DNA of 64,000 nucleotides, taken from assembly GCA_016025055.1 (NCBI GenBank), contig CP065590.1:4092001-4156000 (forward strand), given 5' to 3'. The notes under the pieces are model-generated. The model saw only the letters and a list, made by a program, of their open reading frames with translations. It was not told the origin of the DNA and ran no database searches. Source of the DNA: Chryseobacterium indologenes. GTDB lineage: Bacteria; Bacteroidota; Bacteroidia; Flavobacteriales; Weeksellaceae. A program made the translations under genes and the position numbers. This document shows, piece by piece, positions 1 through 64,000 of this stretch; the first letter of the stretch is position 1, and the number at the start of each line of letters is the position of its first letter.

Positions 1-1207
1 CCGTAGAAATCTTCGGAACATTAACGTTAAACAGAAATCCGGATAATTTCTTTGCAGAAACAGAACAGATCGCATTCCATCCCGGACATATTATTCCCGG
101 AATAGACTTTACCAATGACCCGCTTTTGCAGGGAAGATTATTCTCATACACCGACACCCAATTATCGAGACTCGGCTCGCCGAACTTCCATGAAATCCCC
201 ATCAACAGATCGATCAATACTGTTCACAATAACCAAAGGGACGGGCATATGAGGCAACAGATCGTCAAGGGAAAAAGCAGCTACGAGCCCAATTCTACCG
301 GAGGAGGATGTCCTTTTCAGGCTATGATGTCGGAAGGAGGTTTTGTATCCCAGCAGGAAAGAGTTTCAGGAGTTAAAATCAGGGAAAGAAGCAGGAGTTT
401 TGTGGATCATTATTCGCAGGCAAAGCTATTCTACAACAGCCAATCAAAACCGGAAAAAGAACACCTTCAGAATGCACTTATTTTTGAACTGTCTAAGGTC
501 ACATTACCGGAAGTTAGAGAGCGCCTCGTCGGACAGCTTGCCTACATTGATATGACACTTGCTTCAAGAGTAGCAGAAAAATTAGGAGTAGAAGTAAAAA
601 AACTGGAATGGCCGAATCAGAGCTTACCTGCAGACAGTAATATCATAGAACTTCAAAGCGAAGAGAGAGAACCCAATACAAAGACATCCGGGGCCTTAAG
701 TATGCAGAATACCGTAAAGAATACCATCAAAAGCAGAAAGATAGGATTTATTATGACTAACGGTATCAACGGCGGATCCGTAAATGACATGAAAGTAGCA
801 CTTGAAAAGAAGGTGCCGGAGTTGAATTCATTGCACCGAGTCTTGCTAAAATAAAAGCCGATGACGGCTCAGAAGTTACTCCCAAACATTCTTTGACCAG
901 TACTGCCAGTGTTTGTTTTGACGCCCTTTTTATTTGCCCGGGAGAAGGATCAGTAAAAGAACTGATGATTCCGGAAAATAAACATCTTGTACTCCATTTT
1001 ATTAACGAAGCTTATAAACATTGTAAAGCGATTTACTTCGGGGCAGATACAGAACCGTTATATCATAACAGCAACGTTGCTTCAAAAAAACATGAAGATC
1101 CGGCAATCGTTACCTGGGAAGATAAAACCCCGATGGAAAAATTCATCAAAGCAATAGAAAAGCACAGAGTCTGGGATCTGGAAATGGAGCGAAATGCGCA
1201 ATCATAA
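1..1207 (+). CDS. katE: Large-subunit (HPII-type) catalase, 5' end outside window, one frameshift
   Basis: Heme catalase disproportionating hydrogen peroxide. The reading frame is open from the first bases of the window. It contains the R-x-F-x-Y-x-D proximal heme-ligand motif (around 135-160, the Tyr being the iron ligand) and then the long C-terminal DJ-1/GATase-like domain that distinguishes large clade-2 catalases. The frame breaks near the A run 805-808: the upstream frame stops at 854, while the rest of the C-terminal domain continues in another frame to 1207. Adding one A restores a smooth Leu-Glu-Lys-Glu-Gly-Ala-Gly reading, so I treat it as one gene with a probable sequencing deletion. 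It heads a same-strand run of redox genes. The identity is firm; whether the break is real is open. Confidence 0.88.
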
Positions 1208-1245
1208 CATATCCTTCACACCAATCACTTAAATATAAAATAGTT

Positions 1246-2424
1246 ATGAAAGCAGCCGTTTTTCATTCACCCGGTAATATTACCTGTGATACCGTTGAGG
1301 ATCCCAGGATTCAGGATGAACGTGATATCATTTTAAAGGTTACTTCCACCGCAATCTGCGGCAGTGATCTGCACATGTACTCAGGAGGGATCCCTCAGGC
1401 CAGGCCAATGGTAATGGGTCATGAATTTATGGGAATAGTGGAAGAAACCGGGAAAAATATCACCCATCTAAAAGCAGGCGACAGGGTAGTTGTTCCCTTT
1501 CCCATTGCCTGTGGAAGCTGCTTTTTTTGCCAGCATGACCTTCCTACCGCCTGCGAACACAGCAATCCCGATCATTATGGTCCTGAGGGAGGAATCATTA
1601 CAGAAAAAGGCGGTGCTTTATTTGGATATACAGATTTATATGGTGGCTATGATGGAGGGCAAGCTCAATATGTAAGAGTTCCTTATGCTCACTTTGGCCC
1701 CAGAAAAGTCCCGGAAAACCTATCTGATGAACAGGTTTTATTCCTTACCGATATCTTTCCGACAGGTTATACCGGCGTTATGTGGGGAGAACTGAAAGGA
1801 GGAGAAACGGTAGTTGTCTTTGGTGCAGGTCCTGTAGGCTCTATGGCAGTGAAAAGTGCTATTCTTTATAATGCTAAAAAAGTAATAGTCGTTGATACTC
1901 TACAGTACAGATTAGATCAGCTCAGAAAGCTGACCGGTTGCGAAACAATTTTATGGAAAGACGCAGAAAGTACCATTGAGCAAATAAGGGATATGACAGA
2001 CGGCAGGGGTGCTGATCTATGTATTGAAGCAGTCGGCTTCGAGCCGGAAAGAAGTTTTATAGACAGAGCAAAAGCTGTTATCAACTTCGAAAAAGGATCT
2101 GTAAAAGTACTGGAAGCCTGCATGAGCGCCGTAAGAAGAGGAGGAATTGTCTCTGTACTCGGTGTTTATCCCGCTAATTATGATAATTTCAGACTCGGCC
2201 AGATTTTCGATAAGGGAATTACCATTAAAGCAGGACAATGCAACGTTCATCCTATTATTGACCGTCTGATGGGATATGTTCAAAACGGACAGGTGATCCT
2301 TGACGATATTATTACCCATCGCTTACCTCTGGATGCCGTAGACAAAGGCTACGAAATCTTTAATAAAAAAGAGGACGGATGCGTAAAGGTTGTACTCGAC
2401 CCATGGAAGCTCTCAAGCTTTTAA
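1246..2424 (+). CDS. Zinc-dependent alcohol/formaldehyde dehydrogenase (MDR family)
   Basis: Medium-chain dehydrogenase of 392 residues. Catalytic zinc ligands are visible as C38 and H59-E60. The structural zinc lobe has C89, C92, C95 and C103. A GAGPVG nucleotide-binding motif lies near residue 194. The length and the inserted segment after the structural zinc site resemble the glutathione-independent formaldehyde dehydrogenase branch, but the substrate cannot be read from sequence. It begins 38 nt after the catalase stop and is followed by a CinA-like gene, so it probably belongs to one stress-type transcription unit. Threonine or sorbitol dehydrogenase-like activity is the alternative. Confidence 0.88.
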   Translation: MKAAVFHSPGNITCDTVEDPRIQDERDIILKVTSTAICGSDLHMYSGGIPQARPMVMGHEFMGIVEETGKNITHLKAGDRVVVPFPIACGSCFFCQHDLPTACEHSNPDHYGPEGGIITEKGGALFGYTDLYGGYDGGQAQYVRVPYAHFGPRKVPENLSDEQVLFLTDIFPTGYTGVMWGELKGGETVVVFGAGPVGSMAVKSAILYNAKKVIVVDTLQYRLDQLRKLTGCETILWKDAESTIEQIRDMTDGRGADLCIEAVGFEPERSFIDRAKAVINFEKGSVKVLEACMSAVRRGGIVSVLGVYPANYDNFRLGQIFDKGITIKAGQCNVHPIIDRLMGYVQNGQVILDDIITHRLPLDAVDKGYEIFNKKEDGCVKVVLDPWKLSSF

Positions 2425-2459
2425 CATCAATCTAAACCAACTCTTCAAAAGATTATATT

Positions 2460-2960
2460 ATGGAATTTCAAAAGAATCTTCTCGATTATATAAGTCAATC
2501 ACTGCTGACTACAGATGAAACTATTTCAATTGCTGAAAGCGTTACATCAGGATGCTTGCAACTTGCATTTTCACAGATGAAGAATGCTTCTCTGTTCTAC
2601 AAAGGCGGAATGACAGCATACACATTGCCTCAGAAAGTAAATTTACTGAAGGTGAATAAACAGGAAGCAGAAGAATGTGATTGCGTTTCAGGACATATTG
2701 CAGAAACGATGGCCCTGAATGTTGCCAAATTATATGAATCCGACTGGTCTATTGCTACGACGGGATATTGTACTCCCATCCGAAACTCTGACTATAAGAT
2801 TTTCGCCTATTTCTCATTCTCATATAAAGGGGAAATTATCCTTACTAAAAAACTCGAACTACACCCTAAAACGCAGTCTCTGAATGCACAGATGTATTAT
2901 ACGGAATTTATTTTAGGCTGCTTTAAAAGTGAACTCAACAGGTTGCTAATCTTACAATAA
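2460..2960 (+). CDS. CinA C-terminal domain protein (PncC-like amidohydrolase family)
   Basis: 166 residues matching the stand-alone CinA C-terminal domain: an early Ile-Ala-Glu-Ser-Val-Thr-Ser-Gly segment (residues 23-30) and an Ala-Thr-Thr-Gly segment near residue 100. Characterised members deamidate nicotinamide mononucleotide in NAD recycling. The domain also occurs in stress clusters with no proven activity. The usual N-terminal molybdopterin-binding half is absent. It lies 35 nt after the alcohol dehydrogenase and 7 nt before the next SDR, so it is operonic. Confidence 0.8.
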   Translation: MEFQKNLLDYISQSLLTTDETISIAESVTSGCLQLAFSQMKNASLFYKGGMTAYTLPQKVNLLKVNKQEAEECDCVSGHIAETMALNVAKLYESDWSIATTGYCTPIRNSDYKIFAYFSFSYKGEIILTKKLELHPKTQSLNAQMYYTEFILGCFKSELNRLLILQ

Positions 2961-2967
2961 AAAACTA

Positions 2968-3768
2968 ATGGAACGCAGGAATCAATACGCCCTGGTCACC
3001 GGAGCTACAAGCGGAATAGGCTATGAACTGGCAAAACAATTGGCTCAGAACGGCTATGATCTTGTTATGGTAGCCAGGGATCATGAAGAACTCAGAAAAA
3101 AGGCTAATGATTTTAAAGAATACGGCATCAATGTCATCTGTATTTCCAAAAATTTATTCCTGCAGGAGGAAGCCTATTCCCTCTATTCTGAACTCACATT
3201 AAACGGAATAAGTCCTGAGATTCTTGTCAATGACGCAGGACAAGGCGTCTATGGGAAATTTCAGGAGACAGATATTCATAGGGAAACAGATATTATCAAT
3301 CTAAATATTATCTCTGTTATTATATTGACCAAACTGTTTATTAAGGACCGACTGTCTAAAGGATCGGGTAAAATTTTAAATCTGGCTTCCGTGGCCAGTA
3401 AACTTCCCGGTCCATGGCATTCGGTATACCATGGTACCAAAGCTTTTATATTATCATGGTCTGAGGCTATCCGTGAAGAACTGAAAGATTCGGGAATAAG
3501 TGTAACCGCACTTTTGCCCGGGCCCACCGATACTGATTTTTTTAATAAAGCAGATATGAACAGAAGCAAATTGCTTGAAGATAGAGAAATACTCGCTTCC
3601 CCTGAAGAAGTTGCCAGGGATGGATACAATGCCTTGATGAACGAAGATGACAAAGTGATATCCGGATTGAAAAATAAACTATCCATAGCTATGGCCAACC
3701 TGGCCACAGATAGTATGGTGGCCCACAGAATGGCTGAGATGCAAAAACCCGTTACAGAAAACAAATGA
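2968..3768 (+). CDS. Short-chain dehydrogenase/reductase (SDR)
   Basis: 266-residue classical SDR. The cofactor motif TGxxxGIG is at residues 13-20. An Asn-Asp-Ala-Gly segment replaces the usual NNAG. The catalytic Ser (in NLASVASK) and the Tyr-x-x-x-Lys pair (in YHGTK) are present. Substrate unknown; the overall look is of the DltE/YqjQ-like branch. It sits 7 nt after the CinA-like gene and 6 nt before a second, different SDR. Confidence 0.86.
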   Translation: MERRNQYALVTGATSGIGYELAKQLAQNGYDLVMVARDHEELRKKANDFKEYGINVICISKNLFLQEEAYSLYSELTLNGISPEILVNDAGQGVYGKFQETDIHRETDIINLNIISVIILTKLFIKDRLSKGSGKILNLASVASKLPGPWHSVYHGTKAFILSWSEAIREELKDSGISVTALLPGPTDTDFFNKADMNRSKLLEDREILASPEEVARDGYNALMNEDDKVISGLKNKLSIAMANLATDSMVAHRMAEMQKPVTENK

Positions 3769-3774
3769 TAAATT

Positions 3775-4520
3775 ATGGGAAAATTAGAAGATAAATCAGC
3801 CCTGATTACCGGTGCAGACAGTGGAATAGGAAAGGCCGTAGCACTCCTTTTCGCATTGGAAGGAGCAGATATCGCTATTATTTACCATTCGAGTGAAACT
3901 GATGCCGAACAGACCAAAAAAGAAATTGAAAATCTGGGCAGGAAATGTGTCATTTTTCAGGGAGACATTAATGATTATGAATTTTGTGAAGAAACAACCC
4001 GAAAAGTAATTGCAGCATTCGGAAAGATCGATATTCTGGTGAACAACGCCGGCATTCAGTTTCCCGCTAAAAAGATTGAAGAACTCGAAGAAAAAAATAT
4101 CCGGAAAACATTCGATTCCAATATTGTCGGAATGATATTATTGACAAAAGTTGTTTTTTCTTACCTGAAAGAGGGAAGCTCTGTGATTAATACGACCTCT
4201 GTTTCTGCTTATCAGGGGCATCCCGAGTTGCTGGATTATTCAGCAACAAAGGGTGCCATTGTATCTTTTACACGTTCACTGGCATTACAGGCAAAACCGA
4301 AAGGTGTCAGGATCAACGCCGTAGCTCCGGGACCTGTAGCAACACCGCTTACCGAAGAAACTTTTGACGAAGAAGAAGAAAATCCGGATAAACCACCCTT
4401 TGAAAGGAATGCAACACCCGAAGAGATTGCTTTTAGCTTTCTTTTTTAGCCAGTTCCGATGCGGCGCAGATGACTGGTCAGGTCCTTCATCCCAACGGCG
4501 GAATCATTATAAACGGATAA
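3775..4520 (+). CDS. SDR family oxidoreductase (YghA/glucose-1-dehydrogenase-like), frameshift near 3' end
   Basis: Second SDR of the cluster. TGADSGIG cofactor motif at the N terminus, NNAG motif, catalytic Ser and Tyr-Ser-Ala-Thr-Lys. The annotated frame stops at 4449 inside the T run 4442-4447. One added T continues the C terminus (FLASSDAAQMTGQ..., ending at the TAA 4518-4520) to a normal family length of 248 residues. I therefore extend it to 4520 and regard the break as a likely homopolymer error. Such SDRs are typical of osmotic or oxidative stress regulons. Substrate not determinable. Confidence 0.85.
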
Positions 4521-4591
4521 CATAAAAGTCCGATTATAAAACAGCAGCCGGGCCTGATTCTTTACAGAGCCCATAAGTTTAACTTTAAAAT

Positions 4592-6124
4592 ATGATGGAT
4601 ATGTATAGAGACGGCGCAAGAAAGAGTATATGGCAGGACGAAATCAGGAAATTTTCTATGGAAACTGATCTTAGCCACTTATTTGACGTTGTGATTGTAG
4701 GAGGCGGAATCACAGGGGTATCAACAGCCCTGAAGTTACAGGAATCAGGGAAAAAATGTATTATTCTGGAAGCTGCTAATATTGGCTTCGGAACCACGGG
4801 TGGAACTACCGCCCATTTAAATGATTTTTTTGATACCACTTTTACTCAAGCAATCGAAGATTTTGGGCCGGACAATGCCAAATTGTATGCAGAATCCGGT
4901 AAAGATGCCATTGCAATCATCGAAACTAATATCGACAAATATAAAATAAGCTGCGATTTTACACGGAAATCAGCTTATCTTTTTGCTTTGGATGACAAAC
5001 AGGAAGAACAATTAAAAAATATTGCAGAAGGAGCTGCCAAAGTTGGCCATGAGATGACCTTCGTTAATGAAATTCCATTTCCCATCCCTTTTAAAGAAGC
5101 AGTCTTAATCCCTGAGCAGGGGCATTTTCATCCGATAAAATATATCAGAGGACTTTGTGAAGCTTTCATACAATTAGGAGGGAAAATTCTTGAGAACTGT
5201 CGTTGTGAAGATTGTAATGAACAGGATGACTATGTGGTGGTAAAAACTTCACGTGGCGAAATAAAAACAAAACATATCGTGTACGCCACCCATATTCCTC
5301 CGGGAATTAATGTTCTTCATTTTACCAATGCACCCTACCGGAGCTATGCCATGGCTTTTACATTAAAAGACGACAGATATCCGTGGGAGCTAGGCTACGA
5401 TCTTTGCGATCCCTATCATTACTATAGAATTCAGGAATGTGACGGTGAAAATCTTTTAATCGCAGGTGGCGAAGATCATAAAACCGGCCATGCTGATGAT
5501 ACGGGAGAACATTTTTCGAAGCTTGAAAATTATGTGAGACAGTATTTTAAGGTGGAAACGGTGCATTATAGCTGGTCAAGCCAATATTACGAGCCTGTGG
5601 ATGGCTTTCCTTATATCGGAAAACTCCCTGGCAGTAAAGGAAGAATTTGGGTAGCTACCGGATTCAGAGGCAACGGAATGATATTCGGGACACTCTCTTC
5701 ACAGATCCTTCATGATCTGATCACTACGGGAAAAAATAAATATGGTGACTTGTTTAATCCTTCGAGAATAAAACCGGTTGCTGGATTTTCAGATTTTGTA
5801 AAAGAAGCTTCTGCTGTGGTGTTTGATTTTATAAAAGATAAAATTTTCGTTGAAAAAATTGCATCTTTCTCAGAAATAAAAGAAGGTGAAGCAAAAGTTA
5901 TCCGTTATGAATCTGAATCATATGCTCTCTATAAAGAAAATGACGGAACACTGCATCTTTTAAAAAGCACCTGCCCGCATGCTGCCTGCGAAGTTCGGTG
6001 GAACAGTGCCGAACTGAGCTGGGATTGTCCATGCCATGGCTCCAGATTTAATGTTAATGGTAAAATGTTGACGGGGCCTTCCACCAATGACCTGAAGAAA
6101 GTATTTCCTTATCAGAAACATTAG
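4592..6124 (+). CDS. FAD-dependent oxidoreductase with C-terminal Rieske [2Fe-2S] domain
   Basis: 510 residues. An N-terminal dinucleotide-binding GGGITG motif (about residue 36) opens a DAO-type FAD domain. The last 90 residues form a Rieske domain with the paired motifs CPH and CPCH, giving the Cys-His/Cys-His ligands of a [2Fe-2S] cluster. This domain order matches the FAD-Rieske proteins that oxidise amines or glycine-betaine-like compounds; the substrate here is unknown. Met1 and Met2 are adjacent, so the start may be 4592 or 4595. It lies 71 nt after the SDR and 24 nt before a membrane protein gene. Confidence 0.87.
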   Translation: MMDMYRDGARKSIWQDEIRKFSMETDLSHLFDVVIVGGGITGVSTALKLQESGKKCIILEAANIGFGTTGGTTAHLNDFFDTTFTQAIEDFGPDNAKLYAESGKDAIAIIETNIDKYKISCDFTRKSAYLFALDDKQEEQLKNIAEGAAKVGHEMTFVNEIPFPIPFKEAVLIPEQGHFHPIKYIRGLCEAFIQLGGKILENCRCEDCNEQDDYVVVKTSRGEIKTKHIVYATHIPPGINVLHFTNAPYRSYAMAFTLKDDRYPWELGYDLCDPYHYYRIQECDGENLLIAGGEDHKTGHADDTGEHFSKLENYVRQYFKVETVHYSWSSQYYEPVDGFPYIGKLPGSKGRIWVATGFRGNGMIFGTLSSQILHDLITTGKNKYGDLFNPSRIKPVAGFSDFVKEASAVVFDFIKDKIFVEKIASFSEIKEGEAKVIRYESESYALYKENDGTLHLLKSTCPHAACEVRWNSAELSWDCPCHGSRFNVNGKMLTGPSTNDLKKVFPYQKH

Positions 6125-6148
6125 ACAATACGTTAAATATATACTTCT

Positions 6149-6805
6149 ATGTCCCGCACAGGTTTTTTCTATCGTAACAGTCTGAGCATTGTTTTGATCG
6201 TCTTAATGATTTGCTCTCTTATCGGGCAATTCCTGACAGGCTGGAAAACAGAAAATAAGGAATTGGCTGAAAGTGGGCAGGAGGCTCTACGCATATACGA
6301 ATATCTTCATAGCGGTCACTTCATACAGGCTACATTTGAAAACTGGGAAAGCGAATTTTTACAGATGATGCTCTACGTTCTTTTAACCATTTCTTTGAGG
6401 CAAAAAGGCTCCAGCGAGTCAAAACCTATGACGGGTAAAGACGATGTTGATCGGGAGCCTGAAGCACACCCCAACGCTCCATGGCCGGTCAGAAAAGGAG
6501 GGGTATGGCTAAAAATTTACAAACATTCCTTATCGATAGCTTTAGGTTTATTCTTTCTGATCAGCCTTATTCTCCATTTTTATGGAAGTATGAAAGATTT
6601 TAATCAGGAGCAGTTATTAAAAAATAAGCCGTCATTAAGCGCTTGGCAATATATCAGTGAATCAAGGTTCTGGTTCGAATCATTTCAAAACTGGCAAAGT
6701 GAATTTCTGGCCGTTGCCTGTCTGGTTTTATTTTCCATTTGGCTACGCGAAAAAGGATCTCCCCAGTCTAAACCTGTCGATATGCCTCACGATGAAACTC
6801 CCTGA
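6149..6805 (+). CDS. DUF6766-like membrane protein with internal duplication
   Basis: 218 residues in two clearly related halves. Each has a hydrophobic helix (about residues 11-29 and 126-146), then a Phe-x-x-Trp-x-Ser-Glu-Phe-Leu motif and a second hydrophobic helix ending in LRQKGSS or LREKGSP. Four membrane segments in total. No catalytic residues are recognised. Related proteins occur in stress clusters next to catalase and CinA-like genes, as here. The last 19 nt overlap the 3' end of the opposite-strand AraC remnant. Confidence 0.75.
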   Translation: MSRTGFFYRNSLSIVLIVLMICSLIGQFLTGWKTENKELAESGQEALRIYEYLHSGHFIQATFENWESEFLQMMLYVLLTISLRQKGSSESKPMTGKDDVDREPEAHPNAPWPVRKGGVWLKIYKHSLSIALGLFFLISLILHFYGSMKDFNQEQLLKNKPSLSAWQYISESRFWFESFQNWQSEFLAVACLVLFSIWLREKGSPQSKPVDMPHDETP

Positions 6806-7368
6806 AATTTCCCTGATCTGGGTTTCGTTTTCATCACGGAAAAACAGGATGAGGTAAAATCTGAAATACTCTGATAACAAGCCTTTTACGATACTTTATT
6901 TAAAGTAAATTGCCGGGTATCTATGAGCTCAATGCTTTTTAAGATTCTTGTCAGTTGATAGTACTTCTGGACTGTAATTCCTGTGCCTCATTTTCGATCA
7001 TAGATTTATTCCATTTTGAGACAGACGACAACATTTCCCTGAGAACAGTCGCAACGGCAAAAACCTGTACATTCTGATAAAATTCTTCTTCAAATACAGA
7101 TCTGAACAGAAATACCATCAGGTTCACCGTTTGTGCTTCAGACGTTATTTTATGAGCTTTCCCGGAAGAGATCCAGATGATATGATATTGTGGAACCAGA
7201 TAAATCTTGTGATCAATATGAAAATATTGATAGCCTTCTTCCACAAAAAGTAAGCTGAGCACGACCGTATACATGTTCATTATGGTCATGTTTCCGGTCT
7301 TTTTCGCACGATAAATAAGCTTCTTTGTCGATGGTGCTTTTTGTCTTTTTAATTAGTCCACATTTCAT
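6787..7368 (-). pseudogene. Decayed AraC-family transcriptional regulator
   Basis: Fragments in several frames match, in order, an AraC regulator of the type intact at 60291-61073. The ATG is at 7368. The cupin-like sensor domain needs removal of one base in the A run 7245-7249 to read Ala-Gln-Leu-Thr-Phe-Val-Glu-Glu-Gly. The sensor domain ends near 6970 and jumps directly into the last HTH helix (Gln-Lys-Tyr-Tyr-Gln-Leu...), implying loss of roughly 210 nt. An in-frame TAA then interrupts the C-terminal helix before the final Gly/Cys-Tyr-Gln-Ser-Ile segment, and the terminal stop is at 6787-6789. Deletion, frameshift and nonsense lesions together make this a true pseudogene. It is divergent from the flavodoxin-RidA gene, its presumed former target. 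Confidence 0.8.
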
Positions 7369-7394
7369 TCTGTCGTTTCAAATATATTTTTTGG

Positions 7395-7402
7395 CAAATT
7401 TA
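7395..7402 (-). promoter_or_regulatory. Bacteroidota -7 promoter element for the AraC remnant
   Basis: The minus strand reads TAAATTTG, matching TAnnTTTG, 27 nt upstream of the remnant's ATG. A second match (TATATTTG, 7379-7386) lies closer. Confidence 0.4.
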
Positions 7403-7418
7403 ATAGAAACGTCACTAT

Positions 7419-7426
7419 TAATTTTG
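7419..7426 (+). promoter_or_regulatory. Bacteroidota -7 promoter element for flavodoxin-RidA gene
   Basis: TAATTTTG matches the consensus TAnnTTTG. It gives a leader of about 105 nt before the ATG at 7539 and lies back to back with the minus-strand element. Confidence 0.4.
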
Positions 7427-7538
7427 TAAAATCAAAGAAATAGAGTATTTCATTGATTCCGTTTTACCCTTAAAGTAATTCAAAAGTTATGGGTTAAAAA
7501 CCGGCAAAAGCAAAATATAAATTTATATCTTATTCATA

Positions 7539-8674
7539 ATGAAAAAACTATGTTCTTTTTTTATCTTAATTTTATTATTAAACACCATCAACATCATGGC
7601 ACAAAATAAAGCGAATATATTGGTTCTTATTCATTCAGATAATGGAGGAACCTACGAGCTGGCCAAAGAAATCGCAAAAGGTATTGAAAGTGAAAACAAT
7701 GCAACTGCAAGCCTTAAACTTGTGAAAGCATCTCAAAATCCTAATCTCAAAAACTTACCTGTGGCAACCGTAGAAGAGCTGACCTCTTACGATGGAATTG
7801 CTTTCGGTTCTCCTGTTTATTTTGGAAATATCAGTACGGGAATGAGTGAATTTTTATCCAAAACAGTTCCGTTGTGGACCAACCATGCACTGGAAGGAGT
7901 TCCCGCTACTGTTTTTATGTCTGCCGGCAGCGGAGCAGGGAAAGAACTGGCCCTTCAAGCCTTCTGGAACAGCCTGGCAGTACATGGAATGGTATTAGTT
8001 TCTAACGGAATCAGAGGGACAGAAGAACTCAATAAAGCAATTCCGCAAGGGAATTCTGTATTAGGAATGACAAGTATGGCTTCCTTAAAAGATGTGGAAC
8101 GTCCTACAAAAGGAGAAAGGCACTTAGCAGAGCTTCAGGGTAAAAACTTTGCAAAAATTGCTTTTGCCTTAAAGGATACCCATCCTAAAAAAGAGTTCCG
8201 GTTGCTGAACACCATCAGAATTTTAATGACATTTTAAAACAAAAAAATATTACACTTCCCCAGGTTCCCAAGCCGGCAGGAAATTATCAACCGTTTGTAC
8301 GTTCCGGAAATCTGGTATTCATCAATCAGGTTGCATTAAAGGACGGAAAAATTGTAAATCCGGGAAAATTAGGGGTAGATGTAAATGAACAACAGGTAAA
8401 GGATGCTACAGAAGTAACAATACTGAATGTGATATCTGTATTGAATGAAGCTGTAGGAGGGGATTTGAGCCGTGTAAAGCAATGTGTTCAACTGACAGGA
8501 ATTTTTAATACAAAAGACGATTACACCAAGCATGCAGATCTCATGAATGTTGCATCAGATCTGACCGTTGACATTTTCGGAGATAAAGGAAAGCATGCAA
8601 GAGGAACGCTGGGAGCATCGTCCATCCCTGTTAATTCTTCCGTGGAGATCCAGGCTATTTTTGAAGTCGAATAA
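7539..8674 (+). CDS. Exported flavodoxin (WrbA-like)-RidA fusion protein, frameshifted
   Basis: Residues 1-22 form a signal peptide (Met-Lys-Lys, hydrophobic core, Ala-Gln). A flavodoxin-like FMN domain with a phosphate-binding Ser-Asp-Asn-Gly-Gly-Thr loop follows and ends near residue 215. The frame breaks in the A run 8187-8192. Adding one A continues without a gap into a complete RidA/YjgF domain (from about 8230 to the TAA ending at 8674), which has the family's GLxGxxP-like and late Ile-Pro-Val-Asn-Ser-Ser-Val-Glu-Ile-Gln segments. The restored protein has 378 residues. Flavodoxin domains move electrons; RidA deaminates reactive enamines or imines. Joint export to the periplasm is unusual. 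Two adjacent separate genes would be the alternative, but there is no start codon or spacing for the second. Confidence 0.75.
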
Positions 8675-8690
8675 ATATCTGTATTATTTT

Positions 8691-8744
8691 GCCACGAATG
8701 CACGAATTATGCTATGCTTCTAAAGTCATTCGTGCATTCGTGGC
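8691..8744. repeat. Palindromic intergenic repeat (copy A)
   Basis: Perfect 17-bp inverted arms at 8691-8707 and 8728-8744 (core CACGAATGCACGAAT) with a 20-nt loop. It lies between convergent genes and could act as a transcription terminator. The core recurs at 35199, 35313 and 52368-52482, with a diverged form at 14740. Confidence 0.8.
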
Positions 8745-8794
8745 AATTAATATATTCCCGGACGTGTACAGGATTTTACTGGTTTTTAGGAACT

Positions 8795-10237
8795 TTATGA
8801 GGACTTACTGGACATATTGGTGAAAATTTCAGCAATAACAGGTATACTTTGTTCCAATTGCTCCTCAGAAATGGCCCCATAACTTAATCTAAAACCATTG
8901 ACAGATGTTCTGCTGTATTGCTTCGGATGGATGATTTTTATTTTTTTTTCTGACAGACAACTTACAACGGCATTCCAGTCCAACTGTACCTTAGGAGTGA
9001 TCCAAAAGGCGAGTCCGCCCTCAGGTAAAGTAAAATCAGCAAGCTCTTTCAGGTGTTTGTTCAAAAGATCAAATACAAAATCCCTTTTATTCTTGTAATG
9101 AGCCGTTGCTTTTCTAATATGTTTTTTTACCGCTCCTTCCCTGATCAATTGAAGAACGGCCTGTTCCATAATGACATCCCCATGAACATCAATAATCTTT
9201 CTCAGATTTCCTATTTTTTGTAACAGCCCTTCATTTTTTGTGGCCAGGTAACCAATCCGGAGGGCAGGAGCTACCACCTTGCTTAGTGTTCCGATGTATA
9301 CATAATTATTAAGTTCTTCATAACTTGAAACAGGCAGAACCGGACGATATCCGAAATGAAACTCATTGTCATAATCATCTTCAATGATCGTAATATTGTG
9401 CTGGTTAGACAATTCTATAAGTTTTAATCTCCTAGCAAGACTTAATGTAACAGTAGTAGGATACTGTCTGTGAGGAGTGATATATATCGCTTTGATATTC
9501 TTATGCTGAATCAGTAATTCTTCAATGGCTTTAATATCTATACCTTCCTCATCTACAGATACCGGCAAAAGTCGGGCACCTGCATACTCAAATGCCTGCC
9601 ATGCAGGCTGATATCCGGGATCTTCGACAATGATCTGATCGCCTTCCTTCAATAGGGTCTGAGCCGTCAGAAACATACCCATCTGGCTTCCACGCGTAAT
9701 GGTAAGTTCGCTTTCATCAATATTCATTCCACGTTGATGATTGAGCATCTGGGAAATGGTTTTCCTGAATTCTATATCACCATGTTCATTGGCATAGCCC
9801 ATCATCTGCCATTTTGCTTTGATACTGAATATCTGTCGATAAGCTCTGGCCAACTCCGTTACAGGTGCAATTTTACTGTCCGGATGCCCGTCATCAAATT
9901 TGATGAAAACTTCTCCTGGTGCTATTGAACGTCCACCAATCTTATCGATACGATTGGTCATATGTTCATGTAAAGCCGGAAGCTTATTGGATACAAAAAT
10001 ACCTTTTCGTTCTTTTGAAATCACCCATTCCTCGTTGATCAGAACCTGGTATGCTTCTACAACCGTATTTCTGTTGATTTTCAACGTGATCGCAAGGTTC
10101 CTGCTGCCGGGAAGGGCATCTCCGGCTTTCAATCTGCCGGAGCGGATGTCAGTAATAATGCTATCTGCGATCTGTAAATAGACTGCTTTATCAAGCTTTT
10201 TGTCAATTTCAAATTCTAATTTCCAAGGTCGGAGCAT
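8795..10237 (-). CDS. MocR-type (GntR/aminotransferase) transcriptional regulator
   Basis: 480 residues. N-terminal GntR winged helix (about 15-85, with the NRNTVVEAY recognition segment) fused to a class I aminotransferase-like domain containing the PLP lysine K320 in GTLSK and an Asp in the EDDYDNEF segment. MocR proteins bind DNA and sense PLP or amino-acid-like ligands. It is divergent from the cupin/DapA-like/CxxC-protein operon, with overlapping promoters and an inverted TGGACT repeat between, so that operon is the likely target. The 3' end faces the palindromic repeat. Confidence 0.9.
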   Translation of the reverse strand: MLRPWKLEFEIDKKLDKAVYLQIADSIITDIRSGRLKAGDALPGSRNLAITLKINRNTVVEAYQVLINEEWVISKERKGIFVSNKLPALHEHMTNRIDKIGGRSIAPGEVFIKFDDGHPDSKIAPVTELARAYRQIFSIKAKWQMMGYANEHGDIEFRKTISQMLNHQRGMNIDESELTITRGSQMGMFLTAQTLLKEGDQIIVEDPGYQPAWQAFEYAGARLLPVSVDEEGIDIKAIEELLIQHKNIKAIYITPHRQYPTTVTLSLARRLKLIELSNQHNITIIEDDYDNEFHFGYRPVLPVSSYEELNNYVYIGTLSKVVAPALRIGYLATKNEGLLQKIGNLRKIIDVHGDVIMEQAVLQLIREGAVKKHIRKATAHYKNKRDFVFDLLNKHLKELADFTLPEGGLAFWITPKVQLDWNAVVSCLSEKKIKIIHPKQYSRTSVNGFRLSYGAISEEQLEQSIPVIAEIFTNMSSKSS

Positions 10238-10238
10238 C

Positions 10239-10282
10239 TGGACTACTTATTTATATAAAAACTGAGTTATTTAAACAGTCCA
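10239..10282. promoter_or_regulatory. Inverted TGGACT/AGTCCA repeat, candidate MocR operator
   Basis: TGGACT at 10239-10244 and AGTCCA at 10277-10282 flank the divergent promoter region. Half-sites of this kind with wide spacing are usual for MocR regulators. Binding is inferred only. Confidence 0.35.
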
Positions 10283-10288
10283 AATATA
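10281..10288 (-). promoter_or_regulatory. -7 promoter element for MocR gene
   Basis: The minus strand reads TATATTTG (TAnnTTTG), 43 nt upstream of the MocR start. Confidence 0.4.
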
Positions 10289-10291
10289 GAA

Positions 10292-10299
10292 TAATTTTG
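10292..10299 (+). promoter_or_regulatory. -7 promoter element for cupin operon
   Basis: TAATTTTG matches TAnnTTTG, 39 nt upstream of the cupin ATG and only 3 bp from the divergent element. Confidence 0.45.
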
Positions 10300-10338
10300 T
10301 CTTGCAATTAAGCACAAAACCATTAAAATTTTAAAATC

Positions 10339-10794
10339 ATGGACAAGAAACAATTTAGTTCTAAAGATTTTCACCAGACCTTTGCGAGACCAACGTATGT
10401 AAAACCTACTCACTTAATTCATAAAAATGTGGAAAATGCGGGGGAACACAACCAATTTTCAACAGAAAGAAAGCATCCTGTTTTCTTTGTAGATCTTCCA
10501 AGCAAAAATGTAAGCATGACCATTGGCGGTCTTTTACCGGGCCAGCAAACCAACAGACACCGTCATACTTATGAAACGGTGTTATTTGTGATTGAAGGAA
10601 AAGGATGGACGGAAGTAGAAGACGAAAAAGTGTATTGGGAAGCTGGAGATGCTGTTTACATTCCTTCATGGGCATGGCACAAGCACCAGAATCTCAGTGA
10701 TACTGACCCCGCCAAATATATTGCCTGTGAAAATGCTCCTCAGCTTCAAAACTTAGGAGTAGCTTTGAGAGAAGAAGAGGGAAGAGATCTTTAA
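10339..10794 (+). CDS. Cupin-domain protein
   Basis: 151-residue single-domain cupin. The first metal motif appears as GQQTNRHRHTYETVLFVIEG and the second as PSWAWHKHQNL, giving the His/Glu metal ligands of the beta-barrel. The enzyme activity is not readable; a sugar or keto-acid isomerase or dioxygenase role is possible. First gene of a three-gene operon with the DapA-like lyase (17 nt downstream). Confidence 0.8.
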   Translation: MDKKQFSSKDFHQTFARPTYVKPTHLIHKNVENAGEHNQFSTERKHPVFFVDLPSKNVSMTIGGLLPGQQTNRHRHTYETVLFVIEGKGWTEVEDEKVYWEAGDAVYIPSWAWHKHQNLSDTDPAKYIACENAPQLQNLGVALREEEGRDL

Positions 10795-10811
10795 TTTTAG
10801 TTTAATTATCT

Positions 10812-11696
10812 ATGAAAAACGTTCCTTTTAAAGGCATTATTGCCTATCCCATCACACCATTTGATGATCACGAAAAAGTGGATGTCCCTCTTTTTAAACA
10901 CCTTGTAGAGAGATTGATTGAGTCAGGAAACCACGGAATCGCTCCTTTGGGAAGCACAGGTGTAATGCCTTATCTGTCTGATGATGAGAAAGAAGCTATT
11001 ACTGAAGCCACTATACAGCAGGTAAAAGGCAGAATTCCCACTTTGGTAGGAGTATCTAATCTGACAACGGAAAAGACCATCCATCATGCACAGTTTGCAG
11101 AAAATGCCGGTGCTGATGCGGTTATGATTATTCCGATGAGTTATTGGAAACTGACTGACGATGAGATTGTTTCCCATTATGATGCTGTTGCCGGTAAAAT
11201 TTCTATTCCGATTATGGCATATAATAATCCGTCAACAAGTGGAGTAGATATGTCTCCGGCTCTTTTGAAAAGATTATTGGAAATTCCAAATGTCACAATG
11301 ATCAAAGAAAGCTCCGGTGATGTCCAGAGAATGCATTATCTGAGGAGAGAACTGGGGGAAGATGTAGCATTCTATAATGGCTCCAATCCTTTGGCACTGG
11401 CCGCTTTCTCTGCCGGAGCGAGAGGCTGGTGTACAGCAGCCCCCAATCTGATTCCTGAGCTTACTCTTAAATTATATGAAGCGGTGGAAGCAGGTGACCT
11501 GGAAAAAGCTAAGGAAACTTTTTATCAGCAATTTGACCTTTTAAAATTTATTGTGAATAAAGGGCTGCCAAGAGCAGTGAAAGCTGGTCTTAGTATTCTC
11601 GGAGAACAAGGCGGGAATTTAAGAAGCCCGTTGAGACCTCTTCAACAATCAGAGACAGAAGAATTAAAAAGAATTATTCAAAACATTACTAATTAA
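10812..11696 (+). CDS. Dihydrodipicolinate synthase/N-acetylneuraminate lyase family aldolase
   Basis: 294-residue TIM-barrel class I aldolase. The GSTG motif (near residue 38), the catalytic Tyr in YNNPS and the Schiff-base Lys in MIKESSGD are all visible. Pairing with a cupin and a MocR regulator, not with lysine-synthesis genes, suggests a catabolic keto-acid aldolase or dehydratase and not the housekeeping DapA. The exact substrate is unknown. Confidence 0.87.
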   Translation: MKNVPFKGIIAYPITPFDDHEKVDVPLFKHLVERLIESGNHGIAPLGSTGVMPYLSDDEKEAITEATIQQVKGRIPTLVGVSNLTTEKTIHHAQFAENAGADAVMIIPMSYWKLTDDEIVSHYDAVAGKISIPIMAYNNPSTSGVDMSPALLKRLLEIPNVTMIKESSGDVQRMHYLRRELGEDVAFYNGSNPLALAAFSAGARGWCTAAPNLIPELTLKLYEAVEAGDLEKAKETFYQQFDLLKFIVNKGLPRAVKAGLSILGEQGGNLRSPLRPLQQSETEELKRIIQNITN

Positions 11697-11705
11697 AAGA
11701 ACATT

Positions 11706-11939
11706 ATGAAAAAGTCAGTTTTTTATCATGCAGGATGCCCGGTTTGCATCAGTGCGGAGCATGATATCGTTAACCTTATAGGTACAGAGAATGTAGAAAT
11801 CATTCATTTGGGGAATGATAAAGCAAAAATTGCACAGGCAGAACAATCCGGAGTACGCTCAATACCAGCCTTGGTAACGCCTAGCGGAAATGTTCTTCAT
11901 ATCAATTTCGGAGCCAGCATGGAAGAGGTGAAAAAATAG
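11706..11939 (+). CDS. Small thioredoxin/glutaredoxin-like CxxC protein
   Basis: 77 residues with a CPVC redox motif at residues 11-14 and a cis-proline in SIPALVTPSG, both hallmarks of the thioredoxin fold. It lies 9 nt after the DapA-like gene and before a strong terminator, so it ends the operon. Partner protein unknown. Confidence 0.75.
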   Translation: MKKSVFYHAGCPVCISAEHDIVNLIGTENVEIIHLGNDKAKIAQAEQSGVRSIPALVTPSGNVLHINFGASMEEVKK

Positions 11940-11953
11940 CAGTTTGATTTTAT

Positions 11954-11986
11954 AAAGGCGGGGCTTCATAATGCTCCGCCTTTTTT
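11954..11986 (+). terminator. Rho-independent terminator
   Basis: 11-bp stem (arms 11954-11964 and 11973-11983, one G-T wobble), 8-nt loop, then a T run. It closes the cupin/aldolase/CxxC-protein operon. Confidence 0.88.
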
Positions 11987-12124
11987 GTGATCAATAATTT
12001 TAGCTGCAATAAAATCTAATTGCCACTCATAAACCATACAATGATCGTTGATAAGTGGCAATTAAAGGTTGCATCCCTTATGAAGTTTTCAACTATAATA
12101 TTGCTGATAATCAGGAATTATGAA

Positions 12125-12631
12125 TTAAATCGTTGCATTTCCTTCTACACCATCTGAATTATCGGTTTTCTTTCCGGTAATTGCTGAAGCCACAAAGCTA
12201 AACAGGCTCACAAGTTTACCGGCCTTCGTGTCCCAATAATATGTCTCCTTAGGTTCTACACGGATGATGGTAACATTCGGATCATCTTTTCCGTCAAACC
12301 AGGCATTGGCCAAAGGAGACCATTTATCTTCAATAGTCGCTTTGTCTTTGTAAACAGAGGCTTCTCCGTATACGGAAAGATACTCGGCATCACTATTATT
12401 CATAAAAAACAACTGAACCCTGCGGTCTTCTTTGATTTCAAAATTTTTATTGCTGGTTCCGCTGCTGATAAACCACAAGTTTCCGCTGTCATCAGTTTCC
12501 TGTAAAGACATTGGTCTGGAATTGACAGGTACACGGTCTAATTCTGTACAGAACATACACGTTCTTGCTTTTTCCGACAGTTCTTTAATTTTTTTGATCG
12601 CTTCAAGGTGGGTAAGATTCTGTGTTGACAT
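12125..12631 (-). CDS. Pyridoxamine 5'-phosphate oxidase-like (general stress protein 26) flavoprotein
   Basis: 168 residues of the split-barrel PNPOx-like family. After residue 30 it follows the stress-protein-26 pattern with RPMSLQETDDSGNLWF and a conserved W near SPLANAWF. Such proteins bind FMN or FAD. It is monocistronic between the terminated cupin operon and the divergent AraC gene. The physiological substrate is not known for the family. Confidence 0.82.
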   Translation of the reverse strand: MSTQNLTHLEAIKKIKELSEKARTCMFCTELDRVPVNSRPMSLQETDDSGNLWFISSGTSNKNFEIKEDRRVQLFFMNNSDAEYLSVYGEASVYKDKATIEDKWSPLANAWFDGKDDPNVTIIRVEPKETYYWDTKAGKLVSLFSFVASAITGKKTDNSDGVEGNATI

Positions 12632-12853
12632 AATAATATATTTAAGTGATTGGTTGTTTTGTATAAAAAGATTCTTACGAAAGAATCAAGATTACTGCGG
12701 TAAATATTCAAATATCTGACCAAAAGAATCGAAAATGTGGTACGTGCTATGAAATATTATAAAAATTATTTACTGATATGATGGGTAAAGAATCCGCTTA
12801 TGGTTTATAGCTCAATAATATTTACAGCTCATGAAATTTGTGTACATTTGAAT

Positions 12854-13651
12854 ATGCAGATTTCGCCCCCTCCACATCTGGCACCGTTTATCAGGCATTA
12901 TATCTATCTGGAAAATTCCCGGGAGGCTGGTGAAAATATGAGATTGTTTACTGACGGGAGTACCGGGCTGATCCTGTCTGGTGATATGAATCTGTATTCC
13001 AAAATTTCAGGAGATCAAATGCCCCTTTCATTTTTTTATGGGGTGCCGGATACGTACAAAGATTTTTATTCAAAAGGAAAATTTTCACTGATAGCGGTGG
13101 TATTTCAACCTTACTTTTTAAACATCCTTCTAAAGACTTCAGCCAAAGAGGTTCGAAACCAGATTATTTCTGTGGAAGATGTTGTAAGAGATAAGTTACA
13201 GCCGTTTCAGGAAAAACTTTTTACCCAGACAAACCCGTTATCTGTAATCAATGGTCTTAATCTCTTTTTCAGCGAATTTTTAGCACAGGAAACAAAATCC
13301 GATTACAGCTTTATTTCTACAGTGCAGCAGTATATTCTTAAAAACAAAGGTTCCGTATCATCCAAAGAACTGGAGCTGTTTACAGGATATTCTGAGCGAC
13401 ATCTGGAAAGAAAATTTGAGGATTTCATGGGCGTTTCTCCGAAGAAATATAGTACTATCATCCGGCTTCATTATTTTTTAAGCCTTATCAACAGAGGAAT
13501 AGCCGGTGATAATATGACAGCCCTTTCTTACAATGCAGGATATTCTGATCAATCTCATCTCATCAGGGATTTTAAAACCAGTGTAGGACTCACTCCGCGA
13601 CAGTATATCAAAACAAAAAATAAAATGGCTGTCAATTTCATTGAATTGTAA
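12854..13651 (+). CDS. AraC-family transcriptional regulator (DUF6597-type sensor domain)
   Basis: The frame is open from 12800, but conservation begins at Met 12854 (Met-Gln-Ile-Ser-Pro-Pro-Pro), so I use that start. About 265 residues: an N-terminal sensor with the HYIYLEN and FFYGVPD segments of this AraC subgroup, then two C-terminal HTH motifs ending in a GYSDQSHLIRDFK signature. It lies 51-66 nt before the nitrilase gene on the same strand, its probable target. Confidence 0.85.
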   Translation: MQISPPPHLAPFIRHYIYLENSREAGENMRLFTDGSTGLILSGDMNLYSKISGDQMPLSFFYGVPDTYKDFYSKGKFSLIAVVFQPYFLNILLKTSAKEVRNQIISVEDVVRDKLQPFQEKLFTQTNPLSVINGLNLFFSEFLAQETKSDYSFISTVQQYILKNKGSVSSKELELFTGYSERHLERKFEDFMGVSPKKYSTIIRLHYFLSLINRGIAGDNMTALSYNAGYSDQSHLIRDFKTSVGLTPRQYIKTKNKMAVNFIEL

Positions 13652-13716
13652 ACCAAAATGTCGGTTTTATACAATTTTTCAGTACTTCAAATGCTTTAGT
13701 TTTGCTGAAAAAAATA

Positions 13717-14673
13717 ATGAATATTAAAATTTCCACTGCCCAATTTGAAAACAAAAGCGGAGATAAGGACTATAATCTTTCCATTATAGAAAAACTCGCT
13801 GCCGAAGCAGCTTCCAAAGGTTCTGATGTTATTGCTTTTCATGAATGTTCACTTACCGGATATACTTTTGCCAGAAAACTTTCCAAAGAACAGCTTCTTG
13901 ATATTGCGGAACTAATTCCTGAAGGAGAAAGTATTCACAAACTCCAACAGATTGCCGGCGAACATGATATTACCATATTGGCAGGCCTTTTTGAAAAAGA
14001 TGAGAACAATAATCTCTTTAAAGCCTATGTATGTGTTGATAAAACAGGACTAAAAGCCAAGTACAGAAAATTACATCCGTTCATTAATCCTCATCTTACT
14101 CCCGGAAATGAATATTGCGTTTTTGATATTCAGGGATGGAAATGTGGTATTCTGATCTGCTATGACAATAATATCGTCGAAAACGTAAGAGCAACCAGAC
14201 TTCTTGGTGCCGACATCATTTTTATGCCTCATGTAACGATGTGTACCCCTTCTACAAGACCCGGAGCAGGATTTGTGGATCCAAAACTTTGGGAAAACAG
14301 AGAAAATGATCCTACCTCATTACGCCTGGAGTTTAATGGCATGAAAGGCCGTGATTGGCTGATGAAATGGCTTCCGGCAAGAGCTTATGATAACGGATCT
14401 TACATTGTTTTTTCTAATCCTATCGGTATGGATGATGATCACCTTAAAAACGGTTGCTCTATGATTATTGATCCTTTTGGTGATATCATAGCAGAATGTC
14501 ATTCGTTTGATGACAGTTTTGAAACGGCTTCTATCACATCTGAAAAATTGACGCAGGCAGGAGGATACAGGTATATCAAAGCCCGCAGACCGGAATTGTA
14601 CAAAAATATTATTGGTCAGGACCATGTGCCTGATCAGAAAGTGGTCTGGCTGAATGACCAGCAAGGTAAATGA
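13717..14673 (+). CDS. Carbon-nitrogen hydrolase (nitrilase superfamily)
   Basis: The ATG at 13717 is preferred over an upstream TTG at 13702 because it numbers the catalytic triad normally: E43 (in HEC), K118 (in YRKLHPF) and C148 (in LICYDN). The full alpha-beta-beta-alpha fold is present, 318 residues. Substrate unknown; an aliphatic amidase or nitrilase activity is possible. An AraC regulator is directly upstream. A palindromic repeat follows at 14740 before the convergent pdeM. Confidence 0.85.
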   Translation: MNIKISTAQFENKSGDKDYNLSIIEKLAAEAASKGSDVIAFHECSLTGYTFARKLSKEQLLDIAELIPEGESIHKLQQIAGEHDITILAGLFEKDENNNLFKAYVCVDKTGLKAKYRKLHPFINPHLTPGNEYCVFDIQGWKCGILICYDNNIVENVRATRLLGADIIFMPHVTMCTPSTRPGAGFVDPKLWENRENDPTSLRLEFNGMKGRDWLMKWLPARAYDNGSYIVFSNPIGMDDDHLKNGCSMIIDPFGDIIAECHSFDDSFETASITSEKLTQAGGYRYIKARRPELYKNIIGQDHVPDQKVVWLNDQQGK

Positions 14674-14739
14674 TTTTATCCTTCTACAAGGTAAAGAAGC
14701 GACGAATTGTATTTTTTCCCTGTCATTTTCTGCTTTTGC

Positions 14740-14775
14740 CATGACTGCACGAATTATTCTATTTGTGCAGTCATG
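14740..14775. repeat. Palindrome between convergent genes (diverged repeat copy)
   Basis: Arms CATGACTGCAC at 14740-14750 and its complement at 14765-14775, perfect 11 bp and 15 bp with one mismatch. The TGCACGAATT core resembles the repeat at 8691. Possible bidirectional terminator. Confidence 0.6.
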
Positions 14776-14814
14776 ATACTATTCCCATTAATTATCTGAG
14801 AGGATTTGAGGATT

Positions 14815-15459
14815 TTAAACCTCATAAATTTCTGAATCTGTAAAAACAAAAAACTTACTTTTGCCGGGCAGGTTCTTAGTGTCTAATCCTGTAAATTCAC
14901 TGAAAGCAGGCAACAGCAATTGGTTATGACTAAGCGCAAAACAGGGAAGCCTGATACTTTTTACTGCAGAATTCAGCACTATTCCGGGATGAATATGACC
15001 GGTAATTTGAAATGTCTGTAGAGACGAATCAAAGTCGTGAATAAATGTAAAGTTTTTAATCGTAAGCGAAGCTTCTTTACCATTTAAACACAGTTTTTTC
15101 TCCAGGGATTTTGAAATTCTGTCGTGATTTCCTTCGATAAGACAGAAGTGAATATCAGGATACTGGTTCCGCCATGCGCAGAATTCATCAACATCAGAAT
15201 TATCCCCTGCGTGAAGCAGATCTCCGACCACTATAAATTTTTCAGGCTGAAAAAATTCAATCAGGGCAGATAATCTTTCCAGATCACTTTTCATAATATG
15301 ATTGGCTAAGGCAATTCCATTTTTACGGAAATGAGCGGTTTTTCCGATATGCAGGTCAGAAAGAATCAAAGCTTTCTCTTTTTCCCAAAAAACAGCACGT
15401 TGATTGGTTAAAGTAAAAATTTCGTTCTGAACGGACAGGTTTCTGGTGACTATAAACAC
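14815..15459 (-). CDS. pdeM: Ligase-associated DNA damage response endonuclease PdeM (metallophosphoesterase)
   Basis: 214 residues with calcineurin-type metal motifs: SDLHIGK, GDLLHAGD, IEGNHDR and a late GHIHPG. This branch accompanies the ATP-dependent ligase, Lhr-like helicase and MBL exonuclease whose genes lie upstream on this strand. It is presumed to act on damaged DNA ends. It is separated from the helicase by gpmA. Confidence 0.87.
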   Translation of the reverse strand: MFIVTRNLSVQNEIFTLTNQRAVFWEKEKALILSDLHIGKTAHFRKNGIALANHIMKSDLERLSALIEFFQPEKFIVVGDLLHAGDNSDVDEFCAWRNQYPDIHFCLIEGNHDRISKSLEKKLCLNGKEASLTIKNFTFIHDFDSSLQTFQITGHIHPGIVLNSAVKSIRLPCFALSHNQLLLPAFSEFTGLDTKNLPGKSKFFVFTDSEIYEV

Positions 15460-15535
15460 TTGTTAAAAAGTTGATAATTGATTATTTATACTGTTTTTCT
15501 AAGTATACTTGAGATTTCTAACAGGAGGATTCCGC

Positions 15536-16138
15536 TTAGTTGTCTATTCTGCTGATGTGAAAATTCTCATCAAAGATATAGGTTAGCGGAATTCCGGTAG
15601 CGATTTCACGTTCCAGGATTTCTTCAGGAGAAAGATTCTCAAGGTACATAATCAGAGCGCGGAGACTGTTACCATGAGCAACAATCAGTACATTTTCACC
15701 TTTTTTCAAAAGAGGAAGAATATGCATTTCATAATACGGGATAACCCTGCTATACGTAATCTTCAGACTTTCACCTCCCGGCGGAACTACATCAAAGGAC
15801 CTTCTCCACGTACGAACCTGGTCGTCACCATATTTAAGGGCGGTTTCAGCTTTATTCAACCCTTCCAGATTTCCGTATGAACGCTCGTTGAGTGCTTTAT
15901 CCATGATGACCGGGATATTGGGTTTCCCCATTTCGTCCAGAATGATGCTGAGAGTATGCTGGGCTCTGATCAGGGCCGAAGTAAAAGCTACATCTATTTT
16001 TTCCCCTTTCAATGCAATACCTGCTTTCTTTGCCTCTTCGATACCCGCTTCAGTTATATCGATATCCTGCCAACCTGTGAACCTGTTTTCAAGATTCCAG
16101 AGTGACTGTCCGTGACGGACTAAGAATAATTTTGTCAT
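15536..16138 (-). CDS. gpmA: 2,3-bisphosphoglycerate-dependent phosphoglycerate mutase
   Basis: 200-residue histidine phosphatase fold. RHG phospho-acceptor at residues 8-10, a [11 protein letters not shown] segment typical of dPGM, and a second catalytic His in AHGNSLRAL. It interconverts 3- and 2-phosphoglycerate in glycolysis and gluconeogenesis. It is an unusual passenger between two repair genes, 76 nt upstream of pdeM and 129 nt downstream of the helicase, so it may have its own promoter. Confidence 0.92.
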
Positions 16139-16267
16139 TGTGTATATTTTATTTTATTCTTTCCCAAGAAGATATTCTAATTTACGATAATTATTGGGAG
16201 GAGTCAAGTGATTTTTGTCATCAATCGGTACAAATACTGCTCATTGTGTCCTTTCACAAAAAGTGTT

Positions 16268-18700
16268 TTATAGTTTAAGCATTCTCCTGATCCTTGCGTC
16301 TAATCCTTCACTGGAAAGCGTTTGTCTCAGGCTGTCTACTTTTATAGGAAAGCTGAGTGGGGTAAAGGAACGGGAACGTTTCAGAATAATCTGAGATTTT
16401 TCGATTCTTTTAAAAGCTTCCACAAGCCTTTGTTCCTGAAGCTGCATATTAAACACTTCAGTATATGCCTGTTTGATAAGAAAATGATTGGAATCGTAAT
16501 CTTCAAGGACTTTAAAAATAAGTCCTGCAGAACTTTGCAGAGACTTATTAGACCGTTGCTGGCCCGCATAGTTCTGAATGACCATTCCTGAAATCACAGC
16601 AATATCACGGAATTTCCTTCTTGCCATTTCTGCAGAATTGATACTGGCAATCACATCTGTCATCAACTGATCCCTTGTCAGCACCTGATGGAGATTTTCT
16701 TCGTTAAGAGGTATTTCTTTATCGCTGAAAAGCTCAAATCCATAATCATTCATTGCCATGGAAAAGGATATGGGAGCCAGTTTTGAAATCCGGTAGGCGA
16801 TCAGAGCAGCCATGACTTCATGTACCAGGCGACCTTCAAAAGGATACATAAAAAGATGATATCCTTCACGGTTTTTAATCAATTCGACAAGGAATTCGTT
16901 CTCCTTGGGAATGTGTGAGTTTTTTTCCTGATTGGTTAATAACGGATGTAAAAATTTCAGCTCTTTTTCCGAAGTCTTCGGGCTTAACGCATGCGAAAGT
17001 TTTTCCCTTAAAAAATGTCCAAGATTAGAACTTAAGGGTAATCTACCTCCAAGATAACTTGGCACCAGTGCTTTTCCTTTGGCAGACCTTACATAGACGG
17101 TCATATCTTTGATCATGGCTACTTCAAGAGTTCGTCCTGCCAGAATAAATTTTTCTTCTTTTTTTAATTTTGAAATAAAGTATTCTTCAATCATTCCGAT
17201 ATACCCGCCGGAAATAAATTTTACTTTCAGCATGGCATCACTTACGATCACTCCCATATTCATACGGTGCAGCATTGCTATTTTCCTGGAAGTCACTTTG
17301 TAGAGCCCGTCGTCCATGATGACAATTTTATGGAATTCTTCATAACTTTTTAAAACACTTCCACCAATAGTCAGAAATTCCAGGATACTTTTCCATTCTT
17401 CATCCATTATTTCCTGGAATGCATATACTTTTTTGATTCTTTCGTAGGTTTCATCAGGATAAAAACCATCTCCTACAGCAAGTGTCATCAGAAACTGCAC
17501 CAGCACATCAAAACACAGAACCTGAGGCTCCCGGGGCTCTACCACTTTTTGTTTTACCGCTTCTTTCAATGCAGACACTTCAATCAGCTCTAAAGAATGG
17601 GTTGGGACACAATAAATTTTAGAGGTTTCAAAAGGGGAGTGCCCGCTACGTCCTGCCCGCTGTAAAAACCGCGCTACTCCTTTTGCAGAACCAATTTGAA
17701 TGACAGTATCCACAGGCTTAAAATCTATTCCCAAGTCTAAAGAAGAAGTGGAAACAACGGCTTTTAGTTTTCCGGAACTCAGGTTTTCTTCAATCCAGAT
17801 TCGTAAATGAGCGTCAATAGAACTGTGATGGATGGCAATCTGGCCTGCAAAATCAGGATAGGCTTCCAGTAATAACTGATACCACATTTCACTCTGGCTT
17901 CGCGTATTTGTAAAAACGATGGTCGATTTTGAATCTAGAATAATGGGAACTACTTTATCAGCCAGCTTATTCCCGAGATGACCTGCCCAGGGCAATATTT
18001 CTATTTCATTAGGAAATACAGGGATGATATCGATTTTTTTATGTTCTTTTGCCGTGATTTTTACCTTTTTAATGTCATAGGGAATGAGAATATGCATGGC
18101 ATCATCCAGATTCCCAATGGTTGCCGTAATTCCCCATATTTTCATTTTTGGAACATACTTTCTCAGTTGTGATATGGCCAGCTCTACCATGACACCACGT
18201 TTTGATCCCAGGAGCTCATGCCACTCATCTACAACAATGGATTTCATATCACGGAAAAAAGTTCCATGATTTTTCTGTGCTAAAAGTAAATGGAGACTTT
18301 CAGGAGTGACCACCAGAATTTCGGGCATTTTTTTCACCTGCTGCTGCCTTACTTTAGGATCAGTATCTCCGTTTCGTACCCCGACAACCCAATCCAGTCC
18401 GATTTCGTCCATCGCTTCCTGCATGGCTTTGGCAATATCTTTTGATAAGGATCTCAGAGGCGTGATCCAGATCATCTGCAGTCCTTTTTTATAGTTTTCG
18501 GGATGATTGAGAAAATCTGAAATCAGTGCCAAAAAAACAGAAAATGTCTTTCCGAATCCCGTAGGTGCCACTACCATTCCGCTATAGCCGTTTTGAAATT
18601 TGCGCCATGTATCGGTCTGGAATTTAAAAGGAGACATTCCTTTATCTGTCATCCATTGCTGAATGATTTTAAAACCATCTGTATGTTCAAATGCTGCCAA
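16268..18700 (-). CDS. Ligase-associated DEXH-box DNA helicase (Lhr-like)
   Basis: 810 residues. Walker A APTGFGKT and the DEWH box lie in the first RecA domain. The second RecA domain carries the QRAGRSGHS motif VI, and the C-terminal Lhr region follows. The family unwinds damaged DNA together with the neighbouring ATP-dependent ligase. Its ATG follows the ligase stop almost directly, indicating translational coupling. Confidence 0.9.
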   Translation of the reverse strand: MAAFEHTDGFKIIQQWMTDKGMSPFKFQTDTWRKFQNGYSGMVVAPTGFGKTFSVFLALISDFLNHPENYKKGLQMIWITPLRSLSKDIAKAMQEAMDEIGLDWVVGVRNGDTDPKVRQQQVKKMPEILVVTPESLHLLLAQKNHGTFFRDMKSIVVDEWHELLGSKRGVMVELAISQLRKYVPKMKIWGITATIGNLDDAMHILIPYDIKKVKITAKEHKKIDIIPVFPNEIEILPWAGHLGNKLADKVVPIILDSKSTIVFTNTRSQSEMWYQLLLEAYPDFAGQIAIHHSSIDAHLRIWIEENLSSGKLKAVVSTSSLDLGIDFKPVDTVIQIGSAKGVARFLQRAGRSGHSPFETSKIYCVPTHSLELIEVSALKEAVKQKVVEPREPQVLCFDVLVQFLMTLAVGDGFYPDETYERIKKVYAFQEIMDEEWKSILEFLTIGGSVLKSYEEFHKIVIMDDGLYKVTSRKIAMLHRMNMGVIVSDAMLKVKFISGGYIGMIEEYFISKLKKEEKFILAGRTLEVAMIKDMTVYVRSAKGKALVPSYLGGRLPLSSNLGHFLREKLSHALSPKTSEKELKFLHPLLTNQEKNSHIPKENEFLVELIKNREGYHLFMYPFEGRLVHEVMAALIAYRISKLAPISFSMAMNDYGFELFSDKEIPLNEENLHQVLTRDQLMTDVIASINSAEMARRKFRDIAVISGMVIQNYAGQQRSNKSLQSSAGLIFKVLEDYDSNHFLIKQAYTEVFNMQLQEQRLVEAFKRIEKSQIILKRSRSFTPLSFPIKVDSLRQTLSSEGLDARIRRMLKL

Positions 18701-18701
18701 A

Positions 18702-20282
18702 TTATTGTATCAGTTTTTTAATTTCTTCAAGGTCATCAATTTCGTTCACTGTTTTATCTTTCCGCCATCTTACAATTCTCGGAAAACGAAGGGCGACACC
18801 ACTTTTATGTCGGTTGCTGAAGCCTATTCCTTCAAAAGCAATCTCAAAAACGAGTTCTGCTTTTACCGTTCGTACAGGACCAAACTTTTCAATGGCGTTT
18901 TTGGTAACAAAACGGCTGACTTCCATAATTTCTTTATCTGTAAGCCCCGAATAGGCTTTTGCTATTGTTACAAGGCTGTCTCCATTCTTTACGGCAAAGG
19001 TATAATCAGTATAATAGGCACTTCGCCTGCCACTCCCTTTTTGAGCATAGATCAAAACGGCATCTATGGTAAAAGGATTTATTTTCCATTTCCACCAGTC
19101 ACCTTTCTTACGACCGGCATGATAGGGAGATCTTTTTTGTTTCAGCATTAATCCTTCGCTATTGACTGATCTTGAGTTCTCACGGATGGCATCCAGCTCA
19201 TCCCATTTTTCAAAATCTACTATTGTTGAAATTCTTATGTTTTCAGGGTTTTCATTTAATAATAATTCTTCCAGCATAGCTCTTCTTCCTGAAATGGGTT
19301 TGTCTCTCAAATCATTATTCTCAAGTTCCAAAAGATCATAGGCAAACACCTGGACAGGAATTTCAGAAAGCATTTTTTTGTTAAGGTTTTTCTGTTTAAT
19401 CTTTTTTGTAATTCATTAAAATTTAAAACCTTATCATCTTTTACGGCAAGTATTTCACCGTCTAAAACAAAACTTCCTTTCATATTTTTTACAGTTTCCA
19501 CAATTTCAGGAAATTGTTCGGTAATGAGTTCTTCTCCCCGTGACCATATAAAGATTTCATCATTTCTCCGGATAATCTGCCCGCGGATTCCGTCCCATTT
19601 GTATTCTGCCATCCACTCGCCGGGCTCTCCAAGCTCATCTAGAGCTTTTTCCAAAGGATAGGCGAGGCAGAACGGATAGGGTTTTGAATCGTCAGGATTG
19701 ATATTTTCAGCGGTTATCAGCTCCCGGAAAGACGTTTCATCCGGAAGCCATTTTCCCATCAGGCTGTGCATAAGAGCACTGGATTCCTGTCCCGAAAATT
19801 TTGTCAGGGCGTTAATCAATGTTTTATCGGAAACCCCGATCCGAAAACTGCCTCCGATCAATTTATTGAAAATTAAACGTTCTGTATAATCGAGACCGTT
19901 CCATGATTGAAGTACAAATTCTTTCTTCCCAGCCTCTGTCTTATTTTTTTAAATCCACAATGTCATTCATCCATTGTGATAATGTACGGTCTATTTTTTC
20001 CCCGGGTGGAGGAAGGATTAGTGAAAGGGTCTCGCCAAGATCTCCTACGGAAGAATAGCTTTCCTGAAACAGCCATAATGGAAGTTTTGTGATTTCCAAA
20101 GCCCATTCCTTCATATAATTAGTGTTGACATTCCTTTTGGGGCGTTTACCGGTAAACAAAGCGATAAACCATACTTTATCATCGTCAGGAGCACGCTCAA
20201 GATAGTCAATGATCGCATCAATTTTTGCATTGGTTTTGTTGGTGGTTTCCAGCGCGTTGATTAATTCTGCAAAATGTCTCAT
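18702..20282 (-). CDS. ATP-dependent DNA ligase (damage response type), two frameshifts
   Basis: Three frame segments form one 526-residue ligase. The first (20282-19941) is the N-terminal ligase domain. The second (to about 19375) carries the adenylation site in EYKWDGIRGQ. The third (to 18702) carries the rest of the adenylation domain and the OB fold. The breaks are both in homopolymers: T run 19944-19950 (one base extra, minus-strand A7) and T run 19373-19379 (one base missing). They cancel in length, and correcting both gives an uninterrupted protein, so sequencing error is likeliest. It overlaps the exonuclease gene by 4 nt and abuts the helicase gene. Confidence 0.85.
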
Positions 20283-21301
20283 GGTTCCGGGGTTTCTAAG
20301 GTTTCCTTTTCAGCTTCTTCCTCATCTTCGCCAAAGAGAGTTTCCACCACATCCGACCGAATTCCTATTTCATTCAGATACTTGGAAAAAACCTCTGTCT
20401 GCCCATGGGTCACATGTACAAGCTCTGCTTCTGTGGCTTTTACCGTTTGCAATAATCCTTTCCAGTCGGCATGGTCACTCATGGCAAATCCGGCGTCAGC
20501 GCTTCGCCATCTTCGTGCACCGCGCACCTGCATCCAACCTGAACAGATTGCTGTTGCCGGATCTGGAATTTTCTTGATAATATTGCTGTCCAGCAGAGCC
20601 GGCGGTACTATCACTATTTCATGTTGCGTTTCTTTGGGGCGTTCCCTGAAATCCGCGACGGTATATTCCGGAAGGGCAACTCCCACCGCCTCAAATGCTT
20701 CGTTTAATTTTCCGATAGAATAGTGGACATAGATTTGTCCCAAACCTTCCACCGCTTTCATAATTCGCTGTGCTTTTCCTAAAGAATAGCCGATAAAGAC
20801 GGATGTTTTATTGTTTTCTTTATTTTTTAATACCCAGTTTTGAAGTTTCTTATTTAAATCCGGAACTTCAAGCCAGTTGTAAATAGGAAGTCCAAAGGTA
20901 CTTTCAGTGACAAACTCATTGCATTTCACCAGTTCAAACGGAGTGCTTAAACCATCTTCCTGGACTTTGTAATCACCTGAGATAACAGCTACATAACCTT
21001 TATATTCCAATCTTATCTGGGCCGAGCCAATAATATGACCTGCAGGATGCAATGACAATTGTACACCATTCATATTGATTTTCTCTCCATATTCAAGACT
21101 CTGGCATTCAATATCCGGGCTTATGCGTTGATGCAAAATAGGTTTTGTAAAATGATGGCAAAGATATTTTTTCATTCCCCACCGGGCATGATCAGCGTGT
21201 CCGTGGGTAATGACGGCCATGTCTACAGGTCTCCAGGGGTCTATATAAAATTTCCCCTGAGGACAGTAAATTCCTTTTTTAGTAAATGTGATTAATTTCA
21301 A
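20279..21301 (-). CDS. Ligase-associated DNA damage response exonuclease (MBL fold)
   Basis: 340 residues. A beta-lactamase-fold HxHxDH metal motif (HGHADH, residues 33-38), a later PAGHIIGSAQ segment and a beta-CASP-like C-terminal half match the SNM1/mRNA-3'-end-processing-like exonucleases that head the bacterial ligase-helicase operon. Its stop overlaps the ligase start by 4 nt. First gene of the operon. Confidence 0.88.
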   Translation of the reverse strand: MKLITFTKKGIYCPQGKFYIDPWRPVDMAVITHGHADHARWGMKKYLCHHFTKPILHQRISPDIECQSLEYGEKINMNGVQLSLHPAGHIIGSAQIRLEYKGYVAVISGDYKVQEDGLSTPFELVKCNEFVTESTFGLPIYNWLEVPDLNKKLQNWVLKNKENNKTSVFIGYSLGKAQRIMKAVEGLGQIYVHYSIGKLNEAFEAVGVALPEYTVADFRERPKETQHEIVIVPPALLDSNIIKKIPDPATAICSGWMQVRGARRWRSADAGFAMSDHADWKGLLQTVKATEAELVHVTHGQTEVFSKYLNEIGIRSDVVETLFGEDEEEAEKETLETPEP

Positions 21302-21585
21302 TGGTGTGATTGGGTTTATAGGATATGCTTCAAAAACTTAACCAAATTACAATAAAGTATTGATTTTATTCTAACCTCTCATCAGTAACTGAGCTTACGT
21401 GGTATGTTTTTAAACATTTTGAAGATGACCGGCTATAAGGTTTAACCGTAATAAAGCCAAGCTCTAAAGTGTGTATACTGATTGAAATAAAGTGAGCCTC
21501 TGGACACTAAAACAATGAACTTTACAGCAATATATACAGACTGGAAATCTTTGAAATTTGTATTATGATTTTAAAAAAAAATACA

Positions 21586-22377
21586 ATGAATAAAACAATT
21601 CTGATTACAGGAGCAGCAAGTGGATTCGGAAAGATTGCCGCTTTCGATCTTGCTAAGAAAGGGCATAAAGTAATTGCCACTGCACAGGTTTATCCTCAAA
21701 TGAGTGATCTGATCCGTGAAGCCAAAGAACTGGGAATCGACCTGACCGTTGATAAACTTGATGTAACCAATTCCACAGATATTGCTTATATCTTGAAAAA
21801 GTATGACATTGATATTTTAATAAGCAATGCAGGAATTATGGAAGGAGGGCCTATAGCCGAACAACCAATAGAATTAATCCGTTCCATGTTTGATGTCAAC
21901 GTATTTGGGGGACTGGAACTGGCTCAGGGTTTTGTTAAAAAATTTATTGAACAGAAAAAAGCCGGTAAGATTGTGTTTACCACATCGATGGGAGGTCTCT
22001 GGACGGTACCTTATGTTGCTGCTTATTGTGCTTCAAAACATGCGATGGAAGCTATTGCCGAGGGTTTAAAAACGGAACTCGCCCCTTTTAATATCAAAAT
22101 CGCGACCTGCAATCCGGGAGTATTCGGTACAGGTTTCAATGATAGAGGGGTAGATTCCATATTCCGTTGGTATGATCCTGCTATCAATTTCACACCTGAA
22201 TCAGCCTTTGATGGCGCTGCAGAATCTCTTGCCCATCAGCTTGATCCACAATCTATGGCAGAGGTCATTGTAAATGTAGCATTGGATGAAAACAGCAACT
22301 TCAGAAATGTGCATCCGAAGGAAACAGAGGATTTTGTAAAACAACTTCAGGCAGAAGCCTGGACTGCAAAAAGCTAA
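21586..22377 (+). CDS. SDR family NAD(P)-dependent oxidoreductase
   Basis: The frame is open from 21565 but the Met at 21586 (Met-Asn-Lys-Thr-Ile-Leu-Ile-Thr-Gly) starts the conserved first strand. TGAASGFG cofactor motif, SNAG motif, Ser in TSMGG and YCASK catalytic pair. Substrate unknown. It forms a three-gene unit with the GlcG-like protein (4 nt downstream) and an AraC regulator. Confidence 0.85.
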   Translation: MNKTILITGAASGFGKIAAFDLAKKGHKVIATAQVYPQMSDLIREAKELGIDLTVDKLDVTNSTDIAYILKKYDIDILISNAGIMEGGPIAEQPIELIRSMFDVNVFGGLELAQGFVKKFIEQKKAGKIVFTTSMGGLWTVPYVAAYCASKHAMEAIAEGLKTELAPFNIKIATCNPGVFGTGFNDRGVDSIFRWYDPAINFTPESAFDGAAESLAHQLDPQSMAEVIVNVALDENSNFRNVHPKETEDFVKQLQAEAWTAKS

Positions 22378-22381
22378 TGAT

Positions 22382-22783
22382 ATGGATTTAAGCTATGATC
22401 TCGCACAAAAGGCACTGCAATCTGCAGTAGAAAAAGCAAAATCACTGGGAATTCCGGTAAGTATCGCCGTGGTAGATAAAGGAGGCCACATAGTTGCTTT
22501 CGCAAGGCTCGACAGCGTGTATGGAGTGATAGAATTTGCGATAAAAAAAGCCCGTACAGCCGCTATGTTTGGAGTTGACAGTGATATGATGGGAAGTATT
22601 GTTGCCGGAGCAGAAATGCACGGATACGGTATGATTAACTCGAATGACGGTCTTTTAACCATCGCAGGCGGTGTGGTGATTAAAGATTATGATGGAAAAA
22701 TCATGGGTGCTATTGCGTCTTCCGGCGGAAGTCCCGGACAGGATAAAGAAATTGCTTCAGCAGGAGCGTCTGTTATCGCTTAA
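22382..22783 (+). CDS. GlcG/HbpS family protein
   Basis: 133 residues with the family pattern: VSIAVVDKGGH near residue 28, ARTAAMF, and the glycine-rich GGVVIKD...GAIASSGGSPGQDKE C-terminal segment. HbpS binds heme and GlcG lies in glycolate operons. The role here is unknown. Sandwiched between an SDR and an AraC regulator. Confidence 0.85.
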   Translation: MDLSYDLAQKALQSAVEKAKSLGIPVSIAVVDKGGHIVAFARLDSVYGVIEFAIKKARTAAMFGVDSDMMGSIVAGAEMHGYGMINSNDGLLTIAGGVVIKDYDGKIMGAIASSGGSPGQDKEIASAGASVIA

Positions 22784-22801
22784 ATTTCAGATATTTGTAC
22801 G

Positions 22802-23605
22802 ATGGAAAAGACTTCTGAAATCATATTTGACAAGCTGGTATATTCTTGTGCTTTTGAATCTTACAAAGGGCATGAGGAGTTCATTCCTGATCATTTTTTA
22901 GGATTTCAGCTGTCGGGAGAAACGCATGCTTTTCATGAGCAGGGTAAAACTGTAATTAAAGAAAATACTGTGGTTCTGGTCAGGAAAAATCAACTGATCA
23001 GGACCATAAAGTATCCTGCGAAAAATGAAAAATACCAGTTTCTTTCTATTACACTGGATGATGAAACCCTGAGGCAATATTCGGCGGAAAATAAAATTGT
23101 GACGGACGCGGCGTTTTCGGATAACCGACGGCTATTTTTTGAATCTGATGATTTTTTTAAAGCCTATTTTACGTCACTTATCCCGTATGTGTATAAAATG
23201 AAGGAAGTTCCTCCAAGGTTAGCCGTTTTAAAGGTAAAAGAAGCTATAGAACTTCTTCTTGAGACTGATCCTGATGTCAAAAATCTCCTGTTTGATTTTT
23301 CGGAACCTCATAAGATTGATTTGAAGGAATTTATGAACAAAAACTTCATGTTTAATGTATCAACAGAAGCTTTTGCAAGATTAACGGGTCGCAGCCTGTC
23401 AGGTTTTAAAAGGGATTTTAATAAGATATTCAATATGAGTCCTAAACAATGGTTGAAAGAAAGGAGGCTGAAGGAAGCCTATTATCTAATCAAAAACAAG
23501 AATCAAAAGCCTTCAGATATTTATCTTGATCTGGGATTTGAAAATTTGTCTCACTTCTATTATTCATTCAAGCAGAAGTACGGAATCACCACTACAGAGG
23601 TATAA
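22802..23605 (+). CDS. AraC-family transcriptional regulator
   Basis: 267 residues. ExsA-like sensor half, then a double HTH with AFARLTGRSLSGFKRDFNK as the first motif and DLGFENLSHFYYSFKQKYG as the second. It begins 18 nt after the GlcG-like gene, so it is probably cotranscribed and autoregulates the SDR-GlcG unit. Confidence 0.87.
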   Translation: MEKTSEIIFDKLVYSCAFESYKGHEEFIPDHFLGFQLSGETHAFHEQGKTVIKENTVVLVRKNQLIRTIKYPAKNEKYQFLSITLDDETLRQYSAENKIVTDAAFSDNRRLFFESDDFFKAYFTSLIPYVYKMKEVPPRLAVLKVKEAIELLLETDPDVKNLLFDFSEPHKIDLKEFMNKNFMFNVSTEAFARLTGRSLSGFKRDFNKIFNMSPKQWLKERRLKEAYYLIKNKNQKPSDIYLDLGFENLSHFYYSFKQKYGITTTEV

Positions 23606-23713
23606 TGATTTACAATTTTGTCTCTGAAGTATGATCTGTTTTCCATTAGATATGAGAGACAGCCAGTTTAAATAAATTTTTCTTAAAAATTAAACTTTCT
23701 ACACACTGGGGCT

Positions 23714-24169
23714 CTATTTTTCAAAATCATAGAAATTGATCCCGATATTTTCATTCTTTATTTTTATAACTTTTGTAGGCAGCGGATAAAAAATAAATTC
23801 ACCTGCGCCATTGATTTTGGCTTCCAGAAGGTGACCGGCCAGGGCTGTATAATCTGCTCTTCCAAGGGTAATGTGCAGATGAAGGGTTTGCCGGCCCGCG
23901 ATCTCAGAAACATTTCCGGATATGTTGGTAACCTCCATTTGCTCATTGAAAGTCTTATCGACATAGTCTTTTGTGGCAGGATTAAAAAAACGGAGAGTAG
24001 CTTCGCTCACGGCACCTATTCCGGTAACTTCCCCGGCATAAATATCCTGGTTCCGGATAAAATCCGTTAAAGTTTCAACAATATTTGACTGATTGTCAAC
24101 ACTTACGATGTAAATAGAATCAACCTTTCTTGCTGACCAGCTATTTCCTCTAAGATTCTGTATTTCCAT
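23714..24169 (-). CDS. PPC/DUF296 domain DNA-binding-like protein
   Basis: The frame is open from 24241, but Met at 24169 begins the conserved domain (about 151 residues), so I use that. GIGAVSEATLRFF, GNVSEIAGRQTLHLHITLG and GHLLEAKI are diagnostic of the plant-and-prokaryote-conserved domain, which trimerises and carries His metal ligands (HLH). Function in bacteria is undefined. Monocistronic. Confidence 0.82.
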   Translation of the reverse strand: MEIQNLRGNSWSARKVDSIYIVSVDNQSNIVETLTDFIRNQDIYAGEVTGIGAVSEATLRFFNPATKDYVDKTFNEQMEVTNISGNVSEIAGRQTLHLHITLGRADYTALAGHLLEAKINGAGEFIFYPLPTKVIKIKNENIGINFYDFEK

Positions 24170-24510
24170 AGTATTAATTTTACTGATTTTTCTTTGATAA
24201 TCCGGTATGAGATTTTTTAATAAATTTTCAGCATTATACAAAGCAATAATTGTGCATTATATAAAAATAGATCATATAAAAGAGCCTGGGAACCCCGGAG
24301 CTTTTATAACTCTACATCTAAATATCAGGCAAAGGTTTAATTTCTTATTTTACATTGTTGATCAAGCAAAGATTGGATTTACCATTATTGAGGTAGTAAG
24401 ATTAACTCAACTTTTACACTCATCCTAAAAAACGGCCTCTATTAAATTTTTACTATAAGACCCCTGTAGTACTATAAAATTTACAGAAATTTGCATAAAA
24501 TAAAAAATCA

Positions 24511-25137
24511 ATGAAGATTGTAGATATTGAGCAATGGAACAGAAGGGAGCATTTTGAATTTTTCTCTAAAATGGCAAGCCCCTATTTGGGTATTACCACA
24601 GAAGTAGATTGTACCAAAGCTTACGAGACGGCGAAAACACAAGGTTATTCCTTCTTTGCCTATTATTATCATAAATCGATGGTTGCCGTGAATACCGTTG
24701 ATGAATTGAAACTCAGAATTATCGATGGCAAGGTCATTTTGTTTGATATCGTACATGCAGGAAGTACGATCGGCAGGCCGGATGGCACTTTTGGTTTTTC
24801 ATTTACCCATTTTTCGGAGGATTTTGAAATTTTCAATGCAGAACTACAGAAAGAAATAAAAGAAGTGCACGAATCATCGGGACTTCGTTTGAGCAATGAA
24901 AGGCTAGGGAAGAACCACATAAGACATACTACTATTCCATGGAATTCTTTTACGTCCATCCTTCATCCTACAGATTTCAATAACGGCGAATCGGTTCCGA
25001 AGATCTCTTTTGGTAAATTCAGTGTCCGGGAAGGAAAAAAGTGGCTTCCTGTCTCTGTCGAAGCTCACCATGGATTGGCAGACGGTATCCATCTGGCAAA
25101 ATACCTGGAAGAATTCCAGCGACAACTAGATCTGTAG
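24511..25137 (+). CDS. Chloramphenicol O-acetyltransferase (CatA-type)
   Basis: 208 residues of the trimeric CAT fold. The active-site HHxxxDG motif reads HHGLADG with catalytic H187 and structural D191. The N terminus Met-Lys-Ile-Val-Asp-Ile-Glu-Gln-Trp-x-Arg matches type A CATs, as does the length. It would acetylate chloramphenicol with acetyl-CoA. No mobile element or integron is nearby, so it looks intrinsic. Some CAT-like proteins do not confer resistance; phenotype not inferable. Confidence 0.85.
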   Translation: MKIVDIEQWNRREHFEFFSKMASPYLGITTEVDCTKAYETAKTQGYSFFAYYYHKSMVAVNTVDELKLRIIDGKVILFDIVHAGSTIGRPDGTFGFSFTHFSEDFEIFNAELQKEIKEVHESSGLRLSNERLGKNHIRHTTIPWNSFTSILHPTDFNNGESVPKISFGKFSVREGKKWLPVSVEAHHGLADGIHLAKYLEEFQRQLDL

Positions 25138-25240
25138 TGACTTCACTGTTTTAGCATCATTTTTCAGGTTTTACAAAGCTGCTATCATGACCCCGAAAAT
25201 TGAGGAACAGTGAAAAACTTATTTTCAATACACAGAATTG

Positions 25241-25269
25241 GCCGGATCGTACATCGAATCCGGCTTTTT
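25241..25269 (+). terminator. Rho-independent terminator
   Basis: 7-bp GC-rich stem (GCCGGAT at 25241-25247, complement at 25258-25264), 10-nt loop, then five T. About 100 nt after the CAT gene. Apart from this I see nothing in 25138-25778. Confidence 0.75.
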
Positions 25270-25778
25270 ACATTTATTACATTTCCCGGGCCGTATTTAC
25301 GAACCAAAAAGTATTATTCTTTACATACCACAAATCTTCTTTAAAATGTAAAAGTATTGATCAGGATCATAAAAAGTAAACCTAAATACCCGCTACATTT
25401 ACAGCAGATTTAAAATGCCAGCCAAATAATCGGAAAGTGTTTATGGCAAACGATTATGATATTTTACCTAAAGACAGAACGTGGTATGTATGTGGTACAC
25501 CATTTTAACAAAATTTTAATCATTTTTTCTTTCTTTGCCTTGTATAAAATGAGATAAAATTCAAATGTGTGAATATTTTAACACAATAATTCATTATCCA
25601 CAACATAAACAGGGTGTTTTACTGAATTATATTAAATAGAACTTATTGAATTTTGAATACATCAGAATAATTGCAATTCTTGTATAGTCTTTTAATATGC
25701 GAATTGAAATAAGAGAAAAGAATTTGTACTGTTGCACAAAAGCTGCGCATCAGAAATTAGTAGAGATGAAAACGTATT

Positions 25779-26120
25779 ATGAAAAACAAAAAAACTGAAT
25801 CCAATCCAGAGGATTTGAACCAAAAGATTCTTGTACAAGATGAAATTATGGCTTTAGCAAAAGCAAATTCTCCCCGTCTGCTGAATAAATTCAGATTGGT
25901 CTATCCTGATTTTTTTGACAAGTTATCCGCCATACAGCCTAACCTCAAAAACTCTGAATTGATCTTTTGTATTTATCTTAAGCTCAATATGACGACCAAA
26001 GAAATAGCAACCTATATTTTTGTAACTCCAAAAGCAATACAAAACAGGAAAAACCGGCTGAGAAAAAAGCTGAATATTCCTTCGGAATTTGATATCTATA
26101 AATGGTTTAATGCAATTTAA
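25779..26120 (+). CDS. Solo LuxR-type helix-turn-helix protein
   Basis: 113 residues. The C-terminal half is a LuxR/GerE HTH in the Bacteroidota style (ELIFCIYLKLNMTTKEIA, then VTPKAIQNRKNRLRKKLNI). In this phylum such HTHs usually end long TPR or sensor proteins. Here an upstream in-frame TGA (25767-25769) and the lack of coding signal show that it is short. Possibly a genuine small regulator or the tail of a lost larger gene. Confidence 0.75.
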   Translation: MKNKKTESNPEDLNQKILVQDEIMALAKANSPRLLNKFRLVYPDFFDKLSAIQPNLKNSELIFCIYLKLNMTTKEIATYIFVTPKAIQNRKNRLRKKLNIPSEFDIYKWFNAI

Positions 26121-26130
26121 ACCATTTTTT
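26100..26130 (+). terminator. Rho-independent terminator overlapping the end of the LuxR-HTH gene
   Basis: 11-bp perfect stem (26100-26110 and 26117-26127) with a 6-nt loop and a T run. The left arm lies within the last codons of the HTH gene. It also sits at the 3' end of the convergent MBL gene. Confidence 0.8.
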
Positions 26131-26860
26131 AGGCTTCAATTACAGCCTGATCCAAATCATGATAAAGAAGTATTTTCCAGCGGTCTTGGGCCGCTTCTTT
26201 TTCCCATTTGAGCCTTAATTCCATTGCTTTTCTGCCGTCAAAATCACTTTTATAAGCTACATGATATTTTAAATAGGAAGATTGCGGAAGATCATCGGCT
26301 CCGTAGAATACCGTTTCACCGTTTTCTCTGATCCAGAAAACCTGCATAAAAGGCGTATGTCCGCCAACCACTTCATATGAAATCTCGTTAGTAATTTGTC
26401 CCTGATCTTCATCCATCCAGATGATATTGGGTAAGGCAATAAGTTTTTCCAGAACATCAAAATCAAATGAAGGATTGCCTTTGTTTTCCAGAGCAAAATC
26501 AAGTTCACGTCTTTGGATGTACATTTTGGCATTGGGAAAGGTAGCTTCAAAACCTTCATCCGTCACCTGAACTGCACCGTCAATATGATCTTTATGGAGA
26601 TGAGAAAATAACAGTTTTGTGATCTGGCCGGGATTGATGTTTTCTTTGTGGAGAATTCCGGAAACGACAGATGTACCGTCTTGATTTTTCCAGCCAATAC
26701 CTGCATCCAGGAGAATATAATCATTTTCAGTAATGATAAGAAAGGGCTGTACAGACATTTTTATCCCTTTTACCGTATCAAAGCTTTCATCTGTTAAAAG
26801 GCTAAAATCTTTGGTTTTGCTTGCGGAGAAATTGCCTTCTTTAAGCGGAATAATTTTCAT
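26129..26860 (-). CDS. MBL-fold metallo-hydrolase
   Basis: Met at 26860 (Met-Lys-Ile-Ile-Pro-Leu-Lys-Glu-Gly-Asn-Phe) is the usual family start; the frame is open to 26905. Metal motif SHLHKDHIDG (HxHxDH), later His in VVGGHTPFMQ and Asp in YGADD complete a binuclear site. Related to lactonase-like MBL proteins; substrate not known. Just downstream of the Nudix-type regulator on the same strand. Confidence 0.86.
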   Translation of the reverse strand: MKIIPLKEGNFSASKTKDFSLLTDESFDTVKGIKMSVQPFLIITENDYILLDAGIGWKNQDGTSVVSGILHKENINPGQITKLLFSHLHKDHIDGAVQVTDEGFEATFPNAKMYIQRRELDFALENKGNPSFDFDVLEKLIALPNIIWMDEDQGQITNEISYEVVGGHTPFMQVFWIRENGETVFYGADDLPQSSYLKYHVAYKSDFDGRKAMELRLKWEKEAAQDRWKILLYHDLDQAVIEA

Positions 26861-26938
26861 CCTGCAAATTTCCTCAATATTTCCCACATGCAAAAGGATT
26901 TTCATCGATATATACCATCCATAAAAACAATCAAAAGC

Positions 26939-27697
26939 TTACCAGCTATTCAGGCCGTTTTCCAGTGCTTTTGTATAATTTTCCTGATCGAAAGAGTAGA
27001 GGTCGGGAGATTTGTGGGCTCCGCCACGTCTTTGTTCTTCTAGTTTTTTAAGGATTCCCAGATTTTTAATTTTCCGGTAAAAGTTTCCGCGGTTAAGTTC
27101 TCTTCCTAAAATGGCTTCATAAAGTTTTTGCAGTTCCGGAAGGGTGAATTTTTCAGGAAGTAAATTGTAACCAATAGGTTTGTATGAAATTTTTTCCCGT
27201 AAGGTAAGGAGGGCTTTTTCTATAATTTCCCGATGATCCATCGCCAGATCAATTTCCGGAAGCTGCTTCAGATATACCCATTCACATATTTCACTGATTT
27301 CATCAGCCACCGGATTGATTTCTGAAGAATTTGACAAGGCATAATATCCCACCGAAATGAATCGCTGCTTCTGAAACAGGCTGTCATCAAAATCCTCAAA
27401 ATAAAATTCACTCCGGTTTTTCTTCCCAAAAACTGCGAATTCCTCAAGAAAAACATTCGTAACACCGGCTCTCGATTTTAAAATTCTTATCACAGCCTCG
27501 TCCAGATCTTCATCTCTTCCCACATAGCCACCGGGTAAAAGCCATTGTTTTTTATAGTGCATTTTGGCAAGCAATACTTTTAACTCATTTTTATCAAATC
27601 CGAAAACCACCGGGTCGGCAGAAATATGTGGAATGAAAATATCTTTTGCCTCCACAGATCTTTTGAGAAGCTGTTTTTGTGAATCTAGATCATTCAT
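26939..27697 (-). CDS. Nudix-domain transcriptional regulator (NrtR-like)
   Basis: Start chosen at Met 27697; the frame is open to 27736. The N-terminal Nudix fold has the GGYVGRDEDL segment, but the following Nudix box reads AVIRILKSRAGV, without the REXXEE glutamates needed for hydrolysis. The C-terminal 80 residues form a winged helix (LPELQKLYEAILGRELNRGNFYRKI) with a basic tail (EEQRRGGAHKSP). That architecture fits NrtR-type sugar or nucleotide-responsive repressors, not an active pyrophosphatase. Confidence 0.82.
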   Translation of the reverse strand: MNDLDSQKQLLKRSVEAKDIFIPHISADPVVFGFDKNELKVLLAKMHYKKQWLLPGGYVGRDEDLDEAVIRILKSRAGVTNVFLEEFAVFGKKNRSEFYFEDFDDSLFQKQRFISVGYYALSNSSEINPVADEISEICEWVYLKQLPEIDLAMDHREIIEKALLTLREKISYKPIGYNLLPEKFTLPELQKLYEAILGRELNRGNFYRKIKNLGILKKLEEQRRGGAHKSPDLYSFDQENYTKALENGLNSW

Positions 27698-27920
27698 ACA
27701 GTAGGTGTTGTTCCACAAAAGTAAAAATAAATTCATATAAATTTCAGAAATACTTTATTTACGCCTATTATAACAACTTTTTTCTATGAATTGACTCTGT
27801 AAAATCTATGAGAATATATATCCTTTCTTTATTTTATTAACTACCTTTGAGCTCTTAAAAACTGATAGTAATCTATTTATCATCAATTTATAGTGATACA
27901 ATAAAATTCCGATTTTCAAC

Positions 27921-29102
27921 ATGCAGGTAAATTCTACCCATATTTCACGGGCTGTAATCTGGCTGATGGCCATTATTTCAGGTCTCGTTGTCGCCAACAA
28001 TTATTACAACCAGCCTTTACTGGCCCTTATTTCAGAAGATCTGAACGTTTCTGAAACTGCTGCCAGCAGGATCTCTGTACTTACACAAATCGGCTATGCC
28101 TTAGGATTATTATTAATTGTACCTCTAGGCGATAAATTTTACCGTAAAAAATTAATTCTCATTGATCTAATTCTTGTTTTTGGAGCTCTGTTATGGATGA
28201 CATTTGCCACTGAGCTCTGGATGTTATACGCCGCAAGCCTATTAATTGGGGCTACTTCAGTGATTCCTCAGCTGTTTGTTCCGATTGCTGCAGAACTCTC
28301 TTCGGATAAAGAAAAATCCGGGAATATCGGTCTTGTGATGTCAGGATTATTGCTGGGCATTCTGCTGTCCCGTTTTGTAGGAGGAATTGTAGGTGAAGTA
28401 TGGGGATGGAGGGCCATGTTCGGAATAGCCGCGGGGCTAATGGTTTTCGTTTGGCTCGCCGTTTATAAAATGCTTCCGGAACTGCACCCAAATTTTAAAG
28501 GAACGTATAAAGAATTGATGCAATCTGTCGCCCATCTGGCCAGAACACAACCTATTCTCCAACTGGCAGCTTTCCGTGGGGCAATGGCCTTTGGATCGAT
28601 GTGTGCATTGTTTACCACATTGGTTTTCCATATGGAGAAACCTCCTTTTAATGCGGGTTCTTCTGTGGTGGGAAGTTTTGGATTAGCAGGAGCGGTTGGA
28701 GCCTTAGCTGCTGCTAAAGTAGGCAAATTGCAAAAATACTTTGATATCAACCGGATTATCCTTTACTCTTTACTCATCGTGATTGGAAGCTGGGGCTTTA
28801 CTTATTTTGCAGGAGAGACCTATTGGGGACTGATTGTAGGCGTAATCCTGGTAGACCTTGGAGTACAGTCAAGTCATATTATGAATCAGACCAATTATTT
28901 TCTTATAAAATCTAATGCTGTGAACCGGTTGAATACCGTTTATATGGTAGCATACTTTATTGGTGGATCTCTTGGAACTTGGCTGGCTTCAATAGCCTGG
29001 CAAAAAGCCCAATGGACGGGAGTTTGCTTTATAGGAGCCCTATTTGGAGTTCTGGCCCTGATTGCTCATATATTGTTTGCTCAAAAGGTCAATAAATCCT
29101 GA
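27921..29102 (+). CDS. MFS transporter (drug/metabolite efflux type)
   Basis: 393 residues with twelve predicted membrane segments. The start NNYYNQPLLALISEDL and the motif A-like PLGDKFYRKK after helix 2 match the YnfM/arabinose-efflux-like branch. Substrate unknown. Convergent with the HxlR regulator across a strong bidirectional terminator. Confidence 0.87.
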   Translation: MQVNSTHISRAVIWLMAIISGLVVANNYYNQPLLALISEDLNVSETAASRISVLTQIGYALGLLLIVPLGDKFYRKKLILIDLILVFGALLWMTFATELWMLYAASLLIGATSVIPQLFVPIAAELSSDKEKSGNIGLVMSGLLLGILLSRFVGGIVGEVWGWRAMFGIAAGLMVFVWLAVYKMLPELHPNFKGTYKELMQSVAHLARTQPILQLAAFRGAMAFGSMCALFTTLVFHMEKPPFNAGSSVVGSFGLAGAVGALAAAKVGKLQKYFDINRIILYSLLIVIGSWGFTYFAGETYWGLIVGVILVDLGVQSSHIMNQTNYFLIKSNAVNRLNTVYMVAYFIGGSLGTWLASIAWQKAQWTGVCFIGALFGVLALIAHILFAQKVNKS

Positions 29103-29122
29103 TTCAGTAGGGTTTCATGATA

Positions 29123-29168
29123 TTTGCCCCAAATTCAGGAATGATCTTATTCCTGAATTTGGGGCAAA
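29123..29168. terminator. Bidirectional terminator between MFS and HxlR genes
   Basis: Perfect 20-bp inverted repeat (29123-29142 and 29149-29168) with a 6-nt loop and A/T-rich flanks on both sides. Confidence 0.9.
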
Positions 29169-29187
29169 AATATACAATCCTTTTGGT

Positions 29188-29574
29188 TTAAAAAGATTTT
29201 TCTTCTAAAGCTTCCGAAATCTGGATTAAATCACTGTGTTTTCCTCCGCATTCGCTCAACAGCTTCCATATTGGAATAAGCTCTCTTACCATCTCTGTAA
29301 GTTCATTATCTACCCGAAGAGGAATCAATGCGTACACTGTTCTTTTTACCAAACCTTCTTTTTCAAGTTCCCTTAACTGTAAGGTGAACATCCTTTCTGT
29401 AATTCCTGATATTGATTTTCTCAACTCGCTGAACCGTAGTTTTTCAACCTTTAACTTATCCAGAATCAGCAGCTTCCACCTTCCGCCTATTTTGCATACT
29501 GCATAGATAAGGTCACATTCATGAATATACTGTCTGTTGATATTGTTTGTCGAACTCTTTTTTATTCTACCCAC
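29188..29574 (-). CDS. HxlR-family winged-helix transcriptional regulator
   Basis: 128 residues. CDLIYAVCKIGGRWKLLILDKL (including the conserved Cys and the GGRWK turn), RFSELRKSISGITERMFTLQLRELEKEGLV and the wing are standard for HxlR proteins. Many sense redox or electrophiles via the N-terminal Cys. The adjacent MFS pump is a plausible target. Confidence 0.88.
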   Translation of the reverse strand: MGRIKKSSTNNINRQYIHECDLIYAVCKIGGRWKLLILDKLKVEKLRFSELRKSISGITERMFTLQLRELEKEGLVKRTVYALIPLRVDNELTEMVRELIPIWKLLSECGGKHSDLIQISEALEEKSF

Positions 29575-29696
29575 TACTTACAAATTTGTTAGTACCATAC
29601 AAATCGATGTATACAACGCAAATCTAATAAAGACAACACAGGTTAACATATGGGATTTTGTAAAAGATTTAGAAAATTAATTTCTATAAATACACA

Positions 29697-30551
29697 TTAT
29701 TTATTATTGTACATAGCCATAATGTTCACTGAAACTAGAATCAAGGCTCCTATTATCTCAAATAAATTAGGCGTTTCATTAAAAAAGAATATACTTAGTA
29801 AGAAAACCCAAACAAATCTTAAAAATGATGATGAAACCATAGTAGTAGTATCACTAACCCTTAATGCTTGAGCCATAGTTATTTGACCTAAAGCGGCTAA
29901 AATTCCTGCTATAGCTAGCCACATAATATTTAAGCCTTGTGGCCATTCCAACGAAATAAATGAAAATGGTAAAGAAAACATTATTTGTGTAATACTCATC
30001 CATACACTAATAGTAAAGTTTGATTCACTTTTTGTCAAAAGTTTAATAATAATAAAGATGCCAGCATTATAAAACATTGATATAAAAACAAAAATAATCC
30101 CAAGATTGAAACTTTGCTTCAGATGTTGTTTTCCGAAAGTGATAAATATAGCCGCTATAAGTGATAAAATAAATACAACCTTTAAACGAGACGGAATATT
30201 TTCTTTAAGTAGTATTGGAACTAAAAAAGCAGTAATCAATGGGACTAGAAGACTAATAGAGCCAATCATAAGAAAGGCTCCATTTTTCAGTGCATAAATA
30301 TAACTAGCCATTGCTCCAAATCCAAATATTGCTCGAAGTAATATCATTTTTTTATTGACAATTCTTAATCCTTTAAATCTTCCTTGTATTAATAAGGGTA
30401 GGAAAAATAGAAGACCAAAAATGTTTCGAAACAGAACTATATTAAATATATCTATACTTAATGTGAGATTTTTTAGAATAGCTTCTTGGAGTACATATAA
30501 AAGAGTTGAAATAGCCATCCATAATATACCAGCACGCGTACTCTCTCTCAT
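29697..30551 (-). CDS. EamA/DMT-family permease
   Basis: 284 residues with ten hydrophobic segments and the two-EamA-repeat layout (LWMAISTLLYVLQEAILKN at the start, a second repeat from about residue 150). Members export amino acids or small metabolites. It is the last gene of the AT-rich locus after the dioxygenase and radical-SAM-like gene, 84 nt downstream of the latter, so it probably exports their product. Confidence 0.82.
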   Translation of the reverse strand: MRESTRAGILWMAISTLLYVLQEAILKNLTLSIDIFNIVLFRNIFGLLFFLPLLIQGRFKGLRIVNKKMILLRAIFGFGAMASYIYALKNGAFLMIGSISLLVPLITAFLVPILLKENIPSRLKVVFILSLIAAIFITFGKQHLKQSFNLGIIFVFISMFYNAGIFIIIKLLTKSESNFTISVWMSITQIMFSLPFSFISLEWPQGLNIMWLAIAGILAALGQITMAQALRVSDTTTMVSSSFLRFVWVFLLSIFFFNETPNLFEIIGALILVSVNIMAMYNNK

Positions 30552-30635
30552 AGGAAAGTATCATGGATAAAATTTATATCTTTATTAATATATAGTTCGT
30601 TCATATTTTTTTAAATACTTACAACTACTAAATTT

Positions 30636-31643
30636 TTATTCATTGGAAGTTTCCATTCTCATTTCAGCAATTCCACATTTGGCAGGTGGCATTAATTGAC
30701 CTGAATGGCTCATGACTTCAGCATGCGTTTTAACAGGATCAACAAATAATAAGGATAAGCTATGTTTATTGAACTTAGAACTATATGCTGTTGAAATCCC
30801 TGAATATGTATCTGGAATACTTGTTGTAGTCGGAAAAATTGCTTTATCTTCATACAGTCTTCCACTCCATACATCATTAGAATTGTATACCGGCTTAGTT
30901 TTAGACAAGTCAATTAGTTGAGTTACGGCAGCTGTCATGGGGAAGCGTAAGCTATTCTCAGCAATAAGAAAATCTTTTTCAACCAACCAATTTACTATAT
31001 TATCTTGTCTTTGTTTTAGTTGATAAATATTATAAGATGCAGACATTATAATAGGTATAACAATTCCTCCCAAGTTTCTATATTCTTGTATAAATTCTAA
31101 TCTAGTCTTTAATTGTGCATTGTTATCCATAGCACTTATTGAAACTCTAATCTCTGCTCTATTGGAAACAAGTTGTAACATTACTTATTTTGAAGGTTTG
31201 ATAAAAACTTTAGAGATGAAGATTGTTAGTATATTATTTTTCATTAAAATTTCAGCAAGTTTATTGGCTTTATCCCAATCCCATGATGGATCACTATTCC
31301 AGCCGTTACGTAAGTACCGTTGAGATTTTGGCAAAACATCTAAGTCTTTTTTAATTAAGTCGATATCTAAAATATTTTTCCTCCTAATTCCAAAATCAAT
31401 ACCTTGCCCCCAAAAACCTTTTGCGGCAAAACAAATTCCATAACATGCTTGTTTAGCAGATAGACACCCAGAGACAATATCTCCAGTAACACTATTGTTT
31501 GGCATCCCTCCGGCTATGCCAACTCGAATTGGTATACTTTCTGGAGCAACTAATACTTTCGAAGAAATGTATGACTCATTGCTTTCATAAATAAGTTTTG
31601 CAATTTTTGATGAAAGCTCTTTAGAAATAAATAACTGTTCCAT
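30636..31643 (-). pseudogene. Radical-SAM-like protein interrupted by an in-frame TAA
   Basis: Two open segments in the same frame (31643-31185, 152 aa; 31181-30636, 181 aa) are separated only by a TAA and one codon, so one substitution or a split gene explains it, not an indel. The first segment has three clustered cysteines, C60, C67 and C71 (C-x6-C-x3-C), then LRNGWNSDPSWDWD and a strand FISK. The second opens with EIRVSISAMD and continues with GGIVIPIIMSA. This alternation looks like a radical-SAM partial TIM barrel, but the spacing is not the canonical CxxxCxxC, so the family call is inference. The second ATG lies 3 nt after the stop, so restart is conceivable. It lies 14 nt downstream of the dioxygenase. 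Confidence 0.55.
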
Positions 31644-31657
31644 ATTAAAATTTTTAT

Positions 31658-32500
31658 TTAAGAAATAACCTTTCCAGGAATTGAAGTATTATATTTATCA
31701 TCTGGATATATTTTAAGGGATTTTAGAAACCTTATTCCTTCATATTTCTCTCTACGGTGCAACAACTGCGCGTTGTCATATAATATTATATCACCCGATT
31801 GCCAATCATGTGAATATATTTTATCAGAAGTCAATAAATCTTGTAAAATATCATATTTGTTTATTTCTTTTTTTGCATTATGAGTATCCCTGAAATCGAT
31901 AGTATTTTCACTTACATAAACAAATTCCATTTTAGTATAAGGATTTTGTAGTATTGTAGGATGAGAGACTGTAAGTCTGGGTGCGTTATCATGAACAACA
32001 GCAGGTTCTCTTGTACTCCATAATCCTTGAAGTTTTTTTATTTTATTTTTTTTTACAAGAGACATAGATGTACTTACAAAGCTTGTTTGTCCTTCCTTCT
32101 CCGGGGGGATTAAACAAAATAAAATACCTATAGATGCTGGGTTTTCTCTGAATTCTTGATCAGAATGCCAAAAATCTGTTGTATTTAAGGAATTTCCCAG
32201 AGGGCTCCCATCAGGACGCTTTAAGTTAGTAATATATCCTACTTCTTTGATTGCTTTTCCATGATTAACAGAAAAAGCAGAAGCTTCAAGCCTACCATTT
32301 CCAACTTGTTTGCCCAATGAAATAAGATCTTTATCATCAAGGGCTTGGTTTCTAAATAAAATAAAACCTTCTTTTGATAACTCTTCTTTTATACTAATAA
32401 GATCTTCGGGCTTGATCTTTTTTAGATCTATAGCACTTGCTTGAACACCTATTTTTTCCATTTTAATGAATGATACATTAATATTATCAACTTTTGTCAT
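31658..32500 (-). CDS. TauD/TfdA-type Fe(II)/2-oxoglutarate dioxygenase
   Basis: 280 residues. Iron ligands H112-x-D114 in FWHSDQEF, distal H248 in LLHRR, and 2-oxoglutarate-binding R257 in GIRFLKSLKI. Fold order is that of TauD. The substrate is unknown; nothing sulfonate-related is nearby. First gene of a minus-strand unit with the radical-SAM-like gene and the EamA permease. The coding sequence is visibly more AT-rich than neighbouring genes, suggesting acquisition by transfer. Confidence 0.85.
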   Translation of the reverse strand: MTKVDNINVSFIKMEKIGVQASAIDLKKIKPEDLISIKEELSKEGFILFRNQALDDKDLISLGKQVGNGRLEASAFSVNHGKAIKEVGYITNLKRPDGSPLGNSLNTTDFWHSDQEFRENPASIGILFCLIPPEKEGQTSFVSTSMSLVKKNKIKKLQGLWSTREPAVVHDNAPRLTVSHPTILQNPYTKMEFVYVSENTIDFRDTHNAKKEINKYDILQDLLTSDKIYSHDWQSGDIILYDNAQLLHRREKYEGIRFLKSLKIYPDDKYNTSIPGKVIS

Positions 32501-32554
32501 AGCAAAAAAGTTATTATTTGAAAGGCCAAAGTATAACTAATTTTTATTAAAAGA

Positions 32555-32562
32555 CAAAAATA
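32555..32562 (-). promoter_or_regulatory. -7 promoter element for dioxygenase locus
   Basis: The minus strand reads TATTTTTG (TAnnTTTG), 55 nt upstream of the dioxygenase ATG. Confidence 0.4.
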
Positions 32563-32584
32563 ATTCCTTTTATTTAGAATTATT
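32559..32584. promoter_or_regulatory. Inverted repeat overlapping the dioxygenase promoter
   Basis: AATAATTC (32559-32566) and GAATTATT (32577-32584), 10-nt spacer, overlapping the -7 element. It shares the ATTTAGAATnATT look of the repeat at 38355-38398 in front of the siderophore genes, so an iron-responsive operator is possible. Unproven. Confidence 0.35.
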
Positions 32585-32806
32585 TTTTTATGTTAAGTTA
32601 TTGATTTTAAAATGTCTATATACCTACTTTTGTGTTTTAAAATCAAGTAAGAATCAAATATACACTGTAATAAAAAGTTAAAATTCATGTAAGCAGAGAT
32701 AATCCTATTCTAACAAGATTACTAACCTATAATACCTAAATAACTATTCTTAATAGATTTTATCCTTAACCTGTTTTTTCACTTTTAGTGAGCAAACCTT
32801 TATCGG

Positions 32807-33060
32807 ATGTTTGGTCTTCTAGCCGTGATCACCACAGAATTTGGAGTTATCGATATTCTTACTCAATTGCAGAATTCCTTAGAATTTGCCAACAGTCCTG
32901 CTACCTCAATTGGAAATATGGGAGTAATTCTTGGGAGGGTGGATTAACATTACAAAAGGTGTAGAGTTTACCCCATGGATAGCGTAAGTTTTTGAAAGGT
33001 CCGCTTATCCGATGATGTTGGCAAGAAATAGGGTTGAGGGAAAAGACATGATAATTTCTA
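32807..33060 (+). pseudogene. Remnant of an MFS transporter
   Basis: 32807-32947 reads Met-Phe-Gly-Leu-Leu-Ala-Val-Ile-Thr-Thr-Glu-Phe-Gly, resembling an MFS first helix. It jumps into a Ser-Pro-Ala-Thr-Ser-Ile-Gly-Asn-Met-Gly segment typical of a late MFS helix and stops. Another frame continues Gly-Gly-Trp-Ile...Phe-Thr-Pro-Trp-Ile-Ala and a basic tail. It looks like a transporter with its centre deleted. The rest of 32501-33109 contains nothing else I recognise besides the promoter and inverted repeat. Confidence 0.55.
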
Positions 33061-33109
33061 TGTGTAAATATTAAACTGTAACAAATTTTATTACATTAAA
33101 ATAATTTTG

Positions 33110-33117
33110 TATCTTTG
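33110..33117 (+). promoter_or_regulatory. -7 promoter element for DsbA/FrnE gene
   Basis: TATCTTTG matches TAnnTTTG, 28 nt before the ATG at 33145. It excludes the upstream in-frame codons at 33115 as the start. Confidence 0.5.
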
Positions 33118-33144
33118 TCCTTTAAATTATATAAAATACATCCA

Positions 33145-33846
33145 ATGAAAATAGAAATATGGTCGGACGTTATGTGTCCGTTTTGTTATATCGGAAAAAA
33201 TAATTTTGAACAGGCATTAGAAAAATTACCATTCAAAGACCAGGTAGAAGTAGAGTGGAAGAGCTTTCAGCTGGACCCAACATTAGAAGCGGATAAAACT
33301 CAGGATACCTTTCAGTATTTCAGAGAAAAAAAAGGATTTCCGGAAACTCAGGCTTCCCAAATGCTGAACCAGGTGACGCAGATGGGGAAAGATGCAGGGA
33401 TTGATTTCAATTTTGAAAAAGCTTTGATCACCAATACATTCAAGGCCCATAAATTACTTCATCTTGCCAAAAAGTATAATAAATCAAACGAAATGGAAGA
33501 AGCTTTATTCATCGCTCATTTCATTGATGGTAAAAATGTAGGTGATAGTAATGTTTTGGTTTCTCTTGCCGAAAAATTAGGGATCAACAAAGAAGAAGCA
33601 ATAAAGGCAGTAAGTTCTGACGAACTGGATTACCAAGTGAATCAGGATATTCTTGAAGCAAGAAACAATGGTATTTCAGGAGTTCCTTTTTTCATTCTGA
33701 ATGGAAAATATGCGGTTTCCGGAGCCCAGCCCGTTGCTGTATTTGAAGATGCCCTTCAGCAAACCTATAAAGAAAGTGTAAGTCCGCTTAAGGACCTTTC
33801 CGGTAGCAATGGCACTTCATGCGATGCTGACGGATGCAGTATTTAA
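33145..33846 (+). CDS. DsbA-family oxidoreductase (FrnE-like)
   Basis: 233 residues from Met 33145. A CPFC active site in WSDVMCPFCYIG, the long helical insertion, a cis-Pro segment GISGVPFFILNG and a C-terminal Cys pair (SCDADGCSI) are as in cytoplasmic FrnE-type DsbA proteins. No signal peptide. It is followed by a terminator and a separate promoter, so monocistronic. Confidence 0.88.
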   Translation: MKIEIWSDVMCPFCYIGKNNFEQALEKLPFKDQVEVEWKSFQLDPTLEADKTQDTFQYFREKKGFPETQASQMLNQVTQMGKDAGIDFNFEKALITNTFKAHKLLHLAKKYNKSNEMEEALFIAHFIDGKNVGDSNVLVSLAEKLGINKEEAIKAVSSDELDYQVNQDILEARNNGISGVPFFILNGKYAVSGAQPVAVFEDALQQTYKESVSPLKDLSGSNGTSCDADGCSI

Positions 33847-33857
33847 AATTTATTGAG

Positions 33858-33888
33858 ACCTCAAAACAATGTTTTGAGGTTTATTTTT
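33858..33888 (+). terminator. Rho-independent terminator
   Basis: Perfect 10-bp stem (33858-33867 and 33871-33880), 3-nt loop, then a T-rich tail. It closes the DsbA/FrnE gene. Confidence 0.85.
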
Positions 33889-33919
33889 GTGCGGAATTGA
33901 TTGTTTCTGATAACTATCG

Positions 33920-33927
33920 TATCTTTG
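33920..33927 (+). promoter_or_regulatory. -7 promoter element for nucleosidase gene
   Basis: TATCTTTG with a TTG at 33897-33899, 20 nt upstream, matches the Bacteroidota sigma factor pattern. It points to Met 33966 as the start. Confidence 0.5.
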
Positions 33928-33965
33928 TAATGCAGTACCAACAGCTGCTTAAATCCTATATTTCA

Positions 33966-34547
33966 ATGATAAAAATTAATCACGAAACACAATATCCTAT
34001 AGCAGATACTCTTTTTGTTTTCGCTTTAGATTCTGAAGCAGGAACTGTATTTGACGATAAAAATAAATTAATTACTGGTATCGGAAAGGTAAATGCTGCC
34101 ATCGAATTAACCAAAGAGATCCATACAAGAAAACCAAAACTGATTGTGAATTTAGGATCTGCAGGAAGTAAGGGCTTTCAAAAAGGAGAAGTAGTATGTT
34201 GTACCAAATTCATCCAGAGAGATATGGATGTAAGAGGACTGGGATTTAAACTTTATGAAACTCCGCTTTCCGGTGTACCGCCGGTACTGGAATATGGACT
34301 GATGATTGATGTTTTGAAAGAAGGGATCTGCGGTAGCGGTGATAGTTTTGAAATGAACCATTCCGAAACGGATTACAATATTGTAGACATGGAGGCCTAT
34401 CCGTTGGCACTGATCGCTCAAAAAGAGAATATTCCGTTTTTATGTTTGAAATACATCTCTGATGATGCAGGAAGTGACGCAGCAGATGATTGGAGTGTGC
34501 AGGTACACCTGGCTTCAGAAGCCTTTAAAAAAATATTATTTTCATAA
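33966..34547 (+). CDS. Nucleosidase (MTA/SAH nucleosidase, PNP_UDP family)
   Basis: The frame is open from 33834, but the promoter position and conservation (Tyr-Pro-Ile-Ala-Asp-Thr-Leu-Phe-Val-Phe-Ala-Leu) favour Met 33966. About 193 residues: GIGKVNAAIE, NLGSAGS and the purine-site VDMEAYPLA with the conserved Glu and a late Asp (YISDDAG). It would hydrolyse methylthioadenosine- or S-adenosylhomocysteine-like nucleosides. It is slightly shorter than standard Pfs. Confidence 0.82.
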   Translation: MIKINHETQYPIADTLFVFALDSEAGTVFDDKNKLITGIGKVNAAIELTKEIHTRKPKLIVNLGSAGSKGFQKGEVVCCTKFIQRDMDVRGLGFKLYETPLSGVPPVLEYGLMIDVLKEGICGSGDSFEMNHSETDYNIVDMEAYPLALIAQKENIPFLCLKYISDDAGSDAADDWSVQVHLASEAFKKILFS

Positions 34548-34558
34548 ACTTTTATCCT

Positions 34559-35080
34559 ATGACCTCTGTTACTATTAATAAAGCATCCCTGGAAGACCTG
34601 GAAATTATACAAACTTTGGGCATACAGACATTTTCCGAGACTTTTGCAGAAAACAATACCGAAGAGGCCATGAAAATGTATCTCGAAGAAAGCTTTAATA
34701 CTGGAAAGTTACAATCTGAGCTTAATAATGCGGACTCTATTTTCTATATTGCCTGGGAAGAAGACAATCCAGTAGGATATCTGAAAGTCAATTCCGGAAA
34801 AGCACAGACCGAATTACAGGATGATACCAGTCTTGAAATTGAAAGGATCTATGTAAAGAAAAGTCATCATGGCAAAAAAGTAGGCCAGCTTTTATACAAT
34901 CAGGCGCTGGAAACAGCTCAAAATCTCAAAAAATCCTATTTATGGCTGGGAGTCTGGGAAGAAAACCTGAGAGCCTTGAATTTCTATGAAAAGAACGGAT
35001 TTGTAGTATTCGATAAGCATATTTTCAGACTGGGAGAAGAGGAGCAGATTGATTTGATGATGAAAAAAATACTGAAGTAA
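34559..35080 (+). CDS. GNAT-family N-acetyltransferase
   Basis: 173 residues. Motif A reads IERIYVKKSHHGKKVGQLLYNQAL (acetyl-CoA pyrophosphate loop) and motif B ENLRALNFYEKNGFVVFDKH. Related to PaiA-type polyamine acetyltransferases by the N-terminal TFAENNTEEAM segment, but the substrate is uncertain. It lies 12 nt after the nucleosidase gene and is probably cotranscribed. Confidence 0.85.
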   Translation: MTSVTINKASLEDLEIIQTLGIQTFSETFAENNTEEAMKMYLEESFNTGKLQSELNNADSIFYIAWEEDNPVGYLKVNSGKAQTELQDDTSLEIERIYVKKSHHGKKVGQLLYNQALETAQNLKKSYLWLGVWEENLRALNFYEKNGFVVFDKHIFRLGEEEQIDLMMKKILK

Positions 35081-35129
35081 ACCCTTCTAACACGAACACA
35101 TGGGCTTGTTACAGCCCAAAATTCTATGT

Positions 35130-35217
35130 GTCTATGTGGTTTTATAATTCTACCACATGTACACATAGATTTATATAAGTTATCAATGTATAATTTTATT
35201 CGTGCATTAGTGGCAAT
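35130..35217. repeat. Composite palindromic repeat (copy C)
   Basis: A CTATGTGGT...ACCACAT hairpin (from 35132) followed by ATTCGTGCATTAGTGGCAA at 35199-35217. Same modules and order as in 52368-52482. Part of the 35081-35487 gene-free stretch. Confidence 0.65.
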
Positions 35218-35402
35218 AATATTTATATGCAGATAATATTTGGAAGATCTGTGTAATTTGCAAAATCAACGGGAACAAAATACTATAAAGCAGTCCTGCA
35301 TTTGCATTAAAAATTCGTGCATTCGTAGCATAATATTTCACGCTGGAGACTAAACAGATCATATTGAGAAGATCTGCGTAATTTACAAAATCAGCCAGAA
35401 CA
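35199..35402. repeat. Tandem pair of diverged repeat units
   Basis: Each unit starts with ATTCGTGCATT(A/C)GT(G/A)GCA (35199 and 35313) and carries a 34-nt block beginning AAGATCTG (35244-35277 and 35369-35402) that matches at 29 of 34 positions. Noncoding. No transposase seen. Confidence 0.65.
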
Positions 35403-35487
35403 AATAAAAACATCATGATAAAAGAAGCATTCAATCCTTGCGTCTTATGACATTCAAAAAACTTACGCCTTTAGGTATTTCCAACAT

Positions 35488-36065
35488 ATGAATCAATCGC
35501 TATTTTTAGAACAAACCAATCAATATTATCCTTTATCCGACGAGACGGCTGAAGCTCTGCTTGCTATTTGCACAGAAGAAAAGTACAGCAAAAATGATCT
35601 TCTGCTGGAAGCCGGTCATATGGCAAGGTATTACTATTTTTTACAATCCGGATTAATAGGTTATTATACTGTTGATGAACAAGGGGATTCTATCTACAAG
35701 ACTTTCTTTGAAGAAAACAGCTTCGTGGCTTCCACTGCCGCTATTATCAAAAATGAGCCCAGTGATTTTAATATCATAGCTTTAGAAGATTGTGCTGTCA
35801 TGCAATATCCTGTAAAGCCCTACCGTGAATTGCTTGAAAAACACCATGATCTGGCACTTTTTCACACCTATTATCTGGAGAAAAACTGGGTCGTGAAAAA
35901 GAGCCATTAGAAGTTTCCCTTAAATATGAAACAGCCAAGAAACGTTATCTGCAACTGCTGGAAAACAACAAGCTGTATAAAAGACTCAAGCAGCATCATA
36001 TCGCTTCTTATCTGGGAATCACCCCCACACAGCTCAGTCGCATTAAAAAAGAAATAAATTTATAA
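35488..36065 (+). CDS. Crp/Fnr-family regulator, frameshifted
   Basis: Cyclic-nucleotide-binding-type beta-roll (residues about 20-115) and, after a frame break in the A run 35896-35900, a C-terminal winged helix (Lys-Arg-Leu-Lys-Gln-His-His-Ile-Ala-Ser-Tyr-Leu-Gly-Ile-Thr-Pro-Thr-Gln-Leu-Ser...). One added base restores a 192-residue protein, normal for the short Bacteroidota Crp/Fnr group. Similar to the intact gene at 62367. A terminator follows. The esterase at 36263 may be its target. Confidence 0.82.
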
Positions 36066-36096
36066 AGCTTCAACATATGTTGAGGCTTTTGTTCTT
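36065..36096 (+). terminator. Rho-independent terminator
   Basis: 10-11 bp stem AAGCTTCAACA/TGTTGAGGCTT (one G-T pair), followed by a T-rich run, directly after the Crp/Fnr stop. Confidence 0.75.
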
Positions 36097-36262
36097 TTTT
36101 GGCTGCACCTTTGTATTGTCATAAGATAAGACACATTATATTTTTTTGGAAAAGAAGAATAACTCTATCAAATCAATTTACAATATACCTGGTTATCTGA
36201 AAACTTCCATTAAAATTTGTGCTCTGATATTATGTTTTTCATTAATTAAATAGTATAACAGC

Positions 36263-37075
36263 ATGAAGAAGCTTATCAACATTGTGGTCATCCTGACCGC
36301 TTTTACACAAATGTCAGCTCAGAAAATTATTCATCAGGAAATTTTCAGTCCTAAAATGAATAAAAAAATCAAAACAATTATCATTACCCCCAATGTGCAA
36401 CCCAAAACCACTTATCCGTCGGTCTATATCCTCCATGGGTTCAGTGGTACTCCCGATAGGATTCTTAAAGAGGATATTCCGGATCTGGTTAAAAAAGCTC
36501 AGGAATATAAAACCATTTATATATTGCCGGACGGAAATTACAGTTCGTGGTATGTAGACAGTCCATTGGTTAAAGATTCACAATATCAGACTTTTATTGG
36601 TAAAGAGCTGGTAGAATTTGTGGATAAAAACTATCCTGTAAAGTCTGAAAAGAAATACAGGGGTATTTTAGGGTGGAGTATGGGTGGATACGGAGCTACT
36701 AATATCGGAGTTATATACAACAAAACATTCGGCATTGTCGGAAGTTCCTGTGGTGCGCTGGACTTCACGGTTTTCGGGGAAGGATATCAGAAATATATGG
36801 TTAATAAAGTTTTAGGTCCGTTGGAGTCAATCAATCCAACCTTTCTTACCGATAACAAAATAAAACTGATGGCAACGGCAGGCCAGCAATACATTTTCGA
36901 CTGTGGTACCGATGATACCCAGATGATTCAAATGAACAGAAATTTCCACAAAAAACTGACAGAAGCTAAAGTTCAGCATTTATATACAGAATCTTTAGGA
37001 GGTCACGTTACGGAATACTGGAGCAGATCATTATCTGAGCAATTGTCTTTGTTTAACCGATTTTTTAAACAATAA
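36263..37075 (+). CDS. Secreted alpha/beta-hydrolase esterase (FrmB/antigen-85-like)
   Basis: 270 residues. Signal peptide with Ala-Gln cleavage near residue 20, oxyanion segment YILHGFSGTPD, nucleophile elbow GWSMGGYG, acidic residue in DCGTDD and catalytic His in GGHVTEYW. It fits the esterase D / S-formylglutathione hydrolase-like fold but is exported. Substrate unknown. A siderophore esterase role is conceivable given the neighbouring iron locus, but not shown. Confidence 0.85.
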   Translation: MKKLINIVVILTAFTQMSAQKIIHQEIFSPKMNKKIKTIIITPNVQPKTTYPSVYILHGFSGTPDRILKEDIPDLVKKAQEYKTIYILPDGNYSSWYVDSPLVKDSQYQTFIGKELVEFVDKNYPVKSEKKYRGILGWSMGGYGATNIGVIYNKTFGIVGSSCGALDFTVFGEGYQKYMVNKVLGPLESINPTFLTDNKIKLMATAGQQYIFDCGTDDTQMIQMNRNFHKKLTEAKVQHLYTESLGGHVTEYWSRSLSEQLSLFNRFFKQ

Positions 37076-37145
37076 TTTCAGAAGGCTGACCCCATATCTT
37101 TTAGCTATGATGGGATTACTTATTTTTTTATTTAAATTTCATAAA

Positions 37146-37178
37146 AAATCCTTTTTAAGACGAGCTTAAAAAGGATTT
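37146..37178 (-). terminator. Terminator for the lysine hydroxylase gene
   Basis: Perfect 14-bp stem (37146-37159 and 37165-37178) with a 5-nt loop and, on the minus strand, a following T run. It lies between convergent esterase and hydroxylase genes. Confidence 0.85.
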
Positions 37179-37212
37179 ACCATTTAGGACGATAAAAAAA
37201 GTCTAATTAATA

Positions 37213-38310
37213 CTACAAATGTTGAAAGTTCTTGCCTAAATGTTCTTCGATCACAAAAAACGGATCTTCAGTTAAGGTGTGTGCCCGCATATCGATCAGG
37301 CTCACTTTACTCATCATGCGAAGCATAATTCTTCTCTCACATGCTTGTTCAATGCCATCAATATTTCTTACTCCCGCACGGAAAGCAGATCTTCCGTGGG
37401 CGCATAAATGATTATTTACCAAGATAACATCTCCCGCCTGCGGCGTAAACCCCGAATAAATCAGATGTCTTGCGTCGTCCCAGAATTCCGTCAGGCATTG
37501 CCGGGCTTCAGCCGACTGTTTAATGCTAGGATTAAAAAGCTGTTCTGCAGCATCAAATCTCATGAATGGCAGCTTGTAATTCCCATATAAAACAGAATCC
37601 AGCGTTTCTTCCTCACTCTCACCGGTTTCCAGATTGGCATCCTTGGGAATTTTATACATCTTTTCAAACAGAGGTCTGTAATTTTCTCCGATAGATTCGT
37701 GAGAACGGATAGAATAGAGGGTGGAAGGTACCTGCTCTTCATTTCTCACGTACATAAAGCTCAGAAAATCTGCCTGATGTTTAAGGAAAGCATCTTCCGT
37801 ATGCACATACAAATCGGTTGCAGAACCAGAACCCGTCTGTGTTTCACGCATCTTTTCATCCGGTATAATCGCATGGATTAATCCGCCTCCTTTACGTTGT
37901 GAATAATATTGTACAGGTTTCGACGGTAAAGCTCCGTGAATCAATGCGCAGGCAAAACCATACAGGTTAAACTTGGCATAATCCGCAGACTGCCAGTTGG
38001 GTGGAGTACTGCCCAACCTTTCCTGATCAATATCCATCAATCCCTGGAAAATCAAGGCTCCATATTGATTTTCTGAAAAATCGTTCGCAAAATCGGCCGC
38101 AATATGTAAAATTCTCTCGGGTAGAAAATAGGAAGCCATTTGATGCACATGCTTTATAAAGTCACGGTTTTCATAGCTTCCGTATTTTTTCTCCAGATGC
38201 TCCGCGGCATCTTTTATCATTCTTCGCTCCTGAGATGTGATCTCAATGACTGTAGGAAGCAGTTTTACTGCTGTCATACTGTCGTTATCTAAAATTTCTA
38301 AAGAATTCAT
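37213..38310 (-). CDS. Fe(II)/2OG lysine hydroxylase (VioC/KDO-type)
   Basis: 365 residues of the clavaminate-synthase-like group. Iron ligands H170-T-E172 (HTEDAF, the HxE variant of this branch) and H305 (CAHGRSAF), with the 2OG-binding Arg in RRIMLRMM. This subfamily includes the lysine 4-hydroxylases of Flavobacterium, Chryseobacterium and Chitinophaga, where the gene adjoins a PLP decarboxylase acting on 4-hydroxylysine. The same arrangement is seen here, divergently. Inferred role: making 4-hydroxylysine, the precursor of 3-hydroxycadaverine for the siderophore. Regiochemistry is not provable from sequence. Confidence 0.82.
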   Translation of the reverse strand: MNSLEILDNDSMTAVKLLPTVIEITSQERRMIKDAAEHLEKKYGSYENRDFIKHVHQMASYFLPERILHIAADFANDFSENQYGALIFQGLMDIDQERLGSTPPNWQSADYAKFNLYGFACALIHGALPSKPVQYYSQRKGGGLIHAIIPDEKMRETQTGSGSATDLYVHTEDAFLKHQADFLSFMYVRNEEQVPSTLYSIRSHESIGENYRPLFEKMYKIPKDANLETGESEEETLDSVLYGNYKLPFMRFDAAEQLFNPSIKQSAEARQCLTEFWDDARHLIYSGFTPQAGDVILVNNHLCAHGRSAFRAGVRNIDGIEQACERRIMLRMMSKVSLIDMRAHTLTEDPFFVIEEHLGKNFQHL

Positions 38311-38341
38311 TAAAAAAAATTTGGTGTTTAATAATAATTTT

Positions 38342-38398
38342 TATCTTTGTTTTTAATTATTCTAAATAACAATAGCGAGTTCAAATTTAGGAATAATT
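38342..38398. promoter_or_regulatory. Divergent promoter/operator region of the siderophore locus
   Basis: AATTATTCTAAAT at 38355-38367 and its near-complement ATTTAGGAATAATT at 38385-38398 form an inverted repeat. A minus-strand -7 element TAAATTTG (38382-38389) overlaps the right arm and a plus-strand TATCTTTG lies at 38342-38349. Such A/T-rich palindromes at siderophore promoters suggest a Fur-type iron operator. Inferred only. Confidence 0.45.
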
Positions 38399-38525
38399 AC
38401 TGAACCACCAAACAAAAAAAGAAAAAAATGACAAATTTAAAAACCTGACTGTCAGGCATATAATATCATATGTCGAAAAACCGCACACAATCTATTGATT
38501 TAAAAAATCACCTTACAAAAAATAT

Positions 38526-40051
38526 ATGAACAACAATTTTGCGCCCCTTGAAGAGGTTTCACACACTACTTCACCTCACATTTCGGGGAATTTTGGAAGT
38601 ATTTTCCACCAGGACAATTACGATCATTATCGTAATGCAGTCAACAGCACTTTAGAACTTGTACAACAATTTCTTTACAGAAATGACAAGCCTTTCAGCG
38701 GAATCGAAGCCAAAGAAATGAAAGGAATGGTACAAGAGATCGATCTTAACCAAAAACTATCTACCTATAAAGAACTACTGAACGAAGTAGACGATATTTA
38801 TGTAAAGCATGCCACTGCTTTTCATCTTCCACAATATGTTGCCCATTTAAACTGCCCGGTGGTGATTCCTGCTCTAGCGGGAGAAATTCTGGTAAGCGCT
38901 ATCAATTCATCACAAGATACTTATGATCAGAGTGCCGGAGGAACATTTATGGAAAGAAAACTGATCGACTGGACAGCCGGTCAGTTGGGCTATAATACCA
39001 ATGAAAGCGATGGTGTTTTCACCGCTGGCGGGTCCCAAAGTAACCTGATGGGGCTCGTTATGATGCGTGATTGCTTTTCTCAGAAAAGGTACAATCACAA
39101 TATAAAACTCGATGGGTTACCACAGGAAGCTAGCCGTTTCAGGATTTTCGTTTCCGATAAATCGCATTTCAGTAACCTGAAAAATGCTTCTATCATGGGT
39201 CTTGGTGAAAAATCAATCGTTAAGGTACCTACCGATGACAGATTCCGTATGGATATTTCTCTGCTTAAAAAATATATTAAAAGAGAAGAACAACTGGGGA
39301 ATATTCCTATTGGGATTGTGGCTACTGCCGGAACGACAGACTTTGGAAATGTAGATCCACTGGAAGATATTGCAAATATATCTGAACAGTACAACATCTG
39401 GATGCATGTAGACGCAGCGTACGGATGTGCGCTACTTTTAAGCGAAAAATACCGTCATCTTCTGACAGGCATTGAAAGAGCAGATTCTGTAACGATAGAT
39501 TATCATAAATCCTTTTTCCAGCCGATCAGCAGCAGTGCTTTTATTGTTAAAAACAAAAAAGAACTGTTAATCCTTAAACATCATGCAGACTATCTGAATC
39601 CTAAAGAAATGGATGAAGAGGAAATTCCTGCACAGATCAATAAATCCATTACGCAGAGTACCCGAAGATTTGACGCGTTAAAACTTTGGTTTACCCTGCG
39701 AATGATGGGAAAAGAGCAGCTAGCAGAATATACGGACACCGTGATCGACCTTACAAAGATGCTGCATCGATGATCGATGAAGATGCTGATTTTGAATTGC
39801 TTTCAGATTCTGATTTAAGCGTATTGGTTTTCAGATACGTAAGACCTGAGATTACAGATCTCAATGCTTTGAATCAATATATCAAGATGAAACTGTTTTA
39901 CAGTGGAGAAGTATTGGTTGCCAGTACAAAAGTTGACGGAAATTTCTACCTGAAATTTACCTTCCTCAACCCGATTACCACCACAGAAGATATTCACGGA
40001 ATTCTTACTAAAATCAAAAAACATGGAGAAAACTTTGGTACAGAAAACTAA
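38526..40051 (+). CDS. PLP-dependent (hydroxy)lysine decarboxylase, frameshifted
   Basis: Group II decarboxylase of 508 residues once the break is repaired. HVDAAYG cofactor region, PLP Lys K328 in DYHKSFF, and the N-terminal GGTFMERKLIDW segment. The frame shifts at 39755-39757 (ACAAAG; one A missing); the C-terminal domain continues in another frame to 40051 and overlaps the next gene by 29 nt. By analogy with the flavobacterial enzyme next to the lysine hydroxylase, it should yield (hydroxy)cadaverine for siderophore assembly. Diaminobutyrate or plain lysine decarboxylase is the alternative. Confidence 0.83.
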
Positions 40052-42446
40052 GTGGAAAGAAAAAGCTGAAGCAATAACATTCCGCATTTTACTGAACGGA
40101 ATGCTCAGAGAGCTTAGAAACGGAAAATTTTATCAGGGAATTCCTGTCTATGACCCGTTAACAGCTGAAGCGCTGAAAAATACGGGTTATTCGTTGCATA
40201 TGAGGTTTGAGCTGAAAAAAAGCGGGATCTTTTTATTTGCGCCGGTAACATATCGTTCTGAAAGCCCTTTCCATGAATATGGATTCCCGGTTTGGGCGGT
40301 AGATCATCAAAACCAGAAAATTTTTGAAGTCAATGCTGAACAATTGATTTCATTAGTGTATAAAGAGTTTTCTGATACTTCGACAGAGGCAGGGCTTCAG
40401 CGTTTCAAGGACCGGATTTTAAGCAATCTGAAGAACCTGGAAGAAACATTAACCTGTTCGAAAGATCAAAACAGCCTATCCTATTCATTTATAGAATCTG
40501 AACAGCTTCTTCCAGTTGGTCATAACCTTCATCCTTTCACCAAATCTAGGATGGGATTTTCAGAAGAGCAACAACAGACCTATTGCCCGGAATTTGGAAA
40601 AGGATTCCAGCTTGACTATTTCCTGGTTAACAGGAATTTGGTCACTGAAAGATCTTTACCCGGTATCTCAGCACAGGAAATTATCGGAAAACTGATTCCT
40701 TCAGAGGAAAAACTCAGTAAAAACTACCTTAAAGAAGGTGAAAACACAAATGACTATTATATCCTTCCCGCTCATCCGTGGGAAGCTCAATATCTTTTAG
40801 ATTCAAAAGAATACTCCGATTTGTTTGAATCCCGAAAAATAATACATATCGGATCCAGAGGTGAAGACTTTTATGCAACTTCTTCTATCAGAACGGTATA
40901 CAATCCTGATTTCAGGTGGATGTTTAAGTTCTCTTTGCATGTACTGATGACAGGTTCCGTAAGAACCAACAGTCTGAAAGATCTGAAAAGAGGCTATGCG
41001 TCAGCAATTTGGTGGGAAGATGTGCGTCCTTCCTTTGAGGAAAACTATAAAGATTTCAAACTTCTGCTGGAACCAGCAACGATAAGTGTTGATTTTGAAG
41101 GTAAAAATATCGACAGTTTTAACACACTGATCAGAGAAAATCCATTCTCACCGAAGGATAGAGTATTATTACTGGCCAGGTTATGTCAGGATGAGCCTTC
41201 TTCTGCAACGGGTTTTGCCACTCATTTTTTTGAAAATGTTATTCAGAATATGGGGCTGGAAGGAGAGGAAGCGGTCATGTTATGGTTTGAAAAATACATC
41301 AAACTACTGCTGTCTCCTTTAAATAAATTATTCAACACCTTCGGAATGGCCCCGGAAGTTCATCAGCAAAACCTGATGATCGAACTGGATGAAAGCCTTC
41401 TTCCGAAAACAATTTGGGTAAGAGACGGACAAGGATATCTTTTACGGGAAAGCAGTAAAAACCAATACGAAAATCTGATTAAAAAGTATCCTGAAATAGA
41501 GGAACTTTTCATCCGCGATGAACGTCTCCTTGATATTATCTCGCATCACCTGCTGGTAAGCAATCTTTCAGCCCTGATCAGCTCAATCGGTAAAACCGGA
41601 CTGGCAAACGAAAGATCATTGATCGATATTCTTTATCAGGAATTTGAGTATCTGCATATACATAAACCATCTGCATTAACTGATTATGCTTTGAATCAAA
41701 GGTATTGGTCCGTGAAATCAAATCTTCATTCTGCGGTAATGAATGTAGATGGCGGAGTGAATGCAGCAGCGGTTTCATATGCTAAAGTTCCAAATCTGCT
41801 GCATCTGTATTTCTTCTCGGATCAGCTTATCCAGCCTGAAGGAGCAGATGTTTTTTTCAAACGCTATTTCCCGAAGGAAGACGTCACCATGAGTATACGG
41901 CCCATTGATCTCGAAAATGACCTTGAAATGCTGCATGAATGGTTTAATCGTGAGCACGCCGTAAAAATATGGCAGATGAACTGGCCGATCGATGAGCTTG
42001 AAACCTACTATCGACTGATGCTTCCAAGCCAGGAAGCCCACAGCTATATTGTATTGAGCAATGATGAGCCTTCCTGTAATATTGAGATCTATTGGGCATC
42101 CAGAGATATGGTAGGAGACTATTATGATGTACTGCCTACAGATTATGGAACGCATCAGTTTATTGCTCCGGTGGATCCGAAAAAGAAATATGTATCACCT
42201 TCCACGCAATCTATGGTCGACTATGTTTTTGCTCAACCTGAGGTAGGTAAAATGGTAGGAGAGGGCTCGGTAGATTCACTCGCTTCCATGATGAATAAGG
42301 CCCACGTCGGTTTCAAAGTAGAAAAAGTGATTGAAATGCCCCATAAAAAAGCAAACCTCAACTTCTGCTACAGAGAATGGTACTGGGAAAAATTCCCTCA
42401 AAACAAAAATGTAAAAATCACCACCAACATCACAGAACATGAATAA
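40023..42446 (+). CDS. IucA/IucC-family NIS synthetase fused to a GNAT acyltransferase
   Basis: 807 residues. Residues 1 to about 620 are an NIS synthetase (GHNLHPFTKSRMGF, HPWEAQYL, TSSIRTVYNPDF, then MAPEVHQQN). From residue 623 a second domain starts at an internal Met (Met-Ser-Ile-Arg-Pro-Ile-Asp) and follows the IucB/RhbD acyltransferase pattern (WHEWF-like start, NFCYREWYWEKFP end). The synthetase couples an amine to citrate with ATP; the GNAT domain acylates an N-hydroxydiamine. The fusion places both steps in one protein. Downstream, it overlaps the monooxygenase gene by 8 nt. Confidence 0.88.
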   Translation: MEKTLVQKTKWKEKAEAITFRILLNGMLRELRNGKFYQGIPVYDPLTAEALKNTGYSLHMRFELKKSGIFLFAPVTYRSESPFHEYGFPVWAVDHQNQKIFEVNAEQLISLVYKEFSDTSTEAGLQRFKDRILSNLKNLEETLTCSKDQNSLSYSFIESEQLLPVGHNLHPFTKSRMGFSEEQQQTYCPEFGKGFQLDYFLVNRNLVTERSLPGISAQEIIGKLIPSEEKLSKNYLKEGENTNDYYILPAHPWEAQYLLDSKEYSDLFESRKIIHIGSRGEDFYATSSIRTVYNPDFRWMFKFSLHVLMTGSVRTNSLKDLKRGYASAIWWEDVRPSFEENYKDFKLLLEPATISVDFEGKNIDSFNTLIRENPFSPKDRVLLLARLCQDEPSSATGFATHFFENVIQNMGLEGEEAVMLWFEKYIKLLLSPLNKLFNTFGMAPEVHQQNLMIELDESLLPKTIWVRDGQGYLLRESSKNQYENLIKKYPEIEELFIRDERLLDIISHHLLVSNLSALISSIGKTGLANERSLIDILYQEFEYLHIHKPSALTDYALNQRYWSVKSNLHSAVMNVDGGVNAAAVSYAKVPNLLHLYFFSDQLIQPEGADVFFKRYFPKEDVTMSIRPIDLENDLEMLHEWFNREHAVKIWQMNWPIDELETYYRLMLPSQEAHSYIVLSNDEPSCNIEIYWASRDMVGDYYDVLPTDYGTHQFIAPVDPKKKYVSPSTQSMVDYVFAQPEVGKMVGEGSVDSLASMMNKAHVGFKVEKVIEMPHKKANLNFCYREWYWEKFPQNKNVKITTNITEHE

Positions 42447-43755
42447 CGAAACTGTATATAACGTCATAGGAATAGGTATCGGCCCCTTTAATTTAGGTCT
42501 TGCAGCATTATCACATCCCATTTCCGAATTGAAAACCCTCTTTCTGGATCAAAGAGATGGCTTTGACTGGCATCCGGGATTGATGATCGACCATGTGACC
42601 CTGCAAACACCTTTTTTATGTGATTGTGTTTCCATGGCAGATCCAACCCATCCGTTAAGCCTTTTAAATTACCTTAAAGAAACCGACAGGCTGTATAAGT
42701 TCTTTATCCGTGAAAACTTCTTCATTCCACGAAAAGAATACAACCGCTATTGCCAATGGGTGATAAAACAATTGCCTGAATGCCGTTTTTCAACACAGGT
42801 AACGGATATTGAGTATGAAAACGGTATTTACCTTGTTTCTACAATTGATACAAAGACTAAAGAAAAACAGGTTTTCAAAACGGAAAGACTTGTCCTTGGA
42901 ACGGGAACACAGCCGCATATTCCTTCTTTTATTCCTAAAAATGATGCCCGAATCATCCATACCAGTTCCTATTTATACCGAAAGGAAGAATTATTGTCTC
43001 AAGGTAAAAAGATTGCTATAATCGGTTCCGGACAAAGTGCTGCTGAGGTTTTTTATGATCTTCTTCAAAGCAGAGATGAAGACACGCAATTGGGATGGTA
43101 CTCCCGTCCTGACAGGTTTTTCCCTATGGAATACTCAAAGCTGACACTGGAGCTGACTTCGCCTGATTATGTGGAATATTTCTACAGCAGAAGTGAAGAG
43201 GCCAGAAAAACAATTTTAAGCAAGCAGCAGGCCCAGTTTAAAGGGATTAATTATGACCTCATCAATGATATTTACGATTTTATCTACGATCTGAATATCG
43301 ATAACGCAGATCCGAAGTTGACGATCATACCTAACAGCCAGCTTGACAGGGTTAATAATGAAAGCCCTGAATCTCTTCATCTTGAATTCACGCAGCTGGA
43401 ACAGGAAGTACCTTACGAACAGGAAGCAGATTATCTGATTCTCGGCACGGGATATCGTTATCATGAACCTTTATTCCTTAAAAATATACAATCAAGAATA
43501 AAAAGAGATTCTAACGGCTTATTTGCAGTAAACAGGAATTATTCCATTGATGAAAACGGAGGAGAAATCTATGTGCTGCACGCAGAAGTACACACCCACA
43601 GCTACATTTCCACAGATCTTGGAATGGCAGCCTATCGTAATTCTTTTATCATCAACGATATCCTTGGAAGAGAGCATTATAAAGTGGAAAAGAAAATCGC
43701 TTTCCAGGATTTTGATGTAGAGAAATACGCTGAATTACCAATCGCAAAAATATAA
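42439..43755 (+). CDS. Lysine/ornithine/cadaverine N-monooxygenase (IucD-type)
   Basis: 438 residues. FAD motif GIGIGPFNLGLA at residues 9-20, substrate segment FLDQRDGFDWHPGLM, NADPH motif GSGQSAAEVF near 195, and the late ATP-like LGTGY motif. It hydroxylates a terminal primary amine to give the hydroxamate precursor. Context with a decarboxylase implies a (hydroxy)cadaverine substrate, not free lysine. It lies 5 nt before the second NIS synthetase gene. Confidence 0.9.
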   Translation: MNNETVYNVIGIGIGPFNLGLAALSHPISELKTLFLDQRDGFDWHPGLMIDHVTLQTPFLCDCVSMADPTHPLSLLNYLKETDRLYKFFIRENFFIPRKEYNRYCQWVIKQLPECRFSTQVTDIEYENGIYLVSTIDTKTKEKQVFKTERLVLGTGTQPHIPSFIPKNDARIIHTSSYLYRKEELLSQGKKIAIIGSGQSAAEVFYDLLQSRDEDTQLGWYSRPDRFFPMEYSKLTLELTSPDYVEYFYSRSEEARKTILSKQQAQFKGINYDLINDIYDFIYDLNIDNADPKLTIIPNSQLDRVNNESPESLHLEFTQLEQEVPYEQEADYLILGTGYRYHEPLFLKNIQSRIKRDSNGLFAVNRNYSIDENGGEIYVLHAEVHTHSYISTDLGMAAYRNSFIINDILGREHYKVEKKIAFQDFDVEKYAELPIAKI

Positions 43756-43760
43756 CAGAA

Positions 43761-45572
43761 ATGAACACCCATTTAGAATATACAATCAGCCAGGAAAACT
43801 GGAATGAGGCCAACAGAAACCTTATGGCCAAAACTATTGCAGAATTAATGCATGAAGAATTACTAAAACCTGTTGCAACATTTCAGGACGATGAAGACTT
43901 TACGGTTTTTACACTTGAAACAGGAGTGGAGGTTATTCAATACACCTTCCGTGGCCAGGAAAGAATGATGGACTACTGGCATATTGACAAAGACAGTATC
44001 ACCAGAATGGAAAATGGAGAAAAACAGCCTGTTGTAGATGTTGCAGCCTTTTTTCTTGAAATGCAGTCGGTTTTTGACCTTGATCCATACACCATCGCAA
44101 GATACACCGAAGAATTATTGCACACTTTATACTGTGATGCCATGATTCTGGCTAAAGGAACAATGACTTCACAGGATCTGGCAGCTTCGGACTATCAAAC
44201 CATTGAACATCACATGACAGGGCATCCCTGGGTCATTGTGAACAAAAGTAGACTGGGCTTTTCGCCACGTGATTTGCAGGCATTTGCTCCCGAATCGGAT
44301 CAGAACCTGAAGGTTTTATGGCTGGCTGCTCACCGCAGCAGATCTGCATTCCAATCCCTGGATTCTATTGACAGAGAAGATTTCTACCGCTCTGAAATAG
44401 GCCCCGAATTGTTTGATCAGTTCAAACAAAAACTGACCGCTCAGGGAAAATCTGTAGAAGATTATCATTTTATTCCTGTTCATCCATGGCAGTGGGAGCA
44501 TAAGCTGAAGATTCATTTTGCTGGCGATATTGCCTCAGGACTGCTGATCCGGCTGGGAGAAGGAAATGATGTTTACAGCCCGCAGCAAAGTATCCGTACT
44601 TTGTTCAATTCAGACCATCCGGAAAAAAGATACTTAAAAACAGCGGTTTCCATTTTAAGTACCGGAAATATCAGGGGATTATCACCGAAACAGATGAAAA
44701 TTGCTCCTGCAATTACAGCATGGGTAAAAAGCTTGATTAAAGGTGACACTTACCTTGATCATAAAGGAACTATTTTCCTGGGAGAAGAGGCTTCTATTGC
44801 CTATTTACATCCTCAGTACGGAGCTATTGCCAACGTACCTTATCAGTACAATGAATTCCTGGGAGCTCTTTGGCGTGAAAGTGCCGAAAACTATCTGGAA
44901 TCAGATGAAGAAATGGTAACAATGGCCTCCCTGTTGTATGTGGATAAGAACGGGACACCGCTGGTTCAGGCATTCGCAGAAAAAGCAGGAATGACGATCA
45001 GAGAATGGATCACCCAATATCTGGATGCTTACCTGACACCGCTGCTTCATATTTATTATACCCATTCATTGTGTGTAACGCCTCATGGTGAGAACATTAT
45101 GGTAGTTTTAAAGAACGGAGTGCCACAAAGAATCGTGATTAAAGATTTCGTGGATGATATCGTTCTTACCACAGAAGCCAGAGAAAAACTCCCTGCACAC
45201 CTTGCGGATGGTCTTATCCAGTCTTCCAACAAGGAGAATGTTCCTTTGTTTATTCTGTTAGGCGTTTTTGATGCTTTCTTCAGATATTTATCCAATGTTC
45301 TTCATACCTATTCAGAATTTGAAGAAGAGACGTTCTGGACCCTTGTTCATGATTGCATCGAAAGTTATAAAAATGACAATCCTCATCTGCAGGAAAGATA
45401 TGCTAAATATGACCTGTATGTTCCGGCATTCAAAAGGTTCTATATCAACAGTCTTCGTTTGAAAAATAACGGGTACAGCGAAAATAAAGCATTTGCGATT
45501 CCGAGAAAGGATGGAGCCTTACCGAACCCTTTACATCAGATTACCAACAAAAACTCTGTAGCAGCATTATGA
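43761..45572 (+). CDS. IucA/IucC-family NIS siderophore synthetase
   Basis: 603 residues, stand-alone synthetase. GHPWVIVNKSRLGFSP, HPWQWEHKL, SPQQSIRTLFN and the metal/ATP segment TPHGENIMVVLKNG are present. It performs the second condensation. The AlcC/DesD-like look suggests coupling of an acyl-hydroxamate arm. The stop overlaps the MATE gene start by 4 nt (ATGA). Confidence 0.92.
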   Translation: MNTHLEYTISQENWNEANRNLMAKTIAELMHEELLKPVATFQDDEDFTVFTLETGVEVIQYTFRGQERMMDYWHIDKDSITRMENGEKQPVVDVAAFFLEMQSVFDLDPYTIARYTEELLHTLYCDAMILAKGTMTSQDLAASDYQTIEHHMTGHPWVIVNKSRLGFSPRDLQAFAPESDQNLKVLWLAAHRSRSAFQSLDSIDREDFYRSEIGPELFDQFKQKLTAQGKSVEDYHFIPVHPWQWEHKLKIHFAGDIASGLLIRLGEGNDVYSPQQSIRTLFNSDHPEKRYLKTAVSILSTGNIRGLSPKQMKIAPAITAWVKSLIKGDTYLDHKGTIFLGEEASIAYLHPQYGAIANVPYQYNEFLGALWRESAENYLESDEEMVTMASLLYVDKNGTPLVQAFAEKAGMTIREWITQYLDAYLTPLLHIYYTHSLCVTPHGENIMVVLKNGVPQRIVIKDFVDDIVLTTEAREKLPAHLADGLIQSSNKENVPLFILLGVFDAFFRYLSNVLHTYSEFEEETFWTLVHDCIESYKNDNPHLQERYAKYDLYVPAFKRFYINSLRLKNNGYSENKAFAIPRKDGALPNPLHQITNKNSVAAL

Positions 45573-46973
45573 GGAAATTCCTGCATATGCTAAAGGAAGG
45601 AACGGTTTTTACCTACGGAGCTCTCGCCGGAAAAAAGGTGGAGCTGACATCGGGAAGTATCAACCGTTCTATCTTTAGTTTAGCCATTCCAATGGTGATG
45701 GAATTGGTGATGGAGTCTGTTTTTGTAAGCGTCAATCTCCTGATTATCGCCAGATTGGGGGATAAAGTATTGGGGCTTGTGGGAATTACAGACAACTACA
45801 TCAATTTTGCCTATGCTATTGCAGTAGGACTTGGAATTGCTGCAGCAACTCTTGTGGCCAGAAGAGCAGGTGAAAAGGATACCGAAGGAATGGGCAGAAC
45901 GGCTCACTATATTATTCTTTTAGCTTTTTTCTTCGCCGTTTTGATCGGGGGAATTTCCTGCCTGTTTGCCTCGGAAATTGTTGCGTTCCTCGGGATCAGT
46001 ACAGATGTCGTAACCGATGGATTATCATTTTCAGCGTCTGGTATTTCTAAGCATCGGATTGGTTATTCTAAGGCTTTCCATAAACGGACTCTTCAGAGGA
46101 GCCGGGGATGCCGATCTTGCGATGAAGTCATTATGGTTATGCCATATTTCGAATATTGTTTTTGCCGTAGTTCTTGTTTTCGGTGTGGGATTTATTCCTG
46201 CTTTCGGATTAATGGGACTGGCCTATGCAACGATTTTATCGAGGCTATTAGCTGTCATCTATCAGTTTTTCATTTTGCTTTCGGGTAAAACGAGTATTAA
46301 TATCCTGATGAAATTCCATCTGGACATTCCTCTGCTCAGAAAAATACTGAAAATAGCCTTTGGCGGATTGGTACAGTACATCATTCCAACTTCCAGCTGG
46401 CTGATTATGGTGAAAATCATTTCTACTTTCGGAACGACAGCATTGGCAGGATATATCATTGCGCAGCGTATTGCTTCAGTAGCGACGATGCCTGCCTGGG
46501 GAATCGGAAATGCTGCCGGAGTTCTTACAGGACAAAATCTGGGAGCCGGAGATCCCGACCGAGCTGAAAAAACAGTCTGGCGGGCAGGAACCATCAATAT
46601 GACCTATCTTATTGCTGTAGCCTTGTTTTGGCAAATTGCAGCCGAATATGTAGTGAAATTTTTCACCACAGAAACTGAAGTGGCCAGATATGCTGTTCAG
46701 TACATTCATGTCGTATCTATGGCTTATCTCTTACTGGGCTTTACGATGGTGATCAGCCGTGCCCTTAATGCCGCCGGAAATATCATGCAGGTTACCATGC
46801 TTTATATCATTATGTTTTATGTCATCCAGCTTCCTCTGGCATACCTGCTGGGGGTAAGATTTCAATGGGAACTGACGGGCATATTTACCGCCATTGTCTC
46901 ATCAGAAATAGTACTGGCCGTCCTTTTCTTAATGATTTTTAAAAACGGTAAATGGAAAACTATAAAAATTTAA
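45569..46973 (+). CDS. MATE-family efflux transporter, frameshifted
   Basis: Restored length 467 residues with twelve hydrophobic segments in two MATE repeats; INGLFRGAGDAD and GIGNAAGVLTGQNLGAGDPDRAE are family signatures. The first frame drifts off after ...VVTDG and the correct frame resumes around 46020-46032, needing removal of one base (in the TTA or TTTT there). Position in the operon makes it the probable siderophore exporter. Confidence 0.83.
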
Positions 46974-46974
46974 A

Positions 46975-47219
46975 ATGAATACAACAGAAGAATTTTATGA
47001 AATTATCGCCTCAGCTATTGCGATAAAAAAGAACTGGTGAATGAAAATCTTACCTACCAGGAAATCCCCGAATGGGATTCGATGTCTCATTTGCTTATTG
47101 TAGAAGCATTGGAGCAGTTTTATCAGATCAAATTTGACTTTAACGATATCCTGGAAATGGGTACGGTAGGTAAAATTCGTGAAAAAATGAAAAAATACGA
47201 GGTCCTCGTAGAAAACTAA
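46975..47219 (+). CDS. Acyl carrier protein, frameshifted
   Basis: 81 residues when one base is added near 47021 (GCGAT to GCGGAT). The phosphopantetheine site Asp-Ser-Met is in PEWDSMSHLLIVEALEQ, with the usual acidic helix II. It starts 1 nt after the MATE stop and ends 4 nt before an AMP-ligase, so the pair should load an acyl group onto the siderophore. Confidence 0.75.
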
Positions 47220-47223
47220 GAAT

Positions 47224-48611
47224 ATGAAAATTTTAGAAAATGTAATTGCCAACAGAAATCTGTTGTTTACAGACGCTACCACCGGAAAAACTATTCCGGT
47301 TGGTACTCTGTACAGATCTTTAGGCCTTAACCCCGTAGAAAAAGGCCTGATCTTTTTGTACAATGACAATCAGCTTTCTTCCATTGAAGTCCTGCTGAAT
47401 TTTTACGGAACAGCACACACCATTGCTGTTTTAGGCCAAAAACTTCACACGGAGTTCAAAGCACGTTTGGAAGAAGAATACCGCCCGAAATATATCTTTG
47501 ACCCATCACGAGAAGAAGTTCCGGGTTATACTGTCAAAGCTTTTTCGGATTCGGTGAGTATTCATGTGAAAAAGATTATCAATGTGAAGTGGTTATCAAT
47601 CCTGAAATCAAAATATTGTTAAGTACTTCAGGAACCACAGGCATTCCCAAGCTGGTTAAATTATCCGACGAAAGTCTGTATCAGAATGCGTTAAGTATTC
47701 TTCAGTATATGCCTATTTTAGAATCGGATGTGGTTCCTCTGAATGTTCCGATCAATTTTGTGTACGGTTTTTCCATTTTTACGACCAACTGTATGCGTGC
47801 CGGAAGAATTGTCTGCACCGACAAAGACATCATGCAAAAAGCTTTCTGGGATGAAATGGAAGAATTCGGGTACAGTACTCTGGGAGGAGTTCCTTATCTC
47901 TACGAAAATCTGAACAGAATCGGTTTTTTTAGAAAAGACAGTCCAAGTTTAAGATATATGACTCACACCGGAGGAGTGATCAATGGCGAATTGAGAAAAA
48001 CCATTTTTTCTTACTGTCATGAGTTTGAAAAACAGTTTTTTGCACAATACGGTCAGACCGAAGCAGGTGGAAGAATGGCTTATCTCACCACAGATGGTCT
48101 TCTTGAAGATGAAACATCCATCGGAACTCCGGTTCATGGAGGCGATTTCAGTATTGATCCGGATAACGATGAGCTTTTGTTCTCTCACAACAGTATTTAC
48201 GGAGGTTATGCCCATACGCTTAAAGATCTGACCTCTTATGAGCAGCCGGCAGTGCTCCGTACAGGAGATACCGCTCAAAAGGGAAAAAACGGCATCTATT
48301 ATATTACCGGACGTATCAAAAGAATCATGAAGCTATTCGGAATCCGTCTTAACCTGGATGAAGTGGAGTTTATCCTGAAAAATGAGATGGAAGGAAATAC
48401 TTTTGTCTGCCTGAATTCCAACGACAAGAAAATCATTGTATTGTACGACAATCCGGAGATTGATCCACAAGTTATCACAGAAATTATTAAAAACAAACTG
48501 CGCATCAATCCTCAATATGTACGCGCTGACCTTATAGAATCATTCCCGTTATCACAAAACGGTAAAATAAACTATCCCCTGTTACAAAACTTACAGCATG
48601 AAAACATCTAA
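47224..48611 (+). CDS. AMP-dependent acyl ligase (ANL superfamily), frameshifted
   Basis: 462 residues after adding one A in the run 47569-47573. The P-loop LLSTSGTTGIPK, A5-like YGQTEAGGRMAY, TGD motif and the GRIKRIMKLFG hinge are intact. The small N-terminal domain suggests an ACP-loading acyl-AMP ligase. It probably activates a dicarboxylic or fatty acid for transfer to the adjacent ACP. The stop overlaps the receptor gene by 14 nt. Confidence 0.83.
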
Positions 48612-51048
48612 AACCCTTATATTACTTCTTGGTCTTGCTTTAACTTCAAATCAGCTTTCAGCACAACAGAGCGACAGAGTTCATGGCAAAATCATGCTGT
48701 CTGAACAGGCACCTGTAAAAAATGCCGTTTTAAGGCTTTTGGATACGTCTCATCAGGCAAAAACCAATAATTTAGGAGAATATTACTTTGAAAATGTACC
48801 ACCTGGAGAATATATGCTTCAGGTGGTTTTAAATGATATCGAATTGATGCGTGAGAAAATCAGCATTAAAAAAGATGTCTATGAAATTCCGGCTATTTAT
48901 GCTTCCATTCATAATAATGTGATTGAAGGAATTACCATTTATGCGGTCAGCAGAAACAAATTTCTGGACAAAGACAGCACTTCTGTGGCAAAAATGCCCT
49001 TAAAAAACTTAGAAAATCCTCAGGCATACACGAGCATTAATCAGCAAATCATGAAGGAGCAGCTTACCTATGATGTTTCAGAGGTTTTGAAAAATGTTCC
49101 CGGTATGGTAAAAATGCAGGGAAGTCCGGGAAGGGGTTCCGGTGACGGAAGCTTTTACTACAGCTTACGAGGTTTCCCGACAAAAGTATCCATGGTTGAT
49201 GGAATTCCTGCGACGACCAACGGAGAAATCGATCCTTCAGATATTGAACGTCTTGAAGTAATTAAAGGTCCTTCAGGGACATTGTACGGAGGAGCGGTAA
49301 CATCATTTGGAGGGCTGATCAATTTAGTTACAAAAAAACCGAAAGATTATTTCGGAGGCGAAATATCCTACCTTATGGGAAGCTACAATCTGAATCGGGT
49401 GACAGCAGATGTCTATGGCCCGATAACCGACAACCGGAAAACATTGTTCCGCCTGAATGCAGCTTATCAGTATCAGAATGGCTTCAGGGATTCTGAATTC
49501 AGAAAATCATTCTTTGTCGCTCCAACAGTAAGTTATCAGGTCAGTGACCGTTTGAAATTCAGTTTAGGTGCTCAGATCTATAATTATGAAGGAACCAATA
49601 CTCCGATTATCTTTCTTTCCAGAACAAGACCTTATGTTGCACACAATCCTGATGAACTGGGCTTCGATTGGAAAAGATCGTATTCCAATAATGATATGAC
49701 CCTGAAAGCTCCTTCCATCAACGTAAGAGCTGAAGCCAATTATAAAATTTCAGATAAATGGTCCTCACAAACCCTGCTTTCAAGAAACTTCAGAAAAACT
49801 GAAGGTATATATCAATATCAGTTCATCAGAGGTAAAGATAATGATAAGGATTTGGAACGTAATGTACAATTGCAGAATTCGGAAGCTGCTTCTACAAGTT
49901 TTCAGCAAAACTTTAATGGGGAATTTAATATTGGTAAAATCAAAAATAAAGTTTTAATTGGATTAGATTATTTAAATCAGTCTATCAACAACAATCATTC
50001 TCCAATTGTAGCATTTGACGACAAGTATATTGATGGACAAAGCTTAACGGGTAGTTATGGAAGTATCTCCAAAGATCTTGCCCTTCAGAAAATCCAGGCT
50101 TTTACCCAGGAAGCCATTAAATTAGGGAAAACACCTTTGGTTAGAAATACATCTTCTGCTAATCTGTATGGAGCATATATTTCCAATGTAACCTATATTA
50201 CAGACCGACTAATTACTTTATTAAGTTTGCGTGTTGATCACTACGAAAGCAAAGGACAGCTTAACCTGAATACCAACGTTCGTGCAGGAGAGTTTAAGCA
50301 AACAGCCTGGTCTCCGAAGATAGGTTTGGTGTATCAGATTATTAAAGATCAGCTATCAGCCTATGGAAACTATATGAACGGCTTTAGCTATACACCGCCT
50401 GTGGTACAGAAACTGGCAGATTATAGTGATGATATGAAGCCACAAATGGCCAACCAGTGGGAAGTAGGCGTAAAAGGAAATTTTTGGAGAAACAAAGTGA
50501 ATTTCACGGTAGGATACTATGATATCCTTGTTGACAACATTCAAAGAGGAATCGGAGTCGTTCGTGATGGACAAGAATATGCTATTGTTATTCAGGATGG
50601 ACAACAAAGGAGTAAAGGAATCGAAATTGAAACCATTATGAATCCTGTTCAGGGATTAAACATTATGGCAGGATATACCTATAACCACAGCAGATTTGAA
50701 AAAGCAGATGCCGATGTGGAAGGCCGCCGCCCGGAATCTGCAGGTCCTGCCAATGTATTTAATTCGTGGATCAGTTATATTATTCCCATTAAAGGGCTTC
50801 AGGGATTAGGAGTAGGTTTCGGGGTAAACCGTGTCGGAAAACAGATTACCGGAAATAAAGTAACAACCGGACAATTTGCATTTCCTGCCTACACATTGAT
50901 CAATGCTTCTGTTACTTTAGAAAAAGAAAGATATCGCTTAGGATTTAAAATGAATAATATAGGCAATGTGCAGTACTTTGCAGGCCAGGGAGTGATTGTG
51001 GCTCAGATGCCGCGTAATTTTGTTGCCGAAGTAAGTTTTAAATTTTAA
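48598..51048 (+). CDS. TonB-dependent siderophore receptor
   Basis: 816 residues. Signal peptide to about residue 22, carboxypeptidase-regulatory-like domain (VHGKIMLSEQAPVKNAVLRL), plug domain (NVPGMVKMQGSPGRGSGDGSFYYSLRGFP, with IERLEVIKGPSGTLYGG) and a 22-strand barrel ending in aromatic Phe-Lys-Phe. It imports the ferric siderophore across the outer membrane. Last biosynthesis-coupled gene before the PepSY protein. Confidence 0.93.
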   Translation: MKTSKTLILLLGLALTSNQLSAQQSDRVHGKIMLSEQAPVKNAVLRLLDTSHQAKTNNLGEYYFENVPPGEYMLQVVLNDIELMREKISIKKDVYEIPAIYASIHNNVIEGITIYAVSRNKFLDKDSTSVAKMPLKNLENPQAYTSINQQIMKEQLTYDVSEVLKNVPGMVKMQGSPGRGSGDGSFYYSLRGFPTKVSMVDGIPATTNGEIDPSDIERLEVIKGPSGTLYGGAVTSFGGLINLVTKKPKDYFGGEISYLMGSYNLNRVTADVYGPITDNRKTLFRLNAAYQYQNGFRDSEFRKSFFVAPTVSYQVSDRLKFSLGAQIYNYEGTNTPIIFLSRTRPYVAHNPDELGFDWKRSYSNNDMTLKAPSINVRAEANYKISDKWSSQTLLSRNFRKTEGIYQYQFIRGKDNDKDLERNVQLQNSEAASTSFQQNFNGEFNIGKIKNKVLIGLDYLNQSINNNHSPIVAFDDKYIDGQSLTGSYGSISKDLALQKIQAFTQEAIKLGKTPLVRNTSSANLYGAYISNVTYITDRLITLLSLRVDHYESKGQLNLNTNVRAGEFKQTAWSPKIGLVYQIIKDQLSAYGNYMNGFSYTPPVVQKLADYSDDMKPQMANQWEVGVKGNFWRNKVNFTVGYYDILVDNIQRGIGVVRDGQEYAIVIQDGQQRSKGIEIETIMNPVQGLNIMAGYTYNHSRFEKADADVEGRRPESAGPANVFNSWISYIIPIKGLQGLGVGFGVNRVGKQITGNKVTTGQFAFPAYTLINASVTLEKERYRLGFKMNNIGNVQYFAGQGVIVAQMPRNFVAEVSFKF

Positions 51049-51144
51049 TACTACCAAGACAGAAGTGAAGAGTCTATATAAAGGCAAAAAGAAAGCTTGC
51101 TGATTTTTATCGACACATACACTTTCCACTACTCCTTATAAGCT

Positions 51145-52331
51145 ATGAAACTTAAATTTAGAAAAATAGCCTATCAGTTACATCTATGGCTCGGACTCGC
51201 GTCCGGGCTTATAGTTGTCATAATGGCTGCAACAGGTTGTATCCTTTCATTTGAGGATGAACTGAAACATCTGATACATCCCCAAAGATATTACATAAAT
51301 GCGATAGGTAAAGAGAAATTACCACTTGCCGAATTAACTGCTAAAGCTGAACAGGTACTTCCTGAAGGCTTAAAAATCAAAAGAGTACAGATTTCTTCGG
51401 ATCCTTACGGAACCTATATGTTCAGAACGTTGAAAATGGATAATGAAGCGTTGACGTATTGGGGAACTTACGTGTATTATTACCGGGTATATCTTGATCC
51501 ATACACCGGAAATGTTCAGGAAGTAGAAAACGCAAAAACGGATTTTTTTGAAATTGTCCTTGATCTCCACCGAAGATTGCTTCTGGGAGAAAAAATAGGG
51601 AAAGCCATTACCGGTTATTCAACCTTAGTATTGGCTGTCATTCTTTTTCCGGACTGGTGATATGGTATCCGCGGAAAATGAGTAAAAGTATGCTCAAAGG
51701 CATGTTTTTTATTAAGCTCTCTGCCAACTGGAAAAGAATCAATTATGATCTTCATAATGTGCTGGGATTTTATTCGATGATCCCTTTACTTTTGATTGCC
51801 TATTCTGCTTTGATATGGAATTTTAAGGGTATGGATACATGGATACAAGATTTTTTAAATAACAATGGCAAAGTAGAACAAAAAATAAAAAGCAATAAAC
51901 CTAAGAATGAATCTACTGATCGGGATATGGTTCTTGCCAAGATATGGAAAACTGTGGAAAGTCAGATGGTCCATAAGAAATCTGCAATGATTAACTTTCC
52001 CAGAACAGATGAAGGAACATATTATGCAGAAATAACAAAAGGTGAAAAGCAATACCAGAACGAACAGTTCAATTTTGATCAATATTCCGGAGCAAAGCTG
52101 AAATATCAGTCGTATAAAGATAAAAACATTGGAAACGGAACTGCCCTTAGGGAAAGGAATTACGACTTGCATACCGGAAGTATTTTCGGAATGACCGGAC
52201 GAATCCTATACTTTCTGGCAGGAATTATAGCCACTTCATTACCTATTACCGGTTTTATTATTTTTTTAAACAGGAAAAAGAAAAAGCCAAAACACAAGAA
52301 GAATAAGATTGTTTTTCCTCGCCACCACTAA
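51145..52331 (+). CDS. PepSY-associated membrane protein (ferric-siderophore reductase type), frameshifted
   Basis: 395 residues after adding one T in the run 51644-51648. Four membrane segments: one near the N terminus (LHLWLGLASGLIVVIMAATG), one at the break, one near 51760-51820 and one at the C terminus. Two PepSY-like periplasmic regions lie between. Such proteins beside TonB receptors reduce iron from siderophores at the inner membrane. It lies 96 nt after the receptor. Confidence 0.82.
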
Positions 52332-52367
52332 TTATCTTCAGTAAGAGGGATGCTGCATATTTTAATA

Positions 52368-52482
52368 CCACTAATGCACGAATAAATTTTCTTATAAGCC
52401 TATGTGCCTATGTGGTTATATTTTTTACCACATAGATTTAATGCATAAATTCTTTGGTTTTTTAATTCGTGCATTCGTGGCA
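52368..52482. repeat. Nested palindromic repeat (copy D)
   Basis: Outer arms 52369-52383 and 52465-52480 (ATTCGTGCATT(A/C)GTGG, one mismatch) enclose an inner 9-bp hairpin CTATGTGGT/ACCACATAG (52408-52416 and 52427-52435). Same modules as at 35130-35217. It lies between the convergent PepSY and MocR genes. Confidence 0.75.
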
Positions 52483-52488
52483 GAAAAA

Positions 52489-53979
52489 TCACTCTATCAA
52501 TCTTTTCACATTGTTGGAAAAAACATCAACACTTTTTTCCATTTCATCAGCATTAAGATCTCCAAATCCCAGTCTCATGGCCGTCAGATTTTTATTCTGA
52601 TACAACAATGTTTTAGGAATAAACAGGTTATCCTGCGCGCATCCGCGGCTCAGTTGCATCAGGTTAATGGGAACATTCCATTCCAGCCAGATGGCCAACC
52701 CGCCGGAAGGTATTTGAAAAGTGATGAGGTTTTCAAGGTTTTCTTTAAGGAGAACAGCAAGATAATCCCTTCTTTCCTGATACACTTTTAGTGATTTTTT
52801 CAGGTACCGGTTAATTTCTCCCTCTTCAATCATTTCTCCCAATGCTCTTTCCATAAGAATATCACCTTGACGGTCTATAATTCCCAAATACTTCCTCATT
52901 TCAGCCATCAGATTTTCGGGAGCAACGATGAACCCGGTTCTGAATCCGGGAGCCAGAGACTTTCCAAACGAACCGATATAAATGACCATTCCATTGGTAT
53001 CTGCACTGGCCAAAGGAAGGATAGGACTTTTGTCGTAATGAAATTCGTAGTCATAATCGTCCTCAAGAATAATAAAACCATATTCATTGGCCAGCTCCAG
53101 CAATTCCAATCTCCTTTGTGCACTTATGGCAACAGTGGTAGGATAGTGGTGATGTGGTGTGAGGTAGAGCATTCTTATTTTTTGCTTTTTGCAAGCTTCC
53201 CGAACATTTTCTACTATGATTCCCTCTTCGTCAATAGGAATTGAGACCATTTGAACTCCGGCTTTCATAAAAATCATATTGACGGAAAAATAGCTTAAAG
53301 CTGCTACCAATACTACATCTCCGGGAGAAAGAAGGATTTCGGATACAATATAAATACTCATTTCCGTGCTTCGGGTGATCAGAAGATTGTTTTTAGAAAT
53401 GGGTAATCCGCGCGATAAATTGAGATATCGGGATAGATGTTCCTTGAAAAATTCACTTCCGTCATGGTTATAATGTCCGGAAATCTTCTGATTGGACTTC
53501 CGTTTAAGAATAGAACTATAAAACCGCGAATGCTGGGCAATCTGGGTCAGTCTGATATCAGGAACCCCGTCATTGAAAACATATTCACAATCCGAATGTT
53601 CAAAAGGATTATCCAGAATATTGGATGTTTTAAATAAGAACCCTGTTGTTTCAGGATAATTTTGAAGATTATTATGTTGAAAATCATTAACCTTTATGGG
53701 CTTTTCCTCATCTTTTCCAATCACAAACGTTCCTTTATTGGGAAAACTCTCTGTCCAGCCTTGTGCCGAAAGCTCGTCATAAACCGCTACCGCTGTATTC
53801 CTGTGGATTTCCAGCATTTCACTAAAGGTTCTTGTACCCGGAAGTTTGGTTCCAAAAGGTAAAAAACCTCTTTGTATAGCATTGATCAGTTGATTGGCAA
53901 TTTGTAAATAGATGGAAGTGTCTGATTTTCTATCTATTTTAATAAAGCTTTCATAAGGAATTCTAACCGGACTATCCAT
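52489..53979 (-). CDS. MocR-type (GntR/aminotransferase) regulator, candidate biotin regulator
   Basis: 496 residues. GntR winged helix (about 22-88, EIHRNTAVAVYDEL recognition segment) and an aminotransferase-like domain with PLP lysine K340 in YIGSFGK. It is transcribed away from the biotin operon, whose first gene starts 66 nt upstream. Bioinformatic precedent: GntR-family BioR controls biotin genes in alpha-proteobacteria. Control of the biotin operon is inference from position. Confidence 0.87.
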   Translation of the reverse strand: MDSPVRIPYESFIKIDRKSDTSIYLQIANQLINAIQRGFLPFGTKLPGTRTFSEMLEIHRNTAVAVYDELSAQGWTESFPNKGTFVIGKDEEKPIKVNDFQHNNLQNYPETTGFLFKTSNILDNPFEHSDCEYVFNDGVPDIRLTQIAQHSRFYSSILKRKSNQKISGHYNHDGSEFFKEHLSRYLNLSRGLPISKNNLLITRSTEMSIYIVSEILLSPGDVVLVAALSYFSVNMIFMKAGVQMVSIPIDEEGIIVENVREACKKQKIRMLYLTPHHHYPTTVAISAQRRLELLELANEYGFIILEDDYDYEFHYDKSPILPLASADTNGMVIYIGSFGKSLAPGFRTGFIVAPENLMAEMRKYLGIIDRQGDILMERALGEMIEEGEINRYLKKSLKVYQERRDYLAVLLKENLENLITFQIPSGGLAIWLEWNVPINLMQLSRGCAQDNLFIPKTLLYQNKNLTAMRLGFGDLNADEMEKSVDVFSNNVKRLIE

Positions 53980-54019
53980 AATATCAAAACTGGCACCATA
54001 TAGCCATCCGGCAATATAC

Positions 54020-54027
54020 TACTTTTG
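54020..54027 (+). promoter_or_regulatory. -7 promoter element for biotin operon
   Basis: TACTTTTG matches TAnnTTTG, 18 nt before the ATG at 54046. No TTG box is at the expected distance. Confidence 0.45.
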
Positions 54028-54045
54028 ACATCAAAATAAAAATCT

Positions 54046-54654
54046 ATGGAATTTCATCACTTGTTGAAAAGGATTGTACAGGAAGGCAATACCCACGCTA
54101 AATGGCTGAATACTCTTTCATTTATGGAAAATGCCGGAGCAAGGAAAATATCAAAATGTGAGCATCCGGTTTTGGTCAGTCAGATCCAGTTGAAACATGC
54201 TGCTGAAGAACACCGTCATGCTTATTATTTAAAAAAACAAATTGGAAAAATAGATCCCGAGCTTTGCAAAACCTATGAAAGCAAGGAACTTCTTGCTCCC
54301 GTAGCGACACGACAATACCTTCATTCGCTGGATATCAAAGCTTGTAAATACCTACAGCAGGCTTTTGGACTTACCAAGGAAGATTTAAAATATGCCGCTT
54401 ATCTTTTTGTAACCTATGCAATTGAAGTGCGCGCTGATGAACTTTACCCTGTTTATCAAGAGATTCTTACGGAAGAATCGTCTAAGATCATGGTAAAATC
54501 TATTATTTTGGAAGAAGAAGGTCATCTTGAGGAAATGATTCATCAGTTAAATGAATTCTCCGCTGAATGGCAGCAGCACGCCCATCATATTCTGGCCATT
54601 GAAAAAGAACTGCATGAGCAATGGATTGCCGCAATCATTCAGGAAGTAGCATAA
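54046..54654 (+). CDS. Ferritin-like putative diiron protein heading the biotin operon
   Basis: 202 residues, all-helical by appearance. Candidate metal ligands follow the ferritin/diiron-oxidase order: E28, E55-x-x-H58, E127 (or E132), and E157-x-x-H160. No signal peptide. I do not recognise a named family. It is 6 nt upstream of bioF. No bioC, bioH, bioG, bioW or bioI is present in the window, so a role in making or releasing the pimeloyl precursor is an attractive but unproven inference; an oxidative-protection role is the alternative. Confidence 0.6.
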   Translation: MEFHHLLKRIVQEGNTHAKWLNTLSFMENAGARKISKCEHPVLVSQIQLKHAAEEHRHAYYLKKQIGKIDPELCKTYESKELLAPVATRQYLHSLDIKACKYLQQAFGLTKEDLKYAAYLFVTYAIEVRADELYPVYQEILTEESSKIMVKSIILEEEGHLEEMIHQLNEFSAEWQQHAHHILAIEKELHEQWIAAIIQEVA

Positions 54655-54660
54655 TTATCC

Positions 54661-55770
54661 ATGCTTATTCATCATAAATTTCAGGAACTGCTTCGTAAAA
54701 GGAAGGAAGCCGGAACTTTCAGAAGTCTGAAGCCCCAGGCAGACGGAATTGATTTTTATTCCAACGATTATCTGGGCCTGGCAAGGAATAAAGATTTCCG
54801 GAATATATTGTTGCAGGCAATTAATGATCATCCGGAACTGATTTCAGGAAGTACGGGGTCAAGGCTCATCAGTGGGAATACCGGTATTGCTGTTGTCACA
54901 GAAGAATATATCGCAAAAAAGCATGGGTTTGCTGATGCATTGCTTTTCCCTTCAGGCTATAATGCCAATCTTGCTTTGTTTTCGACTCTTCTAACCCGTC
55001 ATGATACGATAATTGTAGACGAACAGATTCATCGTTCAGTACATGACGGTTGTAAAATGTCACATGCCAGAAAGTTGAAATTCAGGCACAATGATCTGGA
55101 AGACCTGGAAAAAGTATTAAAAAGACAGAAAGGACAATGTTATATTGCAATAGAAAGTCTCTATTCTATGGATGGCGATCTGGCACCCATTGAGGATATT
55201 GTGATTCTTGCGCAACAATATAATGCGGGTATCCTTGTAGATGAAGCACATGCTTTTGGTGTTTTGGGCTATGGATTGGTAGAACAATATCAATTACAGG
55301 ATAAGGTTTTGGCGGTGTTGGTGACATATGGGAAAGCACTTGGTGTCCACGGAGCTGCTATCTTGTGTAATGAAATGGTGAAGTCTTACCTTATCAACTT
55401 TGCAACCCCATTTATCTACACAACTTCCGCACAGGATTTTCAGTGGGTAAGTATTAAATCGGGTTATGAATTCCTGAAAAATCACCAGGAGTTACCCAAA
55501 AAACTTCGGGACAATATTGATCTTTTTAAAAAGCAAGGGCTGAAAACCCCGTCATCATCAAAAAGTCCTGTTCAGGCTATTATAATTCCTGATAATCAGA
55601 AGCTGAAAACAATGCAAAATATTTTATTGAAGGAAAAATTTTTAACCTATGCCGTTTATAGCCCAACCGTAAAAGAAGGAACGGAAAGATTACGGATATG
55701 TCTTCACAGTTTTAATACGGAGGATGAGATCATACGATTAGCAGAAATCATGAAACAACATCTAAACTAA
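54661..55770 (+). CDS. bioF: 8-amino-7-oxononanoate synthase
   Basis: 369 residues of the alpha-oxoamine synthase family. SNDYLGLA near residue 34, GSTGSRLISGN, DEAHAFG and PLP lysine K225 in TYGKALG. It condenses pimeloyl thioester with alanine. The motif before the lysine (VLVTYGKA) is slightly unusual but typical of the Bacteroidota version. Second gene of the biotin operon. Confidence 0.9.
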   Translation: MLIHHKFQELLRKRKEAGTFRSLKPQADGIDFYSNDYLGLARNKDFRNILLQAINDHPELISGSTGSRLISGNTGIAVVTEEYIAKKHGFADALLFPSGYNANLALFSTLLTRHDTIIVDEQIHRSVHDGCKMSHARKLKFRHNDLEDLEKVLKRQKGQCYIAIESLYSMDGDLAPIEDIVILAQQYNAGILVDEAHAFGVLGYGLVEQYQLQDKVLAVLVTYGKALGVHGAAILCNEMVKSYLINFATPFIYTTSAQDFQWVSIKSGYEFLKNHQELPKKLRDNIDLFKKQGLKTPSSSKSPVQAIIIPDNQKLKTMQNILLKEKFLTYAVYSPTVKEGTERLRICLHSFNTEDEIIRLAEIMKQHLN

Positions 55771-55845
55771 GAACATGAAGACTGAAGATAAAAACACTTA
55801 TTGGTTTAACCTTAAAAATTAATACATAAAACATCCACATCACGA

Positions 55846-56457
55846 ATGAAACTATTCATCACAGGAATCGGAACAGAAATAGGAAAAACCGTATGCTCGG
55901 CCGTTCTGGTTCAGTATTTTAAAGCAGATTACTGGAAGCCGGTACAATCCGGTGACCTTCATTACTCAGACAGTCATAAAATTGAAACATGGACGGAGAA
56001 TACAATTTGCCATCCTGAAACATATCGCCTTCAACGGGCAGCTTCTCCGCATCAATCGGCAAGGGAAGAAAGCATACAGATTGATCTTGATCACTTTCAG
56101 GTGCCGGAGACTGAAAATGCGCTGATTGTAGAAGGTGCGGGAGGATTGATGGTTCCTGTTTCAGATAACAGGTTTATGATTGACCTGATTGAGACTTTAC
56201 ACCTGCCAGCAGCATTAGTTGTAAGGAATTATCTGGGATGTATCAATCACAGCTTACTATCAATTATGGCTCTACAACAGAGAAATATAAGATTAGAGTA
56301 CCTGATACTAAATGGTGAATTTCCTGAGGATACAGAAAGAGTGATCTGCAGCTTTATTGAAAACGATACAAAAATCATCAGGATCCCCGAGATTCCCGAT
56401 ACAGATAAAGAACAGATAAAGATCGCTGCCAAGCATTTAACAATAACAAAATTATGA
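55846..56457 (+). CDS. bioD: Dethiobiotin synthetase
   Basis: 203 residues. P-loop GIGTEIGKT at residues 7-15, then KPVQSG and the EGAGGLMVP segment. It closes the ureido ring of dethiobiotin with ATP and carbon dioxide. It lies 75 nt after bioF. The stop overlaps bioB (ATGA). Confidence 0.92.
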
Positions 56458-57443
56458 TAATGGATACAATAAAAACAACGAGAAACGACTGGACTAAAGA
56501 AGAAATAGAAGAGATTTATCACTTACCTCTGATGGAACTTATTTATAAAGCTGCTACCGTGCACAGAGAGTGGCACGATCCGTCTGAAGTTCAGATTTCC
56601 ACATTATTATCAATAAAAACAGGAGGCTGTCCTGAAGATTGCTCCTATTGCGGACAGGCAGCCCGTTATCACACGAATATCAAGGTGCAGGCTTTATTGC
56701 CGACCGAAACGGTCATTGCCCATGCTCAAAAAGCAAAAGATTCGGGATCATCAAGATTCTGTATGGCGGCAGCATGGCGTGAAGTTCGTAACAATCGTGA
56801 TTTCGACCGGGTTATTGATATGGTAAAAGGAGTCAATGAGCTGGGGCTGGAAGTATGTTGTACATTGGGAATGCTTACCGAAGAACAGGCCGTCAGACTT
56901 CAGGAAGCCGGATTATATGCTTACAATCACAATCTTGATACTTCTGAACAGTATTATGAAGAAATCATTTCTACGAGAACGTTTGACAACAGAATTAATA
57001 CAATTAACAATGTCCGAAAAGCAGGAATTACCGTGTGTTCCGGAGGTATTATCGGTCTTGGAGAAACCCACAGAGACAGGATTTCCATGTTACTGACTTT
57101 GGCAACAATGCCCAAACACCCGGAATCTGTTCCGATTAATGCATTGGCAAGAGTAGAAGGAACGCCATTGGAAGACAACGAAAAAGTAGATACATGGGAA
57201 ATGGTAAGAATGATTGCAACAGCAAGGATCGTGATGCCTGCTTCCATGGTGAGATTAAGCGCCGGACGTATCGAAATGACAGAAACAGAACAGGCATGGT
57301 GCTTCATGGCAGGAGCCAACTCTATTTTCACGGGAGAAAGAGAAACTTTACTGGTGACCCCAAATCCTGGAGTTTCCGAAGATATGCAGATGCTGCAAAC
57401 CCTCGGATTAAAACCTATGATGAAAAAAGAAACATGTTGTTAA
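56454..57443 (+). CDS. bioB: Biotin synthase
   Basis: 329-residue radical SAM enzyme. Cluster cysteines C59, C63 and C66 in [12 protein letters not shown], and conserved [2Fe-2S] ligands further on, including the YNHNLDTS segment. A second in-frame Met at 56460 is also a possible start. It inserts sulfur into dethiobiotin. Confidence 0.94.
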
Positions 57444-57630
57444 AATAATTATAAATGATAATTAATGAGTTATGAGCTGGATCATAAGCATAGTAAAGTT
57501 TGTCATCTTGCTGATATCCGATATTCTGGATATGAACATAGATTTCTGAATAGTATGATATTTTACAAAGGCTGATCTTGCATGCAAAGAAACATTTACT
57601 TTAAATCCATTGATATTCCATCATTAATCC

Positions 57631-58935
57631 ATGGTTAATCACTATATGAATACAATAATGTCAACCGGTCTTCAACAAAGGGATAAAGCAGTGAACTGGC
57701 ATCCTTATACTCAGATGAAGACCGCAGATGATATCATTCCCGTTATTAAAGGAAAAGGTATCTATTTATACGATGCAGAGGGTAAAAAATATATGGATGT
57801 AGTCTCCTCGTGGTGGGTTACTCTACACGGTCATTCGCATCCTCATATCGCACAGCGTGTTTTTGAACAATTAAATACGCTGGAACAGGTTATTTTTGCA
57901 GGATTTACCCATGAACCTGCCATACAGCTTTCAGAAAATTTATTGGAACTGCTGCCTGACAATCAGGAAAAAGTTTTTTATTCCGATAATGGCTCTACTG
58001 CAGTGGAAGTTGCCTTGAAAATGTGTATTCAGTATGCCCATAACCAAGGAAAAAAGAAAACTAAAATTCTGGCCTTCAAAAATGCCTATCATGGTGATAC
58101 TTTCGGGGCGATGTCCGTAAGCGGGAAAAGCTTCTGGACGAAACCATTTGAAAGCATGCTCTTTGAAGTCGTTTTCATTGATACCCCCAATGCTGAAAAT
58201 CTGGAAAATTTACAAAATCAGATTAAAGAACTTGTCGATGAAACAGCCTGTTTTATTTATGAACCATTAGTTCTGGGAGCAGCAGGAATGCTGATGTATA
58301 AACCAGAAGGTCTGAGTCAGTTGATGAAATTTTGCAGAGAGCAGGGACTTCTGTTGATCCAGGATGAGGTCTTTACTGGTTTTGGAAGAACCGGGAAGCT
58401 TTTTGCAGCAGATCATCTTACAGAGCAGCCTGATATCATGTGTTTTTCAAAAGGATTGACAGGAGGCACTATGCCAATGGGCATTACAACCTGTTCCAAC
58501 GAAATTTATGACGCTTTTCTGTCTGATGATAAGCATAAAACTTTATTTCACGGGCATTCTTTTACGGCTAATCCGTTAGCCTGCGCAGCAGCATTAGCAA
58601 GTATGGAACTGCTGCTCAATGAAGAAACACAGGTGAATATTAAACGAATTACTCAACAGCATTCAGAGTTTATAAAAGAACTGGGCCTTCATCCTTGCGT
58701 TGAAAACGCTCGTCAGACAGGAACTATTCTGGCATTTGATTTCAAAACAGGACAGGGAACCTCTTATTTTAATGAGATCGGTAAAAAACTGTATCAGGAG
58801 TTTTTACAGAGAGGAATCATCATGAGACCTCTTGGAAACGTAATCTATCTGGTTCCGCCATATTGTATTACGGCTGAAGAGCTGGAATTTGTATATCGGA
58901 ATATTTCGGAAGTTTTGGATCAGTTTAAAGCCTGA
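57631..58935 (+). CDS. bioA: Adenosylmethionine-8-amino-7-oxononanoate aminotransferase
   Basis: 434 residues from the first Met; Met 57646 or 57658 may be the real start, because HPYTQMK begins the conserved region soon after. WWVTLHGHSHP, the SDNGSTAVEVALKM cofactor site, DEVFTGFGRTG and PLP lysine K274 in FSKGLTGG are present. It uses SAM as amino donor. It follows bioB after 187 nt, possibly as part of the same unit. Confidence 0.92.
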   Translation: MVNHYMNTIMSTGLQQRDKAVNWHPYTQMKTADDIIPVIKGKGIYLYDAEGKKYMDVVSSWWVTLHGHSHPHIAQRVFEQLNTLEQVIFAGFTHEPAIQLSENLLELLPDNQEKVFYSDNGSTAVEVALKMCIQYAHNQGKKKTKILAFKNAYHGDTFGAMSVSGKSFWTKPFESMLFEVVFIDTPNAENLENLQNQIKELVDETACFIYEPLVLGAAGMLMYKPEGLSQLMKFCREQGLLLIQDEVFTGFGRTGKLFAADHLTEQPDIMCFSKGLTGGTMPMGITTCSNEIYDAFLSDDKHKTLFHGHSFTANPLACAAALASMELLLNEETQVNIKRITQQHSEFIKELGLHPCVENARQTGTILAFDFKTGQGTSYFNEIGKKLYQEFLQRGIIMRPLGNVIYLVPPYCITAEELEFVYRNISEVLDQFKA

Positions 58936-58965
58936 TGATTATAAAAGTATTGTTTTACCAATGCT

Positions 58966-59000
58966 TACACCTTATAGGTTTTAGAAACCTATAAGGTGTA
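58966..59000. terminator. Bidirectional terminator between bioA and the MFS gene
   Basis: Perfect 16-bp inverted repeat (58966-58981 and 58985-59000) with a 3-nt loop, between convergent genes. Confidence 0.85.
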
Positions 59001-59014
59001 AATATACACCTCAA

Positions 59015-60219
59015 TTAATCTTCAACGTATTGATGTTTTGCTGCTTTCATTCCAAAGTACAACATCAGAACCACTGAGAGGCTCAAAAAATAAAATGAGC
59101 TTTCCCAGGAAAGATCCCAATCATGAAGTTTCCCAAAAACAGGAGGCCCAAATGCTGCAATAAGATAACCGACAGACTGTGCCATTCCCGATATTTTTAC
59201 GGCATTGATGCTGCTTTTTGTTCTTATAGAAAAGAATAATATGGATAAGCTGAAAGACAAACCATTCGCTATCCCGATAATGACAGCATTGACGTAAATC
59301 CATTGCGATTTCATAAAGACAAACATCATCGTGCTTCCAAACATTAAAGCACAGATAAAAAGGATCATTATTCTCTGATCTTTCATTTTATTGGCAATAA
59401 GCGGACAAAAGAAAGTAACAGGAATCATTGTAATCTGAATAACAAACAGCACCCATCCCGAGCTTTCACCCTGCATATTATAATCCGCTAAAAATGAGGG
59501 TAACCACGCTACAAGACAATAGTAAAATAAAGATTGAAGCCCCATAAATGCACTGATATTCCAGGCTTGGGAAGATGTAAACATATTAAAATCCGAAGTG
59601 CTCAAAGCTGTTTTGGGCTGATCAGTATTTTTTTGTTTACTATAAATTCAATAAGTAGTACCAGAAATCCCAAGGCAGCGATCACCAGCCAGATTCCTAA
59701 AGAACCCCGCCACCCAAAACCGGTCCATTCGCCGATCTTAACACTGAATCCCGAAGCCAATGCAGCGGTAAGATTCATTGATACGGCAAAGACACCTGTC
59801 ATTAAAGCAATTTGTTTCGGGAAATTATTTTTAACATAACCCGGTGTCACTACATTTCCAATGCATATTCCAAGCCCGATGAATACAGACCCCACAAATA
59901 ATAACCATTGGGAACCCAATATCCGCAGAAATAAACCAAAACCTAAAATAAGTAAAGAATACATTAAAAGCTTACTTATTCCAAATGTATTTGAAAACCT
60001 GCTCACTAACACAGAACACACCGCAAACATAAAGAGTGGAATAGAGGTGAGCAGACTCACCTGAAAGTTATCCAGCTTCAACGCATCCCTCACATCACCC
60101 AGAACAGGAGAAACCGCCACGATAGGTGAACGAAGATTACTGGAAATAAGGATAACAACCAGAACATTAATAATTAATAAAACATAAGAAACATTTTTTC
60201 GAACTTCATTCTTCATCAT
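59015..60219 (-). CDS. MFS transporter (CynX/NimT-like), frameshifted
   Basis: 401 residues after adding one base in the T run 59628-59634. N-terminal six helices (60219-59640) and C-terminal six (to 59015) match the cyanate/nitroimidazole-permease branch, for example SNLRSPIVAVSPVLGDVR at the start. Divergent from an AraC regulator 70 nt away, which may control it. Substrate unknown. Confidence 0.82.
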
Positions 60220-60249
60220 AATAAAAACTTTTCTACAAAATTAAGACAG

Positions 60250-60267
60250 TAATTTTGTTTAATTTTG
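60250..60267 (+). promoter_or_regulatory. Two overlapping-phase -7 promoter elements for AraC gene
   Basis: TAATTTTG occurs at 60250-60257 and again at 60260-60267. Both precede Met 60291 and argue against the upstream in-frame start at 60255. Confidence 0.45.
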
Positions 60268-60290
60268 CCAAAGTTTTAACTTCAAACGAC

Positions 60291-61073
60291 ATGAATGCCA
60301 ACGACAGCATAGCCATTGATGAATTGAAAAAACCTTATTTTGTATGGTTTGAAGAAAACTGGATCCATGATAATATCCTTCATCAGCATCAAAAAGGTCA
60401 GCTGGTCTATGTGGAAAGTGGTTTTCAGTACATAACTATTGAAGAAAAAAAATACCTGCTCCCTCAAAACCATGCTGCCTGGATTCCCCCGAATGCTATC
60501 CATAAAACCAATTCACATTCTGAAAAAATCAAATTGATGATTATGTTTGCAGAAGTTGACAGCAAAGAGCCGTTTTTTCAGGAAGTAAACGTTTTTTCGG
60601 TTCCGCCGGTTTTAAAGGAAATGATAAAATATTCAGAAAAATGGTCTAAACTGATGACAAAAGACCATCACGAAACTGTGTTTTTGCAAGCTCTTTTCAA
60701 TGAATTACCGCGTTTTGCCGAGTATTCTCTTAAACTTCACATCATTCTTCCCAAAGATAAACGCCTGACTCATGTTATCGGATATCTTCACGATCACTAT
60801 CAGAATGAAATTAAAATGGAAGATCTGGCTGATATCGCTTTGCTTTCCACACGAACGCTGGAGCGCATCTTTAAAAAGGAAACCGGGCTCACCTTAAGCA
60901 AATATCAGCAAATGCTCAGAATTATTAAAAGCCTTGAGTTTCTCAGCTCAAATGATCTCACTATTTCAGAAACAGCTTATAAAGTAGGATATAAAAGTGT
61001 ACAGGCATATACCAGAAGCTTTCAGTCTGTGATGCAGTTCAGACCAACCGATTTTATGAAAAACATGAAATAA
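60291..61073 (+). CDS. AraC-family transcriptional regulator with cupin sensor
   Basis: About 260 residues from Met 60291. A cupin-type sensor (HQHQKGQLVYVESGFQYI) precedes a double HTH (ADIALLSTRTLERIFKKETG and ISETAYKVGYKSVQAYTRSFQ). It is the intact paralogue of the decayed gene at 6787-7368. The divergent MFS transporter is the likely target. Confidence 0.88.
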   Translation: MNANDSIAIDELKKPYFVWFEENWIHDNILHQHQKGQLVYVESGFQYITIEEKKYLLPQNHAAWIPPNAIHKTNSHSEKIKLMIMFAEVDSKEPFFQEVNVFSVPPVLKEMIKYSEKWSKLMTKDHHETVFLQALFNELPRFAEYSLKLHIILPKDKRLTHVIGYLHDHYQNEIKMEDLADIALLSTRTLERIFKKETGLTLSKYQQMLRIIKSLEFLSSNDLTISETAYKVGYKSVQAYTRSFQSVMQFRPTDFMKNMK

Positions 61074-61212
61074 TTTTTCACACTGAAAAGTGATTTATTA
61101 TATAGTTGTTTTATTGCTACGTATTTATTTAAGGGCAATATCGAAAAACGCAATATAACATATTTCACACTTTATTAATTTTTCCATATCGGTATCAAAT
61201 AATCAATTATGA

Positions 61213-61285
61213 CCCCATAAAAAATAAAAAGGCCCCCTAGAATGGAGACCTTAAAAAAACACAAATGATGAAAAAAATTATTTCG
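61213..61285 (-). ncRNA. Candidate small RNA with own promoter and terminator
   Basis: On the minus strand a TTG (61319-61317), 18 nt, TATATTTG (61298-61291) promoter precedes a stretch ending in a stem (61252-61244 with 61237-61229, two G-T pairs, 6-nt loop) and a T-rich tail. No ORF fits. No minus-strand gene lies upstream to be terminated, so an independent transcript of about 70 nt is plausible. The rest of 61074-61667 shows nothing else. Confidence 0.4.
61229..61252 (-). terminator. Orphan minus-strand terminator
   Basis: 9-bp stem on the minus strand, reading AAGGTCTCC ... GGGGGCCTT with two G-U pairs, followed by a T-rich tail. See the candidate RNA. Confidence 0.55.
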
Positions 61286-61667
61286 ATTCACAAATATAAG
61301 TAAAAATTATATTATGCAAAGCACTATAAGTGTATTTTTTTTAAATATTATTTATTTTAATTAAAAATGGCTATCCGCTAATTGATCTGATGTTTTTTTA
61401 AGATTATGAAATTCGACCATACAGAGTATACAGGTCCGGAAATCTCATTTAAAAAGGTTGATAAAAGGAAAAAACATGAGCTAAAATATATTTTGTATTC
61501 CCCTAAAATGTAATGAAATAGTCCGGAGGAATAACATAAACAGATAGAAGTCCGTTCTTTTGAATTCACTTTTTTCAGATTTTGTCTTCGTTTACTGGAA
61601 ATTCTTATGTGATTGTGGTCATAAAATAATCTTTTCTGTTTTTATTAATTTGTATAAAACTGATTGT

Positions 61668-62276
61668 ATGAAACCGAAGCATATTAAAGGCGTTCCCCCA
61701 CAAAAATCCGGTGGTTTTCATGATACTGAAAGCAGGAAACAGTTTGACCAGGCACTTATTCCCCTGAAATTTGAAATACTGCAAAAACGATTTTTTCAGA
61801 TCAATAAATGGAAAAGCTACTGTGGAGAGGCGTTTGCAGAGTTTAAACTCCATGACAGCGAAGGCAATCCTATTGACCGTGAACCTCAAAAAGGTGACTT
61901 TGTCCGAATCAATATTCCGGGACCGGGAGAAACCGAAGCGAAAGGGTATGACTGGGTAGAAATTACGGATATCTGTTTCTATCAGGATAGTATTTCGGAA
62001 AGTATCATGATGACCTGCAGACCATCCGGGAATCCTCAACAAAAAAACAATCGCCATATTGCCCATTTCTATAGTTCCAGGGCGACTTCTACCTTTATGA
62101 TTTATAAAAGCCCGACCCATTTAAAAACAGCTGTTTACGGAAGAAATGAATCTCCAAATTTTAATGCAAAATGGTTTGACGTGATCAGGAATTTTTTCGT
62201 TGCTGCAGGAGGGATGATGGGAATTGCCAAAATCCAGTGGAAGCAGCTCACTGATGGTTTCCTGGATTTTGAATAA
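61668..62276 (+). CDS. Conserved hypothetical protein
   Basis: About 202 residues from Met 61668; the frame is open from 61560 but the extra N terminus has a different composition. Mostly beta-rich look with FVRINIPGPGET, ITDICFYQD and WFDVIRNFFVAAGG. No catalytic motif or signal peptide. I do not recognise the family. Flavobacterial-type conserved protein by style only. Confidence 0.65.
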   Translation: MKPKHIKGVPPQKSGGFHDTESRKQFDQALIPLKFEILQKRFFQINKWKSYCGEAFAEFKLHDSEGNPIDREPQKGDFVRINIPGPGETEAKGYDWVEITDICFYQDSISESIMMTCRPSGNPQQKNNRHIAHFYSSRATSTFMIYKSPTHLKTAVYGRNESPNFNAKWFDVIRNFFVAAGGMMGIAKIQWKQLTDGFLDFE

Positions 62277-62316
62277 ATAAAGTAGGCTACCGCAACAGAT
62301 AAATATATCAAAAACA

Positions 62317-62346
62317 TTGACTAATACACCATTAATCGTACATTTG
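62317..62346 (+). promoter_or_regulatory. Near-perfect Bacteroidota promoter
   Basis: TTG at 62317-62319, 19 nt spacer, TACATTTG at 62339-62346: TTG-N19-TAnnTTTG. It lies 20 nt before the Crp/Fnr ATG. Confidence 0.7.
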
Positions 62347-62366
62347 TCAATGACTGATATATACAC

Positions 62367-62936
62367 ATGGAAGAACGCTTAGTCTCATATATTACAAGTA
62401 AAATATCGGTAACAGAAACAGAGCTGTGTACCATACTTTCTTATTTTAAACCCATTCAATTAAAAAAGAATGAAATGCTGCTCACTAACGGACAGTCGAG
62501 CCAGAGAACGTTCTTTGTAACTTCCGGTTGCCTCAGGATCTTCTTTATCAACGAAGATGGTCAGGATTCTACCAGATATTTTGCCTTTGAGAACCAGTTT
62601 GCTACCGCTCTGGTGAGCTTTATTACCTCCGAACCTTCGGAAGAGTTTATCCAGGCAGTGGAAGATACTGAGGTCTATTATATAAGTCACAGCAACTTCT
62701 ATCACTTGCTGGATATCATTCCTCAATGGGAAAAATTCTACAGGATATATCTTGAAATCGCTTATGTCACCAACACCAAGCGTCTCATGTCATTCCTGGT
62801 TCAGGATGCTCTGGAAAAATACCGTCAGTTGCTCAGTGAAAACCCCGTTATTGTCCGCAGATTATCCAACAAAATGGTAGCTTCTTACCTTAATATTTCT
62901 CAGGAAACGCTAAGCAGGCTGAAATCGAAACTGTAA
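62367..62936 (+). CDS. Crp/Fnr-family transcriptional regulator
   Basis: 189 residues. Beta-roll (TSGCLRIFFINEDGQDSTRYFAFENQF), dimer helix and a C-terminal HTH (RLSNKMVASYLNISQETLSRLKSKL). No Cys cluster, so not an Fnr-type oxygen sensor. The ligand is unknown. Monocistronic with its own strong promoter. Confidence 0.87.
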   Translation: MEERLVSYITSKISVTETELCTILSYFKPIQLKKNEMLLTNGQSSQRTFFVTSGCLRIFFINEDGQDSTRYFAFENQFATALVSFITSEPSEEFIQAVEDTEVYYISHSNFYHLLDIIPQWEKFYRIYLEIAYVTNTKRLMSFLVQDALEKYRQLLSENPVIVRRLSNKMVASYLNISQETLSRLKSKL

Positions 62937-63086
62937 ACAGAGATGTGTTTTTTTTTTTTTAAAAAGGATAAGTTATGCTGAATTAAAGCAAAAAGTTAAG
63001 ACCATCAAACTCTGTTGTTAGCCCTCTCAAACCCTTTATTTAAAGGAAAATTAATCTTTAATAGTTTTTTAAAAAAATTTTCGCCT

Positions 63087-63094
63087 TATATTTG
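63087..63094 (+). promoter_or_regulatory. -7 promoter element just before small exported protein
   Basis: TATATTTG matches TAnnTTTG, 5 nt before the ATG at 63100, so the transcript would be almost leaderless if used. Confidence 0.4.
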
Positions 63095-63099
63095 CCGCA

Positions 63100-63462
63100 A
63101 TGTTAAAATGGTTTTCCATATTATGCTCAATGATGTATGTACTGGCTACCACCAATGCGGGGGAAGTCTTCAAAGTGCCTATGTTTGTTGAACATTATAT
63201 CGAATACCACGGAAGTTTATCAGAATTTGTGATGGAGCATTATGACAATCACAAAAAGGACTCTGACTGGGATACCGATCAAAAATTACCATTTATCAAT
63301 CCACCTATTGTACTAACGGTACATGCCCAGCTTCCCGAACTTGATTTTGAGATTAAAAAACCTAAAGAAATTGCCATTCCACAGAAAAGCAGTATCTATC
63401 AGGAAAAGGATTTTTCCAACCTTTACCTTTCCCGGATTTTCCAGCCTCCACGGCTTTCCTAA
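63100..63462 (+). CDS. Small exported hypothetical protein upstream of an RND pump
   Basis: 120 residues. Hydrophobic N-terminal signal (LKWFSILCSMMYVLATTNAG), then a His/Asp/Glu-rich region (HYIEYHGSLSEFVMEHYDNHKKDSDWD) and Pro-rich tail. Histidines could bind metal. It precedes a CusA/CzcA gene by 219 nt. No family recognised; a periplasmic metal-handling accessory role is inference. Confidence 0.65.
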   Translation: MLKWFSILCSMMYVLATTNAGEVFKVPMFVEHYIEYHGSLSEFVMEHYDNHKKDSDWDTDQKLPFINPPIVLTVHAQLPELDFEIKKPKEIAIPQKSSIYQEKDFSNLYLSRIFQPPRLS

Positions 63463-63681
63463 TTGATTACCAGATTGAAAATTAATGCTTTAAACAACTC
63501 ATTAAAGCAGTAGATTCTTGTTACATATCAACTAACCCGCTGTCGTTTATAAACTTTAGCCAAAAGTTTCATCCATTGTTACAGCACTGAGCTTTGGCTT
63601 ATCTTAATGGTAAAAACTTTTTTATAAAGTGGTAAAAATATTTCTGTAAACTATTCCGGGTTATCAATTAATTATTTTTTC

Positions 63682-64000
63682 ATGTTAAATAAAATCATTG
63701 AGTTTTCTGTAAAGAATAAGCTCATCGTTGCCTTATTTACAATAGGTTTGGTAGTGTTTGGGGTCTATGAAACTACCCAGCTACCTATTGATGCTCAACC
63801 GGATATTACCAATAATCAGGTTCAGATTATTACCACGGCACCTTCTTACGGGGCGGCAGATATAGAACGCCTTGTCACATTTCCCATAGAACAGGCTACC
63901 AGCAATATCAGTGGAATCACCGAGCTTCGGAGTCTTTCAAGGTTCGGATTATCTCTGGTGACCGTTGTTTTTGACGATAATACCGATGTATACTGGGCCC
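63682..64000 (+). CDS. CusA/CzcA-type heavy-metal RND efflux pump, 3' end outside window
   Basis: Starts at ATG 63682 (Met-Leu-Asn-Lys-Ile-Ile-Glu-Phe-Ser) and runs off the end. First helix (LIVALFTIGLVVFGVYETTQLP) and the ITTAPSYGAADIERLVTFPIEQATSNISG segment are typical of the CzcA/CusA branch, not drug RND pumps. It should form a trans-envelope metal pump with downstream membrane fusion and outer membrane proteins. Confidence 0.88.
   Translation, partial: MLNKIIEFSVKNKLIVALFTIGLVVFGVYETTQLPIDAQPDITNNQVQIITTAPSYGAADIERLVTFPIEQATSNISGITELRSLSRFGLSLVTVVFDDNTDVYWA

Follow-up and report, generated by a model that had tools for sequence, protein, structure and literature searches.

A probable bioE gene, encoding a ferritin-like diiron oxygenase, at the head of the biotin operon of Chryseobacterium indologenes

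Described BioE systems and the window protein

The first identification of BioE, in Elizabethkingia and in Chryseobacterium, is credited to Xu et al. (PNAS 2025, doi 10.1073/pnas.2501226122, as cited in PMC12915131), and the enzyme has also been treated in Adv Sci 2025 (PMC12915131). Its discoverers count it as the fourth route to the biotin precursor to be characterised and regard it as a drug target (PMC12915131). The sections of PMC12915131 on which we draw describe a diiron site and a need for O2 and electrons in characterised relatives, as well as in vitro cleavage of C14 to C18 acyl-ACP, with undecanoate as the co-product when the Chlamydia psittaci enzyme (CpBioE) acts on C18. In E. coli, both CpBioE and the Elizabethkingia meningoseptica enzyme (EmBioE) bypass the need for bioC and bioH, the bypass in the bioH mutant being lost without air, and deletion of bioE in E. 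meningoseptica results in biotin auxotrophy (PMC12915131). The sequence of desaturation, hydroxylation, cleavage, and oxidation given for the BioE chemistry is those authors' hypothesis (PMC12915131). Repression by BioL has been reported in relatives, mutation of Arg50 or Lys340 in the E. meningoseptica regulator (EmBioL) leads to auxotrophy, and palindromic probes of ~50 bp from upstream of bioE and of bioB were used for BioL (PMC12915131).

We analyzed a 64,000-nucleotide stretch of the C. indologenes genome (here called the window; contig CP065590.1, positions 4,092,001 to 4,156,000). A plus-strand gene with an ATG start (54046 to 54654) encodes a 202-aa protein whose closest named relatives are from Chryseobacterium. 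We are highly confident that this gene is bioE, that its product cuts an acyl chain to a pimeloyl group for BioF, and that it belongs to a BioL-repressed cluster. Its diiron ligands are E28, E55, H58, E127, E157, and H160 (i.e., E55xxH58 and E157xxH160), as the initial annotation had read them. All six are invariant in the 92 rows of a BioE alignment, in which 74 of the 202 positions are invariant throughout. The rows comprise the window protein, 80 named loci (the best 80 of 440 found with bioE), and 11 loci from a sample of Bacteroidota genomes, so that the window is counted twice (as itself and as L090).

The comparison with EmBioE and CpBioE was made through the residue numbers given in PMC12915131, not through an aligned EmBioE sequence. 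The EmBioE iron ligands (E26, E53, H56, E125, E155, and H158; PMC12915131) all recur in the window protein at a constant offset of +2, and at this one offset 17 of the 18 positions checked are identical. Among the 12 nonligand positions of the lipid pocket and CoA patch, 11 are identical, and K46 of the EmBioE CoA patch corresponds to Q48. The six CpBioE ligands likewise recur at a constant offset of -13; of its 17 other named positions, the window protein shares 11. Of the 6 that differ, four belong to the acyl-carrier patch, and there the window protein resembles EmBioE (R33, K34, R89, Q90, and H93 are as in that enzyme). CpBioE is reported to have the same function but, as described in the sections cited, it has no BioL alongside it and acts on acyl-ACP only (PMC12915131). 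Judged by its spacing, the diiron signature is beyond chance, because the six spacings recur in the published EmBioE and CpBioE numbering.

The predicted structure of the window protein (pLDDT 93) has a ferritin-like helical fold. Foldseek alone gave no match to this model at an E value of ≤0.001; a BAR domain ranked first (best E value, 0.039) and was displaced on realignment by proteins of the aldehyde-deformylating oxygenase (ADO) type and MiaE, which were nearest in the realigned list. ADO and MiaE act on other substrates and share only 11 to 15% identity with the window protein in structural alignments. In searches with the protein sequence, nothing exceeded the cutoff in Pfam, NCBIfam gave no match, and one PDB chain was matched (E value, 0.17). 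A 41-row BioE profile matched no PDB chain at an E value of ≤1, and weak matches to Pfam Rubrerythrin (best E value, 1.3e-4) were obtained for 11 of the 41 members.

The biotin operon and its control region

As the initial annotation had proposed, the gene stands at the head of a biotin operon, in which support from Pfam or NCBIfam was found for bioF, bioD, bioB, and bioA, all on the plus strand. The bioE stop codon (54652 to 54654) is separated by 6 nt from the ATG of bioF (54661 to 55770; 8-amino-7-oxononanoate synthase), for which the best family was TIGR00858 (298 bits, below the 426-bit equivalog cutoff). Following a gap of 75 nt, bioD (55846 to 56457; dethiobiotin synthase, TIGR00347 above cutoff) overlaps by 4 nt with bioB (56454 to 57443; biotin synthase, Pfam Radical_SAM and BATS, TIGR00433 over cutoff), and 187 nt separate the latter from bioA (57631 to 58935; DAPA aminotransferase, Pfam Aminotran_3). 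Among the neighboring genes, MatE (45569 to 46973), AMP-binding (47224 to 48611), PepSY_TM (51145 to 52331), and MFS (59015 to 60219) genes each consist of two overlapping or abutting frames, which read as sequencing indels or decay; the assignments were made by scanning one half of each gene.

Conservation of the linkage to bioF, which had been suggested as a check on the original reading, is complete among the 80 named loci: in every one, bioF shares the strand of the bioE match and is no more than 100 nt from it, and a divergent bioL lies within 400 nt of bioE. Same-strand bioD, bioB, and bioA were present in 79, 79, and 78 of the 80, respectively. Matches to bioL, bioF, and bioA are shortened in one locus (L014) and that to bioF in another (L050), and two loci (L051 and L080) end early. 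Having been retrieved through bioE, these loci are silent on genomes without it. Within them, bioF diverges faster than its neighbors, with a median identity to the window gene of 68% (80 loci), versus 83% for bioE (80 loci) and 94% for bioB (79 loci). The window bioF was the most divergent of 13 compared (mean identity of 70.5%, versus 76.2% among the others); we make no claim of its replacement, because bioF outpaces bioE, bioA, and bioL in divergence throughout.

Divergent from bioE, at a distance of 66 nt, is bioL (52489 to 53979, minus strand), which encodes a 496-aa MocR-type repressor (Pfam GntR helix-turn-helix and aminotransferase-like Aminotran_1_2 domains) with Arg50 and Lys340 at the residue numbers published for EmBioL. 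The interval separating the two start codons contains a 51-bp candidate BioL operator (53981 to 54031); neither bioL nor this site was mentioned in the initial annotation. Its core, CTGGCAC-N10-TCCGGCAATATACTA (53990 to 54021), is flanked by the inverted arms ATATCAAAA (53981 to 53989) and TTTTGACAT (54023 to 54031), which are complementary at 8 of 9 positions. The core is exact in 72 of the 80 named loci and present in a looser form in 5, with neither form in the remaining 3. With up to 3 mismatches allowed, it matched once in the 4.92-Mb genome, with no second operator-like site, and the reversed control gave no match; no match occurred in 100 shuffles of the window.

For the bioE promoter, the sequence offers a candidate -7 element, TACTTTTG (54020 to 54027, plus strand), which overlaps the operator candidate and which we read against the Bacteroidota -7 consensus, TAnnTTTG. 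In a sigma-70 scan, promoter-like sites were fewer than in shuffled sequences (10 versus 15.4) and terminator-like sites more numerous (9 versus 3.7); we relied on neither set. The BirA open frame, of 238 aa, is filled by the ligase model, as would be expected of a nonregulatory BirA.

The order bioE-F-D and the BioL regulator are common to this locus and that of E. meningoseptica. The two arrangements differ in that bioEFD and bioBA have separate promoters in Elizabethkingia (PMC12915131), whereas bioE-F-D-B-A are consecutive in the window and only one operator-like site was found in the genome.

Other pimeloyl routes and the distribution of BioE

The initial annotation had noted that none of the known pimeloyl-generating genes (bioC, bioH, bioG, bioW, bioI, and bioZ) is present here, and genome-wide searches of the assembly (97% complete) for BioC, BioG, BioW, and P450 (BioI) extend that absence, with none above its cutoff. 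No BioW and no P450 (BioI) was matched at an E value of ≤1, and BioG reached 12.7 bits at best (cutoff, 27). BioI of Bacillus subtilis, a heme P450, belongs to a different enzyme family from BioE. A full and essential bioC/bioH pair elsewhere had been named as evidence that would tell against the diiron reading. For BioC, 19 methyltransferase-like stretches matched the model (TIGR02072) below its cutoff of 185 bits, the best at about 84 bits. That best BioC-like gene, which we reject as a BioC, scored 183 bits as a trans-aconitate 2-methyltransferase, versus 85 as BioC, and is also below the cutoff of 320 for the former family. There is thus no clear rival route among BioC, BioW, P450, and BioG in this genome.

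In the phylum sample of 296 Bacteroidota genomes, BioE was found in 11, all of which carry bioB, which was over its cutoff in 149 of the 296. BioC was detected at an E value of ≤1e-30 in 96 of the 296 genomes (at most 8 candidates scored per genome) and in none of the 11 with BioE. Genes bioL, bioF, and bioD adjoin bioE in 8 of the 11. The other three (L098, L099, and L100) are genomes of one genus, and the best named matches of the L100 BioE are from Mucilaginibacter. They show no bioL match within 1.5 kb on either side of bioE; bioA adjoins bioE in L098 and L100, and bioF is convergent with bioE in L099.

In a sample of 120 genomes of the family, 23 encode BioE (6 of them also belonging to the phylum sample) and 46 have bioB. 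All 23 are bioB positive, and BioE was found in none of the 74 genomes without bioB. By coordinates, bioE lies within 5 kb of bioB in 22 of the 23. The exception is a small genome, 83% complete (G302), in which a 115-aa BioE-like frame (L109, 1968 to 2315) matches residues 5 to 83 and lies ~54 kb from bioB; this truncated frame is likely a decayed bioE. The remaining 23 bioB-positive genomes have no BioE match, which counts against a simple rule linking bioB and BioE. In three of them inspected by eye (L106 to L108), bioB stands apart from genes resembling other bio genes.

Six bioB-positive genomes of the same order were also inspected, from 23 such genomes outside the family. Three of them (G130, G103, and G234, of which G130 and G234 are of one genus) have a FabF-like ketosynthase gene between bioA and bioB (L105, 3880 to 5052; L113, 5077 to 6234; and L115, 5669 to 6841, respectively), and none of these genomes has BioE, or a BioC at an E value of ≤1e-30. 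The L105 ketosynthase scored 138 bits with TIGR03150 (cutoff, 494). In each of the three, bioF and bioD are also separated by a small gene, which Pfam assigns to DUF2007 in L105 only. A cupin_8-like gene follows bioB in all three and in two others of the six, so that its presence does not depend on the ketosynthase. The FabF-like ketosynthase may mark another pimeloyl route. Among the literature matches listed, two deal with BioZ (KAS III), and no title names a FabF-type enzyme or flavobacteria.

Proposed function, alternatives, and significance

We infer the activity, substrate, and regulation of the system in the window strain to be as follows. BioE would belong to the ferritin-like superfamily and act as a non-heme diiron oxygenase, consuming O2 and reducing equivalents and cutting long-chain acyl-ACP or acyl-CoA at the C7-C8 bond to produce pimeloyl-ACP or pimeloyl-CoA. 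This product would pass to BioF, after which BioA, BioD, and BioB would complete biotin. The divergent MocR protein, BioL, would bind the 51-bp operator between the start codons and repress the cluster, with 8-amino-7-oxononanoate, the product of BioF, as the compound it senses.

MiaE was the first guess for the window protein, and the gene might encode a paralogue of this tRNA hydroxylase whose place in the biotin operon is accidental. This is extremely improbable: the genome's single match to the MiaE family (Pfam PF06175) lies at another locus (G000:C1:1491372, 144.6 bits), the window protein is not matched by that family, and the pairing with bioF in all 80 named loci is not chance. A diiron accessory protein, supplying redox equivalents or iron to BioB or BioF while an unseen BioC/BioH- or BioZ-like route provides the pimeloyl group, is slightly less remote but still very unlikely. 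BsaP is a known accessory iron protein of BioB (PMC12915131), and homologues of BioH and BioZ are members of large families; against this, published BioE relatives allow E. coli to do without bioC and bioH (PMC12915131), and BioC (E value of ≤1e-30) and BioE never occurred together in the phylum sample.

BioE might also be genuine but redundant in the window strain, in the manner of BioI, which is dispensable in B. subtilis (PMC12915131). We give this hardly any weight, considering the auxotrophy of the E. meningoseptica bioE deletion (PMC12915131) and that BioW, P450, and BioG were not above cutoff in the window genome. The initial annotation proposed that a diiron enzyme makes the pimeloyl precursor in an O2-dependent way, and this is very probably the correct reading of the window gene, given the published BioE work and the BioE features of the protein. 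The accompanying suggestion that such a route would be new does not hold, as BioE had been published by December 2025. All of its elements (enzyme, route, regulator, and gene cluster) are already known, and the finding in the window is a rediscovery of what has been described in Elizabethkingia and in Chryseobacterium. Sequence alone thus led to a real enzyme function whose publication is recent.

More speculatively, and with considerable doubt, all the steps that lead from an acyl chain to biotin in Chryseobacterium might form one BioL-controlled unit with a single genomic operator, so that O2-dependent BioE alone would set the biotin supply, and Bacteroidota lineages might have mutually exclusive pimeloyl routes (BioE, BioC, and, in some flavobacterial genomes, a FabF-like ketosynthase). 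BioE explains how this Chryseobacterium genome, without a recognisable bioC, could make biotin, and it ties biotin supply to oxygen.
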